NCBI GenBank assembly: GCA_947169975.1
Contig: CAMVRT010000010.1
Coordinates: forward strand, 1-64,000
DNA: 64,000 bases
Source of the DNA: an uncultured Oscillospiraceae bacterium
Lineage (GTDB): Bacteria > Bacillota > Clostridia > Oscillospirales > Oscillospiraceae
Direction: 5' to 3'
Shown: one piece after another, positions 1-64,000 of the stretch
Numbering within the stretch: the stretch's first letter is position 1
Layout: every line of letters starts with the position of its first letter
Position numbers and translations under genes: made by a program
The notes under the pieces: model-generated
The model's input: the letters and a program-made list of their open reading frames with translations, nothing else
Told to the model about the DNA's origin: nothing
The model's database searches: none

Positions 1-1088
1 GCGTCGCGCATCATGCGCTCCACGGGATACTCGCGGGTGTAGCCGTAACCGCCGAACAGCTGAACGGCGCGGCGGGTCACGTCGGAAGCGGCCTCGGCGG
101 CGAACAGCTTGGCCATAGCGGCATCCATGCTGTAGGGCTCGTGATTCTGCTTCTTCAGAGCAGCGGAGTAGACCAGGAACTGGGCGGCCTGCATACGGGT
201 GTACATATCAGCCAGCTGGAACTGGGTGTTCTGGAACTGGGAGATGCGCTTACCGAACTGGACGCGCTCCTTGGTGTACTTGATAGCCTCTTCCACGGCG
301 CCCTCGCCCAGGCCCAGAGCCTGAGAGGCGATGCCGATACGGCCGCCGTCCAGGGTCTTCATGGCGATCTTGAAGCCCTCGCCCTTCTTGCCCAGCAGAC
401 GATCCTTGGGGATAATGCAATCCTCGAAGATCAGATCGCAGGTAGAGCTGCCGCGAATGCCCATCTTCTTCTCGTGCTTGCCCTGAGAGAAGCCGGGGTC
501 GGTCTTCTCCACGATGAAGGCGGAAATCTCCTTCATGGAGCGGCCGCGCTTATCGGTGGTTTTGCCGGTGACGGCGATGATCACGAAGGTGTCAGCCACG
601 TTGCCGTTGGTGATGAAGCACTTGGAACCGTTGAGGATGTAGTTCTCGCCGGACTCATCCAGCACGGCGGTGGTCTGCTGACCCTGAGCGTCGGTGCCGG
701 CGCCGGGCTCGGTCAGACCGAAGGCGCCGATCTTGCGGCCGGAGCACAGGTCGGGCAGATACTTCCTCTTCTGCTCCTCGGTGCCGTTCTCAAAAATGGG
801 GGCGGCGCACAGGGAGGTGTGAGCGGACACGATAACAGCGGTGGTGCCGCAGACCTTGGCCAGCTCTTCCACGCAGATGGCATAGCTCAGGACGTCGCCG
901 CCGGCGCCGCCGTACTCCTTGGGGAAGTAAATGCCCATCATGCCCAGCTTGGCCATCTTCTGGACGGTCTCCATGGGGAAGCGCTCTTCCTCATCGATCT
1001 CGGCGGCCAGGGGCTTCACTTCGTTCTCTGCGAATTCGCGGTACATCTTGCGAACGAGCAGCTGTTCCTTCGTCAGATGGAAATCCAT
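1..1088 (-). CDS. bcd: Butyryl-CoA (short-chain acyl-CoA) dehydrogenase, 3' end missing
   Basis: FAD enzyme that reduces crotonyl-CoA to butyryl-CoA, the last redox step of butyrate formation, in Clostridia usually with electron-transfer flavoprotein. The visible first 362 residues follow the acyl-CoA dehydrogenase fold: helical N-terminus, a middle beta domain with the FGLTEPGAGTDA flavin/substrate segment, and the start of the C-terminal helical domain ending in GGYGYTREYPVERMMRDA. The family's catalytic glutamate (IYEGT region) lies beyond the window edge and cannot be checked. The start ATG has AAAGGAG upstream. It is the third gene after crt and hbd, so the operon order is crt-hbd-bcd; the etf genes may follow outside the window. 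Family identity is sure; substrate (C4) is inferred from the neighbours. Confidence 0.95.
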   Translation of the reverse strand, partial: MDFHLTKEQLLVRKMYREFAENEVKPLAAEIDEEERFPMETVQKMAKLGMMGIYFPKEYGGAGGDVLSYAICVEELAKVCGTTAVIVSAHTSLCAAPIFENGTEEQKRKYLPDLCSGRKIGAFGLTEPGAGTDAQGQQTTAVLDESGENYILNGSKCFITNGNVADTFVIIAVTGKTTDKRGRSMKEISAFIVEKTDPGFSQGKHEKKMGIRGSSTCDLIFEDCIIPKDRLLGKKGEGFKIAMKTLDGGRIGIASQALGLGEGAVEEAIKYTKERVQFGKRISQFQNTQFQLADMYTRMQAAQFLVYSAALKKQNHEPYSMDAAMAKLFAAEAASDVTRRAVQLFGGYGYTREYPVERMMRD

Positions 1089-1112
1089 ACTCTTTTCTCC
1101 TTTACCGAAAAT

Positions 1113-1949
1113 TTACTTGTTGTAGTTGAAGAAGCCCTCGCCGGTCTTCATGCCCAGCTTGCCGGCGCGCACCATCTTGCGGATCAGCACGTTGGCACGA
1201 TACTTGCTGTCGTGGGTCTCGTTGAACAGCACGTCCATGATGTTCAGCACCACGTCCCAGCCAATCAGATCGCCCAGGTGCAGGGGACCCATGGGATGAT
1301 TGCAGCCCAGCTGCATGGCAATGTCGATATCCTCGGCAGAGGCAACGCCCTCCTGCAGGACGCAAACGCCCTCATTGCAGTAGGGGATCAGGATCTTGTT
1401 GACGACGAAACCGGGAGCCTCGTTGACGACCACGGGGGTCTTGCCGATCTCGATGGCCAGGTTCTTGGTCCACTCCACCAGTTCAGCAGGGGTGTTGCCG
1501 CCGGCAATGACCTCGACCAGCTTCATAGCGGGCACGGGGTTAAAGAAATGCATACCGACCATGGGATGCTTCAGGCCCTGAGCCATCTCGGTGATGGACA
1601 GAGAGGAGGTGTTGGTGGCGAAGATAGCCTCGTCCTTGCACAGAGCGTCCAGACGGCCCAGCAGTTCCTTCTTGACGGCCATGTTCTCAGCAACGCATTC
1701 GATGACCAGATCGGCGTCAGCGGCAGCCTCGAACTCCTCCACCAGAACGCGGCTCATGATGTCGTCAGCAGCTTCCTGCGTCATCTTGCCGCGGGCAACC
1801 TTCTTGTTCAGAGAAGCAGCCAGCTTGTCCTTGTGGCGCTGTGCGCTTGCCACGCTGGAGGCGTACATCATAGCGGTGTGGCCCTTGGCCGCGAAGACCT
1901 GGGCAATGCCGCTGCCCATCGTACCGGCGCCGAAAATTGCAACTTTCAT
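1113..1949 (-). CDS. hbd: 3-hydroxybutyryl-CoA dehydrogenase
   Basis: NAD(P)H-dependent reduction of acetoacetyl-CoA to 3-hydroxybutyryl-CoA in the cytoplasmic butyrate pathway. The 278-residue protein has the family's usual length. It starts with the Rossmann motif GAGTMGSGIAQ (7-17), carries the catalytic His in GMHFFNP (H134) with Glu146 as its partner, Asn184 in the VVNKIL segment, and the C-terminal dimerisation domain. It lies between crt and bcd with a short gap on either side and the same strand, so it is translated from the shared operon message. All expected active-site residues are present. Confidence 0.97.
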   Translation of the reverse strand: MKVAIFGAGTMGSGIAQVFAAKGHTAMMYASSVASAQRHKDKLAASLNKKVARGKMTQEAADDIMSRVLVEEFEAAADADLVIECVAENMAVKKELLGRLDALCKDEAIFATNTSSLSITEMAQGLKHPMVGMHFFNPVPAMKLVEVIAGGNTPAELVEWTKNLAIEIGKTPVVVNEAPGFVVNKILIPYCNEGVCVLQEGVASAEDIDIAMQLGCNHPMGPLHLGDLIGWDVVLNIMDVLFNETHDSKYRANVLIRKMVRAGKLGMKTGEGFFNYNK

Positions 1950-2010
1950 GGTTAGTTCCTCCTAAATAAAATTTTTAGATTTTTTTCCAATCAGACGTTC
2001 CGTCTGGGAC

Positions 2011-2790
2011 TCACTTGTTCTGGTAGGGCTCATGCTTGCGCTTTTCCAGGAAGGCGCCCATGCCCTCCTTCTGGTCGGCCGTCTCAAAGCAGCTGCCAAA
2101 CAGCTTCTCCTCAATGACCACAGCCTCGTCCATGCCCACTTCCAGACCCTCGTTGATGGCCTTCTTGCAGGCGCGCACAGCGATGGGTGCGTTCTTGGCG
2201 ATGGTGGCAGCCAGCTTCTCTGCCGCGGCCATCAGCTCCTCAGCGGGATACACAGCGTTTACCAGGCCCACGCGCAGCGCCTCGTCCGCCTTGATGTTTC
2301 TGGCGGAGTAGATCAGCTGCTTGGCCATACCCGGCCCGATGAGACGTGCCAGGCGCTGGGTGCCGCCGAAGCCCGGGGTGATGCCCAAACCCGTCTCAGG
2401 CTGGCCGAATACCGCCGTGTCGGCACACAGGCGGATATCACAGGCCATGCTCAGCTCGCAGCCGCCGCCCAGAGCAAAGCCGTTTACCGCGGCGATGGTG
2501 GGGATCGGCATGGTCTCGATCTTACGGAATACGTCGTTGCCCTTCTTGCCGAAGGCCTCGCCCTCCGCTTTGGTCAACGTGCTCATTTCGCCGATATCGG
2601 CGCCGGCCACAAAGGCCTTTTCACCGCTGCCGGTCAGCACCAGCGCATAGATATCGCTGTCGGCATTGACGGTGTCCACCAGCTCGTTCAGGTCCGCCAG
2701 CACCTCAGAGTTGAGGGCGTTCAGGGCCTTGGGACGGTTGATGGTGGCGATAGCCACATGCTCCTTTTTTTCCAGCAGGACATGCGTCAT
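2011..2790 (-). CDS. crt: Crotonase / 3-hydroxybutyryl-CoA dehydratase
   Basis: Enoyl-CoA hydratase family member that interconverts 3-hydroxybutyryl-CoA and crotonyl-CoA. The 259 residues match the family length. Visible are the oxyanion-hole segment AGADIGEM (62-69) and both catalytic glutamates, E112 in GGGCELSMACD and E132 in PETGLGITPG. It is the first gene of the minus-strand operon crt-hbd-bcd, downstream of a good sigma-A promoter. Its position next to hbd and bcd is what supports the crotonase role over a fatty-acid hydratase. Confidence 0.96.
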   Translation of the reverse strand: MTHVLLEKKEHVAIATINRPKALNALNSEVLADLNELVDTVNADSDIYALVLTGSGEKAFVAGADIGEMSTLTKAEGEAFGKKGNDVFRKIETMPIPTIAAVNGFALGGGCELSMACDIRLCADTAVFGQPETGLGITPGFGGTQRLARLIGPGMAKQLIYSARNIKADEALRVGLVNAVYPAEELMAAAEKLAATIAKNAPIAVRACKKAINEGLEVGMDEAVVIEEKLFGSCFETADQKEGMGAFLEKRKHEPYQNK

Positions 2791-2884
2791 GTTCGTTCCT
2801 CCTTACAACCTCATTATCCGCTTTTCCGGCGGATCTTGAGCAGAAACATCCCCGTTTTGGCATGCTCCGGCTCATACGTTTGCT

Positions 2885-2913
2885 ATTATAATACTTTATT
2901 TTATTATTAGCAA
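2885..2913 (-). promoter_or_regulatory. Sigma-A promoter of crt-hbd-bcd
   Basis: On the minus strand TTGCTA (2913-2908), a 17-base spacer and TATAAT (2890-2885) lie about 95 bases upstream of crt, in an A+T-rich patch. The divergent trmB promoter lies on the other side of the same intergenic region. No operator is evident, although the unusually long leader leaves room for one. Confidence 0.75.
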
Positions 2914-3044
2914 GGCCTGATTCCGCCTTTTTTGACGGTTTTTCTTTTTTGTTGTTTTCCACAAATCCAGTTTGCGCATCATGTGCATTTTATGCGCATA
3001 TCGTCTCTCCCTACAAATCCCAGTTTCCATGTTAAAAATGTCAT

Positions 3045-3073
3045 TTGCACACCAGGCCAAACTATGGTAAAAT
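3045..3073 (+). promoter_or_regulatory. Sigma-A promoter of trmB
   Basis: TTGCAC, a 17-base spacer and TAAAAT about 60 bases before the trmB start. The stretch 2914-3044 between the two divergent promoters is T-rich on the plus strand and holds no open frame I would support. Confidence 0.7.
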
Positions 3074-3132
3074 GACTGTCGAATCAGAAAAAGGATGCAG
3101 CGCTTTCGCGCTGTTGACAGGAGGACATTGCC

Positions 3133-3795
3133 ATGCGTATGCGCAAAAAGAAGAATCTCATCCCCCGTATGGAGGCCTGCGGCGACTGGCTCATCACCGA
3201 CCCCTTCGCCATGAAGGGCCATTGGCGGGAGCTGATGCCCCAGGCGTCGGAGCTGCGGGTGGAACTTGGCTGCGGAAAGGGCCGCTTCACCGCCGGCACC
3301 GCTGCAGCGGAGAAGGATATTCTGCTGATTGCTGTGGAGAAAGTGCCGGACGCCATGGTGATGGCCATGGAGCGCGCCCGCGACGCAGGACTGCAGAATG
3401 TACGCTTCATTGACGCCGACGCCGCCCTGCTGCCGGACATGTTTGCCCCGGGCGAGGTGGACCGCATCTACATCAATTTCTGCGATCCCTGGCCCAAGAG
3501 CAACCAGAAAAAACGCCGCCTGACCCACGGGAACTTCCTCAAGCAGTACCGCAAGGTGCTGAAGGAAGGCGGTCAGATCCACTTCAAGACGGATAACGAC
3601 AAACTGTTCGCGTGGTCTCTGGAGGAGATTCCCCAGTTTGGCTTCGCGCTGTCCGAAGTGACCACCGATCTCCACGCCGACGGGCCCGTGGGCGTGATGA
3701 CCGACTATGAGGCCAAGTTCTACGACCTCGGCAAGAATATCAACCGCTGCGTGGCCACCATGGTAGACTGGAGCGAGCCGGAAACGGAAGAATAA
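3133..3795 (+). CDS. trmB: tRNA (guanine-N7-)-methyltransferase
   Basis: Makes m7G46 in tRNAs using S-adenosylmethionine. The 220-residue protein carries the SAM-binding loop ELGCGKGRF (44-52) and the TrmB signature DPWPKSNQ (118-125), followed by the basic KKRRLTH segment. The first ATG is chosen because an ACAGGAGG ribosome site sits 8 bases upstream; a second ATG two codons later is possible. It is a monocistronic gene between its own promoter and a strong terminator. Confidence 0.95.
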   Translation: MRMRKKKNLIPRMEACGDWLITDPFAMKGHWRELMPQASELRVELGCGKGRFTAGTAAAEKDILLIAVEKVPDAMVMAMERARDAGLQNVRFIDADAALLPDMFAPGEVDRIYINFCDPWPKSNQKKRRLTHGNFLKQYRKVLKEGGQIHFKTDNDKLFAWSLEEIPQFGFALSEVTTDLHADGPVGVMTDYEAKFYDLGKNINRCVATMVDWSEPETEE

Positions 3796-3801
3796 CACGG
3801 C

Positions 3802-3837
3802 AAAAGGCCCATCCGGGATTCCGGATGGACCTTTTTT
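3802..3837 (+). terminator. Rho-independent terminator after trmB
   Basis: An 11-base-pair stem with one mismatch (arms 3806-3816 and 3821-3831) is followed by six T. The convergent flavodiiron gene ends just beyond it, so it may also work in reverse, with a shorter U tract. Confidence 0.85.
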
Positions 3838-3843
3838 GCGTAT

Positions 3844-5316
3844 TTACTTCTTTTCTTCAAACATATCCGCCGGGGCGTTGCACAGGGGGCAACGGAAGTC
3901 GGCGGGCAGCTCCGTGCCCTCGTAGACGAAGCCGCAGATTTTGCAGACGTACTTCTTCACGGGCTTGTTCTCCACCTCTTTGAAGTAGGCCGCGCCGGCG
4001 CCGCACAGGGGACACTTGAAGTCCTCCGGCAGTTCCTCGCCCTCATAGACATAGCCGCAGACCTTGCAGACGAACTTCCTGGCGGGAGCGGCGGCCTCCT
4101 CGGCCGGTTTCTCTTCCCCGCCGCTCAGATCGTCGATGACGGCCTTGGCCATGGCCTCCAGATCCGCCAGCTTCTCCTCCGGGAGGGCGGACTTGATGGT
4201 CAGGGTCGGTGCCAGACGTTCCCAGTGCAGGGGCTCCAGAATGGCCTCCATGCCCTTGGCTGCAGCGGGAGACCAGGAGCCGTTTTCGATGAGCAGATAC
4301 TTCCGGCTCTGGAGGTTGTGCTGGGCGATGTCGTGGAGCAGATTCTCCATGGTGATGAACACGCCCATATTGTAGGTGGTGGTGGCAAGCACCACGTGGC
4401 TGAACTTGAATGCAGCGGCCAGCACGTAGCTGACGGGGGTGACGGACACGTCATACATCTCCACGGTGACGCCACGCTCGGCAAGCTTGCAGGCCATCAC
4501 GTTGGCGGCGCTCTCGGTGTTGCCGTAAACAGAGGAATAGGCGATGAGAACGCCCTGCTCCTCCGGCTCGTAGCGGCTCCACTGGTCGTACTTGCCCAGG
4601 ATGTAGCCCAGATCCTCACGCCACACAAAGCCGTGGAGAGGCAGCAGCATGCTGATCTCCAGCGTTGCGGCCTTCTTCAGCACAGCCTGCACCTGGGGGC
4701 CATACTTGCCCACGATGTTGGTGTAATAGCGCCGGGCGGGATCCAGATAATCCCGGTCAAAGTTCACCTCATCGGCAAACAGCCGGCCGTTGAGGGCATT
4801 GAAGCAGCCGAAAGCGTCAGCGGTCAGCAACAGCTTGTCGGTCCGGTCATAGGTCATCATGACCTCGGGCCAGTGGACCATGGGCGCAGACACGAATTGC
4901 AGGGTGTGGCGCCCGGTGCTCAGGGTATCGCCCTCCTTGATGACGTGGATGTGGCTGTCAAACTTATCACCGAAGAACTGGCGCATCATATTCCTGGCCA
5001 TGGCGCTGCAGTAGACCTCCAGATTGGGCCAAAGCAGCAGCAGATCCTCCAGCTCGGCGGTGTGATCCGGCTCCATGTGGTGCACCACCACGCAGTCCAG
5101 TGCGCGGCCGTTCAGGGCGTGGAGCAGGTTCTCGCGGAACTGGCGGCGGACGGCAGAGTCCACCGTGTCGAAAAGGACCGTCTTCTCATCCGTCAGCAGA
5201 TAACTGTTGAAGGAGATGCCGTAGGGCACGTCGAACACGCCCTCAAACATGGCAAGGCGGCGGCCGTCGGCGCCGACCCACGTATAATCGTCATTGATCT
5301 TTCTTGTGCAATACAT
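3844..5316 (-). CDS. Flavodiiron protein with two C-terminal rubredoxin domains
   Basis: A-type flavoprotein (FprA family) that reduces oxygen to water and/or nitric oxide to nitrous oxide in anaerobes. Residues 1-250 form the beta-lactamase-like diiron domain with the ligands H80-x-E82-x-D84-H85, H148, D167 and H228. Residues 256-400 are the flavodoxin domain with the FMN loop SSVYGNTES. After an Ala/Glu-rich linker come two rubredoxin-like domains, each with two CxxC pairs (C417/C420/C435/C438 and C458/C461/C476/C479). One fused rubredoxin is well known, as in NorV; two in tandem is less common. It follows rplT on the same strand after a terminator-like hairpin. Whether it prefers oxygen or nitric oxide cannot be read from the sequence. 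Confidence 0.95.
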   Translation of the reverse strand: MYCTRKINDDYTWVGADGRRLAMFEGVFDVPYGISFNSYLLTDEKTVLFDTVDSAVRRQFRENLLHALNGRALDCVVVHHMEPDHTAELEDLLLLWPNLEVYCSAMARNMMRQFFGDKFDSHIHVIKEGDTLSTGRHTLQFVSAPMVHWPEVMMTYDRTDKLLLTADAFGCFNALNGRLFADEVNFDRDYLDPARRYYTNIVGKYGPQVQAVLKKAATLEISMLLPLHGFVWREDLGYILGKYDQWSRYEPEEQGVLIAYSSVYGNTESAANVMACKLAERGVTVEMYDVSVTPVSYVLAAAFKFSHVVLATTTYNMGVFITMENLLHDIAQHNLQSRKYLLIENGSWSPAAAKGMEAILEPLHWERLAPTLTIKSALPEEKLADLEAMAKAVIDDLSGGEEKPAEEAAAPARKFVCKVCGYVYEGEELPEDFKCPLCGAGAAYFKEVENKPVKKYVCKICGFVYEGTELPADFRCPLCNAPADMFEEKK

Positions 5317-5339
5317 CTCAAATACCTCCCCATAAGCAG

Positions 5340-5366
5340 AAAAGGCAGCCGAAACGGTTGCCTTTT
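5340..5366 (-). terminator. Terminator-like hairpin after rplT
   Basis: Minus-strand stem AAAAGGCAACC / GGCTGCCTTTT with a five-base loop and one mismatch, between the ribosomal-protein operon and the flavodiiron gene. The U tract is short, so read-through into the flavodiiron gene is plausible. Confidence 0.55.
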
Positions 5367-5379
5367 CCTTTGGTCGATG

Positions 5380-5733
5380 TTACGCCTGCTGCTTGGCCAG
5401 GTCGCACAGGGCGGTGAACGCCACGGCGTCGTTGATGGCCATCTCGCTGAGCATCTTGCGGTTGATCTCCACGCCGGCCAGCTTCAGACCGTGCATAAAG
5501 GTGGAGTAGTTCATGCCGTTGATCTTGCAAGCGGCGCTGATGCGGGTGATCCACAGCTGACGGAAGTCTCTCTTCTTCAGCCGGCGGCTGATATAAGCAT
5601 AGGTCAGGGACTTCATGACCTGCTCGTTGGCCATCTTGAAGTGCTTGGACTTGGCGCCCCAGTAGCCCTTGGCCATCTTCAGCATCTTATTTCTTCTCTT
5701 GCGCGTCATCATCGCGCCCTTAATACGTGCCAT
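5380..5733 (-). CDS. rplT: 50S ribosomal protein L20
   Basis: Binds 23S rRNA early in large-subunit assembly, and in Firmicutes also represses its own operon by binding the infC leader. The 117 residues have the family's usual length, with the basic N-terminus [19 protein letters not shown] and the conserved [16 protein letters not shown] segment. It is the last gene of infC-rpmI-rplT, the standard order. Confidence 0.98.
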
Positions 5734-5766
5734 ATTGAATTGCCTCCTATTCTAACGTTCCGTCAA

Positions 5767-5964
5767 TTATTTGTAAGGGATCATCTTGCGGATAGCCGCC
5801 TCGTTGGTGCCGTCAGCGTACGTGGTGCTGCGCAGACGACGGCCGCGCTTGGTGTCCTTCTTGGTCAGGATGTGGCTCTTGAAAGCGTGAGCTCTCTTGA
5901 CCTTGCCGGATTTCGTCAGATTGAAGCGCTTCTTTGCGCCGCTGTGGGTCTTCAGTTTAGGCAT
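5767..5964 (-). CDS. rpmI: 50S ribosomal protein L35
   Basis: Small 65-residue basic ribosomal protein, starting [14 protein letters not shown] and ending in the typical [19 protein letters not shown] region. It sits 33 bases upstream of rplT and 59 bases downstream of infC in the conserved translation operon. Confidence 0.98.
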
Positions 5965-6023
5965 AATCGTTTTCTCCTTCCATCCATCATCCCTCCGCTG
6001 CCGCGGACGGATATCTTACTTTG

Positions 6024-6542
6024 TTACTTGCCGGCCTTGGGAGAGAGGAACATGGACATGTTCCTTCCTTCCAGCTTGGCGGCCTTATCCATGTTGGCGA
6101 CTTCGCTGCAGGACTCGGCAAACTTCGTCAGAAGATCGCGGCCGATCTCCGTATGTGCCATTTCTCTGCCGCGGAAGCGCACAGAGACCTTCACCCGGTT
6201 GCCCTCGGTGAGGAACTTCACCGCGTTTTTCAACTTGGTGTTGAAGTCGCCCACGTCGATGCCGGGAGACATACGGATCTCCTTGATCTCCACCACGTGC
6301 TGGTTTTTCCGGGCTTCCTTCTCCTTTTTGCTCTGCTCGAAACGGAACTTGCCGTAGTTCATGAGCTTGCACACAGGCGGAACGGCCTGCGGGGAGATCT
6401 TCACCAGATCCAGCCCGCGCTCCTCAGCGATACGCAATGCCTCGTCAGAGGACATGATGCCCAGCTGCTCGCCCACATCGCTGATCAGGCGGATTTCCTT
6501 ATCGCGGATCTCTTCGTTCAGTTGATGCACGATCTTGCTAAT
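6024..6542 (-). CDS. infC: Translation initiation factor IF-3 (ATT start)
   Basis: Prevents premature 50S joining and proofreads start codons. The 172-residue protein has the N-domain opening ISKIVHQLNEEIRDKEIRL, the linker region PVCKLMNYGKFRFEQ and the C-domain with EIRMSPGIDVGDF. An in-frame ATG lies seven codons upstream, but its codons overlap the GGAGGT ribosome site. That site is 9 bases before an ATT codon at 6542-6540, exactly where IF-3 homologues begin. An ATT start is the classic device by which IF-3 represses its own translation, so I choose it. Confidence 0.93.
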   Translation of the reverse strand: MSKIVHQLNEEIRDKEIRLISDVGEQLGIMSSDEALRIAEERGLDLVKISPQAVPPVCKLMNYGKFRFEQSKKEKEARKNQHVVEIKEIRMSPGIDVGDFNTKLKNAVKFLTEGNRVKVSVRFRGREMAHTEIGRDLLTKFAESCSEVANMDKAAKLEGRNMSMFLSPKAGK

Positions 6543-6563
6543 AGCGAACGCACCTCCATTCAT

Positions 6564-6594
6564 AATAAAAACGCGAATGCACATGGCATCCGCG
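6564..6594 (-). terminator. Attenuator hairpin in the infC leader
   Basis: Minus-strand stem (6594-6586 with 6580-6572, one G-U pair), loop CATGT, then TTTTTATT, ending just before the infC ribosome site. It looks like a premature terminator. An upstream segment (6671-6664, GCATCCGC) is complementary to its 5' arm (6593-6586), giving an obvious antiterminator. This fits the L20-controlled leaders known upstream of infC in Firmicutes. Confidence 0.75.
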
Positions 6595-6690
6595 CAGCAA
6601 CAAAAGCCCAGTTTGAGCTTTTTCTCTCGCTGTTGACCTCTTTGCCCATGGCTTGAGGTGAGGGCGGATGCACCGACCTTCTTTGTTTTC
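6595..6690 (-). ncRNA. infC leader RNA (probable L20 leader)
   Basis: About 150 transcribed bases separate the promoter from infC. They contain the antiterminator segment that pairs with the attenuator's 5' arm. Position and architecture match L20-leader elements, but I cannot verify the conserved 23S-like L20-binding structure by eye. Confidence 0.5.
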
Positions 6691-6696
6691 TGCCGT

Positions 6697-6725
6697 ATTC
6701 TATCACCAGTTGCAGCCGTTGTCAA
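6697..6725 (-). promoter_or_regulatory. Sigma-A promoter of infC-rpmI-rplT
   Basis: Consensus TTGACA (6725-6720), 17-base spacer and TAGAAT (6702-6697) on the minus strand, starting a leader of about 150 bases before infC. Confidence 0.85.
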
Positions 6726-6823
6726 CCATATTTTTTGGTATTTTTCTTCTTTTCAAACGAATCCGTATAGCAGCCATTTCAGGCGGGCATAATAGGACCA
6801 TCCATTCAGAAGGAGGTGCCACT

Positions 6824-6955
6824 ATGAGCAACCGTAACGAGAACCGCAACGAGAACCGTAACGAGAACCGCAACGAGCAGAACAACCGCAACGAGAACCG
6901 CAACGAGCAGAACAATCGCAACGAGAATCGCAACAACAAGAACTGCGATCGCTGA
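6824..6955 (+). CDS. Small Asn/Arg/Glu repeat protein, unknown function
   Basis: A 43-residue protein made almost entirely of NRNE repeats interrupted by QNN, ending NNKNCDR. The ATG is preceded by an excellent AAGGAGGTG site 6 bases away, and the gene ends 17 bases before a strong GC hairpin, so it looks genuinely expressed despite its low complexity. It is extremely hydrophilic, with alternating charges, no membrane segment and a single near-terminal cysteine. I do not recognise a characterised family. The DNA repeats are imperfect at third positions, which suggests selection for the peptide. Confidence 0.7.
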   Translation: MSNRNENRNENRNENRNEQNNRNENRNEQNNRNENRNNKNCDR

Positions 6956-6972
6956 CATCGGTAAATATGGGA

Positions 6973-7005
6973 AAAGGCGGCGGGGAGCAAATCCCCGCCG
7001 CCTTT
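6973..7005 (+). terminator. GC-rich terminator hairpin
   Basis: Perfect 14-base-pair stem AAAGGCGGCGGGGA (6973-6986) with its complement (6992-7005) and a five-base loop. The T tracts are only 3-4 long on either side. It separates the small repeat-protein gene from the convergent foldase gene and probably serves both. Confidence 0.8.
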
Positions 7006-7049
7006 GTAATGCTGCCTAAGCGATTGACTACCGGGTTTCTTTCCGCGCG

Positions 7050-8192
7050 TTACCCCACGTCCTTCATGGCCGGCCCCTGGGTCACGGTGACGTCTTTCAC
7101 CAGGCTCTGAAGCCATGCATCCTGATCCTCGCTGCGCAGGGCGTTCTCGGCGACCATCTTCCAGTAGGGGATGTTTTCACCCGTGAAGAACATTACATGA
7201 TAGCCGTAGCTGGTCTCCACCACGCCGGTGTCGCCGGCCTTACGGCTCTCATCAAAGCACCAGTCGTTGAAAGGCTGAACCATCTGACCGGGGTAGACCT
7301 TTTCATAGAGGCCTCCGTTTGTATTGGAGCCGGGATCCTCGCTGAGGTCATTGGCCATGGCGGCAAAGCTCTCCTCTGTGGCTTCGCCGGCCTTCCAGTT
7401 CTGCAGAGCTTCGTCAGCTTTGGCTTTGGCGGCGTCTTTGACAGCCTGTACATCGGCTTCATAGGTTGCGGCGTTCTTATCCAATGACGAGGTGTCGGTC
7501 AGGAACAGGATGTGGCGTACATCTATCGTGCGGACCGTTTTGTCCAGCTCATCACTGTGATCGGTGTAGTATGCCTCCAGATCACTGTCAGAATAGCTCA
7601 GGCCGGCCTGGTGGTTGTCACTGTAAGCGTTGGCAATGGCAGCCTGCTTCCAGACCTTGATATAGATGTCCTTGGTGGCGTTGCTGCCGAATGCCACCTT
7701 CAGGTAGTCTTCCTCGGACATGCCTGCACCCTCAGCCGTGGTACGCAGACTCTCCAGGATATCATCCAGATCCTTCTGCATGGCATCTGAAAAGGTAAAG
7801 CCTTCCTTCTGGGCCAGCTTATAAAGCGCGTCCACGTACTTGAGATTGTTGATAGCCTCTTCCTTCAAATAGACATCCCAAGTGCAGTTTTCATCTTCCA
7901 CGCCAAAGGCGGTACGGGCGGTCTCGTTCATGGCCGCGCTGCGATCCATGTTAGCGCTGATGCCGATATAGGCGGCATAGGGATTCCGAACAAGGTTGTT
8001 GAAGACAATGTGGTAGTAGTAGTCCACCTCTGCGGCAGAATACGCGGTACCGTCGATTGTTACGGCAGCCTCTCCATCCCCACCAACCTGGGTAGGATCA
8101 TTCGGTTCTGGCTTTTGGGAAGCAGACTGTCCGCATGCGCATAGCGAGAACAGCATCACAAAGCAAAGCAAAAGCAGGAAGATTCTTTTCAT
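7050..8192 (-). CDS. PrsA-like peptidyl-prolyl isomerase lipoprotein
   Basis: Extracytoplasmic parvulin-type foldase of 380 residues. The start MKRIFLLLLCFVMLF gives a lipoprotein signal with lipobox LCAC; a 14-codon upstream extension in frame is ignored because it would spoil the signal peptide. An N-terminal SurA/PrsA-type helical region (about 50-220) precedes one parvulin domain starting RTIDVRHILFLTDT and including GSNTNGGLYEKVYPGQMV. It is a close paralogue of the 516-residue membrane protein at 38122-39672 and lacks that protein's extra middle domain. It is followed upstream by a surface-protein gene on the same strand. Confidence 0.88.
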   Translation of the reverse strand: MKRIFLLLLCFVMLFSLCACGQSASQKPEPNDPTQVGGDGEAAVTIDGTAYSAAEVDYYYHIVFNNLVRNPYAAYIGISANMDRSAAMNETARTAFGVEDENCTWDVYLKEEAINNLKYVDALYKLAQKEGFTFSDAMQKDLDDILESLRTTAEGAGMSEEDYLKVAFGSNATKDIYIKVWKQAAIANAYSDNHQAGLSYSDSDLEAYYTDHSDELDKTVRTIDVRHILFLTDTSSLDKNAATYEADVQAVKDAAKAKADEALQNWKAGEATEESFAAMANDLSEDPGSNTNGGLYEKVYPGQMVQPFNDWCFDESRKAGDTGVVETSYGYHVMFFTGENIPYWKMVAENALRSEDQDAWLQSLVKDVTVTQGPAMKDVG

Positions 8193-8252
8193 AAAGCCTC
8201 TCTTTCCGAAACAGTTTTTATCAATCTGTTTCAAGTACAGTCGTTTCCCCAG

Positions 8253-10094
8253 TTACCGGGTTCCGCTCCGTTTTTTCCACACAACAAGCAGCGCGACCAG
8301 TCCGGCCATGCTCACAAGCGCCGCCGCGCCCCAGATAACAGGGCGGCCGTTGTCGCCGGTATTGGGCACGTCTCTGTCAAGCTCCACGCCGCCGGGCACA
8401 ATGGGGCTATCGGTCTCGGGAACCGGCATATACGGATCCGTTCCGGCGGGAATGGTCTCCGTCTCCACGTGGCTGGGATCGTACAGGCACACGCGCATCA
8501 TCACCCCGTCCTCGTCATCGGTGGGCTCTGTCTCGACATACCAGTCGCCCCAGTCGTGTTCCGCTGTGAAGGTGACCGCCAGGGTGATCTTCTTCTCCGT
8601 CTGCTCCAGGATCTCCCAGGAGTACAGGTACTCCTCGTAGAAGCCGATCTCCATATCCTCGCCGAACCAGTGATCCTCGTCGGGCGCGATCGTCAGCAGA
8701 AAGGTGTATTCTTCGCCGCCAATCACAGTGCCCAGGAAAGGCGTACAGGCAGTGGGATCATCCGGGTCAAAATCCGTCACCAGTTCGCAGCGCTCCACCA
8801 CCATGGTATCCTCAGGCCAGGGATAGACGCGCACAGCTTCCGACCGGTTGTCCTCCGTCACCTCGTCGCCGCATACCGGAGCCATCACCTCAAGGGTGGC
8901 GGCAAACAATTCCGGATCATCGGTATCCCAAGTATCGTCCGGATCCTCCGGTTCCGTCAGGGCGGGAATGACATCCGTCTCCACGTGGCTGGGATCGTGC
9001 TGGCAGACACGCATCCACAAGCCGTCCTCGTCATCCGTGGGTTCCGTCTCCACGTACCAGTCACCCCAGTCGTGATCCGCCGTATAGGTTGCCGCCAACG
9101 TGATTTGTTCCTCTGTCTGTTCCAGGATCTTGAGGGACACGTCCTCCGGATAGTCAATATTCACTTCAACATCCGGTGCAAACCTGTGATCCTCATCGAG
9201 GGTCATTGTAATCAGGGCGGTGTATTCCTCGCCGCCCACTACCGTTCCCAGGAACGGGGTGCAGACGCCGGGATCCTCCGTATCGTAGTCTGTAACCAGC
9301 TCGCAGTGCTCGGCGGTAACGATCTCCTCGGGGTAGCAATAGACCCAGACTGCCTCCTGGCGGTTTTCTTCCTTTACCTCCTGACCGCAGATGGGCGCAT
9401 AGAGTTCCAAGGTGATATCGTACAGCACCGGGCCGACGGTGCCGGGCTCCGCCGGCTCCCGTCCTGCCGGCGCGATTGCCGTAAAGGAGTGTTCGGGGTT
9501 TCCCAGACAAGTCCGGACCCACAGGCCGTCCTCATCCTCTGTTGGCTCCTTGGCCAGCGTCCAATCGCCCCAATCGTGCTCCGCTGTGCAGACAATGGCC
9601 ACTCTGGCTGCAGACGGTGCCTCGTCTTCCGATGGGAACGATACAAAAACGTCGTAATCTTCCACACCTTCCACATACCAGCCCATTTCATCGGTGCTGA
9701 ATTGTCCCTCCGCAGCCTCCAGCGTTATCAGCAGAGCATAGTTCTCTCCACCCTCTATCGTTCCGGTAAAGGGCTCGCCGGTCAGTTCCTCCTCGTCAAA
9801 GCTTTGTACCAGCTCCAGTTCGGTAACCGTCAGGCTCTTGGGTTCCACGAGGACCTGCGCTGCATCAGCGCGGTTCACGTCCGTCACTTCGGTACCGCAC
9901 ACCGGCATAGAAACCGAGAAATACATCTCGTCGATGACGTTGGGATTTTCCTCTTCCCCGGTGTCCTCCCCTTCGGTCACAACCGGTTCATTTTCCGGGG
10001 TCTCTTCATCCTCACCGTCATCGACGGCAAAGGCGGTTCCCATCACGCCCACCACCAGCAGAGCTGACAGCAGGATGGCAAGCAGCTTTTTCAT
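8253..10094 (-). CDS. Secreted acidic repeat protein with sortase-like anchor
   Basis: 613-residue surface protein. The signal peptide MKKLLAILLSALLVVGVMG is followed by an acidic Glu/Asp-rich linker and three imperfect repeats of about 150 residues. Each repeat carries a VCGxEVTxxNRxxAVxV-like opening and closes with a (A)xHDWGDWxxxxEPTxDEDG motif and a CxxxPSHxET-like segment. The C-terminus has VPNTGD, a hydrophobic helix and the basic tail WKKRSGTR, the layout of a sortase signal with a non-canonical first residue. HDWGDW-type repeats are frequent in clostridial surface proteins. The ligand is unknown. I start at the codon giving the signal peptide (AAGGAG 10 bases upstream), not the longer in-frame ATG. 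Confidence 0.82.
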   Translation of the reverse strand: MKKLLAILLSALLVVGVMGTAFAVDDGEDEETPENEPVVTEGEDTGEEENPNVIDEMYFSVSMPVCGTEVTDVNRADAAQVLVEPKSLTVTELELVQSFDEEELTGEPFTGTIEGGENYALLITLEAAEGQFSTDEMGWYVEGVEDYDVFVSFPSEDEAPSAARVAIVCTAEHDWGDWTLAKEPTEDEDGLWVRTCLGNPEHSFTAIAPAGREPAEPGTVGPVLYDITLELYAPICGQEVKEENRQEAVWVYCYPEEIVTAEHCELVTDYDTEDPGVCTPFLGTVVGGEEYTALITMTLDEDHRFAPDVEVNIDYPEDVSLKILEQTEEQITLAATYTADHDWGDWYVETEPTDDEDGLWMRVCQHDPSHVETDVIPALTEPEDPDDTWDTDDPELFAATLEVMAPVCGDEVTEDNRSEAVRVYPWPEDTMVVERCELVTDFDPDDPTACTPFLGTVIGGEEYTFLLTIAPDEDHWFGEDMEIGFYEEYLYSWEILEQTEKKITLAVTFTAEHDWGDWYVETEPTDDEDGVMMRVCLYDPSHVETETIPAGTDPYMPVPETDSPIVPGGVELDRDVPNTGDNGRPVIWGAAALVSMAGLVALLVVWKKRSGTR

Positions 10095-10153
10095 CGCTTT
10101 CAGACTCCTTTCACGCAAACACAGTGGCGCGTTTATTGCGACCCCTACGTTTG

Positions 10154-11077
10154 TCAATCCCGCAGAGACGGGGGATAGACGCCGGCGTCGTGGAGCTTTT
10201 TCAGCTCATCCATGACGTTCTGGCGATCCTCCTGGTAAGTCATGCCGAACCAGCGATCCGCACTGTGGAGCACGGACACGGTGAGACGTCCCTCGTCCAC
10301 CAGCTCTCCCACCATGTTGGGCAGCAGGCACTCGGCTTTGATGTTGGTGCCGGCACGGTTGCGCAGGAAATCCTCGAAATATGCCTCCATCTCCTGGAAG
10401 ATGCCGGGTGTAAAGCCCCAGAAGTTCATGGAGACCACGGCCTCCGGGTCCAGTTCAACACGCTGTCCGTCGGCCACATCAGCAATGGAGCCATCGGGGA
10501 ACAGCTGGATCTTCAGTGTCTCCTTGACGCCGGTCAATTTTCCGTCCACTGTCTGGCAGACGCCGCGGGACACAGTGCCGTTGATGCTGACGGTGTTCTT
10601 CAGCAGGTACCCCACCATGGTAGCCTCGCCGGTCTCCTTGAGGCGGCCCAGCTCCTCGTAGACGATGCGGAAGGCATCCACGCCGTAGTAGTCATCGGCA
10701 TTGATAACGCAGAAGGGCTCGGAGATCACGTCCCGGGCGCAAAGCACCGCATGGGTGGTGCCGAAGGGCTTGACGCGCTCGGCGGGAATCTGATAAAACG
10801 CGGGCACGCTGGAGAAATCCTGGAAGGCGTAGCAGACCTCCACATTTTCCCCGTCGCGGGTCTTGCAGCGGGCGATCCGGTCGCCGCAGAGGTTCTTCAT
10901 CATGTCCAGCATTTCCGGCTTGATAATGAATACCACCTTGGTGAAGCCGGCGCGGATCGCGTCAAAGATGGAATACTCCATCAAGATCTCGTGGCTGGGA
11001 CCAACGCCGTCCACCTGCTTATTGCCGCCATAACGGGAACCCATCCCCGCGGCCATAATCACAAGAGCTGCTTTCAT
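10154..11077 (-). CDS. Sugar nucleotidyltransferase family protein
   Basis: 307-residue NTP-transferase starting MKAALVIMAAGMGSRYGG, the nucleotide-binding loop of sugar-1-phosphate nucleotidylyltransferases, with a metal-binding ADDYYG segment in place of the usual (A)DxD and a conserved GTTHAVLCARD stretch. These proteins make activated sugars such as UDP- or dTDP-hexoses; the substrate cannot be told here. The start is fixed by AAGGAGG 10 bases upstream; 56 extra in-frame codons lie in the promoter region of the divergent LCP gene and are rejected. The surface-protein gene follows after 59 bases. Confidence 0.85.
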   Translation of the reverse strand: MKAALVIMAAGMGSRYGGNKQVDGVGPSHEILMEYSIFDAIRAGFTKVVFIIKPEMLDMMKNLCGDRIARCKTRDGENVEVCYAFQDFSSVPAFYQIPAERVKPFGTTHAVLCARDVISEPFCVINADDYYGVDAFRIVYEELGRLKETGEATMVGYLLKNTVSINGTVSRGVCQTVDGKLTGVKETLKIQLFPDGSIADVADGQRVELDPEAVVSMNFWGFTPGIFQEMEAYFEDFLRNRAGTNIKAECLLPNMVGELVDEGRLTVSVLHSADRWFGMTYQEDRQNVMDELKKLHDAGVYPPSLRD

Positions 11078-11254
11078 TTGTCTTGTTCCTCCTTTTCGCC
11101 GCCACCGGCAGACCGTTCCGATCAGCCGGGGCTGTGCCATATTTCTACATGGTACATTGTACCACAATTCCGACACTGCATCAAGCACTTTCCGCTTTGA
11201 CGGCAGATTGTCGTTGAAGAGCAAAAGATAAGGGTTCTTTCCCACTTTTTCTGC

Positions 11255-11283
11255 TGGATTTTGTCGGGAATATGCGCTATAAT
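11255..11283 (+). promoter_or_regulatory. Promoter of the LCP-family gene
   Basis: TATAAT at 11278-11283 with a weak -35 (TGGATT) 17 bases upstream, leaving a leader of about 80 bases. The rest of the gap 11078-11369 holds nothing further that I can support. Confidence 0.55.
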
Positions 11284-11369
11284 ATATTGCGTTCTTTTTG
11301 TTGTCCGGCCTGCGCCGCTTTTTTCGGCGGGCGACAGGTGAATCAAATGCGTTTTAAAAGGAGAATCCC

Positions 11370-12917
11370 ATGAAAGATACGTCCTATGCCTCTTCCCGCG
11401 GCAATTCCCGCCGCCGACACACTGCGCTGGATTACTTCGGCGTAATCACCATGATCGTTTTGCTGGCGGTCAGTGCAGTGCTGTACTTCCGTCTCAACGC
11501 GTCAGGCCTTCTGGATCGCCGCTATCTGAATCTGATTCTGATCGGACTGATCGTATTGAATGGTCTACACGCCCTGGTACAGCTTCCTCTGTACCGCAGG
11601 AAAACAGCCAAACTGATCGTCGGCATCATTGCCCTGGGGCTGTCAGCCTTCATGATCTGGTTCACGGCGCACATGGGTTACGCCCTGGGAAAGGCCGGCG
11701 AGGTGTTCGGCAAGCAGCTGGTGGAGACGCGGCAGATTTATGTGGTGGTGCGTGCAGAGGATCCCGCCCAGGAGCTGGGCGATACCGCCGGATATACATA
11801 CGGATATGTTAAGGGGTGGTACGCCGATGATACCGCGTCTCTTCTCCATCAGCTCGAGGAGCAGCTAGGTGTGACAGATCCCGGCGAGTATGACAACCCC
11901 TCCTCCCTGCTTGAAGCGCTGTATCATTCCGAGACGGATGCCATTCTGCTCACAGACGGAGCCATGGAAGCACTGGAAAAGATGGATGAGCACGAAGATG
12001 TCGGCGAGCGAACCCGGATTATCTATACCTTCACCGTCACCCACAAGGTAGACATTGCCTTGGGCGGCACGGAGATGAGCGAGCCCTTCGTGATTTACTG
12101 CAACGGCATCGACAGCCGCAGCAACGACATCAACGCCAGCGGCAACAGCGACGTGAACATTTTAGCCGTGGTGAATCCCCAAACCCGGGAGATCCTGCTG
12201 CTGAACACCCCCCGTGACTACTACGTTGCCCTGCACATGAACGGGGAAATGGACAAACTGACCCACGCCGGCAACTACGGCATTGAGGAGTCCATCGGTA
12301 CGCTGGAGGATCTTTACGGTGTGGAAATCCCCTACTATATCCGAATCAATTTCTTTGGGACGGTGGATGTTGTGGACGCCATCGGCGGCGTAGACGTGGA
12401 GTCGCCCAAAGAGTTCACCACCGTCCGCATGAAGGTTCCCGGTCCGGACGGCAAGCTGGAGAAAAAGACCTTCACCTTCCCCGAAGGCAAGATCCACCTC
12501 AACGGCCAGGAGGCGCTGGCCTTTGCCCGGGAGCGCAAGGCCTTTGCCAGCGGAGACAACCAGCGAGGCGTGAACCAGATGACCGTCATCCATGCGATCA
12601 TTGACAAGATCACCTCTCCCGACCTGCTGAAAAACTATCAGCAGGTGCTCGATTCCCTGCCCAACGCCGTTCTCACCAACATCACCTTTGACCAGGTCAA
12701 ATACATGGTGCGTGCCCAGCAGAAAGATTCCACGAAATGGAACGTCACCTCTTATGCTGTCACGGGCAGCGGTGACATGGACTACTGCTACTCCTGGTCC
12801 GGTATGAAGCTGTACGTGACACGTCAGGATCCGGTATCCGTGGAGACTGCCAGAACGCTGATCGCCCAGGTGCTGAACGGCGAGAGGCCCGTTCTCCCCG
12901 GCTCTGACTCCGAGTAA
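11370..12917 (+). CDS. LytR-CpsA-Psr (LCP) family cell-wall glycopolymer ligase
   Basis: 515-residue membrane protein. LCP enzymes transfer lipid-linked teichoic acid or capsule precursors to peptidoglycan outside the cell. Three N-terminal transmembrane helices (about 22-45, 53-73 and 79-100) precede an accessory domain and the LCP catalytic domain from about residue 245, with the conserved INASGNSDVNILAVVNP, LLLNTPRDYYV, DKLTHAGNYG and ALAFARERKAF / NQRGVNQ segments that hold the phosphate- and polyprenyl-binding Asp and Arg residues. Most LCP proteins have one helix, so three is a variant layout seen in Clostridia. The nucleotidyltransferase and surface-protein genes lie divergently next door. 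Confidence 0.92.
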   Translation: MKDTSYASSRGNSRRRHTALDYFGVITMIVLLAVSAVLYFRLNASGLLDRRYLNLILIGLIVLNGLHALVQLPLYRRKTAKLIVGIIALGLSAFMIWFTAHMGYALGKAGEVFGKQLVETRQIYVVVRAEDPAQELGDTAGYTYGYVKGWYADDTASLLHQLEEQLGVTDPGEYDNPSSLLEALYHSETDAILLTDGAMEALEKMDEHEDVGERTRIIYTFTVTHKVDIALGGTEMSEPFVIYCNGIDSRSNDINASGNSDVNILAVVNPQTREILLLNTPRDYYVALHMNGEMDKLTHAGNYGIEESIGTLEDLYGVEIPYYIRINFFGTVDVVDAIGGVDVESPKEFTTVRMKVPGPDGKLEKKTFTFPEGKIHLNGQEALAFARERKAFASGDNQRGVNQMTVIHAIIDKITSPDLLKNYQQVLDSLPNAVLTNITFDQVKYMVRAQQKDSTKWNVTSYAVTGSGDMDYCYSWSGMKLYVTRQDPVSVETARTLIAQVLNGERPVLPGSDSE

Positions 12918-12928
12918 AATAGAACCGC

Positions 12929-12958
12929 CATGGTCTCCGGTCTATGCCGGAGACCATG
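12929..12958. terminator. Perfect hairpin between LCP and transporter genes
   Basis: Perfect 12-base-pair stem CATGGTCTCCGG / CCGGAGACCATG with a six-base loop and no T tract. It may be a weak terminator or an mRNA processing/stability hairpin. It overlaps the first in-frame ATG of the next gene, which argues against that ATG as start. Confidence 0.5.
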
Positions 12959-12982
12959 AATTACCGTCAGGAGGATCCCATC

Positions 12983-13900
12983 GTGTCTGCAATAAAAAAC
13001 CTGTTGAATCATATCCCTCAAAAAGTGGTCGGCCATCTTTTTGCCGTCCTCACCGTGGTGGTGTGGGGCAGCTGTTACGTACTGACAAAGAATCTGCTCC
13101 GTGTCGGCTTCACACCCACGCAAATCACCCCGATCCGCATGGTGCTGGCCTATGTTGCGCTGCTGGTCATGCGGCCCAAATTCCTGCGTCTTCCCCTGCG
13201 GGACGAGCTGACATTCGTTCTCATCGGCATCATGGGCGGCAGCTTCTACTTCTTCCTGCAGAACACCGCTCTGGATCACACTCTGGCCGCCAACGTCAGC
13301 ATTCTGGTGTCCCTCTCCCCTATTTTTACCGTAATGCTGGCCCAGTTCTTCAGCCGCCGCAACGAAAAGCTGGGCCTGTTCGTGTACATCGGCTCTCTGG
13401 TGGCTATTGCCGGCGTGGTGCTGGTGGTACTCAACGGCAGTCTTAACTTTCACCTGAACCCTCTGGGCGACCTGCTGGCACTGTGTGCCGGCATCGCATG
13501 GGCCGTGTACTCCATCTTAATTAAGAAATACACCGAGCAGTATGATAACTTCATTGTTACCCGCCGGGTCATGCTGTGGGCGTTTATCACCGGCGTGCCG
13601 CTGATGCTGCTCACCAGCGGGATGCCCGATCTGCGGCCGTTATTTACCCAGACTGACGCCCTTTTGAGCTGGCTGTTTCTGGGTATTCTGGGCAACGCCG
13701 TGTGCTTTGCCATCTGGAACATCGCCTTCCGGCAGCTGGGTGTGGTTGTCACCAACAACTACCTGTACGCCTCCCCCTTCGTGACCATGGTGGTGGGCTG
13801 GCTGCTGCTGGATGAGAAAATCTCGCTCATGGGCGTCATCGGCGCCGTGCTGATCACCGCGGGCGTGTTCCTGGCCCAACGGGAGAAGAAAACAGAATAG
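12983..13900 (+). CDS. EamA/DMT-superfamily membrane transporter
   Basis: 305-residue inner-membrane permease with ten predicted helices in two EamA repeats. The first repeat begins LFAVLTVVVWGSCYVLTK and the second about residue 153, LCAGIAWAVYSILIKKYTE. Members export amino acids or other metabolites; the substrate is unknown. A GTG start is chosen because an AGGAGG site lies 8 bases upstream; the in-frame ATG 13 codons earlier sits inside a hairpin and has no ribosome site. It is convergent with the PhzF-like gene. Confidence 0.9.
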   Translation: MSAIKNLLNHIPQKVVGHLFAVLTVVVWGSCYVLTKNLLRVGFTPTQITPIRMVLAYVALLVMRPKFLRLPLRDELTFVLIGIMGGSFYFFLQNTALDHTLAANVSILVSLSPIFTVMLAQFFSRRNEKLGLFVYIGSLVAIAGVVLVVLNGSLNFHLNPLGDLLALCAGIAWAVYSILIKKYTEQYDNFIVTRRVMLWAFITGVPLMLLTSGMPDLRPLFTQTDALLSWLFLGILGNAVCFAIWNIAFRQLGVVVTNNYLYASPFVTMVVGWLLLDEKISLMGVIGAVLITAGVFLAQREKKTE

Positions 13901-13914
13901 CTCTGAAAACACAG

Positions 13915-13947
13915 CACCGCCCCGCCGGGACTCCCGGCGGGGCGGTG
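13915..13947. terminator. Bidirectional terminator
   Basis: Perfect 15-base-pair GC stem with a three-base loop, between two convergent genes. It is followed by TTCCTTTAT on the plus strand and TGTTTTC on the minus strand. Confidence 0.8.
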
Positions 13948-13961
13948 TTCCTTTATACGAC

Positions 13962-14828
13962 TCAGATCATCATCTCACAGCGCATACTCATGACCGCGCT
14001 GCCGCCTATGCGGATCAGTACTTGATCCCCATTCTCTGTCAGGCGGCTGCGGATCTCCGACGGACGGCCCATATGCTCGCCCTGGAGAAACACGTTTTCG
14101 TGTCCCGGTTTCACTATGCCGCGGCGATAGAGATAATAGGTCAGTGCACCGTTGGAGGTGCCGGTGGCGCACTCCTCCGGAATGTCATAGAGCGGCGCGA
14201 AATTGCTGCAATATGCCGTACACGTCTCGTCGCCGGGGCAGAACATGTGCACGCCCACGCAGTCATACCGGCGGCTCAATTCGGTCACGGCGTGTTCATT
14301 CTGCACGGCGGCCATCAGCTGCTCATGATCACGCACCGGCAGCATAATGTCCGCCAGACCGGTGGAGATGATCTCCGGGGCAAAGCCATCCGGCGCAGCC
14401 TCCGGTGAGAGGCCGAAAGCGCGGTATAGCTCCTCCGCCTCCCCTGCCTCCAATCTCCGCAGCAGCTTCGGGGGCGCCATATCCATCCACACCGTATCGC
14501 CCTCCACGTCGATCCGCAGATCACCAGAACGGGTGCGGGCTGTGTGGCTGCCGTCTCCGATCATGTTCTGCGAGCGCAGCAACGCAAAGGCGGCAATGGT
14601 GGCGTGACCGCAAAGGTCAACTTCTCCAGCCGGTGTAAAGTATTTTATCCTGACAGTCTTGTTATCCTCCGGTGTAACAAAGGCAGTCTCGGAATGTTTG
14701 AATTCCGCAGCGATCTGCTGCATGAGTTCATCCGACAGCGGTCGGTCCGGCAGGACCACACCCGCCTGGTTTCCGCCGAAAACGCGGGATGAAAAAGCAT
14801 CCATTACAAAGGCACGCACAAAGATCAC
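13962..14828 (-). CDS. PhzF-family isomerase/epimerase
   Basis: 288-residue PhzF-fold protein. The family includes isomerases acting on small acidic metabolites; most bacterial members have no known substrate. Visible are the conserved N-terminal NQAGVVL segment, the catalytic glutamate in FKHSETAFV, the GHATIAAFA motif and CATGTSNGAL in the second half-domain. The start is GTG, 6 bases after an AAGGA site; an ATG nine codons in is less likely. It stands alone between two terminators. Confidence 0.88.
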   Translation of the reverse strand: MIFVRAFVMDAFSSRVFGGNQAGVVLPDRPLSDELMQQIAAEFKHSETAFVTPEDNKTVRIKYFTPAGEVDLCGHATIAAFALLRSQNMIGDGSHTARTRSGDLRIDVEGDTVWMDMAPPKLLRRLEAGEAEELYRAFGLSPEAAPDGFAPEIISTGLADIMLPVRDHEQLMAAVQNEHAVTELSRRYDCVGVHMFCPGDETCTAYCSNFAPLYDIPEECATGTSNGALTYYLYRRGIVKPGHENVFLQGEHMGRPSEIRSRLTENGDQVLIRIGGSAVMSMRCEMMI

Positions 14829-14895
14829 ATCCTTTCCTTCTTCACATTATAAAGCCGCGACGGACAGACGGCAACATCTTTCTGCAAATGCGCGC

Positions 14896-14929
14896 AAAAA
14901 ATCACCTGCCTTGCGGCAGGTGATTTTTT
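14896..14929 (-). terminator. Terminator of the CoA-transferase operon
   Basis: 15-base-pair stem AAAAAATCACCTGCC / GGCAGGTGATTTTTT with a four-base loop and a six-T run on the minus strand, 12 bases after the stop of the beta subunit. Confidence 0.92.
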
Positions 14930-14941
14930 GTTTACCATCAA

Positions 14942-15610
14942 TCAGTCGATCATGCTCTTCAGGTTCTCGGCGACGGTGATGGGGGCAGCGGTAGCGGCCT
15001 TCACCTGATCGACAGTGAACTCGGGGTTGATCTCGGTCATCACCAGGCCGTTCTCGGTGACTTCCAGAACGCACATCTCGGTGATGATCTTCTTGACGCA
15101 GTGGGAAGCGGTCAGAGGCAGACGGCACTTCTCAAAGATCTTGGGATTGCCCTTGGCGGTGTGCTCCATGCAGACGATGCAGTTGCGGGCACCGACGCAC
15201 AGATCCATAGCGCCGCCCATGCCGGGCATCTTCTTGCCGGGGATGATCCAGTTGGCCAGGTTGCCCTCCTGGTCGACCTCCAGGGCGCCCAGGAAGCAGG
15301 CGTCCACATGGCCGCCGCGGATCAGGCCGAAGTTGCTGGCGGAATCGATGAAGCCGCCGCCGTAGGCCACGGAGGAGGGAGAACCACCGGCGTCAACAAC
15401 ATGATAGGGATCATAGTTGGCGTCGCCCTCCTTGGGGGAGGTACCGGCGGAGACGATGCCCAGCTCGGCATGGATGATCAGCTCAACGCCCTCGGGCAGA
15501 TATGCAGGAATCAGAGTGGGCAGGCCGATACCCAGGTTGACGACGTCGCCATTCTTCAGCTCTTTGGCGCAGCGCTTGGCAATAAAGGCCTTGATTTCAG
15601 ACTTCTCCAT
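14942..15610 (-). CDS. atoA: Acyl-CoA:acetoacetate CoA-transferase, beta subunit
   Basis: 222-residue class I CoA-transferase subunit. In lysine fermentation the pair moves CoA from butyryl-CoA to acetoacetate (or acetate), releasing butyrate. GIGLPT (27-32) and the GMGGAMDLCVGA segment are as in the family. The catalytic glutamate is expected in an (S)ENG motif; here the equivalent region reads IIHAELGIVSAG (E49), so the Glu is kept but its surroundings differ. Its ATG overlaps the alpha-subunit stop (TAATG), implying coupled 1:1 translation. The substrate assignment follows from the adjacent kam operon. Confidence 0.9.
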   Translation of the reverse strand: MEKSEIKAFIAKRCAKELKNGDVVNLGIGLPTLIPAYLPEGVELIIHAELGIVSAGTSPKEGDANYDPYHVVDAGGSPSSVAYGGGFIDSASNFGLIRGGHVDACFLGALEVDQEGNLANWIIPGKKMPGMGGAMDLCVGARNCIVCMEHTAKGNPKIFEKCRLPLTASHCVKKIITEMCVLEVTENGLVMTEINPEFTVDQVKAATAAPITVAENLKSMID

Positions 15611-16302
15611 TACATTTTCTCTCCTTCCACGATGTAGTCAACGCACATGCCGTAGGTATGGACGTTCTCGGGCTCGATCTCGCCCACGGGGACAATATAC
15701 TCGCACTCGGCGATAACGGTGTCAGCTGCGGTGGCCATCACGGTATTAAAGTTACGCATGGTGCCCTTGTACCAGCAGTTGCCGAACTCGTCGCACTTAT
15801 AGGTGCCCAGCAGAGCAAAGTCGGCGTGGATGGGAGCCATCTCCAGATACTCCTTGCCGTCGATGGTGCGCTTGCCGCGGCAGAAGGGGCTATCCTCGAT
15901 CATGGTATCAACGCCCACGGGGGTGAGCACGCCGCCCAGACCGGCGCCGTCGGCGCGGATGCACTCAGCCAGAGTGCCCTGGGGCAGCAGGTTGACTTCC
16001 AGCGTACCCTCGGTGTTCTGCTGGCCGACCTCGGGAGTCATGCCCACGTGAGTGGCGATGACGCGCTTGACCTGATGATTGTGAATCAGCTCGGCGATGC
16101 CGAAGAACTCCTCGCCCTTGGGGCCAACAGCGCGGCCGCAATCGTTGGCGATCAGGGTCAGGTCCTTGGTGCCCAGCTTGACAAGCTCCTTGACGATGGC
16201 ACGGGCCTGGCCGCAGGCCAGGAAGCCACCGAACATGACGGTAGCGCCATCAGGGATCATTTTCGCTGCCTCAGCGGCAGTGAGCACAGGTTTCTTTGCC
16301 AT
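15610..16302 (-). CDS. atoD: Acyl-CoA:acetoacetate CoA-transferase, alpha subunit
   Basis: 230-residue alpha subunit of the class I CoA-transferase, starting MAKKPVLTAAEAAKMIPDG with the glycine-rich VMFGGFLACG loop and the TPVGVDTMIED segment. It is transcribed from its own promoter in the gap after kamE and forms a two-gene unit with the beta subunit. It is longer and more diverged than E. coli AtoD, in line with the butyryl-CoA:acetoacetate enzymes of amino-acid fermenters. Confidence 0.9.
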   Translation of the reverse strand: MAKKPVLTAAEAAKMIPDGATVMFGGFLACGQARAIVKELVKLGTKDLTLIANDCGRAVGPKGEEFFGIAELIHNHQVKRVIATHVGMTPEVGQQNTEGTLEVNLLPQGTLAECIRADGAGLGGVLTPVGVDTMIEDSPFCRGKRTIDGKEYLEMAPIHADFALLGTYKCDEFGNCWYKGTMRNFNTVMATAADTVIAECEYIVPVGEIEPENVHTYGMCVDYIVEGEKM

Positions 16303-16373
16303 TTGGTGTTCCTCCTTGTTGTTTTCGAACTTAAAATGCGCGGGGTTAGAATTGCCAAGAAATTAACAGTGTC

Positions 16374-16402
16374 ATCATAGCACCATCTTGCAGAAAATGC
16401 AA
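16374..16402 (-). promoter_or_regulatory. Promoter of the CoA-transferase operon
   Basis: Minus-strand TTGCAT (16402-16397), 17-base spacer and TATGAT (16379-16374), about 70 bases before the alpha-subunit start. It allows expression separately from the riboswitch-controlled kam operon. Confidence 0.7.
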
Positions 16403-16465
16403 GGGGGTGAAGCCTCTTCTTTTCTCTTTTCTTAAAAAGAAGCGGCAGTTTTTGCGCTCCGCAGG

Positions 16466-16498
16466 CCGGACGGTCATGAGCATGTCATGACCGTCCGG
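16466..16498 (-). terminator. Hairpin after kamE
   Basis: Perfect 14-base-pair stem CCGGACGGTCATGA / TCATGACCGTCCGG with a GCATG loop, 14 bases past the kamE stop. There is no T tract, so it may stabilise the mRNA 3' end rather than terminate. Confidence 0.55.
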
Positions 16499-16512
16499 TG
16501 TGCGGGATATGC

Positions 16513-17301
16513 TTATTTCATGCCGCGCTTGACCATTTCCGTGACCACAAAGCTGGCCACGTCGTCACCGTAGGTACCGGAACCGAAGCCGGCGTCGTAG
16601 CCCAGCTCCTTAGCCAGCTCATGGGTGATACGGGGGCCGCCGCAGACCACCACGAACTTGTCGCGCAGGCCTTCGGCCTCCAGCAGCTCGATAAGGTTGG
16701 TCAGGTTCTGGATGTGGATATCCTTCTGGGTGACCGTCTGGGACACCAGCAGGGCGTCGGCGTGCAGCTCCACGGCCTTCTTGATGAACTCCTCGTTGGG
16801 CACCTGGGAGCCCAGGTTGTAGGCCTCCACCATCTCGTAGCGCTCCACGCCGTAGTGACCGGCGAAGCCCTTACGGTTCATGATGGCGTCAATGCCCACG
16901 GTGTGGGCGTCGGTGCCGGTAGAGGCGCCCACCATCACGACCTTGCGGCCAATGTGCTCGCGGATGTAGTCGTTGGTCTCCTCCATGCTCATCACGTCGG
17001 ACTCGACAGTAATAACGTGGATGTCCTCGTAGTTGACAGTATGGACGCAGCTGCCGTAGACCACGTAGAAGGTGAACTCCTTGTCCAGCGGGGCGTGATA
17101 GGCTACGTTGGGCTCCTCCAGGCCCATCTTCTTGGCGATCTGCCGGGCGGCTTCCTCGCCGCGGGCGTCGTCCTTGACGGGAAGGGTGAAGCTGGTCTGC
17201 ACCTTGCCGTCGTTCATGGTGTCGCCGTAGGGTTTCAGGCGGGTCAGATCCAGCGTGGTGTCGAAATCGATCTTATGGGTGTTATACAGTCCGCTGCTCA
17301 T
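16513..17301 (-). CDS. kamE: Lysine 5,6-aminomutase, beta subunit
   Basis: 262-residue small subunit that binds adenosylcobalamin and PLP and moves the terminal amino group of beta-lysine (or D-lysine) to carbon 5. The B12 motif DAHTVG (D131-x-H133-x-x-G136) and the PLP lysine K144 in NRKGFAGHYG are both present, at the positions known from the Acetoanaerobium enzyme. The Rossmann B12 domain fills the C-terminal half. Its ATG overlaps the kamD stop by four bases. It is the last gene of the lysine operon. Confidence 0.97.
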   Translation of the reverse strand: MSSGLYNTHKIDFDTTLDLTRLKPYGDTMNDGKVQTSFTLPVKDDARGEEAARQIAKKMGLEEPNVAYHAPLDKEFTFYVVYGSCVHTVNYEDIHVITVESDVMSMEETNDYIREHIGRKVVMVGASTGTDAHTVGIDAIMNRKGFAGHYGVERYEMVEAYNLGSQVPNEEFIKKAVELHADALLVSQTVTQKDIHIQNLTNLIELLEAEGLRDKFVVVCGGPRITHELAKELGYDAGFGSGTYGDDVASFVVTEMVKRGMK

Positions 17302-18860
17302 TCTGCTGCCACCTTACCTTTCATCACTTCGATAAACGGGTTGAAGTGCTTTTCGTCCTTCACCACGACGCCGTTAAGGCCCTTGCCGCCGTCCTTGGGA
17401 CGCTTGACGTCGGCGAAGATACCCTTCTCGATGGTGGTGAACAGGCCCAGCTTCTCGATCTCCTTCAGGAGCTCGGTGGCCTTTGTCAGTACCTCGTTGG
17501 CGCGGTTGCGGATGATGCCGTTCTCCTTGTAAGTCAGCTCGCTGCCCAGATCCTTCATGGTGCGGAAGATGTACTGGGCGTTCTCGATGGACAGGGCGCG
17601 GTCGGACATGAACGGGGTGTGAATCGCCTCGGTCATCATGCCCAGCAGATGCAGCTTCTGGCCGGTCAGAATGGTGACCATGTTGAACAGCGCATCCTGG
17701 ATGTGGCCGCGGAAGATGTTGCCGGTCATAAACTTGGTGGGCGGCATGTACTTCAGCGGAGCCTTGGGGAAGATCTCGCGGGCCATCTGCGCCTGGGCCA
17801 GCTCATAGAGGAAGGTGTTTTCCACAGAGGGATCCATCTCAAAGGCATGGCCGAGGCCCATCTGCTCTTCGCGCATGCCGGCGGTCTTGGCAAAGGCCTC
17901 GTTCAGGAACTGGGAGGCCAGCACGGTATGGGCGGAGGTAATGGCGTCGTCGGTGGTCAGATAGTTGTCCTCACCGGTGTTGATGATGACGCCGGTGTAG
18001 CCGTTGATGACGCGGGAGAAGTACTGGTCCACGATGGTGCGCTGCATGTTGATGTCGCGGAACAGGATGCCGTACAGAGCGTCGTTCAGCATGACGTCCA
18101 GACGCTCCAGAGCGCCCATGGCGGCGATCTCGGGCATGCACAATCCGGAACAGTAGTTGCACAGCCGGATGTAGCGGTGCTGCTCCTCGCCTACTTCGTC
18201 CAGAGCGGCGCGCATCAGGCGGAAGTTCTCCTGGGTGGCGTAGGTACCGCCGAAGCCCTCGGTGGTGGCGCCATAGGGCACGTAGTCCAGCAGGGACTGA
18301 CCGGTGGTGCGGATCACAGCGATGATGTCGGCGCCCTGCTTGGCGCCGGCCTTGGCCTGGATAATATCCTCGTAGATATTACCGGTGGCCACGATGATGT
18401 ACAGGTAGGGGCCCTGCTTGTCGCCGAAGCGTCCCAGATACTCGTTGCGCTTGGCGACGTTCTTGTTGATGCGCTGGATGGTGGCGTCAACATAGGGCTT
18501 GATGGCAGCGCGGATCTCGCTGTCGCTGTGGGCGGGCAGCTTGGTCAGATCCAGCTCGCCGCTGTCGATGGCCTCCGCCACGCCCTGGGGATCCTTACCG
18601 GTCTCCAGAATGGCGTTGCCGATCACCCAGGCGGCGCCCAGGGGCAGCAGGGAGTTTTCCATCAGGTTGTCCACCACCACGTTGGGCATGGGAACGTCCA
18701 TCTCGTTGACGCCGTCGATTCCCAGAAGGCGGCAGATGGCACGCTCCACCGTGACGGTGGTGTGCTGGTCGATAAAGCGCTGGACGTCAGCTGCCACATG
18801 GGCGGCGGAGGTCCGGGCCTCGTTGACCAGTTCAAAATTCAGGCCGAGTTTGCTTTCCAT
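17298..18860 (-). CDS. kamD: Lysine 5,6-aminomutase, alpha subunit
   Basis: 520-residue large subunit with the TIM-barrel that holds substrate, PLP phosphate and the adenosyl group. It starts MESKLGLNFELVNEART and is full length for the family, with typical LGHAFEMDPSVENTFLYE and PPTKFMTGNIFRGH segments. ATGA overlap with kamE indicates coupled translation. A GC hairpin in the 104-base gap separates it from kamA. Confidence 0.96.
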   Translation of the reverse strand: MESKLGLNFELVNEARTSAAHVAADVQRFIDQHTTVTVERAICRLLGIDGVNEMDVPMPNVVVDNLMENSLLPLGAAWVIGNAILETGKDPQGVAEAIDSGELDLTKLPAHSDSEIRAAIKPYVDATIQRINKNVAKRNEYLGRFGDKQGPYLYIIVATGNIYEDIIQAKAGAKQGADIIAVIRTTGQSLLDYVPYGATTEGFGGTYATQENFRLMRAALDEVGEEQHRYIRLCNYCSGLCMPEIAAMGALERLDVMLNDALYGILFRDINMQRTIVDQYFSRVINGYTGVIINTGEDNYLTTDDAITSAHTVLASQFLNEAFAKTAGMREEQMGLGHAFEMDPSVENTFLYELAQAQMAREIFPKAPLKYMPPTKFMTGNIFRGHIQDALFNMVTILTGQKLHLLGMMTEAIHTPFMSDRALSIENAQYIFRTMKDLGSELTYKENGIIRNRANEVLTKATELLKEIEKLGLFTTIEKGIFADVKRPKDGGKGLNGVVVKDEKHFNPFIEVMKGKVAAE

Positions 18861-18923
18861 AGATGATACCTCTTCAGCTCACTTGATTCCGTTTGACGGG
18901 TGGAGCACAGGGAAAACGGCGTT

Positions 18924-18951
18924 GCCGAACGGGGCGTTTGCCCCGTTCGGC
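18924..18951 (-). other. Intercistronic hairpin between kamA and kamD
   Basis: Perfect 12-base-pair stem GCCGAACGGGGC / GCCCCGTTCGGC with a four-base loop and no U tract. It lies between two cistrons of one operon and could set relative mRNA stability or partial termination. Confidence 0.6.
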
Positions 18952-18964
18952 GGCTGCCGGTCTC

Positions 18965-20215
18965 TTAGTGCTTGACGTGGCGCTCGTTGCGCAGCAGCTT
19001 GGTGGGCTCCAGATAGCGCTGAGGCGTACCCTCGGCGACCCAGGCCACACCGGTCTTCTCCGCCTTCTTCTTGCCGGTGCAGACGTCGCAGTGGCAGTTC
19101 TGGACGTAGTGCTCGGGTTCGGTGTAGGAGGTGATGACGCCCTCGAAGTTGCGCAGGATGACCTTACGCGGCGTCTGGGAGATCAGGTAGTTGGGCATGA
19201 CAGGGGTCTTGCCGCCGCCGCCGGGAGCGTCCACCACGAAGGTGGGGATGCAGTAGCCGGAGGTATGGCCGCGGAGGGCCTCCATGATCTCGATGCCCTT
19301 GGACACGGGGGTGCGGAAGTGGCTCAAGCCCAGGGAAGGATCGCAGGCGTAGATGTAGTAGGGACGCACGCGCATCTTCACGAGGCCGTGGACCAGCTCC
19401 ATCATCACGTGGCTGCAGTCGTTGACGCCGGCCAGCAGCACGGACTGGTTGCCCAGGGGGATACCGGCGTCAGCCAGCATGGCGCAGGCCTTGGCGGCTT
19501 CCGGAGTGAACTCCTTGGGGGTGTTGAAGTGGGTGTTCAGCCAGATGGGGTGATACTTGCGCAGCATGTTGCACAGCTCGGGAGTGATACGCTGGGGGCA
19601 CACCACGGGGGTGCGGGAGCCCAGACGGACGATCTCCACGTGGGGGATGGCGCGGACCTTCTTGATGATGTACTCCAGGGTCTCATCGGAGACCATCAGC
19701 GCGTCACCGCCGGAGAGCAGCACGTCGCGGACCTCGGGGTGGTTGGCCACGTACTCGATGCACTTGTCGATCTGGGCCATGGGGACCTCGCAGTCATTCT
19801 GGCCGGCAAAACGGCGACGGGTGCAGTGACGGCAGTACATGGAGCACTGGTCGGTGATGAGCAGCAGCACGCGGTCGGGATAGCGGTGGGTCAGGCCGGG
19901 GGTGGGAGAGTCGGTATCCTCGTGCAGAGGATCGGCGTCCTCATAATCGGCATACTCCAGCTCCTCAGCGCGGGGAATGGCCATCTTGCGGATGGGATCA
20001 AAGGGATCGTCCAGATCGATCAGGGACAGGTAGTAGGGCGTAACAGCCATACGCAGCTTGCCCAGAGTCTTGCGGACGCCCTCTTCCTCGTCGGGGGTCA
20101 GGGTCATGTACTTCTTCAGATCCTCAACCGTCTCGGCGCGGTTGGCGACCTGCCAATGCCAGTCATTCCACAGATTCTCGGGAACGTCGGCGAACAGACC
20201 GTTGCGAGTTTTCAT
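18965..20215 (-). CDS. kamA: Lysine 2,3-aminomutase
   Basis: 416-residue radical-SAM, PLP enzyme that turns L-lysine into L-beta-lysine, the first step of the pathway. The [4Fe-4S] cysteines are C124, C128 and C131 (CSMYCRHC), the PLP lysine is K336 in PGGGGKTPVMPN, and the C-terminal CHCDVC cluster matches the structural zinc site. Length and residues fit the clostridial enzyme. AGGAGG lies upstream of the ATG. It follows kdd in the riboswitch-controlled operon. Confidence 0.97.
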   Translation of the reverse strand: MKTRNGLFADVPENLWNDWHWQVANRAETVEDLKKYMTLTPDEEEGVRKTLGKLRMAVTPYYLSLIDLDDPFDPIRKMAIPRAEELEYADYEDADPLHEDTDSPTPGLTHRYPDRVLLLITDQCSMYCRHCTRRRFAGQNDCEVPMAQIDKCIEYVANHPEVRDVLLSGGDALMVSDETLEYIIKKVRAIPHVEIVRLGSRTPVVCPQRITPELCNMLRKYHPIWLNTHFNTPKEFTPEAAKACAMLADAGIPLGNQSVLLAGVNDCSHVMMELVHGLVKMRVRPYYIYACDPSLGLSHFRTPVSKGIEIMEALRGHTSGYCIPTFVVDAPGGGGKTPVMPNYLISQTPRKVILRNFEGVITSYTEPEHYVQNCHCDVCTGKKKAEKTGVAWVAEGTPQRYLEPTKLLRNERHVKH

Positions 20216-20257
20216 TTTTTCTTTCCTCCTATTATTCAGGCATTGAGAAAACCGCGG

Positions 20258-20285
20258 GAGCAGGGAGGGATCCTCCTCCCTGCTC
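20258..20285 (-). other. Intercistronic hairpin between kdd and kamA
   Basis: Perfect 11-base-pair stem GAGCAGGGAGG / CCTCCCTGCTC with a six-base loop and no U tract. Same kind of element as the one after kamA. Confidence 0.6.
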
Positions 20286-20299
20286 TCGCCGGGAACCGT

Positions 20300-21352
20300 T
20301 TAGCAGTACTTCTCGTCGAACAGCTTGCGCAGCTTGGGATTCTCACGCAGCACGTTCAGGGTGATCTCGGCGTGGTTCTTGGTGTAGCCGTTGCCCACGA
20401 TCATGGTGACGTCCTTGCCGACACCCTCGGCGCCCAGAGCGGCCTTGGTGAAGGAGGTAGCCATGGAGAAGAAGTACACCAGGCCGTCGTCACGGACGGG
20501 CAGGATGGCGGACATCTCGCAGGATTCGATGTTCACGCAGCAGATGGAGATATCATACTCCTTGCCGCCGTTGGCAGCCAGAGCAGCGTCCAGCACCTCA
20601 ACGGGCTTGGTGCAGTCGGCCACGATAACGTCGGTGTAAACGCCCAGCTCCATCAGCGCAGGAACCTGCTTGGGGTTGCGGACAACGCCCACGACCTTGC
20701 CGTTGGGGCCAACCTTCTTCAGAGCTTCCCAGCCGCACAGAACGCCGGACTTGCCGTTGGCGCCGAGGATCAGAACGCTGTCGCCCTCCTTGGGCAGCTT
20801 GCGGGCCTGAGCGGGAGCGCCGGCCACATCCAGAGCAGCCAGAGCCAGAGGCTCGGACATGTCGTCGGGCAGCTTGGCGTACAGGGCGGTCTCAAACAGA
20901 ACGGCCTGGCCGTCGATATCCACGCGGTCGATATCCTTGTGGATGGCCTTGATACGGTCGATGCGCAGCGGGGTCATGGACAGGGAGACCAGGGAGGCGA
21001 TCTTGTCGCCCACCTTCAGATTGAAGTCGGGCTTGGCCAGCAGGTCCTCGCCGATGTAGGCGACCTTGCCGATGAACATGCCGCCGGAACCGGTGACGGG
21101 GTTCTGCTGCTTGCCGCGCTCAGCCACGATGCCCATGATCATTTCGCCGATCTTCTTCTCGTCGCCGCCGCAGGCCTCGGAGATCTGGGTGAAGGAGGCG
21201 GAGTCAACGTTCAGGGAGATGACGTCGCAGATGATCTCGTTGGAGTAACGCTTGGTCATGTCGTTGTCCAGCTTCCACGCGGCCTGGGTCAGAACACCCT
21301 TGGGCTCGATGACGCGGTGAGTACCGTACTTGTTGCCTTTCAGCTGTGCCAT
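20300..21352 (-). CDS. kdd: L-erythro-3,5-diaminohexanoate dehydrogenase
   Basis: 350-residue NAD-dependent enzyme that oxidatively deaminates 3,5-diaminohexanoate to 5-amino-3-oxohexanoate. It has the family opening MAQLKGNKYGTHRVIEPKG and a Rossmann-like fold with the nucleotide-binding stretch VLILGANGKSGVLCG. Length is as expected. It lies between kce and kamA, the product and substrate steps of the same pathway, and has AGGAGG before the ATG. Confidence 0.95.
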   Translation of the reverse strand: MAQLKGNKYGTHRVIEPKGVLTQAAWKLDNDMTKRYSNEIICDVISLNVDSASFTQISEACGGDEKKIGEMIMGIVAERGKQQNPVTGSGGMFIGKVAYIGEDLLAKPDFNLKVGDKIASLVSLSMTPLRIDRIKAIHKDIDRVDIDGQAVLFETALYAKLPDDMSEPLALAALDVAGAPAQARKLPKEGDSVLILGANGKSGVLCGWEALKKVGPNGKVVGVVRNPKQVPALMELGVYTDVIVADCTKPVEVLDAALAANGGKEYDISICCVNIESCEMSAILPVRDDGLVYFFSMATSFTKAALGAEGVGKDVTMIVGNGYTKNHAEITLNVLRENPKLRKLFDEKYC

Positions 21353-21415
21353 AATATTATCCTCCTAAAAATGTATTTTGTTAGGTTGTTACGCTTATGG
21401 ATTTGAATTTTCCGC

Positions 21416-22243
21416 TCAGTTCAGGGGCTTCAGGCCCAGGATCTCGCGGGCCTCAGCGGGAGTGGCGATCTCGCGGCCCAGCTCCTTGGCCAGGCGCACC
21501 ACCTTGGCCACCAGTTCGCCGTTGGAGGCGGCCTTGTGGCCCTTGCCCAGGTACACGTTGTCCTCAAAGCCCACGCGGACGTTGCCGCCCATGACGATGC
21601 CGGCGGCGGCCATGGCCCAGGCGCTGCGGCCCACACCGGTAACGGTCCAGGTGGAGCCGGCGGGGATCTTGCTCACCAGGAAGGCCAGATTATCTACAGT
21701 GGCGGGGGTGCAGCCGGCCACGCCCAGCACGAAGTTGAACTGCATGGGAGCGCCGGGGACCTCGCCCTTCTTCGCCATGTTCAGCACGGTGTCCAGGTGG
21801 CCGATCTCGAAGCACTCATACTCGGGCTTGATGTTGTTCTCGATCATGCGCTTGCCGAAGGCCCGCATGGTGGGCATGGTGTTCTCAAACACGTCGTCGC
21901 CGAAGTTGCAGGTGCCGCAGTCCAGCGTGGCCATCTCGGGCATCAGCTCGGTGGGCTGCAGACGCTCCTCCGGGGTCATGCCGGTGGCGCCGCCGGTGGA
22001 GGGGATCATAATGACGTCGGGCAGTTCCTTGCGGATGGCATCCATCACCACGCGGAAACGCTCGCGGTCCTGGGTGGGGGTGCCGTCGTCCTCGCGGACG
22101 TGGACGTGGATGATGGCGGCGCCGGCTTCATAGGCGGATTTGGCCTCGCGGACCATCTCCTCAACGGTGTAGGGAACAGCGGGATTGTTGGCCTTGGTGA
22201 CCTCTGCGCCGCAGATGGCGGCGGTAATAATCAGCTTCTCCAT
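21416..22243 (-). CDS. kce: 3-keto-5-aminohexanoate cleavage enzyme
   Basis: 275-residue BKACE-family TIM barrel that condenses 5-amino-3-oxohexanoate with acetyl-CoA to give acetoacetate and 3-aminobutyryl-CoA. Zinc ligands H46 and H48 (IIHVHVRE) and the late GFEDNVYLGKGH segment are visible. The start is placed at MEKLIITAAICGAEV, with GAGAGG upstream; a 16-codon upstream extension overlaps kal and is rejected. It starts 13 bases after kal. Confidence 0.95.
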   Translation of the reverse strand: MEKLIITAAICGAEVTKANNPAVPYTVEEMVREAKSAYEAGAAIIHVHVREDDGTPTQDRERFRVVMDAIRKELPDVIMIPSTGGATGMTPEERLQPTELMPEMATLDCGTCNFGDDVFENTMPTMRAFGKRMIENNIKPEYECFEIGHLDTVLNMAKKGEVPGAPMQFNFVLGVAGCTPATVDNLAFLVSKIPAGSTWTVTGVGRSAWAMAAAGIVMGGNVRVGFEDNVYLGKGHKAASNGELVAKVVRLAKELGREIATPAEAREILGLKPLN

Positions 22244-22256
22244 TGCAATTCCTCTC

Positions 22257-22694
22257 TTACTTCTCCTCGCGGCGGATAGCGCCCTTGACAATGTCGGGGC
22301 CGCGCTTGATGCGCTGGCAGTCCTTGGGCGTCACGCAGGTACCGTGAGCGCGGCAGACCACAATGGGCTCGGGCAGCACGTCGGCGGCGGAGGCGCTGAT
22401 GTCGGGACGGGAGACGATGACCTTGCGGGCCTCGAACTTCATGGTGCGGGAGGTGTTGCCGATCTTCTCGATCTCGCCGTAAGCCTCAATGTAGTCGCCG
22501 GCGTAGACCGGAGCCAGGAACTCAATGTTGTCATAGGCGCAGAACAGGCCCTCGTCACCGTCACACTGAATCAGCAGTTCGGTAGCCACGTCGCCGAACA
22601 GGTGCACCATGTGGGCGCCGTCCACCAGGTTTCCGCCGTAGTGGGCGTCCTTGGCGCTCATACGCAGCCGGAGCAGGGATGTCATCTTTTCCAT
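22257..22694 (-). CDS. kal: 3-aminobutyryl-CoA ammonia-lyase
   Basis: 145-residue hotdog-fold enzyme that removes ammonia from 3-aminobutyryl-CoA to give crotonyl-CoA, the entry point to the butyrate branch. The sequence has the family's [19 protein letters not shown] active-site region and a typical length. It is the first gene of the lysine operon, about 90 bases after the riboswitch terminator, with GGAGG before the ATG. Confidence 0.94.
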
Positions 22695-22786
22695 GAGAAT
22701 ATTCCTCCTTCACAAATTTTCGCTTTGTTATTGGGACTTGTCGCAGTCTTCCGGGGAGAAGTCCAGCCGCAGCGCTTCTTTCGGGC

Positions 22787-22828
22787 AAAAAAAGGGCGCT
22801 ATCGGTCAAGGTCGTTGACCAATAGCGC
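22787..22828 (-). terminator. Riboswitch-controlled terminator before kal
   Basis: Minus-strand 14-base-pair stem (22828-22815 with 22809-22796, one G-U pair), five-base loop, then CC and seven T. Its 5' arm contains the entire 3' strand of the aptamer P1 helix (22825-22818), so P1 and the terminator exclude each other. Confidence 0.9.
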
Positions 22829-22990
22829 TCCATGCTGCAAGAACATGACAGTAACACCGCTTACACGGCGCTACCAAGGCAGAAGACAGGGCCGTTCTTC
22901 ATCCTTTCGGCGGAAAGCCCCTTCCCTGTCTGACGTAACCGGTTGCCCTCCCGGTCAGACAGGTACCCTGCTCTCCGCGCCTCTATTGAC
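22818..22990 (-). ncRNA. Lysine riboswitch (L-box), predicted ON switch
   Basis: The leader of the lysine-fermentation operon has the L-box signatures in order: AGAGGCGC (22984-22977), AAGGGGCTTTCCGCCGAA (22923-22906), CTGTCAT (22851-22845) and the closing TGGAGCGCTAT. P1 is formed by GTCAATAG (22990-22983) and CTATTGGT (22825-22818), eight pairs including two G-U. The motifs resemble the lysC leaders of Bacillus. Unlike those, the P1 3' strand is part of the terminator 5' arm, so lysine binding should prevent termination. The family call is firm; the direction is inferred from the pairing. Confidence 0.9.
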
Positions 22991-23014
22991 TGCTCTATGG
23001 AATTCTGCGATAAA

Positions 23015-23043
23015 ATTATATCCATTTCCCGTCATTTTGTCAA
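23015..23043 (-). promoter_or_regulatory. Consensus sigma-A promoter of the kal-kce-kdd-kamADE operon
   Basis: Perfect TTGACA (23043-23038), 17-base spacer and perfect TATAAT (23020-23015) on the minus strand, about 25 bases before the first P1 base of the lysine riboswitch. A full-consensus promoter implies that control is mainly at the riboswitch. Confidence 0.92.
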
Positions 23044-23088
23044 GAAAAAAGCGGCGATATCGTCGGGAATTTTTCTCCCTTGCACAGT

Positions 23089-24549
23089 TCAATAAGCCTG
23101 TTCGATCCGCTCCAGAATCTCCGGCTTCAGCGACAGCATCCGGCAGATGTTGAGGGCGTCGCGGGGACAGTCGGACTTCCCCTCCACCCGGTAGAGGCCG
23201 TAGTTCATATGGCGGGCAATGACGGCCACGCCGTCCTCTTTGGTAGCGGCCAGCTCACAGCGGATCTGTTCCGGGTCCACGTCCCGCAATCCGATGATCT
23301 GATAGTGGATATTGGCAAATTCCGCCACCTTGTCGTAGTGGGTGGTCAGCAGCGACATGGCGTTCACGTCGTTCAGATAGCGGGTCACGGCCTGCACGAT
23401 GACGGCGCCCTCGTCGGGGTTGGTGCCCCGGGCGAACTCGTCCAGCAGGAACAGAGAATAGCCCTGCTCCACCTCGTCCAGCGCCTTCTGGAACTCCACG
23501 ATCTCCGAGCCGAAGCCGCTGAGGCCGGACTGGATGGACTGCAGATCGTCAAATAGCATCTTCACACTGTGGAAAAGAGGCATCCTCGCCCGTTTGGCGC
23601 ACACGAGAAATCCCGCGTGGAACAGCAAAGCGTTGAGAGCCACCGTTTTCATGGCCACGCTCTTGCCGCCCATGTTGGCGCCGGTGATCACCGTGGCGCC
23701 GCGGTCGAGCGCAATGGAAACGGGTACAAACCTGCGCCCCTTCTCCTCCAGCAGATCCACCAACTCCGGGTTTATCATGTCCTCCAGCTCCAGTGCCGTG
23801 TCCGTCAGCTCCGGGCGAACGCCGCCATAGCGCACGGCGAAAAGAGCCTTCTGGATGAGAAAATCCAGCCGTCCGGCGGTGTCGGCGTCGGCGAGCAGAT
23901 CCGGCACCATGGGGGCAAGGGCTGCGCCCATGGCACGGCGGACCTTCATCTCCTCGCTCTCCTCCTCGGCGCAGATCCGGGTGCGCTTCATGCGCAGGTC
24001 GTCCTTTTCCGCGTCGGTCTGAGCGTGATAGAGCTGCTCCTCGATCTGCTTCTTTGCCTGACGGATCTCCCACAGCTTCTGTGTGGCGCCGTCCGGGATA
24101 TAGAAGCCCCGGGACCGGGTATTCTCCGGATCCAAGATGCGCAGCGCGAGGGTGGGATCGTGGAAGGCAACGCCCTCCAGGTGTACCTCCTCATCCATTT
24201 GGGCCAGCAGAGGGATCAGACTTTCCAGCCGCTGGAGATAGCCCTTGATCTCGAAAAGCTCCACATGATCAGGCACTTCCCCTTCGGCGCAGCGGCGCAG
24301 AGAGTTGCGGATGTCCTTCATCTGGCACAGCACGATCATGATCTTGTCGTACACGTCCTTCAGCTGCTCCGCGGCAGCGGCGGCGCGCTCTACGTTGCCC
24401 AGCTCCGTTTCCAGCTCCTCACGTTGGGCTGGGGTGTAGAACCGCAGATGGCGGATGCGCTCCTGCCCGAAGGGGCTGCAGCCGTGGAGACTCTCCAGCA
24501 CATACTGCAGACCGATTTTCACTTTATCGTCAAAGCTGACGGTGATCAT
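23089..24549 (-). CDS. kamC: Lysine 5,6-aminomutase reactivase ATPase, MutS-like
   Basis: 486-residue MutS-family ATPase without a mismatch-binding domain. It has the Walker A segment GANMGGKSVAMKT, an LSGFGSEIVEF signature stretch, Walker B LFLLDEFARGTNP and the TTHYD switch His, so the ATPase core looks intact. MutS-like proteins encoded with kam genes are annotated as KamC, thought to reactivate the B12-dependent aminomutase together with KamB. Its ATG overlaps the kamB stop (ATGA). It lies directly upstream of the riboswitch operon on the same strand. Without that context it would be called only a MutS-like protein. Confidence 0.85.
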   Translation of the reverse strand: MITVSFDDKVKIGLQYVLESLHGCSPFGQERIRHLRFYTPAQREELETELGNVERAAAAAEQLKDVYDKIMIVLCQMKDIRNSLRRCAEGEVPDHVELFEIKGYLQRLESLIPLLAQMDEEVHLEGVAFHDPTLALRILDPENTRSRGFYIPDGATQKLWEIRQAKKQIEEQLYHAQTDAEKDDLRMKRTRICAEEESEEMKVRRAMGAALAPMVPDLLADADTAGRLDFLIQKALFAVRYGGVRPELTDTALELEDMINPELVDLLEEKGRRFVPVSIALDRGATVITGANMGGKSVAMKTVALNALLFHAGFLVCAKRARMPLFHSVKMLFDDLQSIQSGLSGFGSEIVEFQKALDEVEQGYSLFLLDEFARGTNPDEGAVIVQAVTRYLNDVNAMSLLTTHYDKVAEFANIHYQIIGLRDVDPEQIRCELAATKEDGVAVIARHMNYGLYRVEGKSDCPRDALNICRMLSLKPEILERIEQAY

Positions 24550-25478
24550 GCCAGTTCCTCCTTTACGTTGATGACCGGGGCGTCGATGGCCTCCGACATG
24601 GCGCGCATAAAGGCGTCCTTGTCGAATCGCCAGCCGTAGGCCGACACAGGGTTGATGGTGACGCACAGCGTCCTGGCGGCCTCCACCGTCTCCAGCGCTA
24701 CTTGCCGGGTGGCCAGCTTATCCAGCGTATCGGTGCTCAAAAGCACCTTGCTGGGATCCTTCACCACCAGCCGTCCCTTCCGCAGCAATCCGTTGCGCAG
24801 CAGGGGCACCACCATGGAGTCGGTCAGTGCGCCGCCCACGATGGCCTCGCCGTTCTTCTTGAGAGCGTCGGCCAGGGTTCCCTCCACCTCCTCCGGCAGC
24901 GTCTCCGCCTTGGGGATGTTCATGATGCGGTAGATGTTCACCGTGTCCGCCACCACCTTCTCCATGCTCATGTGGTAGCTGGCTCCGGTGCAGAGGATCA
25001 CGCCCTCCGCCACGGCCCGGGCGCCCAGTGACTTGCGGCCCAAGGCGCCGTCTATGATGGATTGATCCGCCCCCAGCTCAAAGAAGTGTTGGGAAACAGT
25101 TTTCAGCTGTGTGGTGATGGACGGTCCCGCCAGCTGCACGTAGCCGTCGCTCCGGGCCCGGACAATGACCACCTCGCCCACGGGGGTAGGGATGCCGGTT
25201 GTCATCAGCACCTCCAGGGTAATGTCGCCCAGCCGCAGCATGTCCTTGGCGGTGGCGATCAGCGTACCAGCCGGGACGAAGATGCTGGGCTTTTCCGTGC
25301 CGGTGACCACGTCGGTGGACTCGCCGTCCCGCCCGATGGAGGTCAGGCCCAGCACACGCTCCCGGCCGCTGTGGTGCAGCAGCCAGTTGAGCACGGTGGT
25401 CTTTCCGGCGTTCTTGCACATGCCCACGATGGACATGGTTTTCACGCTGTGCAGTTGTTCCAGCAGCTCCCTTTGCAT
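24546..25478 (-). CDS. kamB: Lysine 5,6-aminomutase reactivase subunit
   Basis: 310-residue P-loop protein with GMCKNAGKTT near the N-terminus (about 19-28). It is found next to kamC in lysine-fermentation clusters and is assumed to act with KamC in restoring inactivated lysine 5,6-aminomutase. The start is MQRELLEQLHS, with AAAGGAG upstream; a 28-codon in-frame extension is rejected. The promoter of kamB-kamC is not clear: a TTGACA at about 25560 has no -10 at good spacing. Confidence 0.82.
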   Translation of the reverse strand: MQRELLEQLHSVKTMSIVGMCKNAGKTTVLNWLLHHSGRERVLGLTSIGRDGESTDVVTGTEKPSIFVPAGTLIATAKDMLRLGDITLEVLMTTGIPTPVGEVVIVRARSDGYVQLAGPSITTQLKTVSQHFFELGADQSIIDGALGRKSLGARAVAEGVILCTGASYHMSMEKVVADTVNIYRIMNIPKAETLPEEVEGTLADALKKNGEAIVGGALTDSMVVPLLRNGLLRKGRLVVKDPSKVLLSTDTLDKLATRQVALETVEAARTLCVTINPVSAYGWRFDKDAFMRAMSEAIDAPVINVKEELA

Positions 25479-25606
25479 GGCGCGGCTCCTTTCGGCGGGA
25501 TGTACTTTCAACTGATAATGATACCATAGATACGCGGAAAAGAAAAGAGGGTGTTTTGTCAAAACGGACAGTCGGGGACGCCGGCCCCGTTTACCACCGG
25601 GACATT

Positions 25607-25646
25607 ACGGATTGCCGCGTCGGGCTGCTGCCCTCCTCGCAATGAC
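25607..25646 (-). repeat. Dispersed REP-like palindromic repeat, copy 1
   Basis: Reads, on the minus strand, TCATTGCGAGGAGGGC, a short loop and CGACGCGGCAATCCGT. Two more copies with the same ends lie at 55443-55478 and 55493-55528. Elements with GTCATTGCGAG / GGCAATCCGT ends are dispersed in related genomes. It lies in the 260-base gap upstream of kamB, beside a small GC hairpin at 25574-25588. Confidence 0.7.
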
Positions 25647-25666
25647 AGAACGCCCCCAAAGTGAAA

Positions 25667-25701
25667 GGGTGGATGCAACGCGAAATCCGTTGCATCCACC
25701 C
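25667..25701 (-). terminator. Terminator after glmS and its downstream gene
   Basis: Perfect 14-base-pair stem GGGTGGATGCAACG / CGTTGCATCCACCC with a seven-base loop, followed on the minus strand by TTTCACTTT. Confidence 0.75.
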
Positions 25702-25738
25702 GGCCGTATCAGACGAGCTTCTCAAAAAACGCTTACTT

Positions 25739-26269
25739 TCAAATGGAGACGATGTAAAATCTCAGTTCTTCATCCCCGCAGTTCAGGGTTGCCGACTCTG
25801 TCACAGGGATCTTTTTCCCGTGCTCATCCAGAACGGTTGCCGTACTGCAGAGGCTTACGGTATTTGCCTCACCGTCAACGGTAATCTCCAGATCAAAGCT
25901 GCAGACGTTCCACCAGTTGTATTGATAGGCAACGATCTCTATCGGTTTTTCGATTCCATTCACATGAAGCTGCATGGTATATGGGCCATACTCACCGGCA
26001 TGAATGGAGATTTTTGTCCCGTTCTGGCCGGGACGGGCGCTGACAGCGGTGTCCTTGGCGTCATAGAGACACGTGATATCGCTTTTCCCGATCTCACGGG
26101 ATTCACCGTCTACCGTCAGATGGATCGTGCCGGTGATCCGGTCCCACGGATAAAGGATTCGATAATAGACCGGCTTCAAAAAGAGAAACACGCATACGCC
26201 CAGCAGGAGAATGACAGCAAGGATCAGCCCCGTCGTTTTGGCAATCTTCGCGGATTTAACTGTTTTCAT
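25739..26269 (-). CDS. Single-pass membrane protein, unknown function
   Basis: 176 residues. A basic N-terminus is followed by one transmembrane helix (about 12-32) and an extracytoplasmic, beta-rich domain with two related segments, TGTIHLTVDGESREIG and FDLEITVDGEANTVSL, which suggests an internal duplication. GGAGG lies 7 bases before the ATG. It starts 24 bases after glmS on the same strand, so it is probably co-transcribed with it and hence under the same ribozyme. I recognise no family. Confidence 0.75.
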   Translation of the reverse strand: MKTVKSAKIAKTTGLILAVILLLGVCVFLFLKPVYYRILYPWDRITGTIHLTVDGESREIGKSDITCLYDAKDTAVSARPGQNGTKISIHAGEYGPYTMQLHVNGIEKPIEIVAYQYNWWNVCSFDLEITVDGEANTVSLCSTATVLDEHGKKIPVTESATLNCGDEELRFYIVSI

Positions 26270-26293
26270 ACGTGTACCTCCGATAAGGCCTTT

Positions 26294-28129
<1,836 letters not shown>

Positions 28130-28184
28130 AAACTTGATCCTCCTGATAATGAAAAAAGGTATCAAAAGGACAAACTCGCAGCTA

Positions 28185-28340
28185 TTTGCCTTTCTATCCG
28201 GTCGCAGCCTCTCTGTTCTGCGGTCGCCCGCATATTTGTCAGCTGCGTCACATGCCCGGAACGGCACGGGAGAGCTTCCGCCGAAAATTTCGATACTCTC
28301 TCCTCCTCGTCGTCCTGCTCACAACAGGCACTGGCGCTTC
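28185..28340 (-). ncRNA. glmS ribozyme
   Basis: The glmS leader contains the self-cleaving ribozyme's conserved core: GCGCCAG just 3' of the expected cleavage site (between 28338 and 28337), CGACGAGGA, ATCGAAATTTTCGGCGGA and CTCCCG, then the GGGCATGTGACG region. These match the Bacillus leader closely. Glucosamine-6-phosphate acts as cofactor for cleavage, which lowers glmS mRNA. The 3' boundary is approximate. It accounts for most of the 314-base gap before glmS. Confidence 0.88.
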
Positions 28341-28443
28341 ATGACAGGATGGTTCCTGTGATCCTCCTTTTCTCTTCTGCGAATGGTATTTATAATAATG
28401 CGCTGTCTGCGCATACTACCCCATAAAAAGGGGGTATTTTGTC

Positions 28444-29127
28444 TTGATTACCGCGTTGATCCGCACCGTGATTCTCTATTTTCTGCTGATCGTAGGGCTG
28501 CGGCTCACGGGCAAGCGCCAGATCGGTGAGCTGGAGCCCATCGAGCTGGTGCTGACCATGCTGCTCAGCGACCTGTCATCCGTGCCCATGCAGGACTTCG
28601 CCATTCCCCTTATCAATGGGATCATTCCCATCCTGACACTGCTGTCCCTGTCCACTCTGCTCAGCTATGGCAGCCTGCGCAGCGTGCGTCTGCGGCGGCT
28701 CATGTGCGGCGAACCGGCGCTGATCATCCACAACGGCCACGTGCTGCAGACCTCCATGCGCCACAACCGTCTGACGCTGGATGAACTGCTGGAGGAGCTG
28801 CGGGGGCAGGGCATCACCGACCTGCACACCGTCAAGCACGCCGTGCTGGAGACAAGCGGCAAGCTGTCCGTCCTGCTATATCCCGACGAGCAGCCCGCCA
28901 CGCCCAGGCAAATGGGGCTGGAGGTAAAGGACGACATGTACCTGCCCACCGTCATCATCAACGACGGGCGGCTGATAAAGGATAACCTGACACGCAGGGG
29001 CTATGACGACAAGTGGCTGCAAAAGCAGCTGCAGCAGCATGAGGCACACACCCCATCAGATATCTTTTACCTAGCCGTGGACGACAAGGGCACGGTGCTG
29101 TGTCTGCCCAAGGAGGAAAAGAAATGA
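28444..29127 (+). CDS. DUF421 membrane protein
   Basis: 227-residue protein of the DUF421/YetF group: three N-terminal transmembrane helices starting ALIRTVILYFLLIVGLRL, then the conserved GKRQIGELEPIELVLTMLLSDL region, and a cytoplasmic C-terminal domain with an EP(A)LIIHNG segment. Function is unknown. The start codon is TTG, 8 bases after AAGGGGGT; no in-frame ATG fits better. It overlaps the next gene by four bases (ATGA), a pairing common in Clostridia. Confidence 0.88.
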   Translation: MITALIRTVILYFLLIVGLRLTGKRQIGELEPIELVLTMLLSDLSSVPMQDFAIPLINGIIPILTLLSLSTLLSYGSLRSVRLRRLMCGEPALIIHNGHVLQTSMRHNRLTLDELLEELRGQGITDLHTVKHAVLETSGKLSVLLYPDEQPATPRQMGLEVKDDMYLPTVIINDGRLIKDNLTRRGYDDKWLQKQLQQHEAHTPSDIFYLAVDDKGTVLCLPKEEKK

Positions 29128-29504
29128 GAGCGTTTCGAATTCCTTTCTTTGTGCTGATACTGTTGGTGGTCCTCTCGCTGGCCAACACCGTAGCCATGAC
29201 GCGCCACTGTGACCAATGGAGTCAAACGCTGGATGCAGCCCAGAAGGCCGTAGCCGACGAGCGTTGGAGTGAGGCAGACCGGCTGCTGAAAGATCTGCAA
29301 AAGAGTTGGGCCTCCCGTTCTGTCTGGCTGCGCGTCGTCCTGTCCCACAACACGGTGGATGAGGCGGAACAGCTCATGGATCGTGCCCGGCTGATGGTCA
29401 GCCTGCAGGAGGTTACCCATGCCCGGGATACCATGGCCGAGCTGAACGGCGTACTGGAGCGGATCAGCGGTGGCGAACAGCTCAGTCTGTCAAATATACT
29501 GTAA
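29124..29504 (+). CDS. DUF4363-like small membrane-anchored protein
   Basis: 126 residues: an N-terminal membrane anchor (FFVLILLVVLSLANTVAM) and an all-helical extracytoplasmic part with WSQTLDAAQKAV and repeated Trp-containing helices, as in DUF4363 proteins that partner DUF421 proteins. The start overlaps the DUF421 stop. Function is unknown; the conserved pairing suggests a joint membrane role. Confidence 0.8.
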   Translation: MRAFRIPFFVLILLVVLSLANTVAMTRHCDQWSQTLDAAQKAVADERWSEADRLLKDLQKSWASRSVWLRVVLSHNTVDEAEQLMDRARLMVSLQEVTHARDTMAELNGVLERISGGEQLSLSNIL

Positions 29505-29516
29505 AGCTATACTACT

Positions 29517-29972
29517 TTACTTCTCCTGCAGGAGCTTGTTCAGTTCGCTCATAAAGGTGTTGATATCCTTGAACTGGCGGTACACGGAGGCGAAGCGGAC
29601 GTAGGCCACCTCGTCGGCGGTCTTCAGCTTCTCCATGACCTTCTCGCCGATGGTCTCGGTGCTGATCTCCCGCTCCAGAGAGTTCTGGATCTCCTGCTCG
29701 ATTTCGGATGTCATGCGCTCCATGTCCGCCACGGAGACAGGCCGCTTCTCGCAGGAGCGCTGGATGCCGCGCAGCACCTTGCCGCGATCAAAGCTCTGGC
29801 GGCTGCCGTCCTTCTTGATGACCACCATAGGCAGGCTCTCCACCGTCTCATAAGTGGTGAAGCGGCTCTCGCACTTGAGACACTCTCTGCGGCGGCGGAT
29901 GCTGCTGCCCTCATCGGCGGGGCGGGAGTCCACCACCTTGCTCTCTTTATATCCGCAATAGGGACATCTCAT
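29517..29972 (-). CDS. nrdR: Transcriptional repressor NrdR
   Basis: 151-residue repressor of ribonucleotide reductase genes. The N-terminal zinc ribbon has CPYC and CLKC pairs, followed by the RFTTYE signature and an ATP-cone domain with the [14 protein letters not shown] opening. Length is standard. GGAGG precedes the ATG by 9 bases; a 25-codon extension is rejected. A TATAAT lies upstream at about 30030, but no clear NrdR box pair is visible. Confidence 0.97.
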
Positions 29973-30075
29973 GGTCTGTATCCTCCATTCTCTGTGTATA
30001 GTCCGCCAGTTTGTATAGCTTGTAGATATTATAGCACACCACCGCAAGATATGGTAGTCCTATTTGACAAAAAAA

Positions 30076-30561
30076 TCAAAAATCTGTGGGAAGACCCGGT
30101 CTTCCCTCCCTGTCGAAAAAGAAAGCGGCGTACCGCCGCCCGTTCACATGGATGATGCGCGCCAGGCAGAACAGCGCCGGGACCGGAAACGGCGAATCGT
30201 CATCGAAGGGCAAAGCCAGCTCCCGGCCGTTTTTCCGGCAGCGGCAAAGCCCGCCTGACACCTGCCAGCGTGGAAACTGCTCCGGCAGAGCAGGCTCCCA
30301 CAGCTCCTCCGGCCGGCATACGGGATATGCCTCCGCGCCGAGGATCCTTCCCGCAGAGGCGGTCATCTCCCGGGAAAAGCGTCGGCTCATGGCGCCGCCC
30401 TCCCACACGCCCAGCAGGAGATCCTTCCGCTCACCCCTGGCGTACAGGCGATAGAGTCCGCCGGGCACAGACGCCCGGACCGTAAAGCAGGTATCGCGTC
30501 CCTCGGCGGTGACGCGCAGGATCCCCACCTGACGGCCGGACACGCACAGCGGACAATCCAA
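30076..30561 (-). CDS. Hypothetical protein downstream of mazF
   Basis: 161 residues, no recognised family. It opens MDCPLCVSGRQVGILRV and is rich in Arg, Gly and Leu, with an even beta pattern and no membrane helix. The start is uncertain. I prefer a TTG at 30561 because GGGAGGGG lies 5 bases upstream; the ATG at 30600 has no ribosome site. It lies between the mazF terminator and nrdR. Coding bias and position support a real gene, but function is unknown. Confidence 0.55.
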   Translation of the reverse strand: MDCPLCVSGRQVGILRVTAEGRDTCFTVRASVPGGLYRLYARGERKDLLLGVWEGGAMSRRFSREMTASAGRILGAEAYPVCRPEELWEPALPEQFPRWQVSGGLCRCRKNGRELALPFDDDSPFPVPALFCLARIIHVNGRRYAAFFFDREGRPGLPTDF

Positions 30562-30627
30562 CTCGTCCCCTCCCTTCCGCCCGCAGACGGGCTGTCTCAT
30601 GGATATGCATCGTCACCGGAGGATATG

Positions 30628-30670
30628 AAAAAACCGGCTCACGCGCCGAGATGGCACGCAGGCCGGTTTT
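30628..30670 (-). terminator. Terminator after mazF
   Basis: Minus-strand arms AAAACCGGC and GCCGGTTTTTT around a 23-base branched loop, 22 bases past the mazF stop, with a six-T run. Confidence 0.75.
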
Positions 30671-30692
30671 CACTTTTCCGATATCCACGCAG

Positions 30693-31067
30693 TCACGTCA
30701 ACGTGCCCCGTCCCAGTCCGAAGCTCACCGCGATGGCCTCGTCCACCTGCTCCATCACATTCCGGTTGGCCCGGCCCATTCGTTCCCGCAGGCGCCGCTT
30801 ATCCAGCGTGCGCACCTGCTCCAGCAGGATCACGGAGTCCTTGGGCAGGCCGCTGCTCTCGGCACTCACCTCAATGTGTGTGGGCAGCTTGGCTTTTCCC
30901 ATCTGGGAGGTGATGGCCGCAGCGATCACCGTAGGCGAATGGCGGTTGCCGGTGTCGTTCTGCACGATCAGCACCGGGCGCACGCCTCCCTGTTCGCTGC
31001 CGACAACCGGGCTGAGATCGGCATAAAAGATATCGCCGCGCTTGACTATCGTATCCACAAAGTTCAC
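30693..31067 (-). CDS. mazF: MazF/PemK-family mRNA endoribonuclease
   Basis: 124-residue toxin-fold RNase, related to Bacillus NdoA, which cuts mRNA at short sequences. The family segments KRGDIFYADLSPVVGSEQGG, RPVLIVQND and the LLEQVRTLDKRRL region are all present, including the conserved Arg of RPVL and Thr/Ser of TSQMGK. It follows alr, as in Bacillus, but the 139-base gap contains no antitoxin gene I can find. Confidence 0.93.
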   Translation of the reverse strand: MNFVDTIVKRGDIFYADLSPVVGSEQGGVRPVLIVQNDTGNRHSPTVIAAAITSQMGKAKLPTHIEVSAESSGLPKDSVILLEQVRTLDKRRLRERMGRANRNVMEQVDEAIAVSFGLGRGTLT

Positions 31068-31206
31068 ACTCCGCCGCCTTGAAGTACCCGTGGTATGTCG
31101 CCGTTCCCCGGGTCACTTTCATTCTCCCACGCAGCCGCGGAATTTATACGCTTCCGTGAAATTCGTTGGTACTGTATCCGCCCCGTTCTATCCTATGCCG
31201 GTCGGG

Positions 31207-32379
31207 TCAAAAGCGCAACATGAGCTCGCTGCCCACCACCTGGCCGTGTCGCAGATACACACGCTTTACCCGCTTGCTGACGGCGCAGGTGATCTCGTAG
31301 GAGATGGTGCCGGCCAGCGCCGCCACGTCGTTGACGCTGATGTGCTCGCCGAAGATCTCCACCTCGTCGCCTTCCTTCACGTTGGGCAGATCGGTCAGGT
31401 CGATCATGCACATGTCCATGCAGATCCTGCCCCGCTGGGGAGCCGGGCCGTCCGCCGTCATCATTTGGCAACGGTTGGACAGGGTGCGGAAGAAGCCGTC
31501 GGCGTAGCCGTAGGGCACCACGCCCATGCGGGTGGTGCGGTCGGCTTTGAACATACGGCCATAGCTGACGGTGGTGCCGGGATCATAGGTTTTGATGATG
31601 CTGACACTGGTCTTCAGGCGCATTACGGGCTTCAGCCCCAGCTGCGCGGCGAACTCACCGCAGCCGTACAGCAGCAGGCCGGGCCGCACCATATCCATCC
31701 AGGCATCGGGCCACAGAGCCGTAGCGCCGGTATTGGCACAGTGGTGCAGAGCAAATTTCTGTCCCCACTTCTCCTCCACCGCAGCAATGGTGCGGCGGAA
31801 CAGCTCCAGCTGGCCGCGGGTATAGGCCACGCTCTCCTCCTTATCCGGCTCATCGGACACGGCAAAGTGGGTGAAGATCCCCTCCACCCGCAGGCCGGGC
31901 AGACGGCAGGCCTCGGCGATATCCGCAACAGCCTGCTCGAAATGCTGGCCCTGGCACAGGAATCCCACCCGGGACATGCCGGTGTCCACTTTCATATGTA
32001 CCGTCAGCTCGCCGCCGTGACGCACCGCCTCGGCGCTGTAGGCTCTGGCAGCCTCGGGAGAGGTGACGGCCTGGGTGATGCGGTAGTCAATCAGGTTGCC
32101 CACCTGGTCGGCAGGGGTGTAGCCCAAGATCAGGATCGGCAGGGTAATGCCGTTGACACGCAGCTCCACGGCCTCGTCGATGCTGCTGACGGCCAGATAG
32201 TCCGCTCCCAATTCCTCAAGCAGGTGGGAAATGGGAACGCAGCCGTGGCCGTAGGAGTCAGCCTTTACCACGCCCAGAAACTTGACGTTCTGTCCCACGT
32301 GGGCACGCAGGGTGCGGTAGTTGTGCTCCACGGCGTCCAGATCGATCTCGGCCCATGTTCTCCTCAGTGTAGATTCCAT
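31207..32379 (-). CDS. alr: Alanine racemase
   Basis: 390-residue PLP enzyme making D-alanine for peptidoglycan. The PLP lysine is K39 in VVKADSYGHG, and the family's arginine- and tyrosine-bearing segments RPGLLLYGCG and RICMDMCMIDLTD are seen. Length is standard. It lies 18 bases after the lipoprotein gene on the same strand and upstream of mazF, a conserved Firmicute order. Confidence 0.97.
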   Translation of the reverse strand: MESTLRRTWAEIDLDAVEHNYRTLRAHVGQNVKFLGVVKADSYGHGCVPISHLLEELGADYLAVSSIDEAVELRVNGITLPILILGYTPADQVGNLIDYRITQAVTSPEAARAYSAEAVRHGGELTVHMKVDTGMSRVGFLCQGQHFEQAVADIAEACRLPGLRVEGIFTHFAVSDEPDKEESVAYTRGQLELFRRTIAAVEEKWGQKFALHHCANTGATALWPDAWMDMVRPGLLLYGCGEFAAQLGLKPVMRLKTSVSIIKTYDPGTTVSYGRMFKADRTTRMGVVPYGYADGFFRTLSNRCQMMTADGPAPQRGRICMDMCMIDLTDLPNVKEGDEVEIFGEHISVNDVAALAGTISYEITCAVSKRVKRVYLRHGQVVGSELMLRF

Positions 32380-32397
32380 TTTCGTCTCTTTCCTTTC

Positions 32398-32979
32398 TTA
32401 CGGCTTCGCGGAAGCCTCTGTATCTGATATAAAGCTAATTACCTTAACAGTCATTCGTAATTCTCCGTTCAGGGAGAACTCGCTGTAGACCGGTTCATTC
32501 GTCTCCCGGTCAAACCAGGTGGTACACACCACCTTTTCCCCGTTTCCCCCCGTGGTGTCAAACGCCACGCGCAGGCAGTCCCTGCCGACGATGGTCTCGT
32601 TCCCCTCCTCCAGCACATAACCGGAGGCAGCGGCGCGGAGCATCCAGGGCAGGCAGTTGGCCGGAGAGATCTCCTCCAGCGTACCTGCCGACAGGGTAAG
32701 ATCCTCATAGGTCAGCGTCAGGTCGTCGCCGGATACGTCGGCCTCAATACCCGCCAGCGTGTCCGGCGCGGTGATCACGATGTGGGAATCGCCCCGGGCA
32801 CTGTAGGAGCAGTTCACCTGATACTGCCGGATCTCATCGGGCAGATGGACGGCGATCTCTGCCGCCAGCTCTGCTCCGGTCATGGCAGCGTACTGCGACT
32901 GCAGCGCCGCGCTCTGCTTCTCTTTGCCGCAGCCGCTCAAAAGCAGCAGGCACAGAAGAAGCATCCATGTTTTTCTCAT
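32398..32979 (-). CDS. Lipoprotein with LolA-like fold, unknown role
   Basis: 193 residues with a lipoprotein signal (MRKTWMLLLCLLLLSGC). The mature part is beta-rich, with YQVNCSYSARGDSHIVI and CTTWFDRETNEPVYSEF segments that resemble the LolA/YcnI-like outer-membrane lipoprotein-sorting fold, which in Gram-positives binds lipids or cell-wall intermediates. That resemblance is inferred from pattern only. AGGAGG lies 6 bases before the ATG. It sits between nnrD and alr on the same strand and is probably co-transcribed. Confidence 0.75.
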   Translation of the reverse strand: MRKTWMLLLCLLLLSGCGKEKQSAALQSQYAAMTGAELAAEIAVHLPDEIRQYQVNCSYSARGDSHIVITAPDTLAGIEADVSGDDLTLTYEDLTLSAGTLEEISPANCLPWMLRAAASGYVLEEGNETIVGRDCLRVAFDTTGGNGEKVVCTTWFDRETNEPVYSEFSLNGELRMTVKVISFISDTEASAKP

Positions 32980-33010
32980 TGCAACCTCCTGTCCGGAGGC
33001 TTTCCGTTCC

Positions 33011-33880
33011 CTATATGCCGCGCGGACGCCGCTCCAGTTCACGGAGCGCCTGCGGGATCGTCTCCAGCAGGTCGGTGGGCGTCATGGCGCGCTCTGTCTT
33101 TTCTGCGGCAGCCAGATCTCCGGCCAGGCCGTGGAGATATACGGCGGCGCAGCAGGCGGCAAAGGGCTCCATACCCTGTCCCAGCAGCGACACCACCATG
33201 CCGGAGAGGACGTCGCCGCTGCCGCCCTTGGCCATGCCGCTGTTGCCGGTGGGGTTCACCGCCAGCCGTCCATCCGGCGCAGCGATCACCGTGCGGTGCC
33301 CTTTCAGGATCAGATAGACGCCGTGTTCAGCGGCAAAGCTCCCGGCGGAGTCCTCCCGTCCCGCGCTCAGGTCGCCGATCCGGGCAAACTCCCCCTCATG
33401 AGGCGTCAGCACCGTGACCATACCGCGGCGGCAGCCCAGTTCATCTATATGTCCCGCCAGCGCATTTATGCCGTCGGCGTCCAGCACCAGCGGCCGGGGC
33501 AGATCCAGCAGACGGCGGGTCAGCTCATCGGTCTCGTCGCTCCGACCCAGTCCGCAGCCCATCAAAACGGCATCGCAGGGCGCTGCGGCGCGGCGGATCG
33601 CCTCCTCGGCGGAGAGAGCCAGCTTTCCCTCCCCTGTGTCGGGAAGTGGGAAGGGCATGGCCTCATCGGACTTGGCGGCAACCACCGCCCATGCCCGCTC
33701 CGGCACGCCGATATAGACCAATCCGCTGCCCATGCGCACGGCGGCACGGCTGGCAAACACCGGGGCGCCGGTGAAGCCCACGCTGCCGCACAGGCAGTAC
33801 ACCTTGCCGAAGGTACCCTTGTGGCCAAACGGATCACGGGCAGGCAGGCTGCTGTGGATCATGGCGGCGGTCAGTTCCAT
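33011..33880 (-). CDS. nnrD: ADP-dependent NAD(P)H-hydrate dehydratase
   Basis: 289-residue ribokinase-fold repair enzyme that restores damaged NAD(P)H hydrates. It has the LTPHEGEFARI segment and the ATP/ADP anion hole NSGMAKGGSGDVLSG. Only the C-terminal (YjeF-C) half is encoded; the epimerase domain often fused in front is absent, so it must be separate. I start at the second ATG, which is 9 bases from AAGGAG; the first ATG abuts that site. Confidence 0.92.
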   Translation of the reverse strand: MELTAAMIHSSLPARDPFGHKGTFGKVYCLCGSVGFTGAPVFASRAAVRMGSGLVYIGVPERAWAVVAAKSDEAMPFPLPDTGEGKLALSAEEAIRRAAAPCDAVLMGCGLGRSDETDELTRRLLDLPRPLVLDADGINALAGHIDELGCRRGMVTVLTPHEGEFARIGDLSAGREDSAGSFAAEHGVYLILKGHRTVIAAPDGRLAVNPTGNSGMAKGGSGDVLSGMVVSLLGQGMEPFAACCAAVYLHGLAGDLAAAEKTERAMTPTDLLETIPQALRELERRPRGI

Positions 33881-33962
33881 GTCTGGCATCTCCTTTTCCG
33901 GAAAAAATCACCAAACAACAGTATAACACCGCTGTCAACCGTCCAAAAACGCAAAAAATCTC

Positions 33963-33991
33963 TTGCAACAGCGCAGGATCTATGCTATAAA
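33963..33991 (+). promoter_or_regulatory. Promoter of pheS-pheT
   Basis: TTGCAA, 17-base spacer and TATAAA, immediately upstream of the T-box leader. Confidence 0.75.
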
Positions 33992-33998
33992 TAAGTGT

Positions 33999-34245
33999 TG
34001 TTGCAAACGCGAAGAACGGGAAGTACCGCGACATCCCCCACCCATCAGAGAGGATCGGCCACAGGCTGCAAGCCGGTCCGGGCTGGAGCGCGGCGTTCGC
34101 CCGGGAGCGGCCGCGAGGAAATGCGCGGACGGGCAGCCCACGTTACGGGCCGCAAAAGTGCGCCGTCACGTGGCGGCGAAGCCGGGTGGTACCGCGGAAG
34201 GATGAGCCTTTCGTCCCTGTGTCATGGGGACGGAGGCTCTTTTTG
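33999..34245 (+). ncRNA. T-box leader (phenylalanine) with terminator
   Basis: Leader of the pheST operon. It has a long Stem I region (AGAGAGGATCGG ... GGCTGCAAGCC), the conserved T-box sequence GGGTGGTACCGCGG (34184-34197) whose TGGT bulge pairs with the uncharged tRNA 3' end, and a terminator (34204-34245) ending in five T. Uncharged tRNA-Phe should promote antitermination. The specifier codon is not certain; a TTC at 34096-34098 is a candidate. The tRNA assignment rests on the genes downstream. Confidence 0.92.
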
Positions 34246-34293
34246 TTTGTCCCCAGCCCGAAATAAATCCGAGAGGACAGGAGTGTAAACCGT

Positions 34294-35319
34294 ATGAAAC
34301 AGCAGTTGGAGCAGCTCCGTGCCGCCGCGCTGGCCGCCATCGCACAGGCCGGTGGCATGGAGGATCTGGAGAATGCCAGAGTCCGTTTCCTGGGCAAAAA
34401 GGGCGAGCTGACCGCCATTCTCCGCCAGATGGGCAAGCTCAGCCCGGAGGAGCGTCCCGCCATGGGCCAGTTGGCCAATGAGGTGCGCGCCGCCATGGAA
34501 AAGGCCATTGACGAGACCAGAGTCGAGCTGGAGGCCGCCGCTCTGGAGCGGAAGCTGAAAAACGAAGCCGTGGACGTCACCGTTCCCGGCGAAAAAGTGA
34601 CCCTGGGCCATAAGCACCCCATGTATATCGCCCTGGATGAGATCAAGGACATCTTCGTTGGTATGGGCTTTACCGTGCTGGACGGCCCGGAGGTGGAGCT
34701 GGCAGAGCTGAACTTTGACCGCCTCAACGCCGGCGAGGGCCACCCCTCCCGGGACTGGTCCGACACCTTTTACTTCAAAGAGGACAGCAGCGTGATGCTC
34801 CGTTCCCAGACCAGCCCCATGCAGGTCCGGGCTATGGACACCCTGCCCCTCCCCATCCGCATGATCGCTCCGGGCCGCGTCTACCGTAAGGACGAGGTGG
34901 ACGCCACTCACAGCCCCATGTTCCACCAGGTGGAGGGCATGGTCATCGACAAGAACGTGACCATGGCCGACCTGAAGGGCACGCTGAACGCCGTGGTGGA
35001 GCAGCTCTACGGCAAGGGCACCCAGACCCGTTTCCGTCCCCACCACTTCCCCTTCACCGAGCCCAGCTGCGAGCTGGACGTGCAGTGCCACAAGTGCGGC
35101 GGCAAGGGCTGCCCCACCTGCAAGGGCGAGGGCTGGATCGAGCTGCTGGGCGCCGGTATGATCCATCCCCACGTGCTGGAGATGGCCGGTATCGATCCCA
35201 ACGTGTGGTCCGGCTGGGCCTTCGGCTTCGGTTTGGAGCGCACCGCCATGCGCCGCTTCAAGATCGACGATCTGCGTCTGATCTTCGAGAACGACGTGCG
35301 GTTCCTCGAACAGTTTTAA
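34294..35319 (+). CDS. pheS: Phenylalanine-tRNA ligase, alpha subunit
   Basis: 341-residue catalytic subunit of the heterotetramer. An N-terminal coiled coil (about 1-90) is followed by the class II core with motif 2 (RVYRKDEVDATHSPMFHQVEG) and motif 3 (GWAFGFGLERTAM). A CHKCGGKGCPTC segment (about 265-276) adds four cysteines, as in some bacterial PheS. It is controlled by the T-box leader and followed by pheT after 15 bases. Confidence 0.98.
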   Translation: MKQQLEQLRAAALAAIAQAGGMEDLENARVRFLGKKGELTAILRQMGKLSPEERPAMGQLANEVRAAMEKAIDETRVELEAAALERKLKNEAVDVTVPGEKVTLGHKHPMYIALDEIKDIFVGMGFTVLDGPEVELAELNFDRLNAGEGHPSRDWSDTFYFKEDSSVMLRSQTSPMQVRAMDTLPLPIRMIAPGRVYRKDEVDATHSPMFHQVEGMVIDKNVTMADLKGTLNAVVEQLYGKGTQTRFRPHHFPFTEPSCELDVQCHKCGGKGCPTCKGEGWIELLGAGMIHPHVLEMAGIDPNVWSGWAFGFGLERTAMRRFKIDDLRLIFENDVRFLEQF

Positions 35320-35334
35320 AGGGGGTATCTGACA

Positions 35335-38013
35335 ATGGATTTGAGCCGTAAATGGTTGACTGAGTTCGTCGACGGGGTATCCCCCGCCGAGATCAATGAT
35401 AAGGATTTTGCCGAGGCCATGACCCTCAGCGGTTCCAAGGTGGAAACCTACCGCGACCTGGGCGCAGAGATCCGCAACGTGGTGGTGGGCCGTGTGCTCT
35501 CTCTGGAGCGCCACCCCGACTCCGACCACATGTGGGTCTGCCAGATCGACGTGGGCCAGAGCGAGACCGTGCAGATCGTCACCGGCGCATGGAACGTCCA
35601 CGTGGGTGACCTGGTGCCTGTGGCCCTTCACAAGTCCACTTTGCCCGGCGGAAAGAAGATCGAGAAGGGCAAGCTCCGGGGCGTGGAGTCCAACGGCATG
35701 CTCTGCGGCCTTTCCGAGCTGGGCCTTGACGAGCGTGACTTTCCCTACGCCGTCATCACCCCCGCCGCTCTGCTGAATGACTATCATCCCATCGACCCTG
35801 CCAAGCCCTCCATTCCCGCCGATGTCCAGCCCGGCCACAAGATCTACGGTCCCGTGATCTGTGCCCGTGTCGTTGATGAGACAGCGGTGGTGCTTGACAC
35901 CGGCAGCGGTGATGTCACGGTGAAAACTGTCTGCCCCAACCTGCACAACGGGGATCTGGTGGCCTACAACACCGGGAATAACAGCATCTGTACAGTAGAT
36001 GACCTTCACGCCGAGCAGCGGGAATTCCCCCACTGCATCCCCGACGGCATCTTCATTCTCCATGAGGACTGTGTCCCTGGCGACGACATCAAGCCCATCA
36101 TCGGTGCTGATGACCACGTGGTGGAGTTTGAAATCACCCCCAACCGCCCCGACTGCCTGAGCATCATCGGTCTGGCCCGTGAGGCCGCCGCCACCTTTGA
36201 TAAGCCCCTCCACCTCCACGAGCCGGCGGTGAAGGGCGGCGCCGACGGTGTGCTGCATGATCTGCTGGACGTGGAGACCCCCGCTGCCGACCTGGTGCCC
36301 CGTTACACCGCCCGCATGGTGCGAAACGTGAAGATCGCCCCCTCCCCCCTGTGGATGCGCCAGCGTCTGCGGGCCATGGGCGTGCGTCCCATCAACAACA
36401 TCGTGGACATCACCAACTACGTGATGATCGAATACGGCCAGCCCATGCACGCCTTCGACTACCGCTACGTCAAGGGCGGCAAGATCATCGTCCGCCGCGC
36501 TGCCGAGGGTGAGCATCTGACCACACTGGACGGCACCGTCCGCAAGCTGAACGCCAACCATCTGGTCATCGCCGACGAGACCCGCGCCGTGGGTCTGGCA
36601 GGTATCATGGGCGGCGAGAACAGTGAGATCGTGGCCGACACCGTGGACGTGGTCTTCGAGTCCGCCACCTTTGACGGCACCTGCATCCGCAAGGGCGCTC
36701 TGGCCCTGGGCATGCGGACGGAGGCCTCCGCCAAGTTTGAAAAGGGCCTTGATCCCATGAACACCCTGCCCGCCGTAAACCGTGCCTGTGAGCTGGTGGA
36801 GCTGCTGGGCGCCGGTGAGGTGGTGGACGGCGTCATCGACGTGCTGAACTTTGTGCCCCAGCCCACCGTGCTGCCTCTGGAGCCGGATAAGATCAACGCT
36901 CTTCTTGGCACCGACGTGGCCGCCGAGGAGATGGTATGCATCCTGCGGAAGCTGGACTTCACCGTGGAGGGCGATACCGTCACCGTTCCCTCCTGGCGCG
37001 GCGATGTGCGCCTGATGGCGGATCTGGCCGAAGAGGTGGCCCGTTTCCACGGCTACAACAACATTCCCTGCACCCTGATGCGGGGCGAGACCACCCGGGG
37101 CGGCTTCTCCCCCGAGCAGGAGCTGGAGCGCAGGCTGGGCGCCATCTGCCGCAGCGTGGGCTACGATGAGATCATCACCTACTCCTTCATCTCCCCCACC
37201 TACTACGACAAGATCCGCTGGGCCGAGGACGACAAGCGCCGCCAGAGCTTCACGATTCTGAATCCCCTGGGCGAGGGCACGTCCATCATGCGTACCACCA
37301 CCCTCCCCTCCATGCTGGAGATCCTGACCCGGAACTACAATTACCGCAACAAGGCAGTGCGCCTGTATGAGCTGGGCAAGATCTATCTGCCCGGCGGCGA
37401 GGACGGCCTTGCCGACGAGCGCAAGTTCCTGACTCTGGGCACCTACGGTGAGGGTGCCGACTTCTTCCGTCTGAAGGGCGTGGTAGAGGCTGTGCTGAAC
37501 GCCGTCCGCGCTGAGAACGTCCGCTTTGAGGCCGACCGCGCCAATCCCAGCTACCATCCCGGCCGCTGCGCCAGGGTCTATGCCGGCGACACACTGATCG
37601 GCACCCTTGGCCAGATCCATCCCCTTGTTGCCCGAAACTACGACGTGGACACGGAGCTCTTCTGTGCCGAGCTGTCCCTGGCGGCTCTGATGGCCGTGCA
37701 GGGCGCTGAACCCACCTACGTGCCTCTGCCCCGCTTCCCCGCCGTGGCCCGTGACATCGCTGTGGTCTGCGACGAGTCCGTCACCGTCGGTCAGCTCACC
37801 GACTGCATCCGCCGCAACGCCCGCGGTCTTCTGAAGGATGCCGCCCTGTTCGACATCTACCGCGGTCCCGGCATTGCCTCCGGCAAGAAGTCCGTGGCCT
37901 TTAACCTGACGCTGCGCAGCGACGACCGCTCCCTCACCTCCGAGGACGCCGACGCCGATGTGGCCGCCATTCTGGAGGGTCTGCGGCAGGAGCTGGGCGC
38001 GATCCTGCGGTGA
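35335..38013 (+). CDS. pheT: Phenylalanine-tRNA ligase, beta subunit, with insertion
   Basis: 892-residue beta subunit, about 90 longer than the usual ~800. The EMAP-like tRNA-binding domain (about 45-150), the B3/B4 editing region starting after FEITPNRPDCLS (265-276), B5, the catalytic-like core and the C-terminal anticodon-binding domain (ending LRQELGAIL) are all recognisable. The extra material lies at about residues 143-233, between the LGLDERDFPYAV turn and CIPDGIFIL, and looks like a small inserted beta domain (IYGPVICARVVDETAVVL). Nothing suggests a frameshift, so the insertion is likely real. Confidence 0.96.
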   Translation: MDLSRKWLTEFVDGVSPAEINDKDFAEAMTLSGSKVETYRDLGAEIRNVVVGRVLSLERHPDSDHMWVCQIDVGQSETVQIVTGAWNVHVGDLVPVALHKSTLPGGKKIEKGKLRGVESNGMLCGLSELGLDERDFPYAVITPAALLNDYHPIDPAKPSIPADVQPGHKIYGPVICARVVDETAVVLDTGSGDVTVKTVCPNLHNGDLVAYNTGNNSICTVDDLHAEQREFPHCIPDGIFILHEDCVPGDDIKPIIGADDHVVEFEITPNRPDCLSIIGLAREAAATFDKPLHLHEPAVKGGADGVLHDLLDVETPAADLVPRYTARMVRNVKIAPSPLWMRQRLRAMGVRPINNIVDITNYVMIEYGQPMHAFDYRYVKGGKIIVRRAAEGEHLTTLDGTVRKLNANHLVIADETRAVGLAGIMGGENSEIVADTVDVVFESATFDGTCIRKGALALGMRTEASAKFEKGLDPMNTLPAVNRACELVELLGAGEVVDGVIDVLNFVPQPTVLPLEPDKINALLGTDVAAEEMVCILRKLDFTVEGDTVTVPSWRGDVRLMADLAEEVARFHGYNNIPCTLMRGETTRGGFSPEQELERRLGAICRSVGYDEIITYSFISPTYYDKIRWAEDDKRRQSFTILNPLGEGTSIMRTTTLPSMLEILTRNYNYRNKAVRLYELGKIYLPGGEDGLADERKFLTLGTYGEGADFFRLKGVVEAVLNAVRAENVRFEADRANPSYHPGRCARVYAGDTLIGTLGQIHPLVARNYDVDTELFCAELSLAALMAVQGAEPTYVPLPRFPAVARDIAVVCDESVTVGQLTDCIRRNARGLLKDAALFDIYRGPGIASGKKSVAFNLTLRSDDRSLTSEDADADVAAILEGLRQELGAILR

Positions 38014-38035
38014 GGAATACGCAAGAATTTCCCTC

Positions 38036-38064
38036 TTGCGTTATTCGACCTGATCTTGTATAAT
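38036..38064 (+). promoter_or_regulatory. Promoter of the membrane foldase gene
   Basis: TTGCGT, 17-base spacer and TATAAT. The -35 lies in the 3' arm of a small hairpin (ACGCAAG / CTTGCGT) after pheT that may act as the pheST terminator. Confidence 0.7.
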
Positions 38065-38121
38065 AATCTGGTAACTTTATAAAGGGGGAGATTGCTCCCC
38101 CGATTCGAGAGGATTGACATC

Positions 38122-39672
38122 ATGAGCGCATCAAGAGAAAAGAAAATTCGCAAGGAGCTGGCCGCCAGCGGCTCGCTTGACCCCAAACAGATCCGTGAAG
38201 AGGAGGAACGCTCCAAGCACCGCCGCACCAGTATTCTTTACGGCGTCATTGCCGGTGTGTTCGTCCTTGTGGCAGCCTTTCTGATCGCGTGGAACACCCA
38301 TGCGATCCAGCGCAACATCACTGCCGTGACTATTGACGGAACCAAGTATTCCGCCGCCGATGTGGACTACTACTATCACTCCGTCTTTAATAATCTCGCC
38401 CAAAACCCCTATTCCTCCTATATCGGTATCATGCGCGGCATGAACCTTAACGGTGTTATGAACGAGTCCGCCTGCAGTGCTCTGGGCATTACGGACAAGA
38501 ACATGACCTGGGATGCCTATTTGAAGGGTGAAGCCATCAACAACCTCAAGTATATTGATGCGCTGTATAAACAAGCCCAGAAGGCTGGCTATACCTTCAC
38601 CGCCGAGATGCAGAAAAACCTGGACTCCGAGCTGGAGGGCCTGCGCACCGCTGCCAAGAGCAACGGTATGTCTGAGTCCAACTATCTGAAAGCCATGTAT
38701 GGCAGCAACATGACCAAGACGGCCTTTACCCGGATCTGGAAGCAGGCCGCCGTCGCCAATGCCTACAGCGCCGACCATCAGACCAATCTGACCTTCACTG
38801 ACAGCGAGCTGGAAGCATATTACGCCGAGCATAAGGATAGTTTGGATACCGTATCCTATGAGGTCATCTATTTCGACGGCAACCCCGCGCCCAAGAAGGA
38901 TGAGAACGGCAATACCGTCACCGCTACCGACGAGGAGAAGGATGAAGCCAAGCAGGCTGCCCACACCGCCGCCCACGATGCTCTGGTCCGCTACAACAAC
39001 GGTGAGGACCTGGAGACCATCGCCAAGGAATATGAATTTGCCCAGTACAGCAAAGAGGATGCCGGCATGAACTCCACCTCCGACGTGATGAAGTGGCTCT
39101 TTGACGCCGAGCGCAAGGCCGAAGACGTCACTCTGCTGGAGACGGATCCCAGCAGCTATCTGCTGCTGTTCCACAGCCGCGAAAGAGCCCGCACCGTAGA
39201 TGTGCGCCACATTCTGTTCCTGACCGACACTTCTTCTCTGGATAAGAATTCCGAGACCTATGAGGCCGACGTACAGGCCATCAAGGATGCCGCCAAAAAG
39301 AAGGCCGATGATACCCTTGCCCAGTGGAAGTCCGGCGAGGCCACCGAGGACAGCTTTGCCGCCATGGCCAATGATCTCAGCGAGGATACCGGTTCCAACA
39401 CCAACGGCGGTCTCTACGAAAAGGTTTATCCCGGCCAGATGGTCAAGCCCTTCAGCAACTGGTGCTTCGACGAGAGCCGCAAGGCCGGCGACACCGACGT
39501 TGTTGAAACCGACTATGGCTACCATGTGATGTACTTCGTAGGTGACAATGTCCCCTATTGGAAGACGACCGCCGAGAGCACCCTGCGCCGCGACAGCCAG
39601 AATGAATGGCTCGAGGGTCTGGTGAAGAACCTCACCGTAACCCAGGGCAGCGGCATGAAGTTCGTGGGCTGA
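38122..39672 (+). CDS. Membrane-anchored PrsA/SurA-like peptidyl-prolyl isomerase
   Basis: 516-residue extracytoplasmic foldase. A charged cytoplasmic tail (1-38) and one transmembrane helix (ILYGVIAGVFVLVAAFLIAW) precede the SurA-type chaperone region, a degenerate parvulin-like domain beginning SYEVIYFDGNP, and a second, canonical parvulin domain (VDVRHILFLTDTSSLDKN ... GGLYEKVYPGQMV). It is a close paralogue of the lipoprotein at 7050-8192, which lacks the first parvulin-like domain. The start has GAGAGG upstream. Confidence 0.9.
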   Translation: MSASREKKIRKELAASGSLDPKQIREEEERSKHRRTSILYGVIAGVFVLVAAFLIAWNTHAIQRNITAVTIDGTKYSAADVDYYYHSVFNNLAQNPYSSYIGIMRGMNLNGVMNESACSALGITDKNMTWDAYLKGEAINNLKYIDALYKQAQKAGYTFTAEMQKNLDSELEGLRTAAKSNGMSESNYLKAMYGSNMTKTAFTRIWKQAAVANAYSADHQTNLTFTDSELEAYYAEHKDSLDTVSYEVIYFDGNPAPKKDENGNTVTATDEEKDEAKQAAHTAAHDALVRYNNGEDLETIAKEYEFAQYSKEDAGMNSTSDVMKWLFDAERKAEDVTLLETDPSSYLLLFHSRERARTVDVRHILFLTDTSSLDKNSETYEADVQAIKDAAKKKADDTLAQWKSGEATEDSFAAMANDLSEDTGSNTNGGLYEKVYPGQMVKPFSNWCFDESRKAGDTDVVETDYGYHVMYFVGDNVPYWKTTAESTLRRDSQNEWLEGLVKNLTVTQGSGMKFVG

Positions 39673-39686
39673 TCCTGTATCAACCA

Positions 39687-39718
39687 AAAACAGGCCGGCA
39701 GATTTGCCGGCCTGTTTT
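39687..39718 (+). terminator. Terminator after membrane foldase
   Basis: 14-base-pair stem AAAACAGGCCGGCA / TGCCGGCCTGTTTT with loop GATT; the T run is the end of the stem. Confidence 0.85.
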
Positions 39719-39734
39719 CATAAGGAGATCAATT

Positions 39735-40445
39735 ATGGAAGAACAGTGGATCCGAAGTGAGATGATCCTGGGCCGGGATGCCATGGATCGACTTTGCCGC
39801 AGCCATGTGGCAGTATTCGGTCTGGGCGGCGTGGGCAGCTATGCCGTGGAGGCGCTGGCCCGTGCCGGCGTCGGTGAGCTGACATTAGTGGATCAGGACA
39901 CCGTCAGCCTCAGCAACATCAACCGCCAGCTTTTTGCCCTCCACTCCACCGTGGGCAGGCCCAAAGCGGAGGCGGCTGCAGAGCGCTGCCGGGACATCAA
40001 TCCCGCCATCGTGGTTCACCCCCTCCAGGCCACCTATGATGCGGCCCACCGGGAGGATTTCTTTCAAGCCCGGTACGACTATATCGTGGACGCCATCGAT
40101 CTGGTTTCCTGCAAGCTGGATCTGATCCAGCAGGCTATAGAGCGGGGCATCCCCATCCTCTCCGCCTTGGGAACCGGCAACAAGTTGGATCCCTCTCTCC
40201 TGCAGATCACAGACATTTCCAGGACCTCGGGCTGTCCCCTTGCCCGCGTCATGCGCAAGGAGCTGCGCGCCCGGGGCATCAACCATTTAAAGGTGATATT
40301 CAGCGCGGAACAGGCTGCTCCCACACAGCAGCTGGAGACGCCGCCGCCCGGCCGCCGCAGCGTGCCTGCCAGTGTTGCATGGGTACCGTCTGTGGCCGGA
40401 CTGATGATGGCCGGCACTGTGGTGCGGGACCTGATCGAGTTGTGA
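39735..40445 (+). CDS. tcdA: tRNA threonylcarbamoyladenosine dehydratase
   Basis: 236-residue ThiF/E1-like enzyme that cyclises t6A37 of ANN-decoding tRNAs. The ATP-binding loop VFGLGGVGSYAVEAL, the D(A)IDLVSCK segment and the conserved SGCPLARVMRKELR region support TcdA over MoeB/ThiF, and the C-terminal cysteine pairs of MoeB are lacking. AAGGAG precedes the ATG by 7 bases; an upstream in-frame extension crosses the terminator and is rejected. Confidence 0.92.
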   Translation: MEEQWIRSEMILGRDAMDRLCRSHVAVFGLGGVGSYAVEALARAGVGELTLVDQDTVSLSNINRQLFALHSTVGRPKAEAAAERCRDINPAIVVHPLQATYDAAHREDFFQARYDYIVDAIDLVSCKLDLIQQAIERGIPILSALGTGNKLDPSLLQITDISRTSGCPLARVMRKELRARGINHLKVIFSAEQAAPTQQLETPPPGRRSVPASVAWVPSVAGLMMAGTVVRDLIEL

Positions 40446-40451
40446 TAACAG

Positions 40452-40480
40452 AATCCGGTGAAGCGATGCTTCACCGGATT
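40452..40480 (+). terminator. Terminator after tcdA
   Basis: 13-base-pair stem AATCCGGTGAAGC / GCTTCACCGGATT with a three-base loop and TTTTGTTT. It lies between two convergent genes. Confidence 0.85.
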
Positions 40481-40484
40481 TTGT

Positions 40485-41045
40485 TTAATTCATGTATGGC
40501 TTTGCCCGCTCGGTCAGTTTTTTGTAGACGTGCTCCACCATCCACGGCTCGGTGGAGGCCGCCAGTGCTTCCTCCGGCGTCATCCAGCGGACTGCCTTGT
40601 TCTCATCCGGTTTGGACCGCAGGTTTTCCCCTTCGGCCTGCAGAAGATATGTCACATTCAGGTGAATGTGGCTGGGTAACCAGGCCCCGCGTTTTACGTG
40701 GCCGTCCACCGTCAGGTTTTCCAGGGAAAAAATCCCCTCTGCGGCAGGATGAGTGTGCAGGCCCGTTTCCTCCCAAACCTCCCGCATGGCCACGGCCAGC
40801 AGATCCCTGTCTCCGTCGGCATGTCCTCCGGTCCAGGACCAGCTGTTGTAAAGATTGTGATAGCACATGACCACCTTTGTCCCGTCCGGGCTGATGACCC
40901 AGGCAGAGGCGGTCATGTGGGCCAGAAGACTGCTGCGGTCAAAGGCGTTGTCGTAGGCCGTCAGAAAAGACAGCATCACCGCCTTATCCCGCTCCTCCTG
41001 TTCACATCTTGGTATGTATGCTCTGATCTCGTCAATGATGTCCAT
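40485..41045 (-). CDS. Nudix hydrolase
   Basis: 186 residues. The Nudix box runs GGHADGDRDLLAVAMREV followed by WEETGL, with the usual first Glu replaced by Asp but the REVWEE metal ligands intact. The substrate is unknown; the layout resembles the Nudix proteins that hydrolyse NDP-X or oxidised nucleotides. The ribosome site is weak. It follows rubrerythrin on the same strand after a GC hairpin. Confidence 0.87.
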   Translation of the reverse strand: MDIIDEIRAYIPRCEQEERDKAVMLSFLTAYDNAFDRSSLLAHMTASAWVISPDGTKVVMCYHNLYNSWSWTGGHADGDRDLLAVAMREVWEETGLHTHPAAEGIFSLENLTVDGHVKRGAWLPSHIHLNVTYLLQAEGENLRSKPDENKAVRWMTPEEALAASTEPWMVEHVYKKLTERAKPYMN

Positions 41046-41061
41046 ATCTTTTCAACAAGGA

Positions 41062-41083
41062 GCGGAGGGCGGTCGCCCTCCGC
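41062..41083 (-). terminator. GC hairpin between rubrerythrin and Nudix genes
   Basis: Perfect 10-base-pair stem GCGGAGGGCG / CGCCCTCCGC with no U tract; a possible partial terminator. Confidence 0.45.
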
Positions 41084-41093
41084 TTCCGATCTC

Positions 41094-41627
41094 TCAATAG
41101 TTCTCTTTCCGGACTTCGAAATAGCTCTGGGGATGGTTGCACACCGGGCACACATCCGGCGCCTTCTTGCCCATGACCAGGTGGCCGCAGTTGCGGCACT
41201 CCCACATGGTCTCCTCGCTCTTCTCAAACACCTTCTGCATCTCAATATTCTTCAGCAGGGCGCGATAGCGCTCCTCATGGGAGCGCTCAATGGCGGCCAC
41301 GCCGCGGAACTGCTCCGCCAGCTGGTGGAAGCCCTCCTCGTCGGCCTCCCTGGCAAAGCGGTCATACATATCCGTCCACTCATAGTTCTCGCCGGCAGCG
41401 GCGGCGGCCAGATTCTCGGTGGTGGTGCCGATGCCCTGCAAAGCCTTGAACCACAGCTTGGCATGCTCTTTCTCGTTGTTGGCGGTTGCCTGGAAGATGG
41501 CAGCGATCTGCTCGTAGCCTTCCTTCTTGGCTACGGAGGCAAAGTAGTCATACTTGCTGCGTGCCTGGGTTTCCCCGGCAAATGCGTCCCGCAGATTCTG
41601 TTCGGTCTTGGTGCCCTTCAGTTCCAT
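41094..41627 (-). CDS. rbr: Rubrerythrin
   Basis: 177-residue peroxidase of anaerobes that reduces hydrogen peroxide. The four-helix diiron domain has the E(T)QARSKY and ANNEKEH half-sites and the second ExxH in [10 protein letters not shown]; the C-terminal rubredoxin-like domain has CRNC and CPVC. Length is standard. It has its own promoter and is independent of, but functionally matched with, the flavodiiron protein and glutathione peroxidase elsewhere in the window. Confidence 0.97.
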
Positions 41628-41668
41628 GCTCGTGTTCTCCTTTCGATCCGGTAAAATGGTATGGTACA

Positions 41669-41697
41669 GTTATACCAAGTTTTCCCCGAAAGTGCAA
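41669..41697 (-). promoter_or_regulatory. Promoter of rubrerythrin
   Basis: Minus-strand TTGCAC, 17-base spacer and TATAAC. Around and after the -10 the sequence GGTATAACTGTACCATACC contains nested short inverted repeats (GGTA/TACC) that could be an operator. Confidence 0.65.
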
Positions 41698-41730
41698 TTC
41701 TTATTTCGATGACGCCAACCATGTTTTTTC

Positions 41731-41759
41731 TTGCAATGTGGTTCAAACTGTGGGAGAAT
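41731..41759 (+). promoter_or_regulatory. Possible promoter of the 41789 membrane gene
   Basis: TTGCAA, 17-base spacer and GAGAAT, 30 bases before the start codon. Confidence 0.5.
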
Positions 41760-41788
41760 AGGGAAAAACCCGGAAGGAGGGCGATTTG

Positions 41789-42556
41789 ATGGAGGAAAAG
41801 AAGACGGGTTCTTGGAAAAAGAAAACCGCCGTGGGCGTTGTCGCCGCGGCTGCGTCAGCCAGCGTATTGGTGGGCGGCGCTTTTGACTCCCCTGCCGACG
41901 TGTTGAATCCTGACATCGACGATGGCAATTCCCCCGCTCCCATTGTTGAGACGGTGACACTGCATACCGCTCCTGCCGCCAACGGCGGTGATACCTCCGA
42001 TGACGGCGAGGCGCGCCGGCATCGCTTCCCGGCGATACGTCGTTGGATCCAGTCACTGCCCACAGCCGTGCGTGCTCTGGTGGGTGTACCGCTGTGGTGT
42101 GTCGGCTGGGGTATCACGGAGCTGCTCTCTCTTCTGTGGCAGGCCGCCATGACGCCGCTGGGCAGCAAGATCCTGTCCTGGGCTCTGGCTGCATGCGCCC
42201 TCATTCTGGTCTACGCTCTCACCGCCAGGGCCCTGTTCCCCAATGCGCCGTGGAAGAAGATCATGCGCCGCCGGAATCTGTTGATCCTGCTGATCGGCAT
42301 GGCCATCCTCGGTGCGGCGGACGCGGTGCTTTCCGTTTTCTGGAAGGAATACCCGCCCATTGGTCGGCTGATCCGTCTCATCGGCGGCGCACTGATGCTG
42401 ATGTGTGCCTGGCTGTCCTCCCGCAAACTCCTGCGTCGCGCAGAAAAGAAAACAGTCCCCTGCCAGGACGAGCCATCCTCCCCGCGCACCGATGTGGAGA
42501 AGCAGGCCATGGCATTGGCCGACAGCGTCTGTCCGCCCTCCGTGCCCAGGTCATAA
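41789..42556 (+). CDS. Multi-pass membrane protein, unknown function
   Basis: 255 residues. A first hydrophobic segment (about 12-32, AVGVVAAAASASVLVGGAF) could be a signal or anchor. A polar Pro/Asp-rich stretch follows, then at least four transmembrane helices from about 90 to 215 and a hydrophilic tail. The ATG is 8 bases from AAGGAGG; the TTG just before it is ignored. I recognise no family. It is a single-gene unit convergent with the SDR gene. Confidence 0.75.
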   Translation: MEEKKTGSWKKKTAVGVVAAAASASVLVGGAFDSPADVLNPDIDDGNSPAPIVETVTLHTAPAANGGDTSDDGEARRHRFPAIRRWIQSLPTAVRALVGVPLWCVGWGITELLSLLWQAAMTPLGSKILSWALAACALILVYALTARALFPNAPWKKIMRRRNLLILLIGMAILGAADAVLSVFWKEYPPIGRLIRLIGGALMLMCAWLSSRKLLRRAEKKTVPCQDEPSSPRTDVEKQAMALADSVCPPSVPRS

Positions 42557-42575
42557 ACATCTCTAAAACGGATTT

Positions 42576-42599
42576 GCCCCGGAGCAACAGCTCCGGGGC
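42576..42599. terminator. Terminator-like hairpin
   Basis: 10-base-pair stem GCCCCGGAGC / GCTCCGGGGC with loop AACA, between two convergent genes. No long T run. Confidence 0.5.
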
Positions 42600-42608
42600 G
42601 ATTGCTAT

Positions 42609-43400
42609 TTACTTTGCGTACAGCAGGCCTACCAGCCAGTTCAGCGTACGGCTGGGCAAAATACGCACCAGGAAGGTGAACAAGCTGTAGGAAAATCCAA
42701 TGGTGTAAAGGGGTTTCACCTTGCGCTTCTGTGCCACGTTGGCAATGAACCGCCCGGCCACCGCCGGGTCCATGCCGGTCTGCTCATCGTGCTCCATGCG
42801 GCCCACGCTGCGGCTGATCCGGCCCTCGTATACATCATCGCCCTCGATGACCTTCTCCCGGGCAGCGGTAAAGCCGGTTTTGATGTCGCCGGGCTGAACG
42901 GCGCACACGGTGACGCCGAAGGGGCGCAGCTCGTTGGCCAGAGCCATGGTATAGGCGTTCACCGCCGCCTTGGTGGCGGAGTAGTAGGCCTGAAACGGTA
43001 TGGGAATGGGCGCGGCCACGCTGCTGAGGTTCACAATGCGGCCGCTCTTCCGGGCGCGCATCCCCGGGATCACCGCCCGATTCATGTTCACCATGCCGAA
43101 GAAATTGGCGTCAAAGAGGCGCTTTGCCTCCGATGTAGGGGTGAACTCGATGGCGCCGGAGATGCCAAAGCCCGCGTTGTTCACCAGCACGTCAATGTGT
43201 CCTTCCCGCTCCATCACCCGGGAAATGGCGTCGTTCACCATGTCCTCTTTGGTGATGTCCGCGGGGATGTGGTTGAGGCCTTCTACTCCCTCCGGGCGGC
43301 GGCTCAATTCGTAGACGGTGTAGCCGGCAGCCTTCAATGCCAAAGCCGTCTGCTTGCCGATGCCGGAAGTGCCTCCGGTGACGACTGCAACCTTACTCAT
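42609..43400 (-). CDS. Short-chain dehydrogenase, possible 3-ketosphinganine-type reductase
   Basis: 263-residue SDR. The cofactor loop is GGTSGIG (9-15), NNAG is conserved, and the catalytic Ser (NLSSVAA) and YSATK motif are present. The C-terminus FTFLVRILPSRTLNWLVG is hydrophobic, suggesting membrane association. Its ATG lies inside the last codons of the upstream alpha-oxoamine synthase (8-base overlap), so the two proteins are made together and probably act in sequence, the SDR reducing the 3-keto product. The exact substrate is inference. Confidence 0.88.
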   Translation of the reverse strand: MSKVAVVTGGTSGIGKQTALALKAAGYTVYELSRRPEGVEGLNHIPADITKEDMVNDAISRVMEREGHIDVLVNNAGFGISGAIEFTPTSEAKRLFDANFFGMVNMNRAVIPGMRARKSGRIVNLSSVAAPIPIPFQAYYSATKAAVNAYTMALANELRPFGVTVCAVQPGDIKTGFTAAREKVIEGDDVYEGRISRSVGRMEHDEQTGMDPAVAGRFIANVAQKRKVKPLYTIGFSYSLFTFLVRILPSRTLNWLVGLLYAK

Positions 43401-44583
43401 GCTCGTTCACCATCACGTCCGCGATAATGTCCATGGCCTCGTCCAGCAGCGCCTCGGTGTGGGTGGCCATGTAGCTGGTGCGAAGCAGGGCCTCTCCCTC
43501 CGGCGTGGCGGGGGGCAAAGTGGGATTGACGTAGACGCCCCGGTCATAGATCTTGGCGGCCACATCCAGCGTGCGGTAGGTCTCGTAGGTGTAAATGGGG
43601 ATAATGGGCGTGGGCACGTTCAGCGCGCTCTCGCGGATGGTGAGACCGCGCTCCGTCAGGCCCTTGCGGGCGTAGAGGCTCAGTTCCTTCAGCCGCTCGG
43701 GCAGCTCGGGATGGGCCTCCAGATGGCGGAGGGCAGCCAGAGCCGTGGCGCAGTTGGCCGGCGGAATGGACGCAGAGAAGATAAACGGACGGGAAGCATG
43801 GCGCACAAAGTCGGCCACCTCCTCGCTGGCGGCCATATAGCCGCCCAAAGAGGCCAGGGACTTGGAGAAGGTGCCCATATAAATGTCCACCTGATCCTCC
43901 AGGCCGAAATAGCTGGCCGTTCCGCGGCCGCCCTCGCCCAGCACGCCCAGGCCGTGGGCGTCATCCACCATGACACGGGCGCCGTACTTCTTCGCCAGAG
44001 CGCAGATCTCCGGCAGCTTGGCAATGTCGCCGCCCATGGAGAACACGCCGTCAGTGATGATCAGTGCACCGTGATCCTCCGGCACCTTCTGCAGGCAGCG
44101 CTCCAGACCGGCCATGTCGCTGTGGGCGTAGCGCAGCATTTTACCGTAGCTCATCTGGCAGCCGGCGTAGATGCTGGCGTGGTTCTCCTTATCACAGATC
44201 ATGTAGTCATGCCGGCCCACCAGCGCGCTGATGATGCCCACATTAGACTGGAAGCCGGTGCCGAAGGTGACGATGCCCGGCTTGCGCAGGAACTTGCCCA
44301 GCTCCGCCTCCAGCTCCAGATGCATCTCCAGCGTGCCGTTGAGGAACCGGGAGCCGGAGCAGCCGGTGCCGTAGCGCTCCAGGGCCTTAATGCCCGCCTC
44401 AATGATCTCAGGATGGATGGTCAGGCCCAGATAGTTGTTGGAGCCCAGCATGATACGGCGTTTGCCCTCCATCATGACCTCCACGTCCTGCCGGGATTCC
44501 AGCGCGTGGAAATAGGGATAAACGCCCTTCTTTTTCAATTCGCGAGCCAGAGAGGGTGCGGTGCATTTTTCAAGGATATCCAT
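43393..44583 (-). CDS. Alpha-oxoamine synthase, serine palmitoyltransferase-like
   Basis: 396-residue PLP enzyme that condenses an amino acid with an acyl-CoA, losing CO2. The PLP lysine is K241 (GTFSKSLASLGG), with stacking H135 and D207/H210. Several segments look more like bacterial serine palmitoyltransferase than glycine C-acetyltransferase or biotin-type synthases: GVYPYFHALES, GTGCSGSRFLNGT, PFIFSASIPPA and YVNPTLPPA ... MATHT. From memory these match Bacteroides SPT well. The start is MDILEKC, with AAGGAG 7 bases upstream. It is followed by an overlapping SDR. Alternatives are Kbl or another acyl-amino-ketone synthase. Confidence 0.85.
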   Translation of the reverse strand: MDILEKCTAPSLARELKKKGVYPYFHALESRQDVEVMMEGKRRIMLGSNNYLGLTIHPEIIEAGIKALERYGTGCSGSRFLNGTLEMHLELEAELGKFLRKPGIVTFGTGFQSNVGIISALVGRHDYMICDKENHASIYAGCQMSYGKMLRYAHSDMAGLERCLQKVPEDHGALIITDGVFSMGGDIAKLPEICALAKKYGARVMVDDAHGLGVLGEGGRGTASYFGLEDQVDIYMGTFSKSLASLGGYMAASEEVADFVRHASRPFIFSASIPPANCATALAALRHLEAHPELPERLKELSLYARKGLTERGLTIRESALNVPTPIIPIYTYETYRTLDVAAKIYDRGVYVNPTLPPATPEGEALLRTSYMATHTEALLDEAMDIIADVMVNEHE

Positions 44584-44652
44584 GAGGTTCTCCTTCCGTT
44601 GTGTAATAAATATGAACAATTTATTATAACCAGCGGAGCCCCATCTGTCAAA

Positions 44653-44745
44653 TTATTCTCCGTCCAGCCGCGCAATTATTTCCATCAGTCCTCTGGTCAG
44701 CGTGGCAGCACCGCACAGCGTAAAGATCATGGCGAGAGTCGTCAT
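44653..44745 (-). CDS. 30-residue membrane peptide
   Basis: Small peptide beginning MTTLAMIFTLCGAATLTRG, one predicted membrane helix and an acidic end. AAAGGAGG lies 8 bases before the ATG, a stronger site than many large genes here have. It is 69 bases upstream of the alpha-oxoamine synthase on the same strand. A longer in-frame ORF reads through the repeats upstream and is not needed. It could be an accessory subunit of a membrane enzyme, a toxin-like peptide or a leader peptide; I cannot tell. Confidence 0.5.
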   Translation of the reverse strand: MTTLAMIFTLCGAATLTRGLMEIIARLDGE

Positions 44746-44763
44746 ATACCTGTCCTCCTTTAT

Positions 44764-44815
44764 CTTTGTTGTGGCTCTTTGTTGTGGCTCTTTGTTGTGC
44801 CCCTTTGTTGTGGCC
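44764..44815. repeat. Four tandem 13-base repeats in the peptide leader
   Basis: Four consecutive 13-mers, CTTTGTTGTGGCT twice, then CTTTGTTGTGCCC and CTTTGTTGTGGCC (minus-strand unit about AGCCACAACAAAG). They end three bases before ATAAAGGAGG of the small peptide gene, so they would be in its 5' leader. Confidence 0.85.
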
Positions 44816-45053
44816 AGTATAAACGCATCATTGTCCAAAATAACGGTCTGTACTATATGTGAAGCAACAATTGTCCGACCAAATACGGGGGCAGGTTGTT
44901 CACAAGGGCAGCTTCCCTTCCACGAAGCTCATTGAATTATTGAAGATTTAGAAGATTTTTGAAGAAAAAATGCTATAATGTGATTGCATTTCTTTGAGTC
45001 ACGCGACGAAACGTGCTACTCATTCGTTATATAAGTGAAAGGAGGATCCGGAC
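44816..45053 (+). promoter_or_regulatory. Intergenic region with likely ECF-operon promoter
   Basis: A+T-rich gap between divergent units. TATAAT at 44974-44979 has no good sigma-A -35 at 17 bases. Further down, GAGTCACG and TACTCATTC form a loose inverted pair that might be an ECF-type or operator site. AAAGGAGGATCC precedes the sigma-factor ATG. No other gene is seen. Confidence 0.4.
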
Positions 45054-45557
45054 ATGACAAAACCTGCATTGCGTACGGATGCGGATTTTGATGCTTTCTA
45101 TGAGAGGAACTGGAAATACATATATCGTCTCTGTTTTACATTCATGAAGTGCGAAGCGGATGCAGAGGACTGCACAGAGGATGTCTTTGTCAAAGTCCTC
45201 ACAGGAAATACGACCTTTACGGATCAGACGCATGAGCGTAAGTGGCTGACCGTCACAGCAATCAATCTTTGCAAGGACAGATTAAAAAGCTACGCACGAA
45301 AGAATGTCGGTTCCATTGACGATGAGATGACGCCGGATATTGCCGCACCGGAACAAGAGGATTACAGCCATGTCAAAGACGCAGTAATGGCGCTTCCGCC
45401 AGATCACAAGGATGTTATCTGGCTTTACTATTACGTAGGCTGTTCCACGGATGAGATAGCGCGTATGCTTGGCCGGCCTTCCTCTACGATACGAAACCGT
45501 CTGAAGAACGCACGAAATAAGTTGAAAACTCTTTTAGAAGGGGGAGATATGAAATGA
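45054..45557 (+). CDS. ECF-type RNA polymerase sigma factor
   Basis: 167 residues with sigma region 2 (AFYERNWKYIYRLCFTFMK, ending in an acidic DAEDCTEDVFVKV stretch) and region 4 (LPPDHKDVIWLYYYVGCST, then a helix-turn-helix IARMLGRPSSTIRNRLKNAR). Such factors direct envelope- or stress-response genes and are held inactive by a membrane anti-sigma factor. The next gene overlaps its stop by four bases and has a cytoplasmic N-terminus plus one membrane helix, so it is the likely anti-sigma partner. Composition is more A+T-rich than the housekeeping genes. Confidence 0.93.
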   Translation: MTKPALRTDADFDAFYERNWKYIYRLCFTFMKCEADAEDCTEDVFVKVLTGNTTFTDQTHERKWLTVTAINLCKDRLKSYARKNVGSIDDEMTPDIAAPEQEDYSHVKDAVMALPPDHKDVIWLYYYVGCSTDEIARMLGRPSSTIRNRLKNARNKLKTLLEGGDMK

Positions 45558-47155
45558 TGAACAACGACAACCGTCGTATCACGGAAGCAATAGACTCCAT
45601 TGAGCCGTCTGACGGCGCAAAAGAGCGCATGCTTGCCAACATCAGGAAAAAAGCGGCGGCGCAGGCAGCTTCTCCGGCAATCATCCAGGAAGCAAGTCAT
45701 CCTGCAGCGCAGTCCAATCCAAAACGGATCCGTTACAAGACAGGAAAAACGGTTTGGGTGAAATGGGTGGCACTGGCTGCCTGCTTTGCGCTGATCGTTA
45801 CCGCCGTGGTCATTCGCGGCGGCAAGCCGGGCACCGCTGTATCTCGCAGCAACATTAATGGCAAAGGATCCGCAGAGAAGGATACCGCTGTATACCACGA
45901 CGGCGTGATCGGCGGAAGACCTGCGGAGGCGGAAACCGATGATATACGGGACGACGCAGAGTACATGCCCAAGCCGTCGTATTCGTCCGAGCCGTCTATG
46001 GAAACGGAGTGGGGGTATGACCATTCTGACTCCACGGTAGTGTTCACAGAAAAGGACGAATACGGTGTCGTCATAACCGAACCCGACGGCGAGTATAGCG
46101 CCGGAATGCTGACGGCGGGAGAATGGAAGGACGCGGAGGCGATGTCGGATTGGGTGAAAAAGCTGTCCGAAAACGAAGAGTGGGCGGACTTTGTCAAGCA
46201 GCGCGGTCTGGACACCTCCCACTATGTGAAAGTGACCGTCACCGACGGCGAGGCAAAATGCTTTAACACAAAAGTTGAACTGACAGACGGAGAAAACACC
46301 TTATTCACCGCCAGAACGGATATCAACGGCTGTGCGTACCTGTTCTATTCGATCCACGGCGAGACCGCTTCTCCGGTCCAGGTCAAGGTCGGGAGCACCG
46401 TACAGAGCGTTGAAGGAAACACCGATCTCACCATAGACGCTGCCGACGCCGGCATGAACGTGACCGCGCTGGATCTGATGCTGATGGTCGATACCACCGG
46501 CAGCATGGGCGACGAGCTGGAGTATCTGAAGGCGGAGCTGTCCGATATGGTTCAGAGGATCTCCAGCGAGACCGACGGACTCTCGATCCGGGTCAGTGTC
46601 AATTTCTACCGTGACGAGGGCGACGAGTACGTTGTCAAGTACTTTGACTTCCGGGAGGATATCAACGACTGCCTGGAGCAGATCAAGCAGCAGTCCGCGG
46701 ACGGCGGCGGCGATTATCCGGAAGCGGTGCATACGGCTTTGGATAACGCGGTGAGCGGACACACCTGGAGAGAGGACGCCGTCAAATTGTGCTTTATCGT
46801 CCTGGACGCGCCTCCTCATTCCGATCAGGAAGTGCGGGGTGTGAACGACAGTCTGCGGCAATCCGTTCTCAAGGCGGCCGAGCTGGGCATCCGGATCATC
46901 CCCGTGGCCTCCTCCGGCGTGGACAGTGAGACGGAATACCTGCTGCGAAGCTTCGCCCTGATGACCGGCGGAACGTACGTGTTTCTGACCAACGATTCCG
47001 GTATTGGCCTTGAGCACAAGGATCCGGACATTGACGAGAGCGTGACGGTCGAGCTGCTGAACGACTGCATGGTGCGCATTGCCTGCGAATACTGCGGCAT
47101 GTACAGCGGTGAAAAGGTCCCGTACACGCCGCCCCAGTCCGAATATCATCAGTGA
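45554..47155 (+). CDS. Membrane protein with anti-sigma-like N-terminus and von Willebrand A domain
   Basis: 533 residues. A short cytoplasmic region (1-60) resembles the size of clostridial anti-sigma domains. One transmembrane helix (about 68-88, WVKWVALAACFALIVTAVVI) leads to an extracytoplasmic part: an acidic linker, a small beta domain (about 225-300) and a vWA domain with MIDAS motif DTTGSMGDE from residue 313 and a later DAPPHSDQ segment. Four-base overlap with the sigma gene implies coupled translation. I infer a sensor/anti-sigma role; the anti-sigma motif itself is not proven. Confidence 0.8.
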   Translation: MMNNDNRRITEAIDSIEPSDGAKERMLANIRKKAAAQAASPAIIQEASHPAAQSNPKRIRYKTGKTVWVKWVALAACFALIVTAVVIRGGKPGTAVSRSNINGKGSAEKDTAVYHDGVIGGRPAEAETDDIRDDAEYMPKPSYSSEPSMETEWGYDHSDSTVVFTEKDEYGVVITEPDGEYSAGMLTAGEWKDAEAMSDWVKKLSENEEWADFVKQRGLDTSHYVKVTVTDGEAKCFNTKVELTDGENTLFTARTDINGCAYLFYSIHGETASPVQVKVGSTVQSVEGNTDLTIDAADAGMNVTALDLMLMVDTTGSMGDELEYLKAELSDMVQRISSETDGLSIRVSVNFYRDEGDEYVVKYFDFREDINDCLEQIKQQSADGGGDYPEAVHTALDNAVSGHTWREDAVKLCFIVLDAPPHSDQEVRGVNDSLRQSVLKAAELGIRIIPVASSGVDSETEYLLRSFALMTGGTYVFLTNDSGIGLEHKDPDIDESVTVELLNDCMVRIACEYCGMYSGEKVPYTPPQSEYHQ

Positions 47156-47168
47156 TTTCCGCAAAATG

Positions 47169-47197
47169 AAAAAACCGGCCGCCAAGGCCGGTTTTTT
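47169..47197. terminator. Bidirectional terminator
   Basis: Stem AAAAAACCGGCC / GGCCGGTTTTTT with a five-base loop, between the convergent vWA and CDF genes. Confidence 0.92.
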
Positions 47198-47217
47198 CAT
47201 CTTTGGTATCAACGGAT

Positions 47218-48318
47218 TTAATCGCTGAAAAACGTATCCAGCACGGCGGAGAAGGTGTAATCCGGATATCTCCGGCGCATCTCCTCCAGCACAGCGTCCC
47301 GGATGCCCTCGGCGTCGCAGCCGAAGTCCAGCACCAGGTCAAAGCTGACCCGCTTCTCCTCCTGCTCCAGATAGAATCCGTGAAGCTGACGGAACGCTGG
47401 ATGCTGCTGCGCAATCTCCTGGGCGGTCCGGCGCATGATACTGCTGAAATCCGATCCCGTGTTGGATGCGTAAATGCCCACCGTCAGCAGGATGCCGAAT
47501 TCCCGGATCACCCCCTCGGTGATCTGCCGGGTCAGTTGGTGGATCTGCCGCGCCGTCATGTCGTCGGGCACCTCCACGTGCACCGAGCCGATGATCTTCT
47601 CCGGGCCGTACTGATGCAGGGACAGATCATAGGCCCCGCGTACGTCTTCAAATCCGTTTACATATTCTTTCAGCTTCCCGGACAGCTCGGTGTCCACCCG
47701 CTCGCCGATGATGCTGTTGAGGCTCTCCATCAATATCTCCACGCCGGACTTCACGATAATGATGGAAATGATAGCGCCCAGCCAGCCCTCGATACTCACG
47801 TGGAAGATCAGGCTGATGGCAGCAGCCACCAAGGTGGAGGCGGAAATCACCGCGTCGAACAGGGCGTCGCTGCCTGAGGCAACCAGGGATTGAGAATTCA
47901 GCTTCTCTCCCCGGCTCTTCACGTAACGTCCCAGCAGCAGCTTGACAATGACCGCCGCAGCGATAATGATGAGGGAAATGGTGCCGTAGTCGGCCGCCTC
48001 GGGGTGAATGATCTTCTCCACCGACTCCTTAAAAGCTGCCAGACCCGCCAGCAGCACGATCACCGCAATGGTCACGGAGCTGATGTTCTCAATGCGCCCG
48101 TAGCCATAGGGGTGCTTCTTATCCGGTGCCTTGCCTGCCAGCTTCGTTCCCACGATGGTGATGACCGATGACAGGGCGTCACTCAGGTTGTTCACCGCGT
48201 CCAGGATCACAGCGATAGAGCCGGAAATCAATCCCACAAATGCCTTGAATGCCACCAGCACCAGATTGGCCAGGATGCCGACGATACTGACTTTTACGAT
48301 CTCACGACTGCGATTCAT
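47218..48318 (-). CDS. Cation diffusion facilitator metal exporter
   Basis: 366 residues: six transmembrane helices, then a C-terminal cytoplasmic metal-sensing domain (from about residue 215) and an extra C-terminal region. Transport-site residues lie in DAVNNLSDALSS (TM2) and SDALFDAVIS (TM5). Aspartates in place of the His of zinc exporters suggest manganese or iron as substrate, which is inference. Its start lies within the end of ohrR (17-base overlap), so it belongs to the gpx-ohrR operon. Confidence 0.92.
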   Translation of the reverse strand: MNRSREIVKVSIVGILANLVLVAFKAFVGLISGSIAVILDAVNNLSDALSSVITIVGTKLAGKAPDKKHPYGYGRIENISSVTIAVIVLLAGLAAFKESVEKIIHPEAADYGTISLIIIAAAVIVKLLLGRYVKSRGEKLNSQSLVASGSDALFDAVISASTLVAAAISLIFHVSIEGWLGAIISIIIVKSGVEILMESLNSIIGERVDTELSGKLKEYVNGFEDVRGAYDLSLHQYGPEKIIGSVHVEVPDDMTARQIHQLTRQITEGVIREFGILLTVGIYASNTGSDFSSIMRRTAQEIAQQHPAFRQLHGFYLEQEEKRVSFDLVLDFGCDAEGIRDAVLEEMRRRYPDYTFSAVLDTFFSD

Positions 48319-48757
48319 GCTCTTCCTCCATACCCGCCAGCATCCGATAGAGCAGCGTATGCAGCTCCATGACTTCTTTGGCGCTCATTTTTACACAGGC
48401 GCCCACCTCTGCAGGCACCTTTGATGCCCGGTCGCAAAGATTGCGGCCCTCCTCCGTAACGGCAATGACCACGCTGCGCTCGTCGATCTCGCTGCGGCGG
48501 CGGGTGACGTAGCCCTTGGCCTCCAGTTTTTTCAAGACAGGCGTCAATGTGCCGGAGTCCAGCCACAGCCGCTGTCCCAGTTCCTTCACCGTCTGCTCCT
48601 CATACTCCCACAGGGCCATCATCACCAGATACTGGGTATAGGTCAGATCCAGCGGCTCCAGACTGGGCTGGTACCGCCGGACGATCTCCTTGGCGCAGGC
48701 GTACAAGGGAAAACAAAGCTGATTCTCCAGCTTCAGTTGTTCATAAGGCTGTGCCAT
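48302..48757 (-). CDS. MarR/OhrR-family peroxide-sensing repressor
   Basis: 151-residue winged-helix regulator. C15 in ENQLCFPLYACAKEI matches the peroxide-reactive cysteine of OhrR, and LTYTQYLVMMALWE and the LDSGTLTPVLKKLEAKGYV recognition region are typical. It lies between glutathione peroxidase (TAATG overlap) and a CDF exporter, so it probably controls this operon in response to organic hydroperoxides. A candidate operator overlaps the operon promoter. Confidence 0.9.
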   Translation of the reverse strand: MAQPYEQLKLENQLCFPLYACAKEIVRRYQPSLEPLDLTYTQYLVMMALWEYEEQTVKELGQRLWLDSGTLTPVLKKLEAKGYVTRRRSEIDERSVVIAVTEEGRNLCDRASKVPAEVGACVKMSAKEVMELHTLLYRMLAGMEEEHESQS

Positions 48758-49305
48758 TACTGCTCCACCAGCTCCGCCACGCGCTCGCGCACCTTGTCCA
48801 TGCTGGCAGTAGGCTCAAAGCGCTCCACCACGTTGCCCTCGCGGTCCACCACGAACTTGGTGAAGTTCCACTTGATGTCGGGGTTGTTCTTGTAGTCCTT
48901 GTCGATCTTCTTCAGCATGGCGCTCATGGCCAGCGCCATGGGACCGTGACCAAAGCCTTCAAAGCCCTTCTGCTCCTTCAGGTAAGTGAACAGGGGCAGA
49001 GCGTCAGGCCCGTTGACGTTGGACTTCTTCATCTGGGGGAACCGGGTGTTGTACTTCAGGGTGCAGAACTCGTGGATTTCCTCATCAGTACCGGGAGTCT
49101 GTCCGGCAAACTGGTTGCAGGGCACGTCGATGACCTCAAACCCCTTGTCATGAAACGCCTCGTACATCTCCTCGATGGGCTTGTAGTGGGGCGTAAAGCC
49201 GCAGCCCGTGGCGGTGTTGACGATCAGCAGCACCTTGCCGCGATACTGCTCCATGGAGACCTCGCTGCCGTCACCGGCGATCAGCTTGTAATCATAAATG
49301 CTCAT
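48757..49305 (-). CDS. Glutathione peroxidase-family thiol peroxidase
   Basis: 182-residue Gpx-fold peroxidase. The catalytic cysteine is C35 (NTATGCGFTPHY), with the Gln of PCNQFAGQTPGT and the Trp of WNFTKFVVD completing the site. It has Cys, not selenocysteine, so it probably uses thioredoxin as reductant. It is the first gene of gpx-ohrR-CDF, an oxygen-defence unit with a strong promoter. Confidence 0.95.
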   Translation of the reverse strand: MSIYDYKLIAGDGSEVSMEQYRGKVLLIVNTATGCGFTPHYKPIEEMYEAFHDKGFEVIDVPCNQFAGQTPGTDEEIHEFCTLKYNTRFPQMKKSNVNGPDALPLFTYLKEQKGFEGFGHGPMALAMSAMLKKIDKDYKNNPDIKWNFTKFVVDREGNVVERFEPTASMDKVRERVAELVEQ

Positions 49306-49341
49306 GTTCGTACCTCCTGATTTAATTTTGCGTCACACTTC

Positions 49342-49396
49342 ATTGTGTGCAATCTATTTATATTTGCATTGTACACAATCATTTTGCCCCTGTCAA
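49342..49396 (-). promoter_or_regulatory. gpx-ohrR-CDF promoter and candidate OhrR operator
   Basis: Minus-strand TTGACA (49396-49391), 17-base spacer and TACAAT (49373-49368). Two inverted 11-mers, ATTGTGTGCAA (49342-49352) and TTGTACACAAT (49369-49379), differing at one position when paired, lie over and just after the -10, a typical repressor position. The pairing with OhrR is inferred from linkage. Confidence 0.75.
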
Positions 49397-49416
49397 GAGG
49401 AAAAATAAAAAATACC

Positions 49417-49447
49417 TTGACTTCCACCCTGGGTAAAAATGTAGTAT
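49417..49447 (+). promoter_or_regulatory. MerR-type promoter with 19-base spacer
   Basis: TTGACT and TAGTAT are 19 bases apart, the over-long spacing used by MerR activators, with the dyad ACCCTGGGT in the spacer. It lies directly before the MerR gene and suggests autoregulation. It is divergent from the gpx promoter, 20 bases away. Confidence 0.7.
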
Positions 49448-49469
49448 GATCGTAAAGGAGGGTGATCTT

Positions 49470-50510
49470 ATGAAAATGAAGGAGGTCTGTCAGAGGACTG
49501 GTCTTACAGACAGAACCGTGCGTCTCTATATCAGCTATGGGTTGGTCTTCCCTAACTATAGTGAAAACTATACAGGCAGAAAAAACTACACCTTCAGCGA
49601 AGAAGACACAAACAGGCTGCAGCAGATTGCTCATCTTCGCAGATACGGCTTTTCCATCTCCGACATTAAGGAAATATTGGAGGGGACGCGACCTATCCCG
49701 GAAATACTCACTGAGCATATTGATGGTTTGAAAAAACAGATCGAAAAAGAGAGTGCCATTCTGGCTGTTCTGGAAAAAACCGTCAATTCCGACCACGATA
49801 TTCAAGACGCAGATACGCTGTGCCATTTACTGGAACGGAGCGGCTATGGCGAACCTGATGTCCCGGATACTGACAGGCAGCCACCCTTTATGAGCCGCTA
49901 CGACAGAACAAGGAAAACTCTGAAGATCATCATAATTGCCTTTATTGCCTGCGTTCTTTTGTTTGTCATAGGTTTTTTCCTTCTGTTCGGCTCAAGCCAG
50001 CGAACACTGTACGGAGCAAAAGCCAGGTCCTCCGATTCTGTCGTCACGGAATACTTCGATGAAACCAAGATTGGCAACTGCAAGAGCTACTCCTATTCGC
50101 TTCATTTGAAGAGTAGTATTCTCTTCTGTTCGGATGGCTCTGTTCTTTTGGCAGAATATGAGGCAGAAGACTTTGAAAAACAGTTGGAAGTGGTCGAACA
50201 ATCCTATCGTTTTTTGGATCACCAAGTTCTTGATCCGTATAACGAGACCTATTATATATCCCCTCCACCTGTCTTTACCATAGGAAACTGGGTTTTTAAG
50301 ACCATCTCGTACCACGTGTTGGAAGATGAGCATAAGTGTGACTATCCCAAGTCCTTTCAAATGATCGCAGTCAACGAACAATCGCAGAAGATCGCCTATC
50401 TGGATTTCCGTGATAACGATCTTGACTTTCTGGGAACCCTTGACGACGCGGACTATATGGAACAGTTCATCAAGGATAACTTCCATACAGACTTCTCTCG
50501 TATCCCCTAA
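49470..50510 (+). CDS. Transmembrane MerR-family regulator with extracellular domain
   Basis: 346 residues. An N-terminal MerR winged helix (about 2-72, with TGLTDRTVRLYISYGL) and coiled coil (80-105) are followed by a transmembrane helix (152-173) and an extracytoplasmic domain of about 170 residues with no recognised family. Most MerR proteins are soluble, so this looks like a one-component system that senses outside and binds DNA inside. The start is chosen by AAAGGAGG 7 bases upstream. It is A+T-richer than its neighbours. Confidence 0.87.
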   Translation: MKMKEVCQRTGLTDRTVRLYISYGLVFPNYSENYTGRKNYTFSEEDTNRLQQIAHLRRYGFSISDIKEILEGTRPIPEILTEHIDGLKKQIEKESAILAVLEKTVNSDHDIQDADTLCHLLERSGYGEPDVPDTDRQPPFMSRYDRTRKTLKIIIIAFIACVLLFVIGFFLLFGSSQRTLYGAKARSSDSVVTEYFDETKIGNCKSYSYSLHLKSSILFCSDGSVLLAEYEAEDFEKQLEVVEQSYRFLDHQVLDPYNETYYISPPPVFTIGNWVFKTISYHVLEDEHKCDYPKSFQMIAVNEQSQKIAYLDFRDNDLDFLGTLDDADYMEQFIKDNFHTDFSRIP

Positions 50511-50511
50511 A

Positions 50512-50546
50512 AATGAAGAGCCCGGACATCTGCCGGGCTCTTCATT
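50512..50546. terminator. Bidirectional terminator
   Basis: Stem of 12-14 pairs, AATGAAGAGCCCGG / CCGGGCTCTTCATT, with a seven-base loop between convergent genes. Confidence 0.85.
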
Positions 50547-50562
50547 TCTCTATTGTTTATGA

Positions 50563-51906
50563 TTACGCCCCTCTCCCCAGCTTGCGCCGCAGCAGCACCA
50601 ACGCCGTCAGACAGATCACGATCTGCACCACGGTGGAGCTGGGCGTGGCCAGGCCGATGTGGAAAAGTGACGCCGCGGGGTTTCGGCTCACGAGAAAGGC
50701 GATGGGAATACGGACAGCAAAGGCCCCGAAAATACCCTGTGCCATGACCAGCACTGTCTTGCCATAGCCGTTATAAAACCCGATGAAGCAGAACAGGAAA
50801 CAGGTCAGCAGGCAGTCGATACCGTAAGCCCGCAGATAGTCCGCACCGGCCGCCACAATTTGCCGGTCCTTCGCAAAGATCCCGGACAGCAGGTCGCCGT
50901 GGAAAAAGGCCAGATAGAACATCGCAAGGCCCACCGCAGCAGACATCAACACGCTGTAGCGCAGGGCAAGGCGGGCACGCCGATGCTCTCCCGCGCCTAC
51001 GTTCTGCGCCACGAAGGCGCTCATGGCCTGTTCGTAGGAGGAGGGCACCAGCATAATGAAGGCGCAGACCTTCTCCGCCACGCCCACACCGGCCGAGGCG
51101 ATGACGCCCCTGGTGTTGACAACCGCCATGATCACCAGAAACGAGATGCTCACCAGCAGATCCTGGAGAGCGATGGGAATGCCAAGGTTCAGGATGCGCC
51201 CCACAATGGGTCGGTTCATGCGCAGATCCGCTTTTGTCAGGGTGAACGGCAGCTCCATGCGCCGGATCATCAGCCAGGAGAGCAGCACGCTCAGCCCCTG
51301 CGCCATCACCGTGGCGATGGCCGCGCCGGCGGCGCCCATGTGAAGGACAGCCACAAAAAGCAGGTCGCCGGCGATGTTGAAAACGGAGGCGATGCCCACT
51401 GTGTACAGTGGGATCCGGGAATTGCCGATACCGCGGAAGATGCTGCCCAGCACGTTGTATGCCACAATGAACACGGTGCCGGCCGAGCAGAGCCGCACGT
51501 AGGCGGTGGTCTCCCCCAGCGCCTCCTCCGGCGCCTGCATCAGCCGGGAGATGGCACCGGCGCCGGGTACCATTACGGCGGTCACAGCCAGGGCCAGCAG
51601 GAGAAACAGCGTAATGCCGCTGCCAATGGCCTTCCCCGCCTCCTCCGGGCGGCCCTCGCCGATCTTCTGCCCCACCTGCACGGTGATGCCCATGGCAAGA
51701 CCCGTGATGACAATGGCCACTGTCTGGGTGATCTGACTGCCGGTAGACACGCCGGACACATCCGCCGCCTCGGCGAACTTGCCCACCACCCACAGGTCGA
51801 TGGCGCCGTACAGCGCCTGCAGAAACAGCGCCAGCAGCACCGGCAGGGCGAATCGCACCAGCGGCCCTAAAATCGGGCCTGTGGTAAAGCTGTTTTCTCT
51901 CTCCAT
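50563..51906 (-). CDS. MATE-family multidrug/metabolite efflux transporter
   Basis: 447-residue, 12-helix inner-membrane antiporter. The two MATE halves start with PLVRFALPVLLALFLQALY (about 13-31) and, mid-protein, PIVGRILNLGIPIALQDLL. The typical VVGKFAEAADVSGVS and TQTVAIVITGLAMG segments are present. I start at the second ATG, 10 bases from GGGAGG; the first ATG is part of that site. Expression appears controlled by a structured leader with a terminator. Confidence 0.93.
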   Translation of the reverse strand: MERENSFTTGPILGPLVRFALPVLLALFLQALYGAIDLWVVGKFAEAADVSGVSTGSQITQTVAIVITGLAMGITVQVGQKIGEGRPEEAGKAIGSGITLFLLLALAVTAVMVPGAGAISRLMQAPEEALGETTAYVRLCSAGTVFIVAYNVLGSIFRGIGNSRIPLYTVGIASVFNIAGDLLFVAVLHMGAAGAAIATVMAQGLSVLLSWLMIRRMELPFTLTKADLRMNRPIVGRILNLGIPIALQDLLVSISFLVIMAVVNTRGVIASAGVGVAEKVCAFIMLVPSSYEQAMSAFVAQNVGAGEHRRARLALRYSVLMSAAVGLAMFYLAFFHGDLLSGIFAKDRQIVAAGADYLRAYGIDCLLTCFLFCFIGFYNGYGKTVLVMAQGIFGAFAVRIPIAFLVSRNPAASLFHIGLATPSSTVVQIVICLTALVLLRRKLGRGA

Positions 51907-51929
51907 TCGCTGATTTCCTCCCATAAAAG

Positions 51930-51974
51930 AAAAAACCGGATAAGAACCGGGCGATCTCCCGACATCTTATCCGG
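51930..51974 (-). terminator. Attenuator hairpin in the MATE leader
   Basis: Minus-strand 10-base-pair stem CCGGATAAGA / TCTTATCCGG enclosing a smaller CGGG/CCCG stem, followed by six T, 20-25 bases before the MATE start. As it lies between promoter and gene, it would stop transcription unless disrupted. An upstream GGGCG (about 51993-51997) could pair with CGCCC inside the hairpin. Confidence 0.75.
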
Positions 51975-52008
51975 CGGTACAAAAGCGATTGCGCGCCCTC
52001 CGATGAAC
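51975..52008 (-). ncRNA. Structured leader RNA of the MATE gene, unknown class
   Basis: The roughly 100-base leader before MATE has a first region (GGAGGGCGCGCAATCGC...) that can fold by itself or pair with the terminator hairpin. I compared it from memory with purine, THF, preQ1, guanidine, ZTP and fluoride riboswitches and found no match. It may be a small riboswitch or a translation-linked attenuator. Confidence 0.4.
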
Positions 52009-52014
52009 AGTTGT

Positions 52015-52043
52015 ATTTTACCATCCTTTTCTCCAAAAAGCAA
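52015..52043 (-). promoter_or_regulatory. Promoter of the MATE gene
   Basis: Minus-strand TTGCTT (52043-52038), 17-base spacer and TAAAAT (52020-52015). A TATAAT for the divergent PAP2 gene lies at 52086-52091. Confidence 0.65.
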
Positions 52044-52124
52044 CGGTATCGGGACTTTTCTCTTTTCTTTTGCCCGAAATACGTGTATAATGCGGATGAA
52101 ATCAATATGCGCAGGAGGTTTCCT

Positions 52125-53063
52125 ATGAAATTTCTGTACTTCCTCGAGGGACTCCGCCAGCCCGTTGCGGACGTCTTTTTCTCCCTTATTACCTATCTGG
52201 GCGATGAAACCTGCTTTATGGCGCTGGCTGTGATCCTGTTCTGGTGTGTCAGCAAGCGCCGGGGCTATTTCCTGTTTGCCGTGGGCTTCTTCGGCGTCGT
52301 CGCCAATCAGTTCCTCAAGCTGCTGTTCCGCATCCCCCGTCCGTGGGATATCGACCCGAAGTTCACCATTGTGGAGTCCGCCCGGGCCGCCGCCACGGGC
52401 TACTCCTTCCCCTCCGGCCATACGCAGAACATTGTGGGCACCATGGGCGTCATTGCCGCCACCACGCGCTATCGCTGGGTACGCGTGCTGTGCATCATCG
52501 CGGCGATCCTGGTTCCCTTTTCCCGGATGTATCTGGGCGTACATACCCCGCTGGACGTGGGCGTAGCCTTCGCCATCGCCGTTGCGCTGGTGATCGGTCT
52601 GTGGTTCCTGTTCCGGGATGAGGTCGCCTTCCGCAGCTCCATTCCCTATGTATTGGGTGCGTTGGTGCTTTGTGTCGTTCTCTACGTGGTCTTTGTGCTG
52701 GTCTATCCCTTCCCTGCCGATGTGGATCCGGAGAATCTGGCTCACGGCGTCAAAAACGCCTTTGTCATGTGCGGCTGTGCCGTCGGCCTGCTGGTCTCCT
52801 ACATCTACGACCGCAAGGTGCTGAACTTTGACACCAAAGCGCCTTTCCTTGGCCAGCTGCTGAAAGTGGTGCTGGGCCTTGCTCTGCTGATGGGCATCCG
52901 GTTGGGACTGAGCAAGCTGTTTGAACTGCTGGGCGGACATAATATACTCCATGCGGTGCGCTACTTTGTAATGGTGGTGTTTGCCGGCTGCATCTGGCCC
53001 CACGCCTTCCCTTTGTTTGCAAGGATCGGCGCTAAAAAGGAGAAAATGTTAATAGAAAAGTAA
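52125..53063 (+). CDS. PAP2-family membrane phosphatase
   Basis: 312-residue integral membrane phosphatase, of the type acting on undecaprenyl pyrophosphate or phosphatidic acid. All three PAP2 motifs are intact: K65-x6-R72-P73, PSGH (96-99) and SRMYLGVH with D144 (S133-R134-x5-H140-x3-D144). A C-terminal part with three or four more helices extends past the usual PAP2 core. AGGAGG lies 6 bases before the chosen ATG; the upstream in-frame extension overlaps the promoter. Confidence 0.92.
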   Translation: MKFLYFLEGLRQPVADVFFSLITYLGDETCFMALAVILFWCVSKRRGYFLFAVGFFGVVANQFLKLLFRIPRPWDIDPKFTIVESARAAATGYSFPSGHTQNIVGTMGVIAATTRYRWVRVLCIIAAILVPFSRMYLGVHTPLDVGVAFAIAVALVIGLWFLFRDEVAFRSSIPYVLGALVLCVVLYVVFVLVYPFPADVDPENLAHGVKNAFVMCGCAVGLLVSYIYDRKVLNFDTKAPFLGQLLKVVLGLALLMGIRLGLSKLFELLGGHNILHAVRYFVMVVFAGCIWPHAFPLFARIGAKKEKMLIEK

Positions 53064-53123
53064 TGCATTTCACCGCAAATCGGCGTAGAATAAACCCATA
53101 CTTCACATGAGGAGGAACCTCTT

Positions 53124-53984
53124 TTGACAAAGCTTCGTGACGCCGTGGACCGGTTCTGTGCACGGCATCCCCGATTTGGCATCCCCAAGCTGATGCTCTA
53201 TGTTGCCATCGGCAATGTGGTCATCTTTCTGCTGCAGATGCTGACCAGCGCCAAAAATCCCAACGCACTCATCTTTCTGACTTTCCAGCTCAGCGGACTG
53301 CTGAAGGGCGAGATCTGGCGTGTGGTAACGTTTATCTTCTTTCCCCCGTCAACCAATCCCTTTTTCCTGCTGATCTCTGTCTATTTCTACTATTGGATCG
53401 GTTCGATTCTGGAGAACGCGTGGGGTACTGGCCGGTTCACCATCTACTATATCTCCGGTGTGGCTTTTACTCTCATCGGAGCCGTCCTCGCCAGCTTGAT
53501 CACCGGATACTATAGCATGACTGTGGCCGGCACCTACTATGTCAATCTCTCCATGTTCCTGGCCTTTGCTCTCCTCTACCCGGATGTGCGGGTATATCTC
53601 CTCTTTTTCCCCGTCAAGGTGAAATGGCTTGCCTGGTTGGATATTGCCCTTTTCGCGCTCGGGATCATTTCCTCCGTCATCAGCTTTGACTGGGCCGGTG
53701 TGGTGCTGCCCATCGTCGCCCTGTTCAATCTGTTGATCTACGCATGGCCGGAGATCATCCGCCTCCTGGGCATCGGCAGGCGGAAGGTCGCTCCCCAGAC
53801 GGTCAACTTCCGCAAGGCCGTCCGCCAGCAGGAGCAGCAGAAGGGATATCACCACAAGTGCGCCGTCTGCGGCCGCACAGACGCGGAATACCCCGAGCTG
53901 CAGTTCCGTTACTGCAGCAAATGCGCCGGATATCACTGCTTCTGCCAGGATCATATCTTTTCCCACGTGCATTTTACAGAATAG
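53124..53984 (+). CDS. Rhomboid-like membrane protein, catalytically degenerate, with zinc-binding tail
   Basis: 286 residues. Six or so helices (about 22-210) follow the rhomboid layout: a GEIWRVVTFIFFPP segment like the rhomboid L1 WR motif, and a YYVNLSMFLAFALLYPDVRV stretch aligned with the active-site helix. There, NLSM replaces GxSG, so proteolysis is doubtful. The C-terminal 45 residues carry CAVC, CSKC and CFC with His271, His277 and His281, a likely two-zinc domain. TTG start, 8 bases from AGGAGG. Function is unknown. Confidence 0.8.
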   Translation: MTKLRDAVDRFCARHPRFGIPKLMLYVAIGNVVIFLLQMLTSAKNPNALIFLTFQLSGLLKGEIWRVVTFIFFPPSTNPFFLLISVYFYYWIGSILENAWGTGRFTIYYISGVAFTLIGAVLASLITGYYSMTVAGTYYVNLSMFLAFALLYPDVRVYLLFFPVKVKWLAWLDIALFALGIISSVISFDWAGVVLPIVALFNLLIYAWPEIIRLLGIGRRKVAPQTVNFRKAVRQQEQQKGYHHKCAVCGRTDAEYPELQFRYCSKCAGYHCFCQDHIFSHVHFTE

Positions 53985-53987
53985 GGG

Positions 53988-54015
53988 TTGACAATTCCCG
54001 ATTATGTGGTAGAAT
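53988..54015 (+). promoter_or_regulatory. Promoter of metK
   Basis: TTGACA, 16-base spacer and TAGAAT, 36 bases before the SAM riboswitch. Confidence 0.8.
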
Positions 54016-54050
54016 ACCACCTTGCAGCGAAGCTGCGGCAAATTGAATAC

Positions 54051-54145
54051 CTTATCAAGAGTGGTTGAGGGACCGGCCCGATGACACCACGACAACCTGC
54101 GAAAGCAAGGTGCCAAATCCGGCGAACGAATCGAAAGATGAGGGT
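54051..54145 (+). ncRNA. SAM-I riboswitch (S-box)
   Basis: Contains the S-box core in order: CTTATCAAGAG, GGTTGAGGGACCGGCCCGATGA, CAACC, GGTGCCAAATCC and the closing AGATGAGGG. SAM binding would stabilise the anti-antiterminator and allow the terminator that follows, repressing metK when SAM is abundant. Confidence 0.96.
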
Positions 54146-54158
54146 AGCAAACGATCAT

Positions 54159-54190
54159 CGCGCTCTGCCTCATCGGCAGAGCGCGTTTTT
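54159..54190 (+). terminator. SAM-riboswitch terminator
   Basis: 11-base-pair stem CGCGCTCTGCC / GGCAGAGCGCG with loop TCATC and five T. Confidence 0.92.
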
Positions 54191-54226
54191 CGCGTCTCCC
54201 CACGAAAGAGAAAGGAAGATTTCATC

Positions 54227-55411
54227 ATGGCAAAACGTCTTTTTACCTCCGAGTCCGTCACCGAGGGACATCCCGATAAGATCTGCGACCAGATCAGTGA
54301 CGCCATTCTGGACGCCATTCTGGCCCAGGATCCCAATGGCCGCGTAGCCTGCGAGACCTGCGTCAGCACCGGCCTCATTCACATCATGGGCGAGATCACC
54401 ACCGACTGTTATGTGGATATCGGCCACATTGCCCGTCAGGTAGTACTGGACATCGGCTATGACCGGGCCAAGTACGGCTTTGACGGCACCACCTGCGGCG
54501 TCATCACCAACATCGACGAGCAGTCTGCCGATATCGCCATGGGCGTGGATAAGTCTCTGGAATCCAAGGAGAGCGGCGCCGGCGAGCTGGATAACGGCGC
54601 CGGCGATCAGGGTATGATGTTCGGCTACGCCTGCGACGAGACCCCCGAGCTGATGCCTTTGGCCATCTCCCTGTCCCACAAGATGGCCAAGCGCCTCACC
54701 GAAGTGCGCAAGCAGGGTCTGGTGGACTATCTCCGCCCCGATGGCAAAACGCAGATCACTGTGGAATATGACGAGAAAGATCGTCCCATCCGGGTGGATA
54801 CCGTGGTCCTCTCCACACAACACAGTCCCGATGTAACGCTGGAGACCATCCGCAGGGATATGATCGAGCTGGTCATCAAGCAAACCGTTCCCGCGGAGCT
54901 GATGGATGAAAACACCAAGATTTATGTCAACCCAACCGGCCGCTTTGTCATCGGCGGTCCCCAGGGCGACACCGGCCTTACCGGCCGCAAGATCATTGTA
55001 GATACCTACGGCGGCAGCGCTCCCCACGGCGGCGGCGCCTTCTCCGGCAAGGACCCCACCAAGGTAGACCGCAGCGCCGCCTATGCCGCCCGATGGGTGG
55101 CCAAGAACGTGGTGGCTGCCGGTCTGGCCCGCCGGTGCCAGGTGCAGCTGGCCTACGCCATCGGCGTGGCCCGTCCTGTCAGCGTTCTGGTGGAGACCTT
55201 CGGCACCGGTGTCGTCAGCGATGACGCGCTGGAGCAGGCCGTGAATCAGGTCTTTGACCTTCGCCCCACCGCCATCATCCGGGATCTGGATCTGCGCAAG
55301 CCCATCTACCGCCAGCTGGCTGCCTACGGTCACATGGGCCGGGAAGATCTGGGCGTCCGTTGGGAGCAGACTGACCGTGTCGACGACCTGAAGGCTGCCC
55401 TGGGCCGGTGA
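54227..55411 (+). CDS. metK: S-adenosylmethionine synthetase
   Basis: 394-residue enzyme making SAM from methionine and ATP. It starts [18 protein letters not shown], with [12 protein letters not shown] and the [19 protein letters not shown] active-site segment intact and a standard length. A 54-codon in-frame extension covers the riboswitch and is rejected. AAAGGAA lies 9 bases before the ATG. The product is also the riboswitch ligand and a cofactor for KamA, TrmB and the island methyltransferase. Confidence 0.98.
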
Positions 55412-55442
55412 GGGGAATACTGTTCAGCGGCGTCCTTTTCCT

Positions 55443-55478
55443 GTCATTGCGAGGGCCAAGGGCCCGCGGCAATCCGTG
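55443..55478 (+). repeat. REP-like palindromic repeat, copy 2
   Basis: GTCATTGCGAGGGCC AAG GGCCCGCGGCAATCCGTG: same ends as the copies at 25607 and 55493, with an inner GGGCC palindrome. Confidence 0.75.
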
Positions 55479-55492
55479 TTTTCCCCGCTCCC

Positions 55493-55528
55493 GTCATTGC
55501 GAGGGCTGAAAGCCCGTGGCAATCCGTG
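55493..55528 (+). repeat. REP-like palindromic repeat, copy 3
   Basis: GTCATTGCGAGGGCT GAA AGCCCGTGGCAATCCGTG. It lies 14 bases from copy 2 in direct orientation, forming a tandem pair after metK. Confidence 0.75.
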
Positions 55529-55584
55529 ATCCACGAAGCGGCGTTTCCTTATGGATTTCCCGTGCAGTCTGCCCCATTTTGCCC

Positions 55585-55613
55585 TTGCCAAAGCCGCAAA
55601 AAACTGGTATAGT
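55585..55613 (+). promoter_or_regulatory. Promoter upstream of the orphan tRNA-Pro 5' half
   Basis: TTGCCA, 17-base spacer and TATAGT, 36 bases before the tRNA-Pro 5' fragment. It was probably the original tRNA-Pro promoter, now separated from the intact tRNA by the fragment and about 150 bases. Confidence 0.7.
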
Positions 55614-55643
55614 AAATGCGCCGTCCATTCGGACGGCGCATTT
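55614..55643 (+). other. Hairpin between promoter and tRNA fragment
   Basis: Perfect 13-base-pair stem AAATGCGCCGTCC / GGACGGCGCATTT with loop ATTC. It may be a leader-processing structure or a weak terminator. Confidence 0.5.
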
Positions 55644-55649
55644 CCATAT

Positions 55650-55689
55650 CCGGGTGTAGCGCAACTGGCAGCGCGCCAGCTTTGGGAGC
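55650..55689 (+). pseudogene. Orphan 5' half of tRNA-Pro(UGG)
   Basis: 40 bases identical to the first 40 of the intact tRNA-Pro at 55841 (acceptor 5' strand, D arm, anticodon 5' strand and loop), ending in TTTGGGAGC. The sequence then changes to GTGTAACACCCCC. The break lies at the anticodon loop, a usual crossover position for tyrosine integrases. Confidence 0.88.
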
Positions 55690-55840
55690 GTGTAACACCC
55701 CCGGCATCCGGGCAAAATCCGAAATCCCGCAACCCCTTGCAAACACTGGCGTTTTGGTGCTTCATCCCTTCCGCAAAAACTCCGAAAATCGCCGTTTGAC
55801 CACATCTTTGACCACAACGGCAAAACGAAAAAATGAATAT
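55690..55840. other. 151-base spacer between tRNA-Pro fragment and intact tRNA-Pro
   Basis: No gene of its own. It holds a directly repeated TTTGACCACA (55797 and 55809 regions) near the right end. On the minus strand it reads as an open tail running into the tRNA fragments, of the kind left by the 3' end of an element gene. I interpret it as the remnant of an earlier integrated element. Confidence 0.5.
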
Positions 55841-55916
55841 CCGGGTGTAGCGCAACTGGCAGCGCGCCAGCTTTGGGAGCTGGATGCTGGGAGTTCAAGT
55901 CTCCCCACTCGGACCA
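55841..55916 (+). tRNA. tRNA-Pro (anticodon UGG), CCA encoded
   Basis: Full cloverleaf: acceptor CCGGGTG pairs with CACTCGG (one G-U), the D arm has GCGC/GCGC, the anticodon stem CCAGC/GCTGG closes the loop TTTGGGA (anticodon TGG), the T arm GGGAG-TTCAAGT-CTCCC, then discriminator A and encoded CCA. No convincing promoter lies directly upstream. Confidence 0.97.
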
Positions 55917-55920
55917 AAAG
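55871..55920 (+). repeat. Direct repeat (att-like), left copy: tRNA-Pro 3' half
   Basis: 50 bases from CTTTGGG of the anticodon loop to CCAAAAG. The same sequence with a single mismatch (TTCAAGT versus TTCGAGT) is at 63134-63183. The pair marks the ends of the 7.2-kb island. Confidence 0.9.
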
Positions 55921-55954
55921 AATTGGAGCTGATACGTTCGTATCAGCTCCAATT
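55921..55954 (+). terminator. Terminator after tRNA-Pro
   Basis: 15-base-pair stem AATTGGAGCTGATAC / GTATCAGCTCCAATT with loop GTTC, followed by ATTACATTG. The region 55955-56112 holds nothing further. Confidence 0.75.
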
Positions 55955-56112
55955 ATTACATTGTCGCTTTGTTTTCATCATGGAAAAACGATAATCCTCA
56001 AGTCTTGTTTTGCGATTTCTTCCGCAACGCCTCATATACCCAGTGTGATTCGCTTCATGGGCGGTCACCTCGACAAGTAGGTATTTGTGCAACGATCTAT
56101 TGTTATCATTTC

Positions 56113-56562
56113 CTACCAGTTCAGTTCAAATACGATCTCTCCATCATTCATATCGCCATTGGGTGCGAATCCAAGCGACTGATATAAATGAATGGCGTTG
56201 ATGTTGCTTTCTTTTGTTGAAAGCCTTATATTGCTTGCCCCGTTTTCTTTAAAGTATGAAATGATATGTTTTAATGCCTCCTTGCCATAGCCTTGTCCTT
56301 GATATTTCTCGTCAATCATAAATCTCCATAGCCAATATCTGTCATCCGGGTCTTCATTATTCGGTTCAAAAGCAAGCATTGTAAAGCCAACAGCTATGCC
56401 ATCAGAATAGATCACAAACGGTCTGGCAGCTTCAGAGTGTTCCGTAGCTGCCTCTAAAGAACTTTCATTAGCTGCTATATACTCCGATTGTGCTTCTGTT
56501 ACTCTCAGGCGAATACAATCCGTCCTGTTTGATTGGTCTACTGGTATTAATTCAATATTCAT
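56113..56562 (-). CDS. GNAT N-acetyltransferase, diamine/spermidine type
   Basis: 149 residues. The acetyl-CoA loop is YQGQGYGKEAL in the middle and the C-terminal NAIHLYQSLGF segment is typical. The N-terminal LRVTEAQSEYIAANESSLEAA stretch resembles spermidine/diamine acetyltransferases (BltD/PaiA type), so polyamines are a possible substrate. First gene inside the left end of the island. Confidence 0.88.
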   Translation of the reverse strand: MNIELIPVDQSNRTDCIRLRVTEAQSEYIAANESSLEAATEHSEAARPFVIYSDGIAVGFTMLAFEPNNEDPDDRYWLWRFMIDEKYQGQGYGKEALKHIISYFKENGASNIRLSTKESNINAIHLYQSLGFAPNGDMNDGEIVFELNW

Positions 56563-56608
56563 TCGTTACTCCACAAAAAACTTCTCGACAAATACCGATC
56601 CGTCGGAA

Positions 56609-57643
56609 TCAACTCTTTCTCTTTCGATTCCTTTTTTGCTTTGCCTCAGCCGCTTTCATCGCTTCGTTCGCTTCTTCGTCCCAGACGGTCCTCTCGGGAC
56701 CGAGAGTGCCGTACATCGTGTTTTCAAACGAATACGTCATCCTGGCGGTCTTGATCAGTCTTTCGTTGTCAAGATCGTCGGCAAACGTGCCGAGCCGGTC
56801 GAACAGTTCCTTTGTGATCTCGTAATCGTACTGTTCGCGCCCCTCGCGGCTGGTATACATGATCTCCGCGAAGTACCGTTTTGTATCGGGATCATAAAAC
56901 GCCGTCCAGTTGTTGCCTTGTTTTTTCGTTTTCATCTCTTTCTTTGCCGCCTCACTCTTATCTTTCGTCGTCTGTTTTTCTGTCATCTTATATCTGTGTC
57001 GCTCATTTGAAATCTCAAGAAACCGCCTGAGCGTTTCATTTGCCAGTATCTGGTCTCTTGCTCTATCGGTGATATTGTCTGCGAACTTCCTGACAGTGCA
57101 TCCGACGTAAAAATCCTTCGGCAGCTTGTTTGCGTACTCGCCTCCGCCGTAGTTTCCAGCAGAGCTGCCCGGAGTGAAGCAGTTGAAATGGATGTCAGCT
57201 TGCCCATTCTCATGAAAACGTAGCGTGACGATATCGTGTTCATGAGCTGCCTCTATGTCATACTCGGCCAGGGGAATGTCACTGTGCAGAAAATCGAGCT
57301 TGTTTTCATCCGCGAATTTTTCGGCAAAGGTGTCGTATTCTCCGCGGATCAGAACTTTTCTCTTGCGCATACGCTTTACTATTTCAGGCGTCACGGCGAC
57401 CGATTCCACCGTCCTGCTGAGAATCAGGCAGTCGATATACGGGAAGGCGTCGAGAAAGCCTTCCCCGATCCCCGTTATACCTTCCGTAATACTGAGAGTA
57501 TGGTATTCTCTCGCCAGGCTTTCGGTCGGTGTCGGCGTGACTTCGGTATCATCGCTGCAGAGAACGCCTTTGCCCTTGACTTCAAGCAGTCCGCTGTAAT
57601 GGTTTATATAAACCATTTTTTCGTTGTGTTTTGAAAAATACAC
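56609..57643 (-). CDS. BspA-like leucine-rich repeat protein, unknown function
   Basis: 344 residues. The N-terminal half (about 45-125) has BspA-type repeats (LSITEGITGIGEGFLDAF, CLILSRTVESVA), followed by a central region and a highly charged C-terminal half with Lys/Glu-rich stretches and a KRNRKRKS end. There is no signal peptide or membrane helix, so it appears cytoplasmic, unlike secreted BspA proteins. GTG start with GAGG upstream. Function is not recognised. Confidence 0.7.
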   Translation of the reverse strand: MYFSKHNEKMVYINHYSGLLEVKGKGVLCSDDTEVTPTPTESLAREYHTLSITEGITGIGEGFLDAFPYIDCLILSRTVESVAVTPEIVKRMRKRKVLIRGEYDTFAEKFADENKLDFLHSDIPLAEYDIEAAHEHDIVTLRFHENGQADIHFNCFTPGSSAGNYGGGEYANKLPKDFYVGCTVRKFADNITDRARDQILANETLRRFLEISNERHRYKMTEKQTTKDKSEAAKKEMKTKKQGNNWTAFYDPDTKRYFAEIMYTSREGREQYDYEITKELFDRLGTFADDLDNERLIKTARMTYSFENTMYGTLGPERTVWDEEANEAMKAAEAKQKRNRKRKS

Positions 57644-57771
57644 CGTTATTTACCTCATCAAACTCCGAGTTGTCACGCTCCATTATAGCATAGACGTGCG
57701 AGTAAAGCTATGCACATAAACGGACCCGGCTGGACCCGACTCCCACAACATAATCAAACATGTTGGTATCC

Positions 57772-58263
57772 TCAATAGTCAAATTGGTTTTCGTCCACTC
57801 GGATCTTTCGGGTGAGCTTTTCGCCGGTAAACGGTTTGCGGATCTCAATCAGATTCAGCACGGTATATCCTCTAGATTTCAGAAACGCGATGATCCCATT
57901 GTTATTGGGATGCACATAGTTGTACACGGTGTCTTCACCGTATGCTGCGGCAAGCTCCTCGGCCCTGCAGAACAGCGCAGCGGCAACGCCCTGTCTGTGA
58001 AACTCCGGCAGGACATAGATCGACTCCACCCACACGCAGGGCTCGTCCACGCGGCAGACCATGTAGCCGCAGAACACGCCCTCGCTCCGAGCCGCAAACA
58101 CAGGAAACCCGGCATCCAGATATTCCTTCAGCTCAGAAGCGCCCTCGTTATCTTTTGGGGAAGCATTGATTCCCTTAAATGATTTCAGCGTCACGCGAAA
58201 CTGCGCGACGAGTGGGGCGATCTCCGGGATAGCCGCTTCGGTCATTTTTTCAATCTCAATCAT
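57772..58263 (-). CDS. GNAT N-acetyltransferase
   Basis: 163 residues. The cofactor loop region is VLPEFHRQGVAAALFCRA, with NNGIIAFLKSRGY in the last third. The start MIEIEKM is supported by AGAGAGG 5 bases upstream; a 20-codon extension is ignored. The substrate is unknown. A 128-base gap without a gene precedes it. Confidence 0.88.
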   Translation of the reverse strand: MIEIEKMTEAAIPEIAPLVAQFRVTLKSFKGINASPKDNEGASELKEYLDAGFPVFAARSEGVFCGYMVCRVDEPCVWVESIYVLPEFHRQGVAAALFCRAEELAAAYGEDTVYNYVHPNNNGIIAFLKSRGYTVLNLIEIRKPFTGEKLTRKIRVDENQFDY

Positions 58264-58344
58264 ATTAGCCTCTCTTTGAATTGCAGCCTGAAAAAGGTTA
58301 TAATTGGTCCACCCATTTGTCACCTCTACAAGCTGGGCTTTGCA

Positions 58345-58809
58345 TTAAAGTTCCTTCCTTAAAAAAACTTTTTCTTCCGTACGGAAGTCTTCTGTAAAGC
58401 CATGATTCAGGAAGAGTTTTATTGCTGGATTGTCAATGGCGATATCATCATAAAGCACTAAAACACCGTTGTTCTTTGCTGCCTGACATAGTAAATCCAG
58501 CGCCTTCCCACCATACCCTTTTCTTCTATGAGGAGAATAGATGATAACGTTGGCGATTTCATGCTGAATATCAGCATCATAATGATACGCGACTTCTCCA
58601 ACATATTGGCCTTCGTTATTTCTTAAGTATCTGTAATACCGTTTGCTGTCGGGGTTTGTAATCCAATAATCATACCAGTCCATCCATTTTTCTTTAGGCC
58701 ATGATATCGTACCACCCCATGCATGGTTATAGGACATTGTTTCTTCATCGGCTAACATCATTTGCCTAAACCATAAATCCTCATACTTTGGTTCATAGAG
58801 AGTCAGCAT
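58345..58809 (-). CDS. GNAT N-acetyltransferase
   Basis: 154 residues starting MLTLYEPKYEDLWFRQMM, with the acetyl-CoA loop SPHRRKGYGGKAL and IDNPAIKLFLNHGF. I take this ATG because GAGGGAAAC lies just upstream, not the in-frame ATG 21 codons earlier, which has no ribosome site and overlaps the kinase gene. Substrate unknown. Confidence 0.85.
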   Translation of the reverse strand: MLTLYEPKYEDLWFRQMMLADEETMSYNHAWGGTISWPKEKWMDWYDYWITNPDSKRYYRYLRNNEGQYVGEVAYHYDADIQHEIANVIIYSPHRRKGYGGKALDLLCQAAKNNGVLVLYDDIAIDNPAIKLFLNHGFTEDFRTEEKVFLRKEL

Positions 58810-58837
58810 ACAGTTTCCCTCATCAAATTCCGGTTTG

Positions 58838-59389
58838 TCAGATTCTTTTTTCATCAAGCCGAATTTGTCCATCGATAAGATTTTCTATCGTCTGTTCGTA
58901 GTTAGAATCAATCAACACCACCGGTTCCCCGACATGCTGAAAGCCTTCAATGATGCTTGTGTTGTCTGTCTTCAGGCTGTCTATCGTACAATCTGCAGCG
59001 ACTGATCTGGATTCTATTTCCGACTCATGTTCAATGATTTCACCAAAATGGTTCTCTATGTATTGTTCACTCATAGCAAGGCATACGAATTGGATAGATG
59101 GTAAATATCGTACGTCAAAATCTTTCCTCCAACCAAAGGGGATATAACAACCTTCAATAATGAGGTTTTGACGGTTCTCGATCGCAGTCTTCATGATCTC
59201 TCTTATGACAGGCCACAGGTACTCTGTCAGCGCCTCATCATCCATCGGCGTCAATCCTGTCATGCCGCTGCGGATAAGGCCCATTTTCAGGTGATCTATT
59301 GACAAATACGGAACTTTGTATTTTTCAAGCAATCGCTGCGCCAAAAGCGTTTTCCCCGTATGTGACGCGCCGGTTATTAATATAATCAT
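58838..59389 (-). CDS. P-loop kinase-like protein
   Basis: 183 residues. The Walker A motif GASHTGKT near the N-terminus and LIIEGCYIPFGW in the middle match the zeta-toxin/2-phosphoglycerate-kinase-like small-molecule kinases. It may phosphorylate a nucleotide, sugar or drug; no further specificity can be read. The start is set by GGAGGGG upstream. It precedes the GNAT gene by 28 bases, so the two may be co-expressed. Confidence 0.8.
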   Translation of the reverse strand: MIILITGASHTGKTLLAQRLLEKYKVPYLSIDHLKMGLIRSGMTGLTPMDDEALTEYLWPVIREIMKTAIENRQNLIIEGCYIPFGWRKDFDVRYLPSIQFVCLAMSEQYIENHFGEIIEHESEIESRSVAADCTIDSLKTDNTSIIEGFQHVGEPVVLIDSNYEQTIENLIDGQIRLDEKRI

Positions 59390-59438
59390 GCTTTTCCCCT
59401 CCGAAAGCAGAACTACTCTTCTTCTCTGCAAGCCGGAT

Positions 59439-60137
59439 TCAACGGGCTCTCCGACCGGTCTTCAGGCTTCTCAGGTAAACCTTCTGCTCCTGCGTGATCC
59501 GGTAGCTCTCTATGCTCTTTTGGATGGCCTTATTGCGTGTCCACTCGTCCAGTTTCCTCTCCTCCAGATACGGCATGATCGTATCGTACTGCTTTGCCAG
59601 GGCCGTGGCAAAATACCACGCGATCATCATGTTGACGTAGTATTCCTCCGACCGGACAGATGCCACCATATCCGCATACGCCGGGCTGAATCTTTCATCC
59701 AGGAAGTGCTGCATCAGCATCCCGATGGCAAATCGCACGGTATACGACTGATCCGATTTGATCCAGGTCCGGATATATGGGAGCAGCTTCTCCGGCTCTT
59801 TTTTGAAGGCCTTGGGCGAGAGCTGGTCGCAGGTGGCCCAGTTATCCACATACGGCAAAAAGGTCTCTACTTCCATGGCACACTTGTCGAAGTCCTTCTC
59901 CAGTGATATCACAAATGCATGCAGCTGATCCTCGTCAAAGTACCGGTGCGGCAGATCCGTCAAAAAGGCATCTATATCCTCGTCGAAGCGCAGCTTCTTT
60001 GCAAAGGCGCGGAGCTCCGGCGTTCTGACGCCGATGATCCTGTCCGGCTTTACCGTCGGCAGGAGCTTGACCTGCATCTCCGCATATTTCTTATCCTGCA
60101 GGCGGAACAATTCCGCCACGATCTCATCTCTGTTCAT
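59439..60137 (-). CDS. DNA alkylation repair protein (AlkD-like)
   Basis: 232 residues made of HEAT-like helical repeats, with the family's RTPELRAFAKKL and YVDNWATCDQLSPKAF segments. AlkD proteins are DNA glycosylases for N3- and N7-alkylated purines; the conserved W and D of the VDNWATCD stretch are kept. GAGGAG precedes the ATG. It is the only DNA-repair gene in the island. Confidence 0.9.
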   Translation of the reverse strand: MNRDEIVAELFRLQDKKYAEMQVKLLPTVKPDRIIGVRTPELRAFAKKLRFDEDIDAFLTDLPHRYFDEDQLHAFVISLEKDFDKCAMEVETFLPYVDNWATCDQLSPKAFKKEPEKLLPYIRTWIKSDQSYTVRFAIGMLMQHFLDERFSPAYADMVASVRSEEYYVNMMIAWYFATALAKQYDTIMPYLEERKLDEWTRNKAIQKSIESYRITQEQKVYLRSLKTGRRAR

Positions 60138-60162
60138 CTGCGGGCTCCTCTATTGTAAACGC

Positions 60163-60723
60163 TTATAGGACACCGTCCTCCTGCTTGTTCTCATGTCCCG
60201 TATCGATCTGGGTCGTCACACCGCCCATATGCTGGTAGGACCGTTTTCTGTCGATTCGATAATATTTGAAATCCTGATCTTCCCGTATGAAAACAAAACC
60301 GAGCTTTTCCAATACATGCTGACTGCGGGTGTTCGTCTGTATGGTGTCTGCATACAGGGTCGGGATATCCAACTCGTCGAAAACAAAGCGGATTGCCAGT
60401 TTTTCCGCCGCCGTTCCGATGCCACGATCCTTGTATCTCGCATTTTTCAGCGTTATTCCCATGGTTGCGCACTTGTGGGGTTCGATATTCTTGATGATGA
60501 TTTCGCCCACGATCTCATCACCGCACATAATCGCAAGCGGAATTTGTTTCAAATCTTTCTGTCTCTGCACATATTGATCTACTTTTTTTTCGCTGTATGT
60601 GTAGGAGGAGTATGTTTGTCCGGGCAGAAACAAATCATGGTCATTTTCATATTCCTTGAAATAGCAGCGATACATCTCATCTGTCATAGGTATTACTTCG
60701 ATTTTACTCGGTTGAAATATCAT
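60163..60723 (-). CDS. GNAT N-acetyltransferase (RimJ/RimL-like)
   Basis: 186 residues. The central IMCGDEIVGEI, KDRGIGTAAEKLAI cofactor loop and the TRSQHVLEKLGFV end are typical of the RimJ/RimL-type subgroup. The start is placed at MIFQPSKIE, as the ribosome site lies inside the codons of the earlier in-frame ATG. Substrate unknown. Confidence 0.87.
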   Translation of the reverse strand: MIFQPSKIEVIPMTDEMYRCYFKEYENDHDLFLPGQTYSSYTYSEKKVDQYVQRQKDLKQIPLAIMCGDEIVGEIIIKNIEPHKCATMGITLKNARYKDRGIGTAAEKLAIRFVFDELDIPTLYADTIQTNTRSQHVLEKLGFVFIREDQDFKYYRIDRKRSYQHMGGVTTQIDTGHENKQEDGVL

Positions 60724-60753
60724 GTGGTATTTCCTCATGCAAAAAGCAGGTCT

Positions 60754-61248
60754 TTACAGTTCAAAAACGAGATCATCGCCATCCAGTTCGGAAAGCAGCC
60801 GGAAGCCGAGTGAAGTATACAGCCGCTTCGCTTTTTCGTTGTTCTTCTCCGTTGACAGCTTTATGGGCTTTTCGGGATTCGCCGACTTCAGAATGCGGAC
60901 GGCCATCTGCGCAGCACTTCTTCCGTAGCCTTTTCCCTGCTGATTCTTGTCAATAAAGTAGCTCCATGAATATGCATCGCCTTTGCCTAGCCATTTATCG
61001 AAGTTGATGAAGCCTATCGGCTCCTTCTGTCCGTTATAGATGATACAGGGAAGGTTGTCTTCTCTGAACAAATATGCTCTTCCGATGGAGAAGCCTGCCG
61101 GATTGACAAGTTCTGTCTGCTCCTCGGTAAGCTGACACGCAAAGATGGCATAAATCAAATCGTCCTGCGTTTCCATCGGCTTGATGCATACATGGTCGTC
61201 GGACCATGACGCGCTGGCAACGCGATCCAAATCTGTTCGTATTGACAT
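60754..61248 (-). CDS. GNAT N-acetyltransferase
   Basis: 164 residues, with the loop QQGKGYGRSAAQ and a C-terminal NEKAKRLYTSLGFR stretch. The ATG has GAGGAG 7 bases upstream. It is similar in layout to the first island GNAT. Substrate unknown. Confidence 0.88.
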   Translation of the reverse strand: MSIRTDLDRVASASWSDDHVCIKPMETQDDLIYAIFACQLTEEQTELVNPAGFSIGRAYLFREDNLPCIIYNGQKEPIGFINFDKWLGKGDAYSWSYFIDKNQQGKGYGRSAAQMAVRILKSANPEKPIKLSTEKNNEKAKRLYTSLGFRLLSELDGDDLVFEL

Positions 61249-61348
61249 ATTGTTTCTCCTCAGTAAATCCGAGTTATCTCTTCAGCAGAATTCTACTGCG
61301 ATTGCTTCAATTTGGGTAAAGATTATGCTGAGCCTCCGCAGATACCAA

Positions 61349-61966
61349 TTATTCAGCCAGCGACAGGACACCGGCGCAGTAGGATACTTGCTTAAATGCG
61401 AGTGCAGGAAATTCCTCCTTCAACTCATCCGCTACGAAATAGATCTCCTCGTCGTCCCATTCGTCGCCTGCGTCCTTTTGACACTGCTCCAGCTCTGCCC
61501 GGGTTTCAAAGGCGACGTCTCCGATCAGAATCTGTCCGCCGGGGTTCAGATAATCGCGCAGAACGCGCAGGAAGGAGATCTTCTGTTCGTCTGTCAGATG
61601 GTGCAGTGAATAAGTCGCCACGATGAAATCATAGCGCCGCCCCATAAGCGGCTCCACCAGGCCCCGCGCGAAATCGCCCTGGTACAGATGCGCCCTGGGC
61701 ATTTTTTCGGTGGCCAGCTCGATCATCCTTGCCGAGAAGTCCTGGCCGTAGATCGTGCAGCCGTTTTCGTACAGTTTTGTTGTAAGCGTTCCAGTGCCGA
61801 AGCCAATGTCAAGGACAACCGCGTTTGGCTTCTTCAGGATCGTCTTGTAGATGCTTCCCAGCACTTCCTTATATCCGGCGAAGGGATAGGTGTTTTCCTC
61901 ATCGGATACGCCTACCGTTCTATCGTATCCGTCCGCCCACAGGTCAAAGCCTTTATTGTCAAGCAT
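61349..61966 (-). CDS. Class I SAM-dependent methyltransferase
   Basis: 205 residues. Motif I is VLDIGFGTGTLTTKL, with motif II around YGQDFSARM and the post-I IVATYSLHHLTDEQK. It resembles small-molecule methyltransferases rather than rRNA enzymes. The start MLDNKGFDLWADGYD has GGGAGG 6 bases upstream. Substrate unknown. The 100-base gap before the next GNAT holds nothing clear. Confidence 0.9.
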   Translation of the reverse strand: MLDNKGFDLWADGYDRTVGVSDEENTYPFAGYKEVLGSIYKTILKKPNAVVLDIGFGTGTLTTKLYENGCTIYGQDFSARMIELATEKMPRAHLYQGDFARGLVEPLMGRRYDFIVATYSLHHLTDEQKISFLRVLRDYLNPGGQILIGDVAFETRAELEQCQKDAGDEWDDEEIYFVADELKEEFPALAFKQVSYCAGVLSLAE

Positions 61967-61989
61967 ACATATCCTCCCACAATTCCGAG

Positions 61990-62448
61990 TCACCGCAGAG
62001 CCATCACATAGATCTGGCAGGGATTCCACTCATCCCACAGTGCGGGGATCACTTCAAACTCCTTGAAGCCGAGGCTCAAATAGAACCGGTTTGTATTGTC
62101 ATATTCCTCATACCGTCCCATTTGAACGGTCTTCACCTGTAAGAAGGAGTAACCCTTCTCCACAGCAATTTGCTTTGCGTGCTCATACAGCTCCCGGCCG
62201 ATTCCTCTGCGGTGGCATTCCTTCAGAACGCCCATCACAGCCAGTTCAACGGTGTCCTTTCCAGTTTCTTTCAGGCAAACAAATCCGGTTGGCTGATCGT
62301 CTTCCACGGATGCAAGCAAAATCTCATCGCCACTCTCACGGATGTACTGTTCTCTCGCTTCCGGGATACCGAACCATTCCGGCAGGCTTTCAAGAATGAA
62401 GCGGGAAATCCTCTGTTTTTCCTGCGCATCATTTATCACACGAATCAT
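61990..62448 (-). CDS. GNAT N-acetyltransferase
   Basis: 152 residues with the loop ECHRRGIGRELYEHAK and the DNTNRFYLSLGF C-terminus. GGGGGAG precedes the ATG. It starts 23 bases upstream of the methyltransferase and is probably co-transcribed with it. Substrate unknown. Confidence 0.88.
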   Translation of the reverse strand: MIRVINDAQEKQRISRFILESLPEWFGIPEAREQYIRESGDEILLASVEDDQPTGFVCLKETGKDTVELAVMGVLKECHRRGIGRELYEHAKQIAVEKGYSFLQVKTVQMGRYEEYDNTNRFYLSLGFKEFEVIPALWDEWNPCQIYVMALR

Positions 62449-62498
62449 GTATGGATCTCCCCCTTATGCTACCTGGCTTTCTCATCGTGTCTCGGCAT

Positions 62499-62963
62499 TC
62501 ATAGCGCTCTTCGCAAATATACCATATCCACAAGCTGCACGCCGCACTCATGGATCGGATGGTCGTAGTTGTCTGTAAAGAAGTTCTTCACGATATGATG
62601 GCGGACAAAACCGCATTCCTCATAGAACGGAATGGTCAGAGGGCTGTCGCCTGTGCCGACCTGCAAAATCGAATACCTCTCCCGGTATCTGTCGGCGAGA
62701 TATTCGATCAGGGCCTTGCCATACCCTTTCCGCTGGTGCTCGGGCGTGACGGCTAGGTTCTTTATCTCCAGAATGCCGTCCCCCTCATCGGTGACGACAC
62801 ATTCGCCCTTGATCCCATCCTCGTCCAGTACGAGCATGACGCCCCTCTCCAGATACCGGTCGATCATGTCCTCCTGTTCATCTGCCAGATGGAGCAAAGA
62901 GAGGTATTCCTTTTGGGACTCTTTTACCTGAAAAATGTTCCATTTCTGCCCCACAACTTCCAT
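62499..62963 (-). CDS. GNAT N-acetyltransferase
   Basis: 154 residues with the cofactor loop PEHQRKGYGKALIEYLA and PFYEECGFVRHH at the end. The ribosome site is poor (AAGAGG directly before ATG), so the start may be a little off. It is the last gene before the right boundary of the island. Confidence 0.85.
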   Translation of the reverse strand: MEVVGQKWNIFQVKESQKEYLSLLHLADEQEDMIDRYLERGVMLVLDEDGIKGECVVTDEGDGILEIKNLAVTPEHQRKGYGKALIEYLADRYRERYSILQVGTGDSPLTIPFYEECGFVRHHIVKNFFTDNYDHPIHECGVQLVDMVYLRRAL

Positions 62964-63116
62964 CCTCTTGGCATGAGTATACAGAATTCATCATGACTTT
63001 TCAATTGTTTAATCAAGTAAATTCGCTCGCGGCAAAAATAAGATGTACCCTATAAAACAGACACAATCGGTTTTCAGAAACCCTTAAAAGTGGACACAGT
63101 AGTTCATGCACATGTA

Positions 63117-63133
63117 ACACCAGGTTCGAGTCC
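63117..63133 (+). other. T-arm-like tRNA fragment fused to the tRNA-Pro 3' half
   Basis: CCAGGTTCGAGTCC looks like the T stem 5' strand, T loop and part of the 3' strand of a tRNA that is not this tRNA-Pro; it is directly joined to CTTTGGG of the repeat. Too short to assign. Confidence 0.4.
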
Positions 63134-63183
63134 CTTTGGGAGCTGGATGCTGGGAGTTCGAGTCTCCCCACTCGGACCAAAAG
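63134..63183 (+). repeat. Direct repeat (att-like), right copy: tRNA-Pro 3' half
   Basis: Anticodon loop to CCA of tRNA-Pro plus AAAG, 49 of 50 bases identical to 55871-55920. There is no 5' half, so it cannot make a tRNA. Confidence 0.9.
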
Positions 63184-63215
63184 TCCTCTGAAATCAGTGA
63201 TTTCAGAGGACTTTT
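63179..63215 (+). terminator. Terminator after the right tRNA fragment
   Basis: Long stem AAAAGTCCTCTGAAATC / GATTTCAGAGGACTTTT, then GATTTTT. It was probably the original terminator of the tRNA-Pro gene. Confidence 0.8.
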
Positions 63216-63302
63216 GATTTTTACACTTTACAGCTTTAGGAGCGGATGAGACGGGATACCTTGCATAACCGCACCACCATTCTTCCATATTGCCTTATGC
63301 AG

Positions 63303-63929
63303 TCAGAAAATACGCAACAGCTCATGAAGGCTGTCCACTGTATTGGCAGGAGTCTCTGCCTCGGAGAAGGGTCTGGCAAAGGACCCGATCCCTTTTCTGA
63401 TTCGGACGGTCAGTATCCCCAACTCTTTGGCAGGGCGGATATCGTTGTCCAGCCGGTCGCCCACCATGACAGCGTTCTCCGGCCTGCAGTCTGCCATTGC
63501 CAATGCACGCAGGAAAATCTCTTTGTCCGGCTTCGCCACGCCCATTTCCGCAGAGGATGCAATCACCGAAAAATACCGGCCAAGCCCCCAGGCGTCAAGA
63601 CGCTCTTTGGCCCCCGGCTTCTGATTGGCAATGATGCCAAGTCGATAACCTCTGTCACGCAGAGCCTGCAGAGTATGCTCACAGTCATCAAACGGCACCT
63701 CATCCTCGCTGTGCCACGGTGTTTTGGTGAGGCCGAAATACTCGATCGCCTTCTGATCTCCGTTATATCCCGCCTTGGCGTATTGAATACGCTTCTCGGA
63801 AAACTGCTCGAAGGTGACAACCGTGCCCCGGATCATGTCTCTGATCCGATGGTTATAGGCTTCTTCCTCGTTAATCAGCGTTGAGCCGATATCAAAGAAG
63901 ATCCAGCGGATTGCGTTCATATTATTCAT
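63303..63929 (-). CDS. HAD-family phosphatase
   Basis: 208 residues. HAD motif I is FFDIGSTLIN: the usual second Asp is replaced by Ser, while the nucleophile Asp is present. Motif III/IV are seen in KPDKEIF and VGDRLDNDIRPA. The Asp+2 change may weaken phosphatase activity or alter its specificity. The start could also be an ATG three codons later. It lies just outside the island, in A+T-intermediate DNA. The last 71 bases of the window hold nothing I can assign. Confidence 0.85.
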   Translation of the reverse strand: MNNMNAIRWIFFDIGSTLINEEEAYNHRIRDMIRGTVVTFEQFSEKRIQYAKAGYNGDQKAIEYFGLTKTPWHSEDEVPFDDCEHTLQALRDRGYRLGIIANQKPGAKERLDAWGLGRYFSVIASSAEMGVAKPDKEIFLRALAMADCRPENAVMVGDRLDNDIRPAKELGILTVRIRKGIGSFARPFSEAETPANTVDSLHELLRIF

Positions 63930-64000
63930 CTCTGCATTTCAGCCAATCTGCTTGAGTGATTTGGTAATATACAAAGGTTTCATCTCTGCCGGTTTCCCGA

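Follow-up and report, generated by a model that had tools for sequence, protein, structure and literature searches.

A lysine riboswitch with a predicted ON layout ahead of the lysine-fermentation genes of an uncultured Oscillospiraceae bacterium

How would a lysine riboswitch respond to its ligand when the genes behind it consume lysine? The question is raised by a leader on the minus strand of a 64,000-nucleotide stretch of DNA from an uncultured Oscillospiraceae bacterium (GCA_947169975.1, contig CAMVRT010000010.1), here termed the window. A first-pass annotation proposed that this leader is an ON switch, in which lysine induces its own catabolism, the opposite of the repressing lysC-type switches. 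We examined the leader and its genes, and compared the arrangement across L-boxes from many other genomes.

Architecture of the leader and its genes

The aptamer had been called a recognisable L-box, and a covariance-model search bears this out. The match to RF00168 (22993-22815, minus strand) scores 94.6 bits over the full model (1-182 of 182) against a gathering cut-off of 30 (E 9.8e-24), and is the sole L-box detected by this search in the organism's own 2.16 Mb assembly. The P1 closing element and the internal stems of the five-helix junction align, with six bases flagged as non-standard pairs. Sequence alone cannot give specificity, and the ligand might be a relative of lysine within the pathway, such as beta-lysine or 3,5-diaminohexanoate, compounds on which the downstream genes act. 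The replacement of the model-preferred U by C at two weakly conserved core positions (AGAGGCGC and GAGCGC) would suit such a ligand. However, the score lies 64 bits over the lysine-family cut-off, and we regard a ligand other than lysine as extremely improbable.

P1 is formed by 22990-22983 paired with 22818-22825: eight pairs, two of them G-U. The Rfam alignment marks the inner six (5′ strand 22988-22983), to which two further G-U pairs are added outward. The P1 3′ strand (22825-22818) is common to the 5′ arm of an intrinsic terminator hairpin (22796-22828, minus strand; −22.8 kcal/mol). Here 22828-22815 pairs with 22796-22809 (14 pairs, one G-U) around a loop of five bases (22814-22810), and CC separates the stem from a T7 tract (22787-22793); a separate hairpin scan agrees. 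Eight of the 14 bases of the 5′ arm belong to P1, three (22828-22826) to the aptamer core and three (22817-22815) lie beyond P1. The first-pass annotation had placed the P1 3′ strand wholly within this arm, and its coordinates are confirmed to the base. Because the arm takes up the P1 3′ strand in full and three bases of the core, P1 and the terminator are mutually exclusive, which is the layout of an ON switch.

The leader terminator is distinguished by its strength and position, not by the number of such sites in the region: 10 terminator-like sites occur in 14000-26500 against a shuffle mean of 9.2, a count not above shuffles. When the letters of 22817-22794 were shuffled with the aptamer end fixed, none of 5000 shuffles matched the −22.8 kcal/mol hairpin (mean −8.0, best −21.7). 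It is the one terminator that the hairpin scan called in the leader, with none between 22787 and kal; the only other leader hairpin listed (22876-22849) lies within the aptamer. Upstream, a sigma-A type promoter (23015-23043, minus strand) has TTGACA (23043-23038), a 17-base spacer and TATAAT (23020-23015), matching 12 of 12 consensus positions as previously claimed. No other site in 14000-26500 reaches 12/12; promoter-like sites there total six against a shuffle mean of 3.2, and the L-box begins about 20 bases downstream of this promoter on the minus strand. An AGGAGG at 22704-22709 (minus strand), nine bases before the ATG at 22694, is the likely kal ribosome binding site.

The genes that follow, all on the minus strand, are indeed those of lysine fermentation. 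Kal, 3-aminobutyryl-CoA ammonia lyase (22257-22694), matches NF052388 at 192.8 bits (cut-off 160); Kce, the 3-keto-5-aminohexanoate cleavage enzyme (21416-22243, with the start MEKLIIT picked by eye), matches NF052387 at 424.7 bits (cut-off 382); and Kdd, L-erythro-3,5-diaminohexanoate dehydrogenase (20300-21352), matches NF052381 at 257 bits (cut-off 200). They are followed by KamA, lysine 2,3-aminomutase (18965-20215; TIGR03820, 595.2 bits, cut-off 525.4), and by the alpha and beta subunits of lysine 5,6-aminomutase, KamD (17298-18860; NF052384, 912.7 bits, cut-off 600) and KamE (16513-17301; NF052385, 409.2 bits, cut-off 280). The 3,5-diaminohexanoate pathway set is thus complete, six of six proteins exceeding NCBIfam equivalog cut-offs. 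Beyond kamE, the run extends into CoA-transferase subunits A (15610-16302; TIGR02429, 184.3 bits, cut-off 128.5) and B (14942-15610; TIGR02428, 270.5 bits, cut-off 243.55); gene position suggests a role in the lysine pathway for subunit A. The reactivase genes of lysine 5,6-aminomutase lie upstream of the riboswitch on the same strand: kamB (24546-25562; NF052386, 310.2 bits, cut-off 210) and kamC, encoding the ATPase (23089-24666, true start probably later; NF052383, 504.6 bits, cut-off 300), which because of this location is not behind the riboswitch.

Several other features were recorded around this locus. A 14-pair terminator-like hairpin (25701-25667, minus strand) sits between a gene at 25739-26269 and kamB. 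A glmS ribozyme (RF00234, 78.4 bits, 28193-28349, minus strand) precedes a gene that by eye is glmS-like (26294-28267), and a SAM-I riboswitch (RF00162, 76.6 bits) lies at 54049-54144 on the plus strand. A scan with Kdd found no relative in viral contigs, and a distant search of phages gave no match. Among the best 80 loci listed, the closest named Kal proteins (97-98%) come from MAGs with the title Ruminococcaceae bacterium or Oscillospiraceae bacterium; the source of one was goat abomasum.

We consider it highly probable that the leader is a transcriptional lysine-ON riboswitch. RNA polymerase would initiate at the strong promoter (23043-23015). Lysine bound by the L-box before synthesis of the hairpin's 3′ half would close P1 and hold the terminator 5′ arm; the polymerase would then read through into kal-kce-kdd-kamA-kamDE and the CoA-transferase genes, presumably as a single transcript. 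With lysine absent, or arriving too late, P1 would be displaced by the 3′ arm of the terminator, which is similar to the P1 5′ strand, and transcription would stop at the T7 tract. A folding model puts the finished terminator state at −97.2 and the P1 state at −79.7, making the terminator 17.5 kcal/mol more stable. Since this equilibrium model favours the terminator, lysine, if it acts, would have to act during transcription and could win only kinetically. Before the terminator 3′ arm exists, modelled P1 is less stable than the best fold without ligand by about 1 kcal/mol, and from the completion of P1 (22820) to the point at which the terminator draws level (22806-22804) there are 14-16 bases, in a model that omits RNA held inside the polymerase. 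Lysine would presumably bind within this interval and, by a kinetic decision, beat the terminator.

P1/terminator overlap across genomes

RF00168 was searched in 99 genomes, the window's own included, and matched at 83 places in 69 of them. Lysine-fermentation genes follow 26 of these places, 25 in the window's genus (32 genomes) and one, that of G053, in a different genus of the same family. Behind the remaining 57, the first genes, named by eye from their first residues, form clusters resembling asd, dapA, ABC-transporter binding proteins, a membrane protein and others. Within the genus itself there are 29 L-boxes, 25 before kal and four before other genes (in G006, G028 and twice in G012). 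More widely, Kal occurs in 64 of 299 phylum genomes; 34 of the 63 besides the window's have any L-box, and by coordinate comparison a same-strand L-box lies shortly before kal only in G128 and G170, with G351 having one 3.8 kb ahead. From the 67 L-boxes of the phylum set 20 were taken, not at random: three near kal, four others of the same genomes and 13 mostly lower-scoring ones.

Named genomes were added by searching for L-boxes in the genomes of the best 80 kal loci listed. A first batch of 37 genomes had L-boxes in 21, a second batch of 43 (to judge by titles, largely Bacteroidales) in none. The gain was 10 further catabolic L-boxes and 14 others, four of 28 rows being dropped because they duplicated places already covered (G029, G022, G003, G010). 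An L-box was counted as ‘other’ when no kal, kce, kdd or kamA match lay in the downstream DNA examined (at most 1.5 kb for some of the L-boxes). The catabolic set is not a random sample, since a single genus supplies 25 of its 39 members and the kal search led to 13. Their 37 Kal proteins form nine clusters at 85% identity, or seven once G005 and G015, genes truncated at contig ends, are set aside; with G053, where kce comes first, and G432, where kamA does, the set represents about nine lineages.

One rule was applied to all 127 L-boxes, and overlap was scored if the best terminator took up four or more of the inner six bases of the P1 3′ strand. The rule gave a terminator call in all 39 catabolic L-boxes and in 83 of the 88 others. 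Overlap was found in 38 of the 39 catabolic L-boxes versus three of the 83 others (Fisher 7e-27, not a true probability because the sequences are related), a contrast that lends support to the proposed ON wiring as predicted from sequence. The five others without a terminator comprise G064 and G355, whose contigs end 44 and 0 bases after the aptamer, and the uncalled G090, G094 and G428a. In the three genomes that offer internal controls (G128, G170, G351), the L-box ahead of kal overlaps and the four other L-boxes do not.

The sole catabolic exception, G053 (L081, G053:C11:27048-27225), has a P1-overlapping hairpin before kce (−26.1) and a stronger one (−29.9) starting 55 bases after the aptamer. 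Two of the three overlapping others, G092 and G047, have weak-tailed hairpins, each with a separate non-overlapping candidate. The third, G430c (L241, G430:C61:11236-11411), is an ON-type L-box; no open frame of at least 100 aa starting within 900 bases was printed on its strand. Another ON-type L-box, L122 (G351:C22:15224-15403), is followed first by a frame of 487 aa that by eye resembles a sigma-54 type activator, and its gene order matches the pspF3-kal-kce reported for Thermoanaerobacter in passages of PMC5584792. The L-box match of L221 (G419:C52:40263-40518) spans 256 bases; because this far exceeds the others listed, it probably contains an insertion in one arm.

The terminator rule was made strict after a first view of the data, and the contrast holds under loose and strict rules alike. 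In the first loose scan, any overlapping hairpin was present in 26 of 26 catabolic versus six of 57 other L-boxes, and overlap in the strongest hairpin in 25 of 26 versus four of 57. Later sets scanned in the same way gave 3/3 versus 1/17 and 10/10 versus 2/14. Overlapping hairpins before non-catabolic genes were inspected by eye, covering eight of the first-set cases with an overlap of three or more bases together with G430a and G430c. Most looked like antiterminators with a separate terminator downstream, and the stricter tail rule was therefore written.

Could the leader nevertheless be an ordinary lysine-OFF attenuator, in which lysine promotes termination and the substrate represses its operon? 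There is precedent for this arrangement: passages of PMC11477304 describe the L-boxes of biosynthesis genes in B. subtilis and E. coli as OFF switches, the natural L-box used in PMC10974012 represses according to its available text, and 76 of the 83 other L-boxes that have a terminator call show no P1 overlap. But in these other L-boxes the called terminator starts a median of 27 bases past the aptamer, whereas that of the window begins 13 bases ahead of the point where the Rfam aptamer match ends. As the window terminator requires the P1 3′ strand, a ligand-stabilised P1 should oppose termination. A lysine-OFF switch was rejected on the ground that the sole leader terminator starts inside the aptamer and uses the P1 3′ strand, and we judge it very improbable.

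Across the catabolic set (32 distinct rows of 39), pairing with both partners is seen for the six inner bases of the P1 3′ strand in 32, 32, 22, 31, 28 and 26 rows, respectively. Both pairings are kept in G351 and G053 though the outer letters differ from those of the window; under the window pairing, P1 is poor in G170, with two inner pairs, and short, with four, in both G128 and G423. This record bears on whether the aptamer might be idle, the L-box no longer sensing lysine and the hairpin merely ending an upstream kamBC transcript. Such a role would fit the end of kamC just upstream on the same strand (23089), and the scan of 14000-26500 listed no promoter-like site ahead of kamB. Against it stand the 94.6 bits across the full model, the 12/12 promoter between kamC and the aptamer, and the retention of both pairings, largely intact, over the 32 distinct rows; an idle aptamer is thus hardly credible to us, and a lysine-ON switch is retained.

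Lysine supply and a possible role for the switch

The organism's own genome (97% complete) gave no match to lysA, dapA or dapF, genes that the same searches matched in 13, 14 and 9 of 14 control genomes, respectively. Of the 32 genomes in the genus, 16 match lysA (12 of them over the cut-off) and 8 match dapA (two over the cut-off), so the loss does not extend to the genus as a whole; G008, listed as a 100% complete genome in two contigs, matched neither. The window's genome also encodes a MurE with a DNPR motif, which we take to mark the diaminopimelate-adding type and which speaks against simple loss of the whole lysine pathway. The organism is likely a lysine auxotroph, although this is not settled, and it may thus be an auxotroph that ferments lysine.

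Speculatively, an auxotroph would be well served by an ON gate that holds back lysine breakdown until the amino acid is abundant. In a genus often without detected lysine biosynthesis genes, where 25 of the 29 L-boxes in 32 genomes precede kal, it is possible, though we hold the idea only tentatively, that the riboswitch left biosynthesis and was kept mainly as a high-threshold kinetic ON gate. Lysine would then be burned only above growth need, protecting an amino acid that the cell may not make. The gathered L-boxes offer a set of natural lysine-ON candidates of uniform layout, with OFF-type L-boxes of the same genomes as controls, and would also allow a direct test of the same aptamer rewired by placement of the terminator on P1.

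Relation to known riboswitches

The adenine ON riboswitch of B. subtilis pbuE (ydhL) places its P1 3′ strand in the terminator 5′ arm and is under kinetic control; its layout is like that of the window leader, while aptamer, ligand and genes differ. The lysC-type L-boxes share the aptamer family (RF00168) and, as described in passages of PMC11477304, are OFF switches, in line with what the first-pass annotation had said of them. Its hunch that an association of L-boxes with lysine catabolism might already have been noted was also right, as passages of PMC5584792 and PMC2258182 state it. Barrick & Breaker 2007 (PMC2258182), in the passages available, describe ON logic in certain riboswitches for glycine, adenine and lysine, which bury pieces of the terminator stem on metabolite binding, citing Rodionov 2003. 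This is the same mechanism as in the window leader; those passages describe no lysine ON locus.

Mukherjee, Barash & Sengupta 2017 (PMC5584792), as excerpted, report L-boxes before kal/kce with positive regulation of catabolic genes, citing Serganov & Patel 2009. Their examples are Clostridium sticklandii kal-kce, Fusobacterium nucleatum kal, and Thermoanaerobacter tengcongensis and T. wiegelii pspF3-kal-kce, like the window in having an L-box before kal/kce but in other organisms. The word ‘terminator’ occurs 0 times in the text, and its passages give no P1/terminator overlap. Lysine-activated devices were obtained by selection from a repressing natural switch, according to passages of PMC10974012. 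The lysine-2,3-aminomutase gene of Dehalobacter, which lies behind Na+ and c-di-AMP riboswitches in the account excerpted from PMC9337991, is a different system from the window L-box. In the portions of the open-licence literature consulted, no experiment proving a natural lysine-ON switch was found. Both the ON mechanism and the gene association had been predicted for other bacteria, and the window is a clear new example, not a new mechanism. What is new here is the overlap contrast across many genomes, with in-genome controls.
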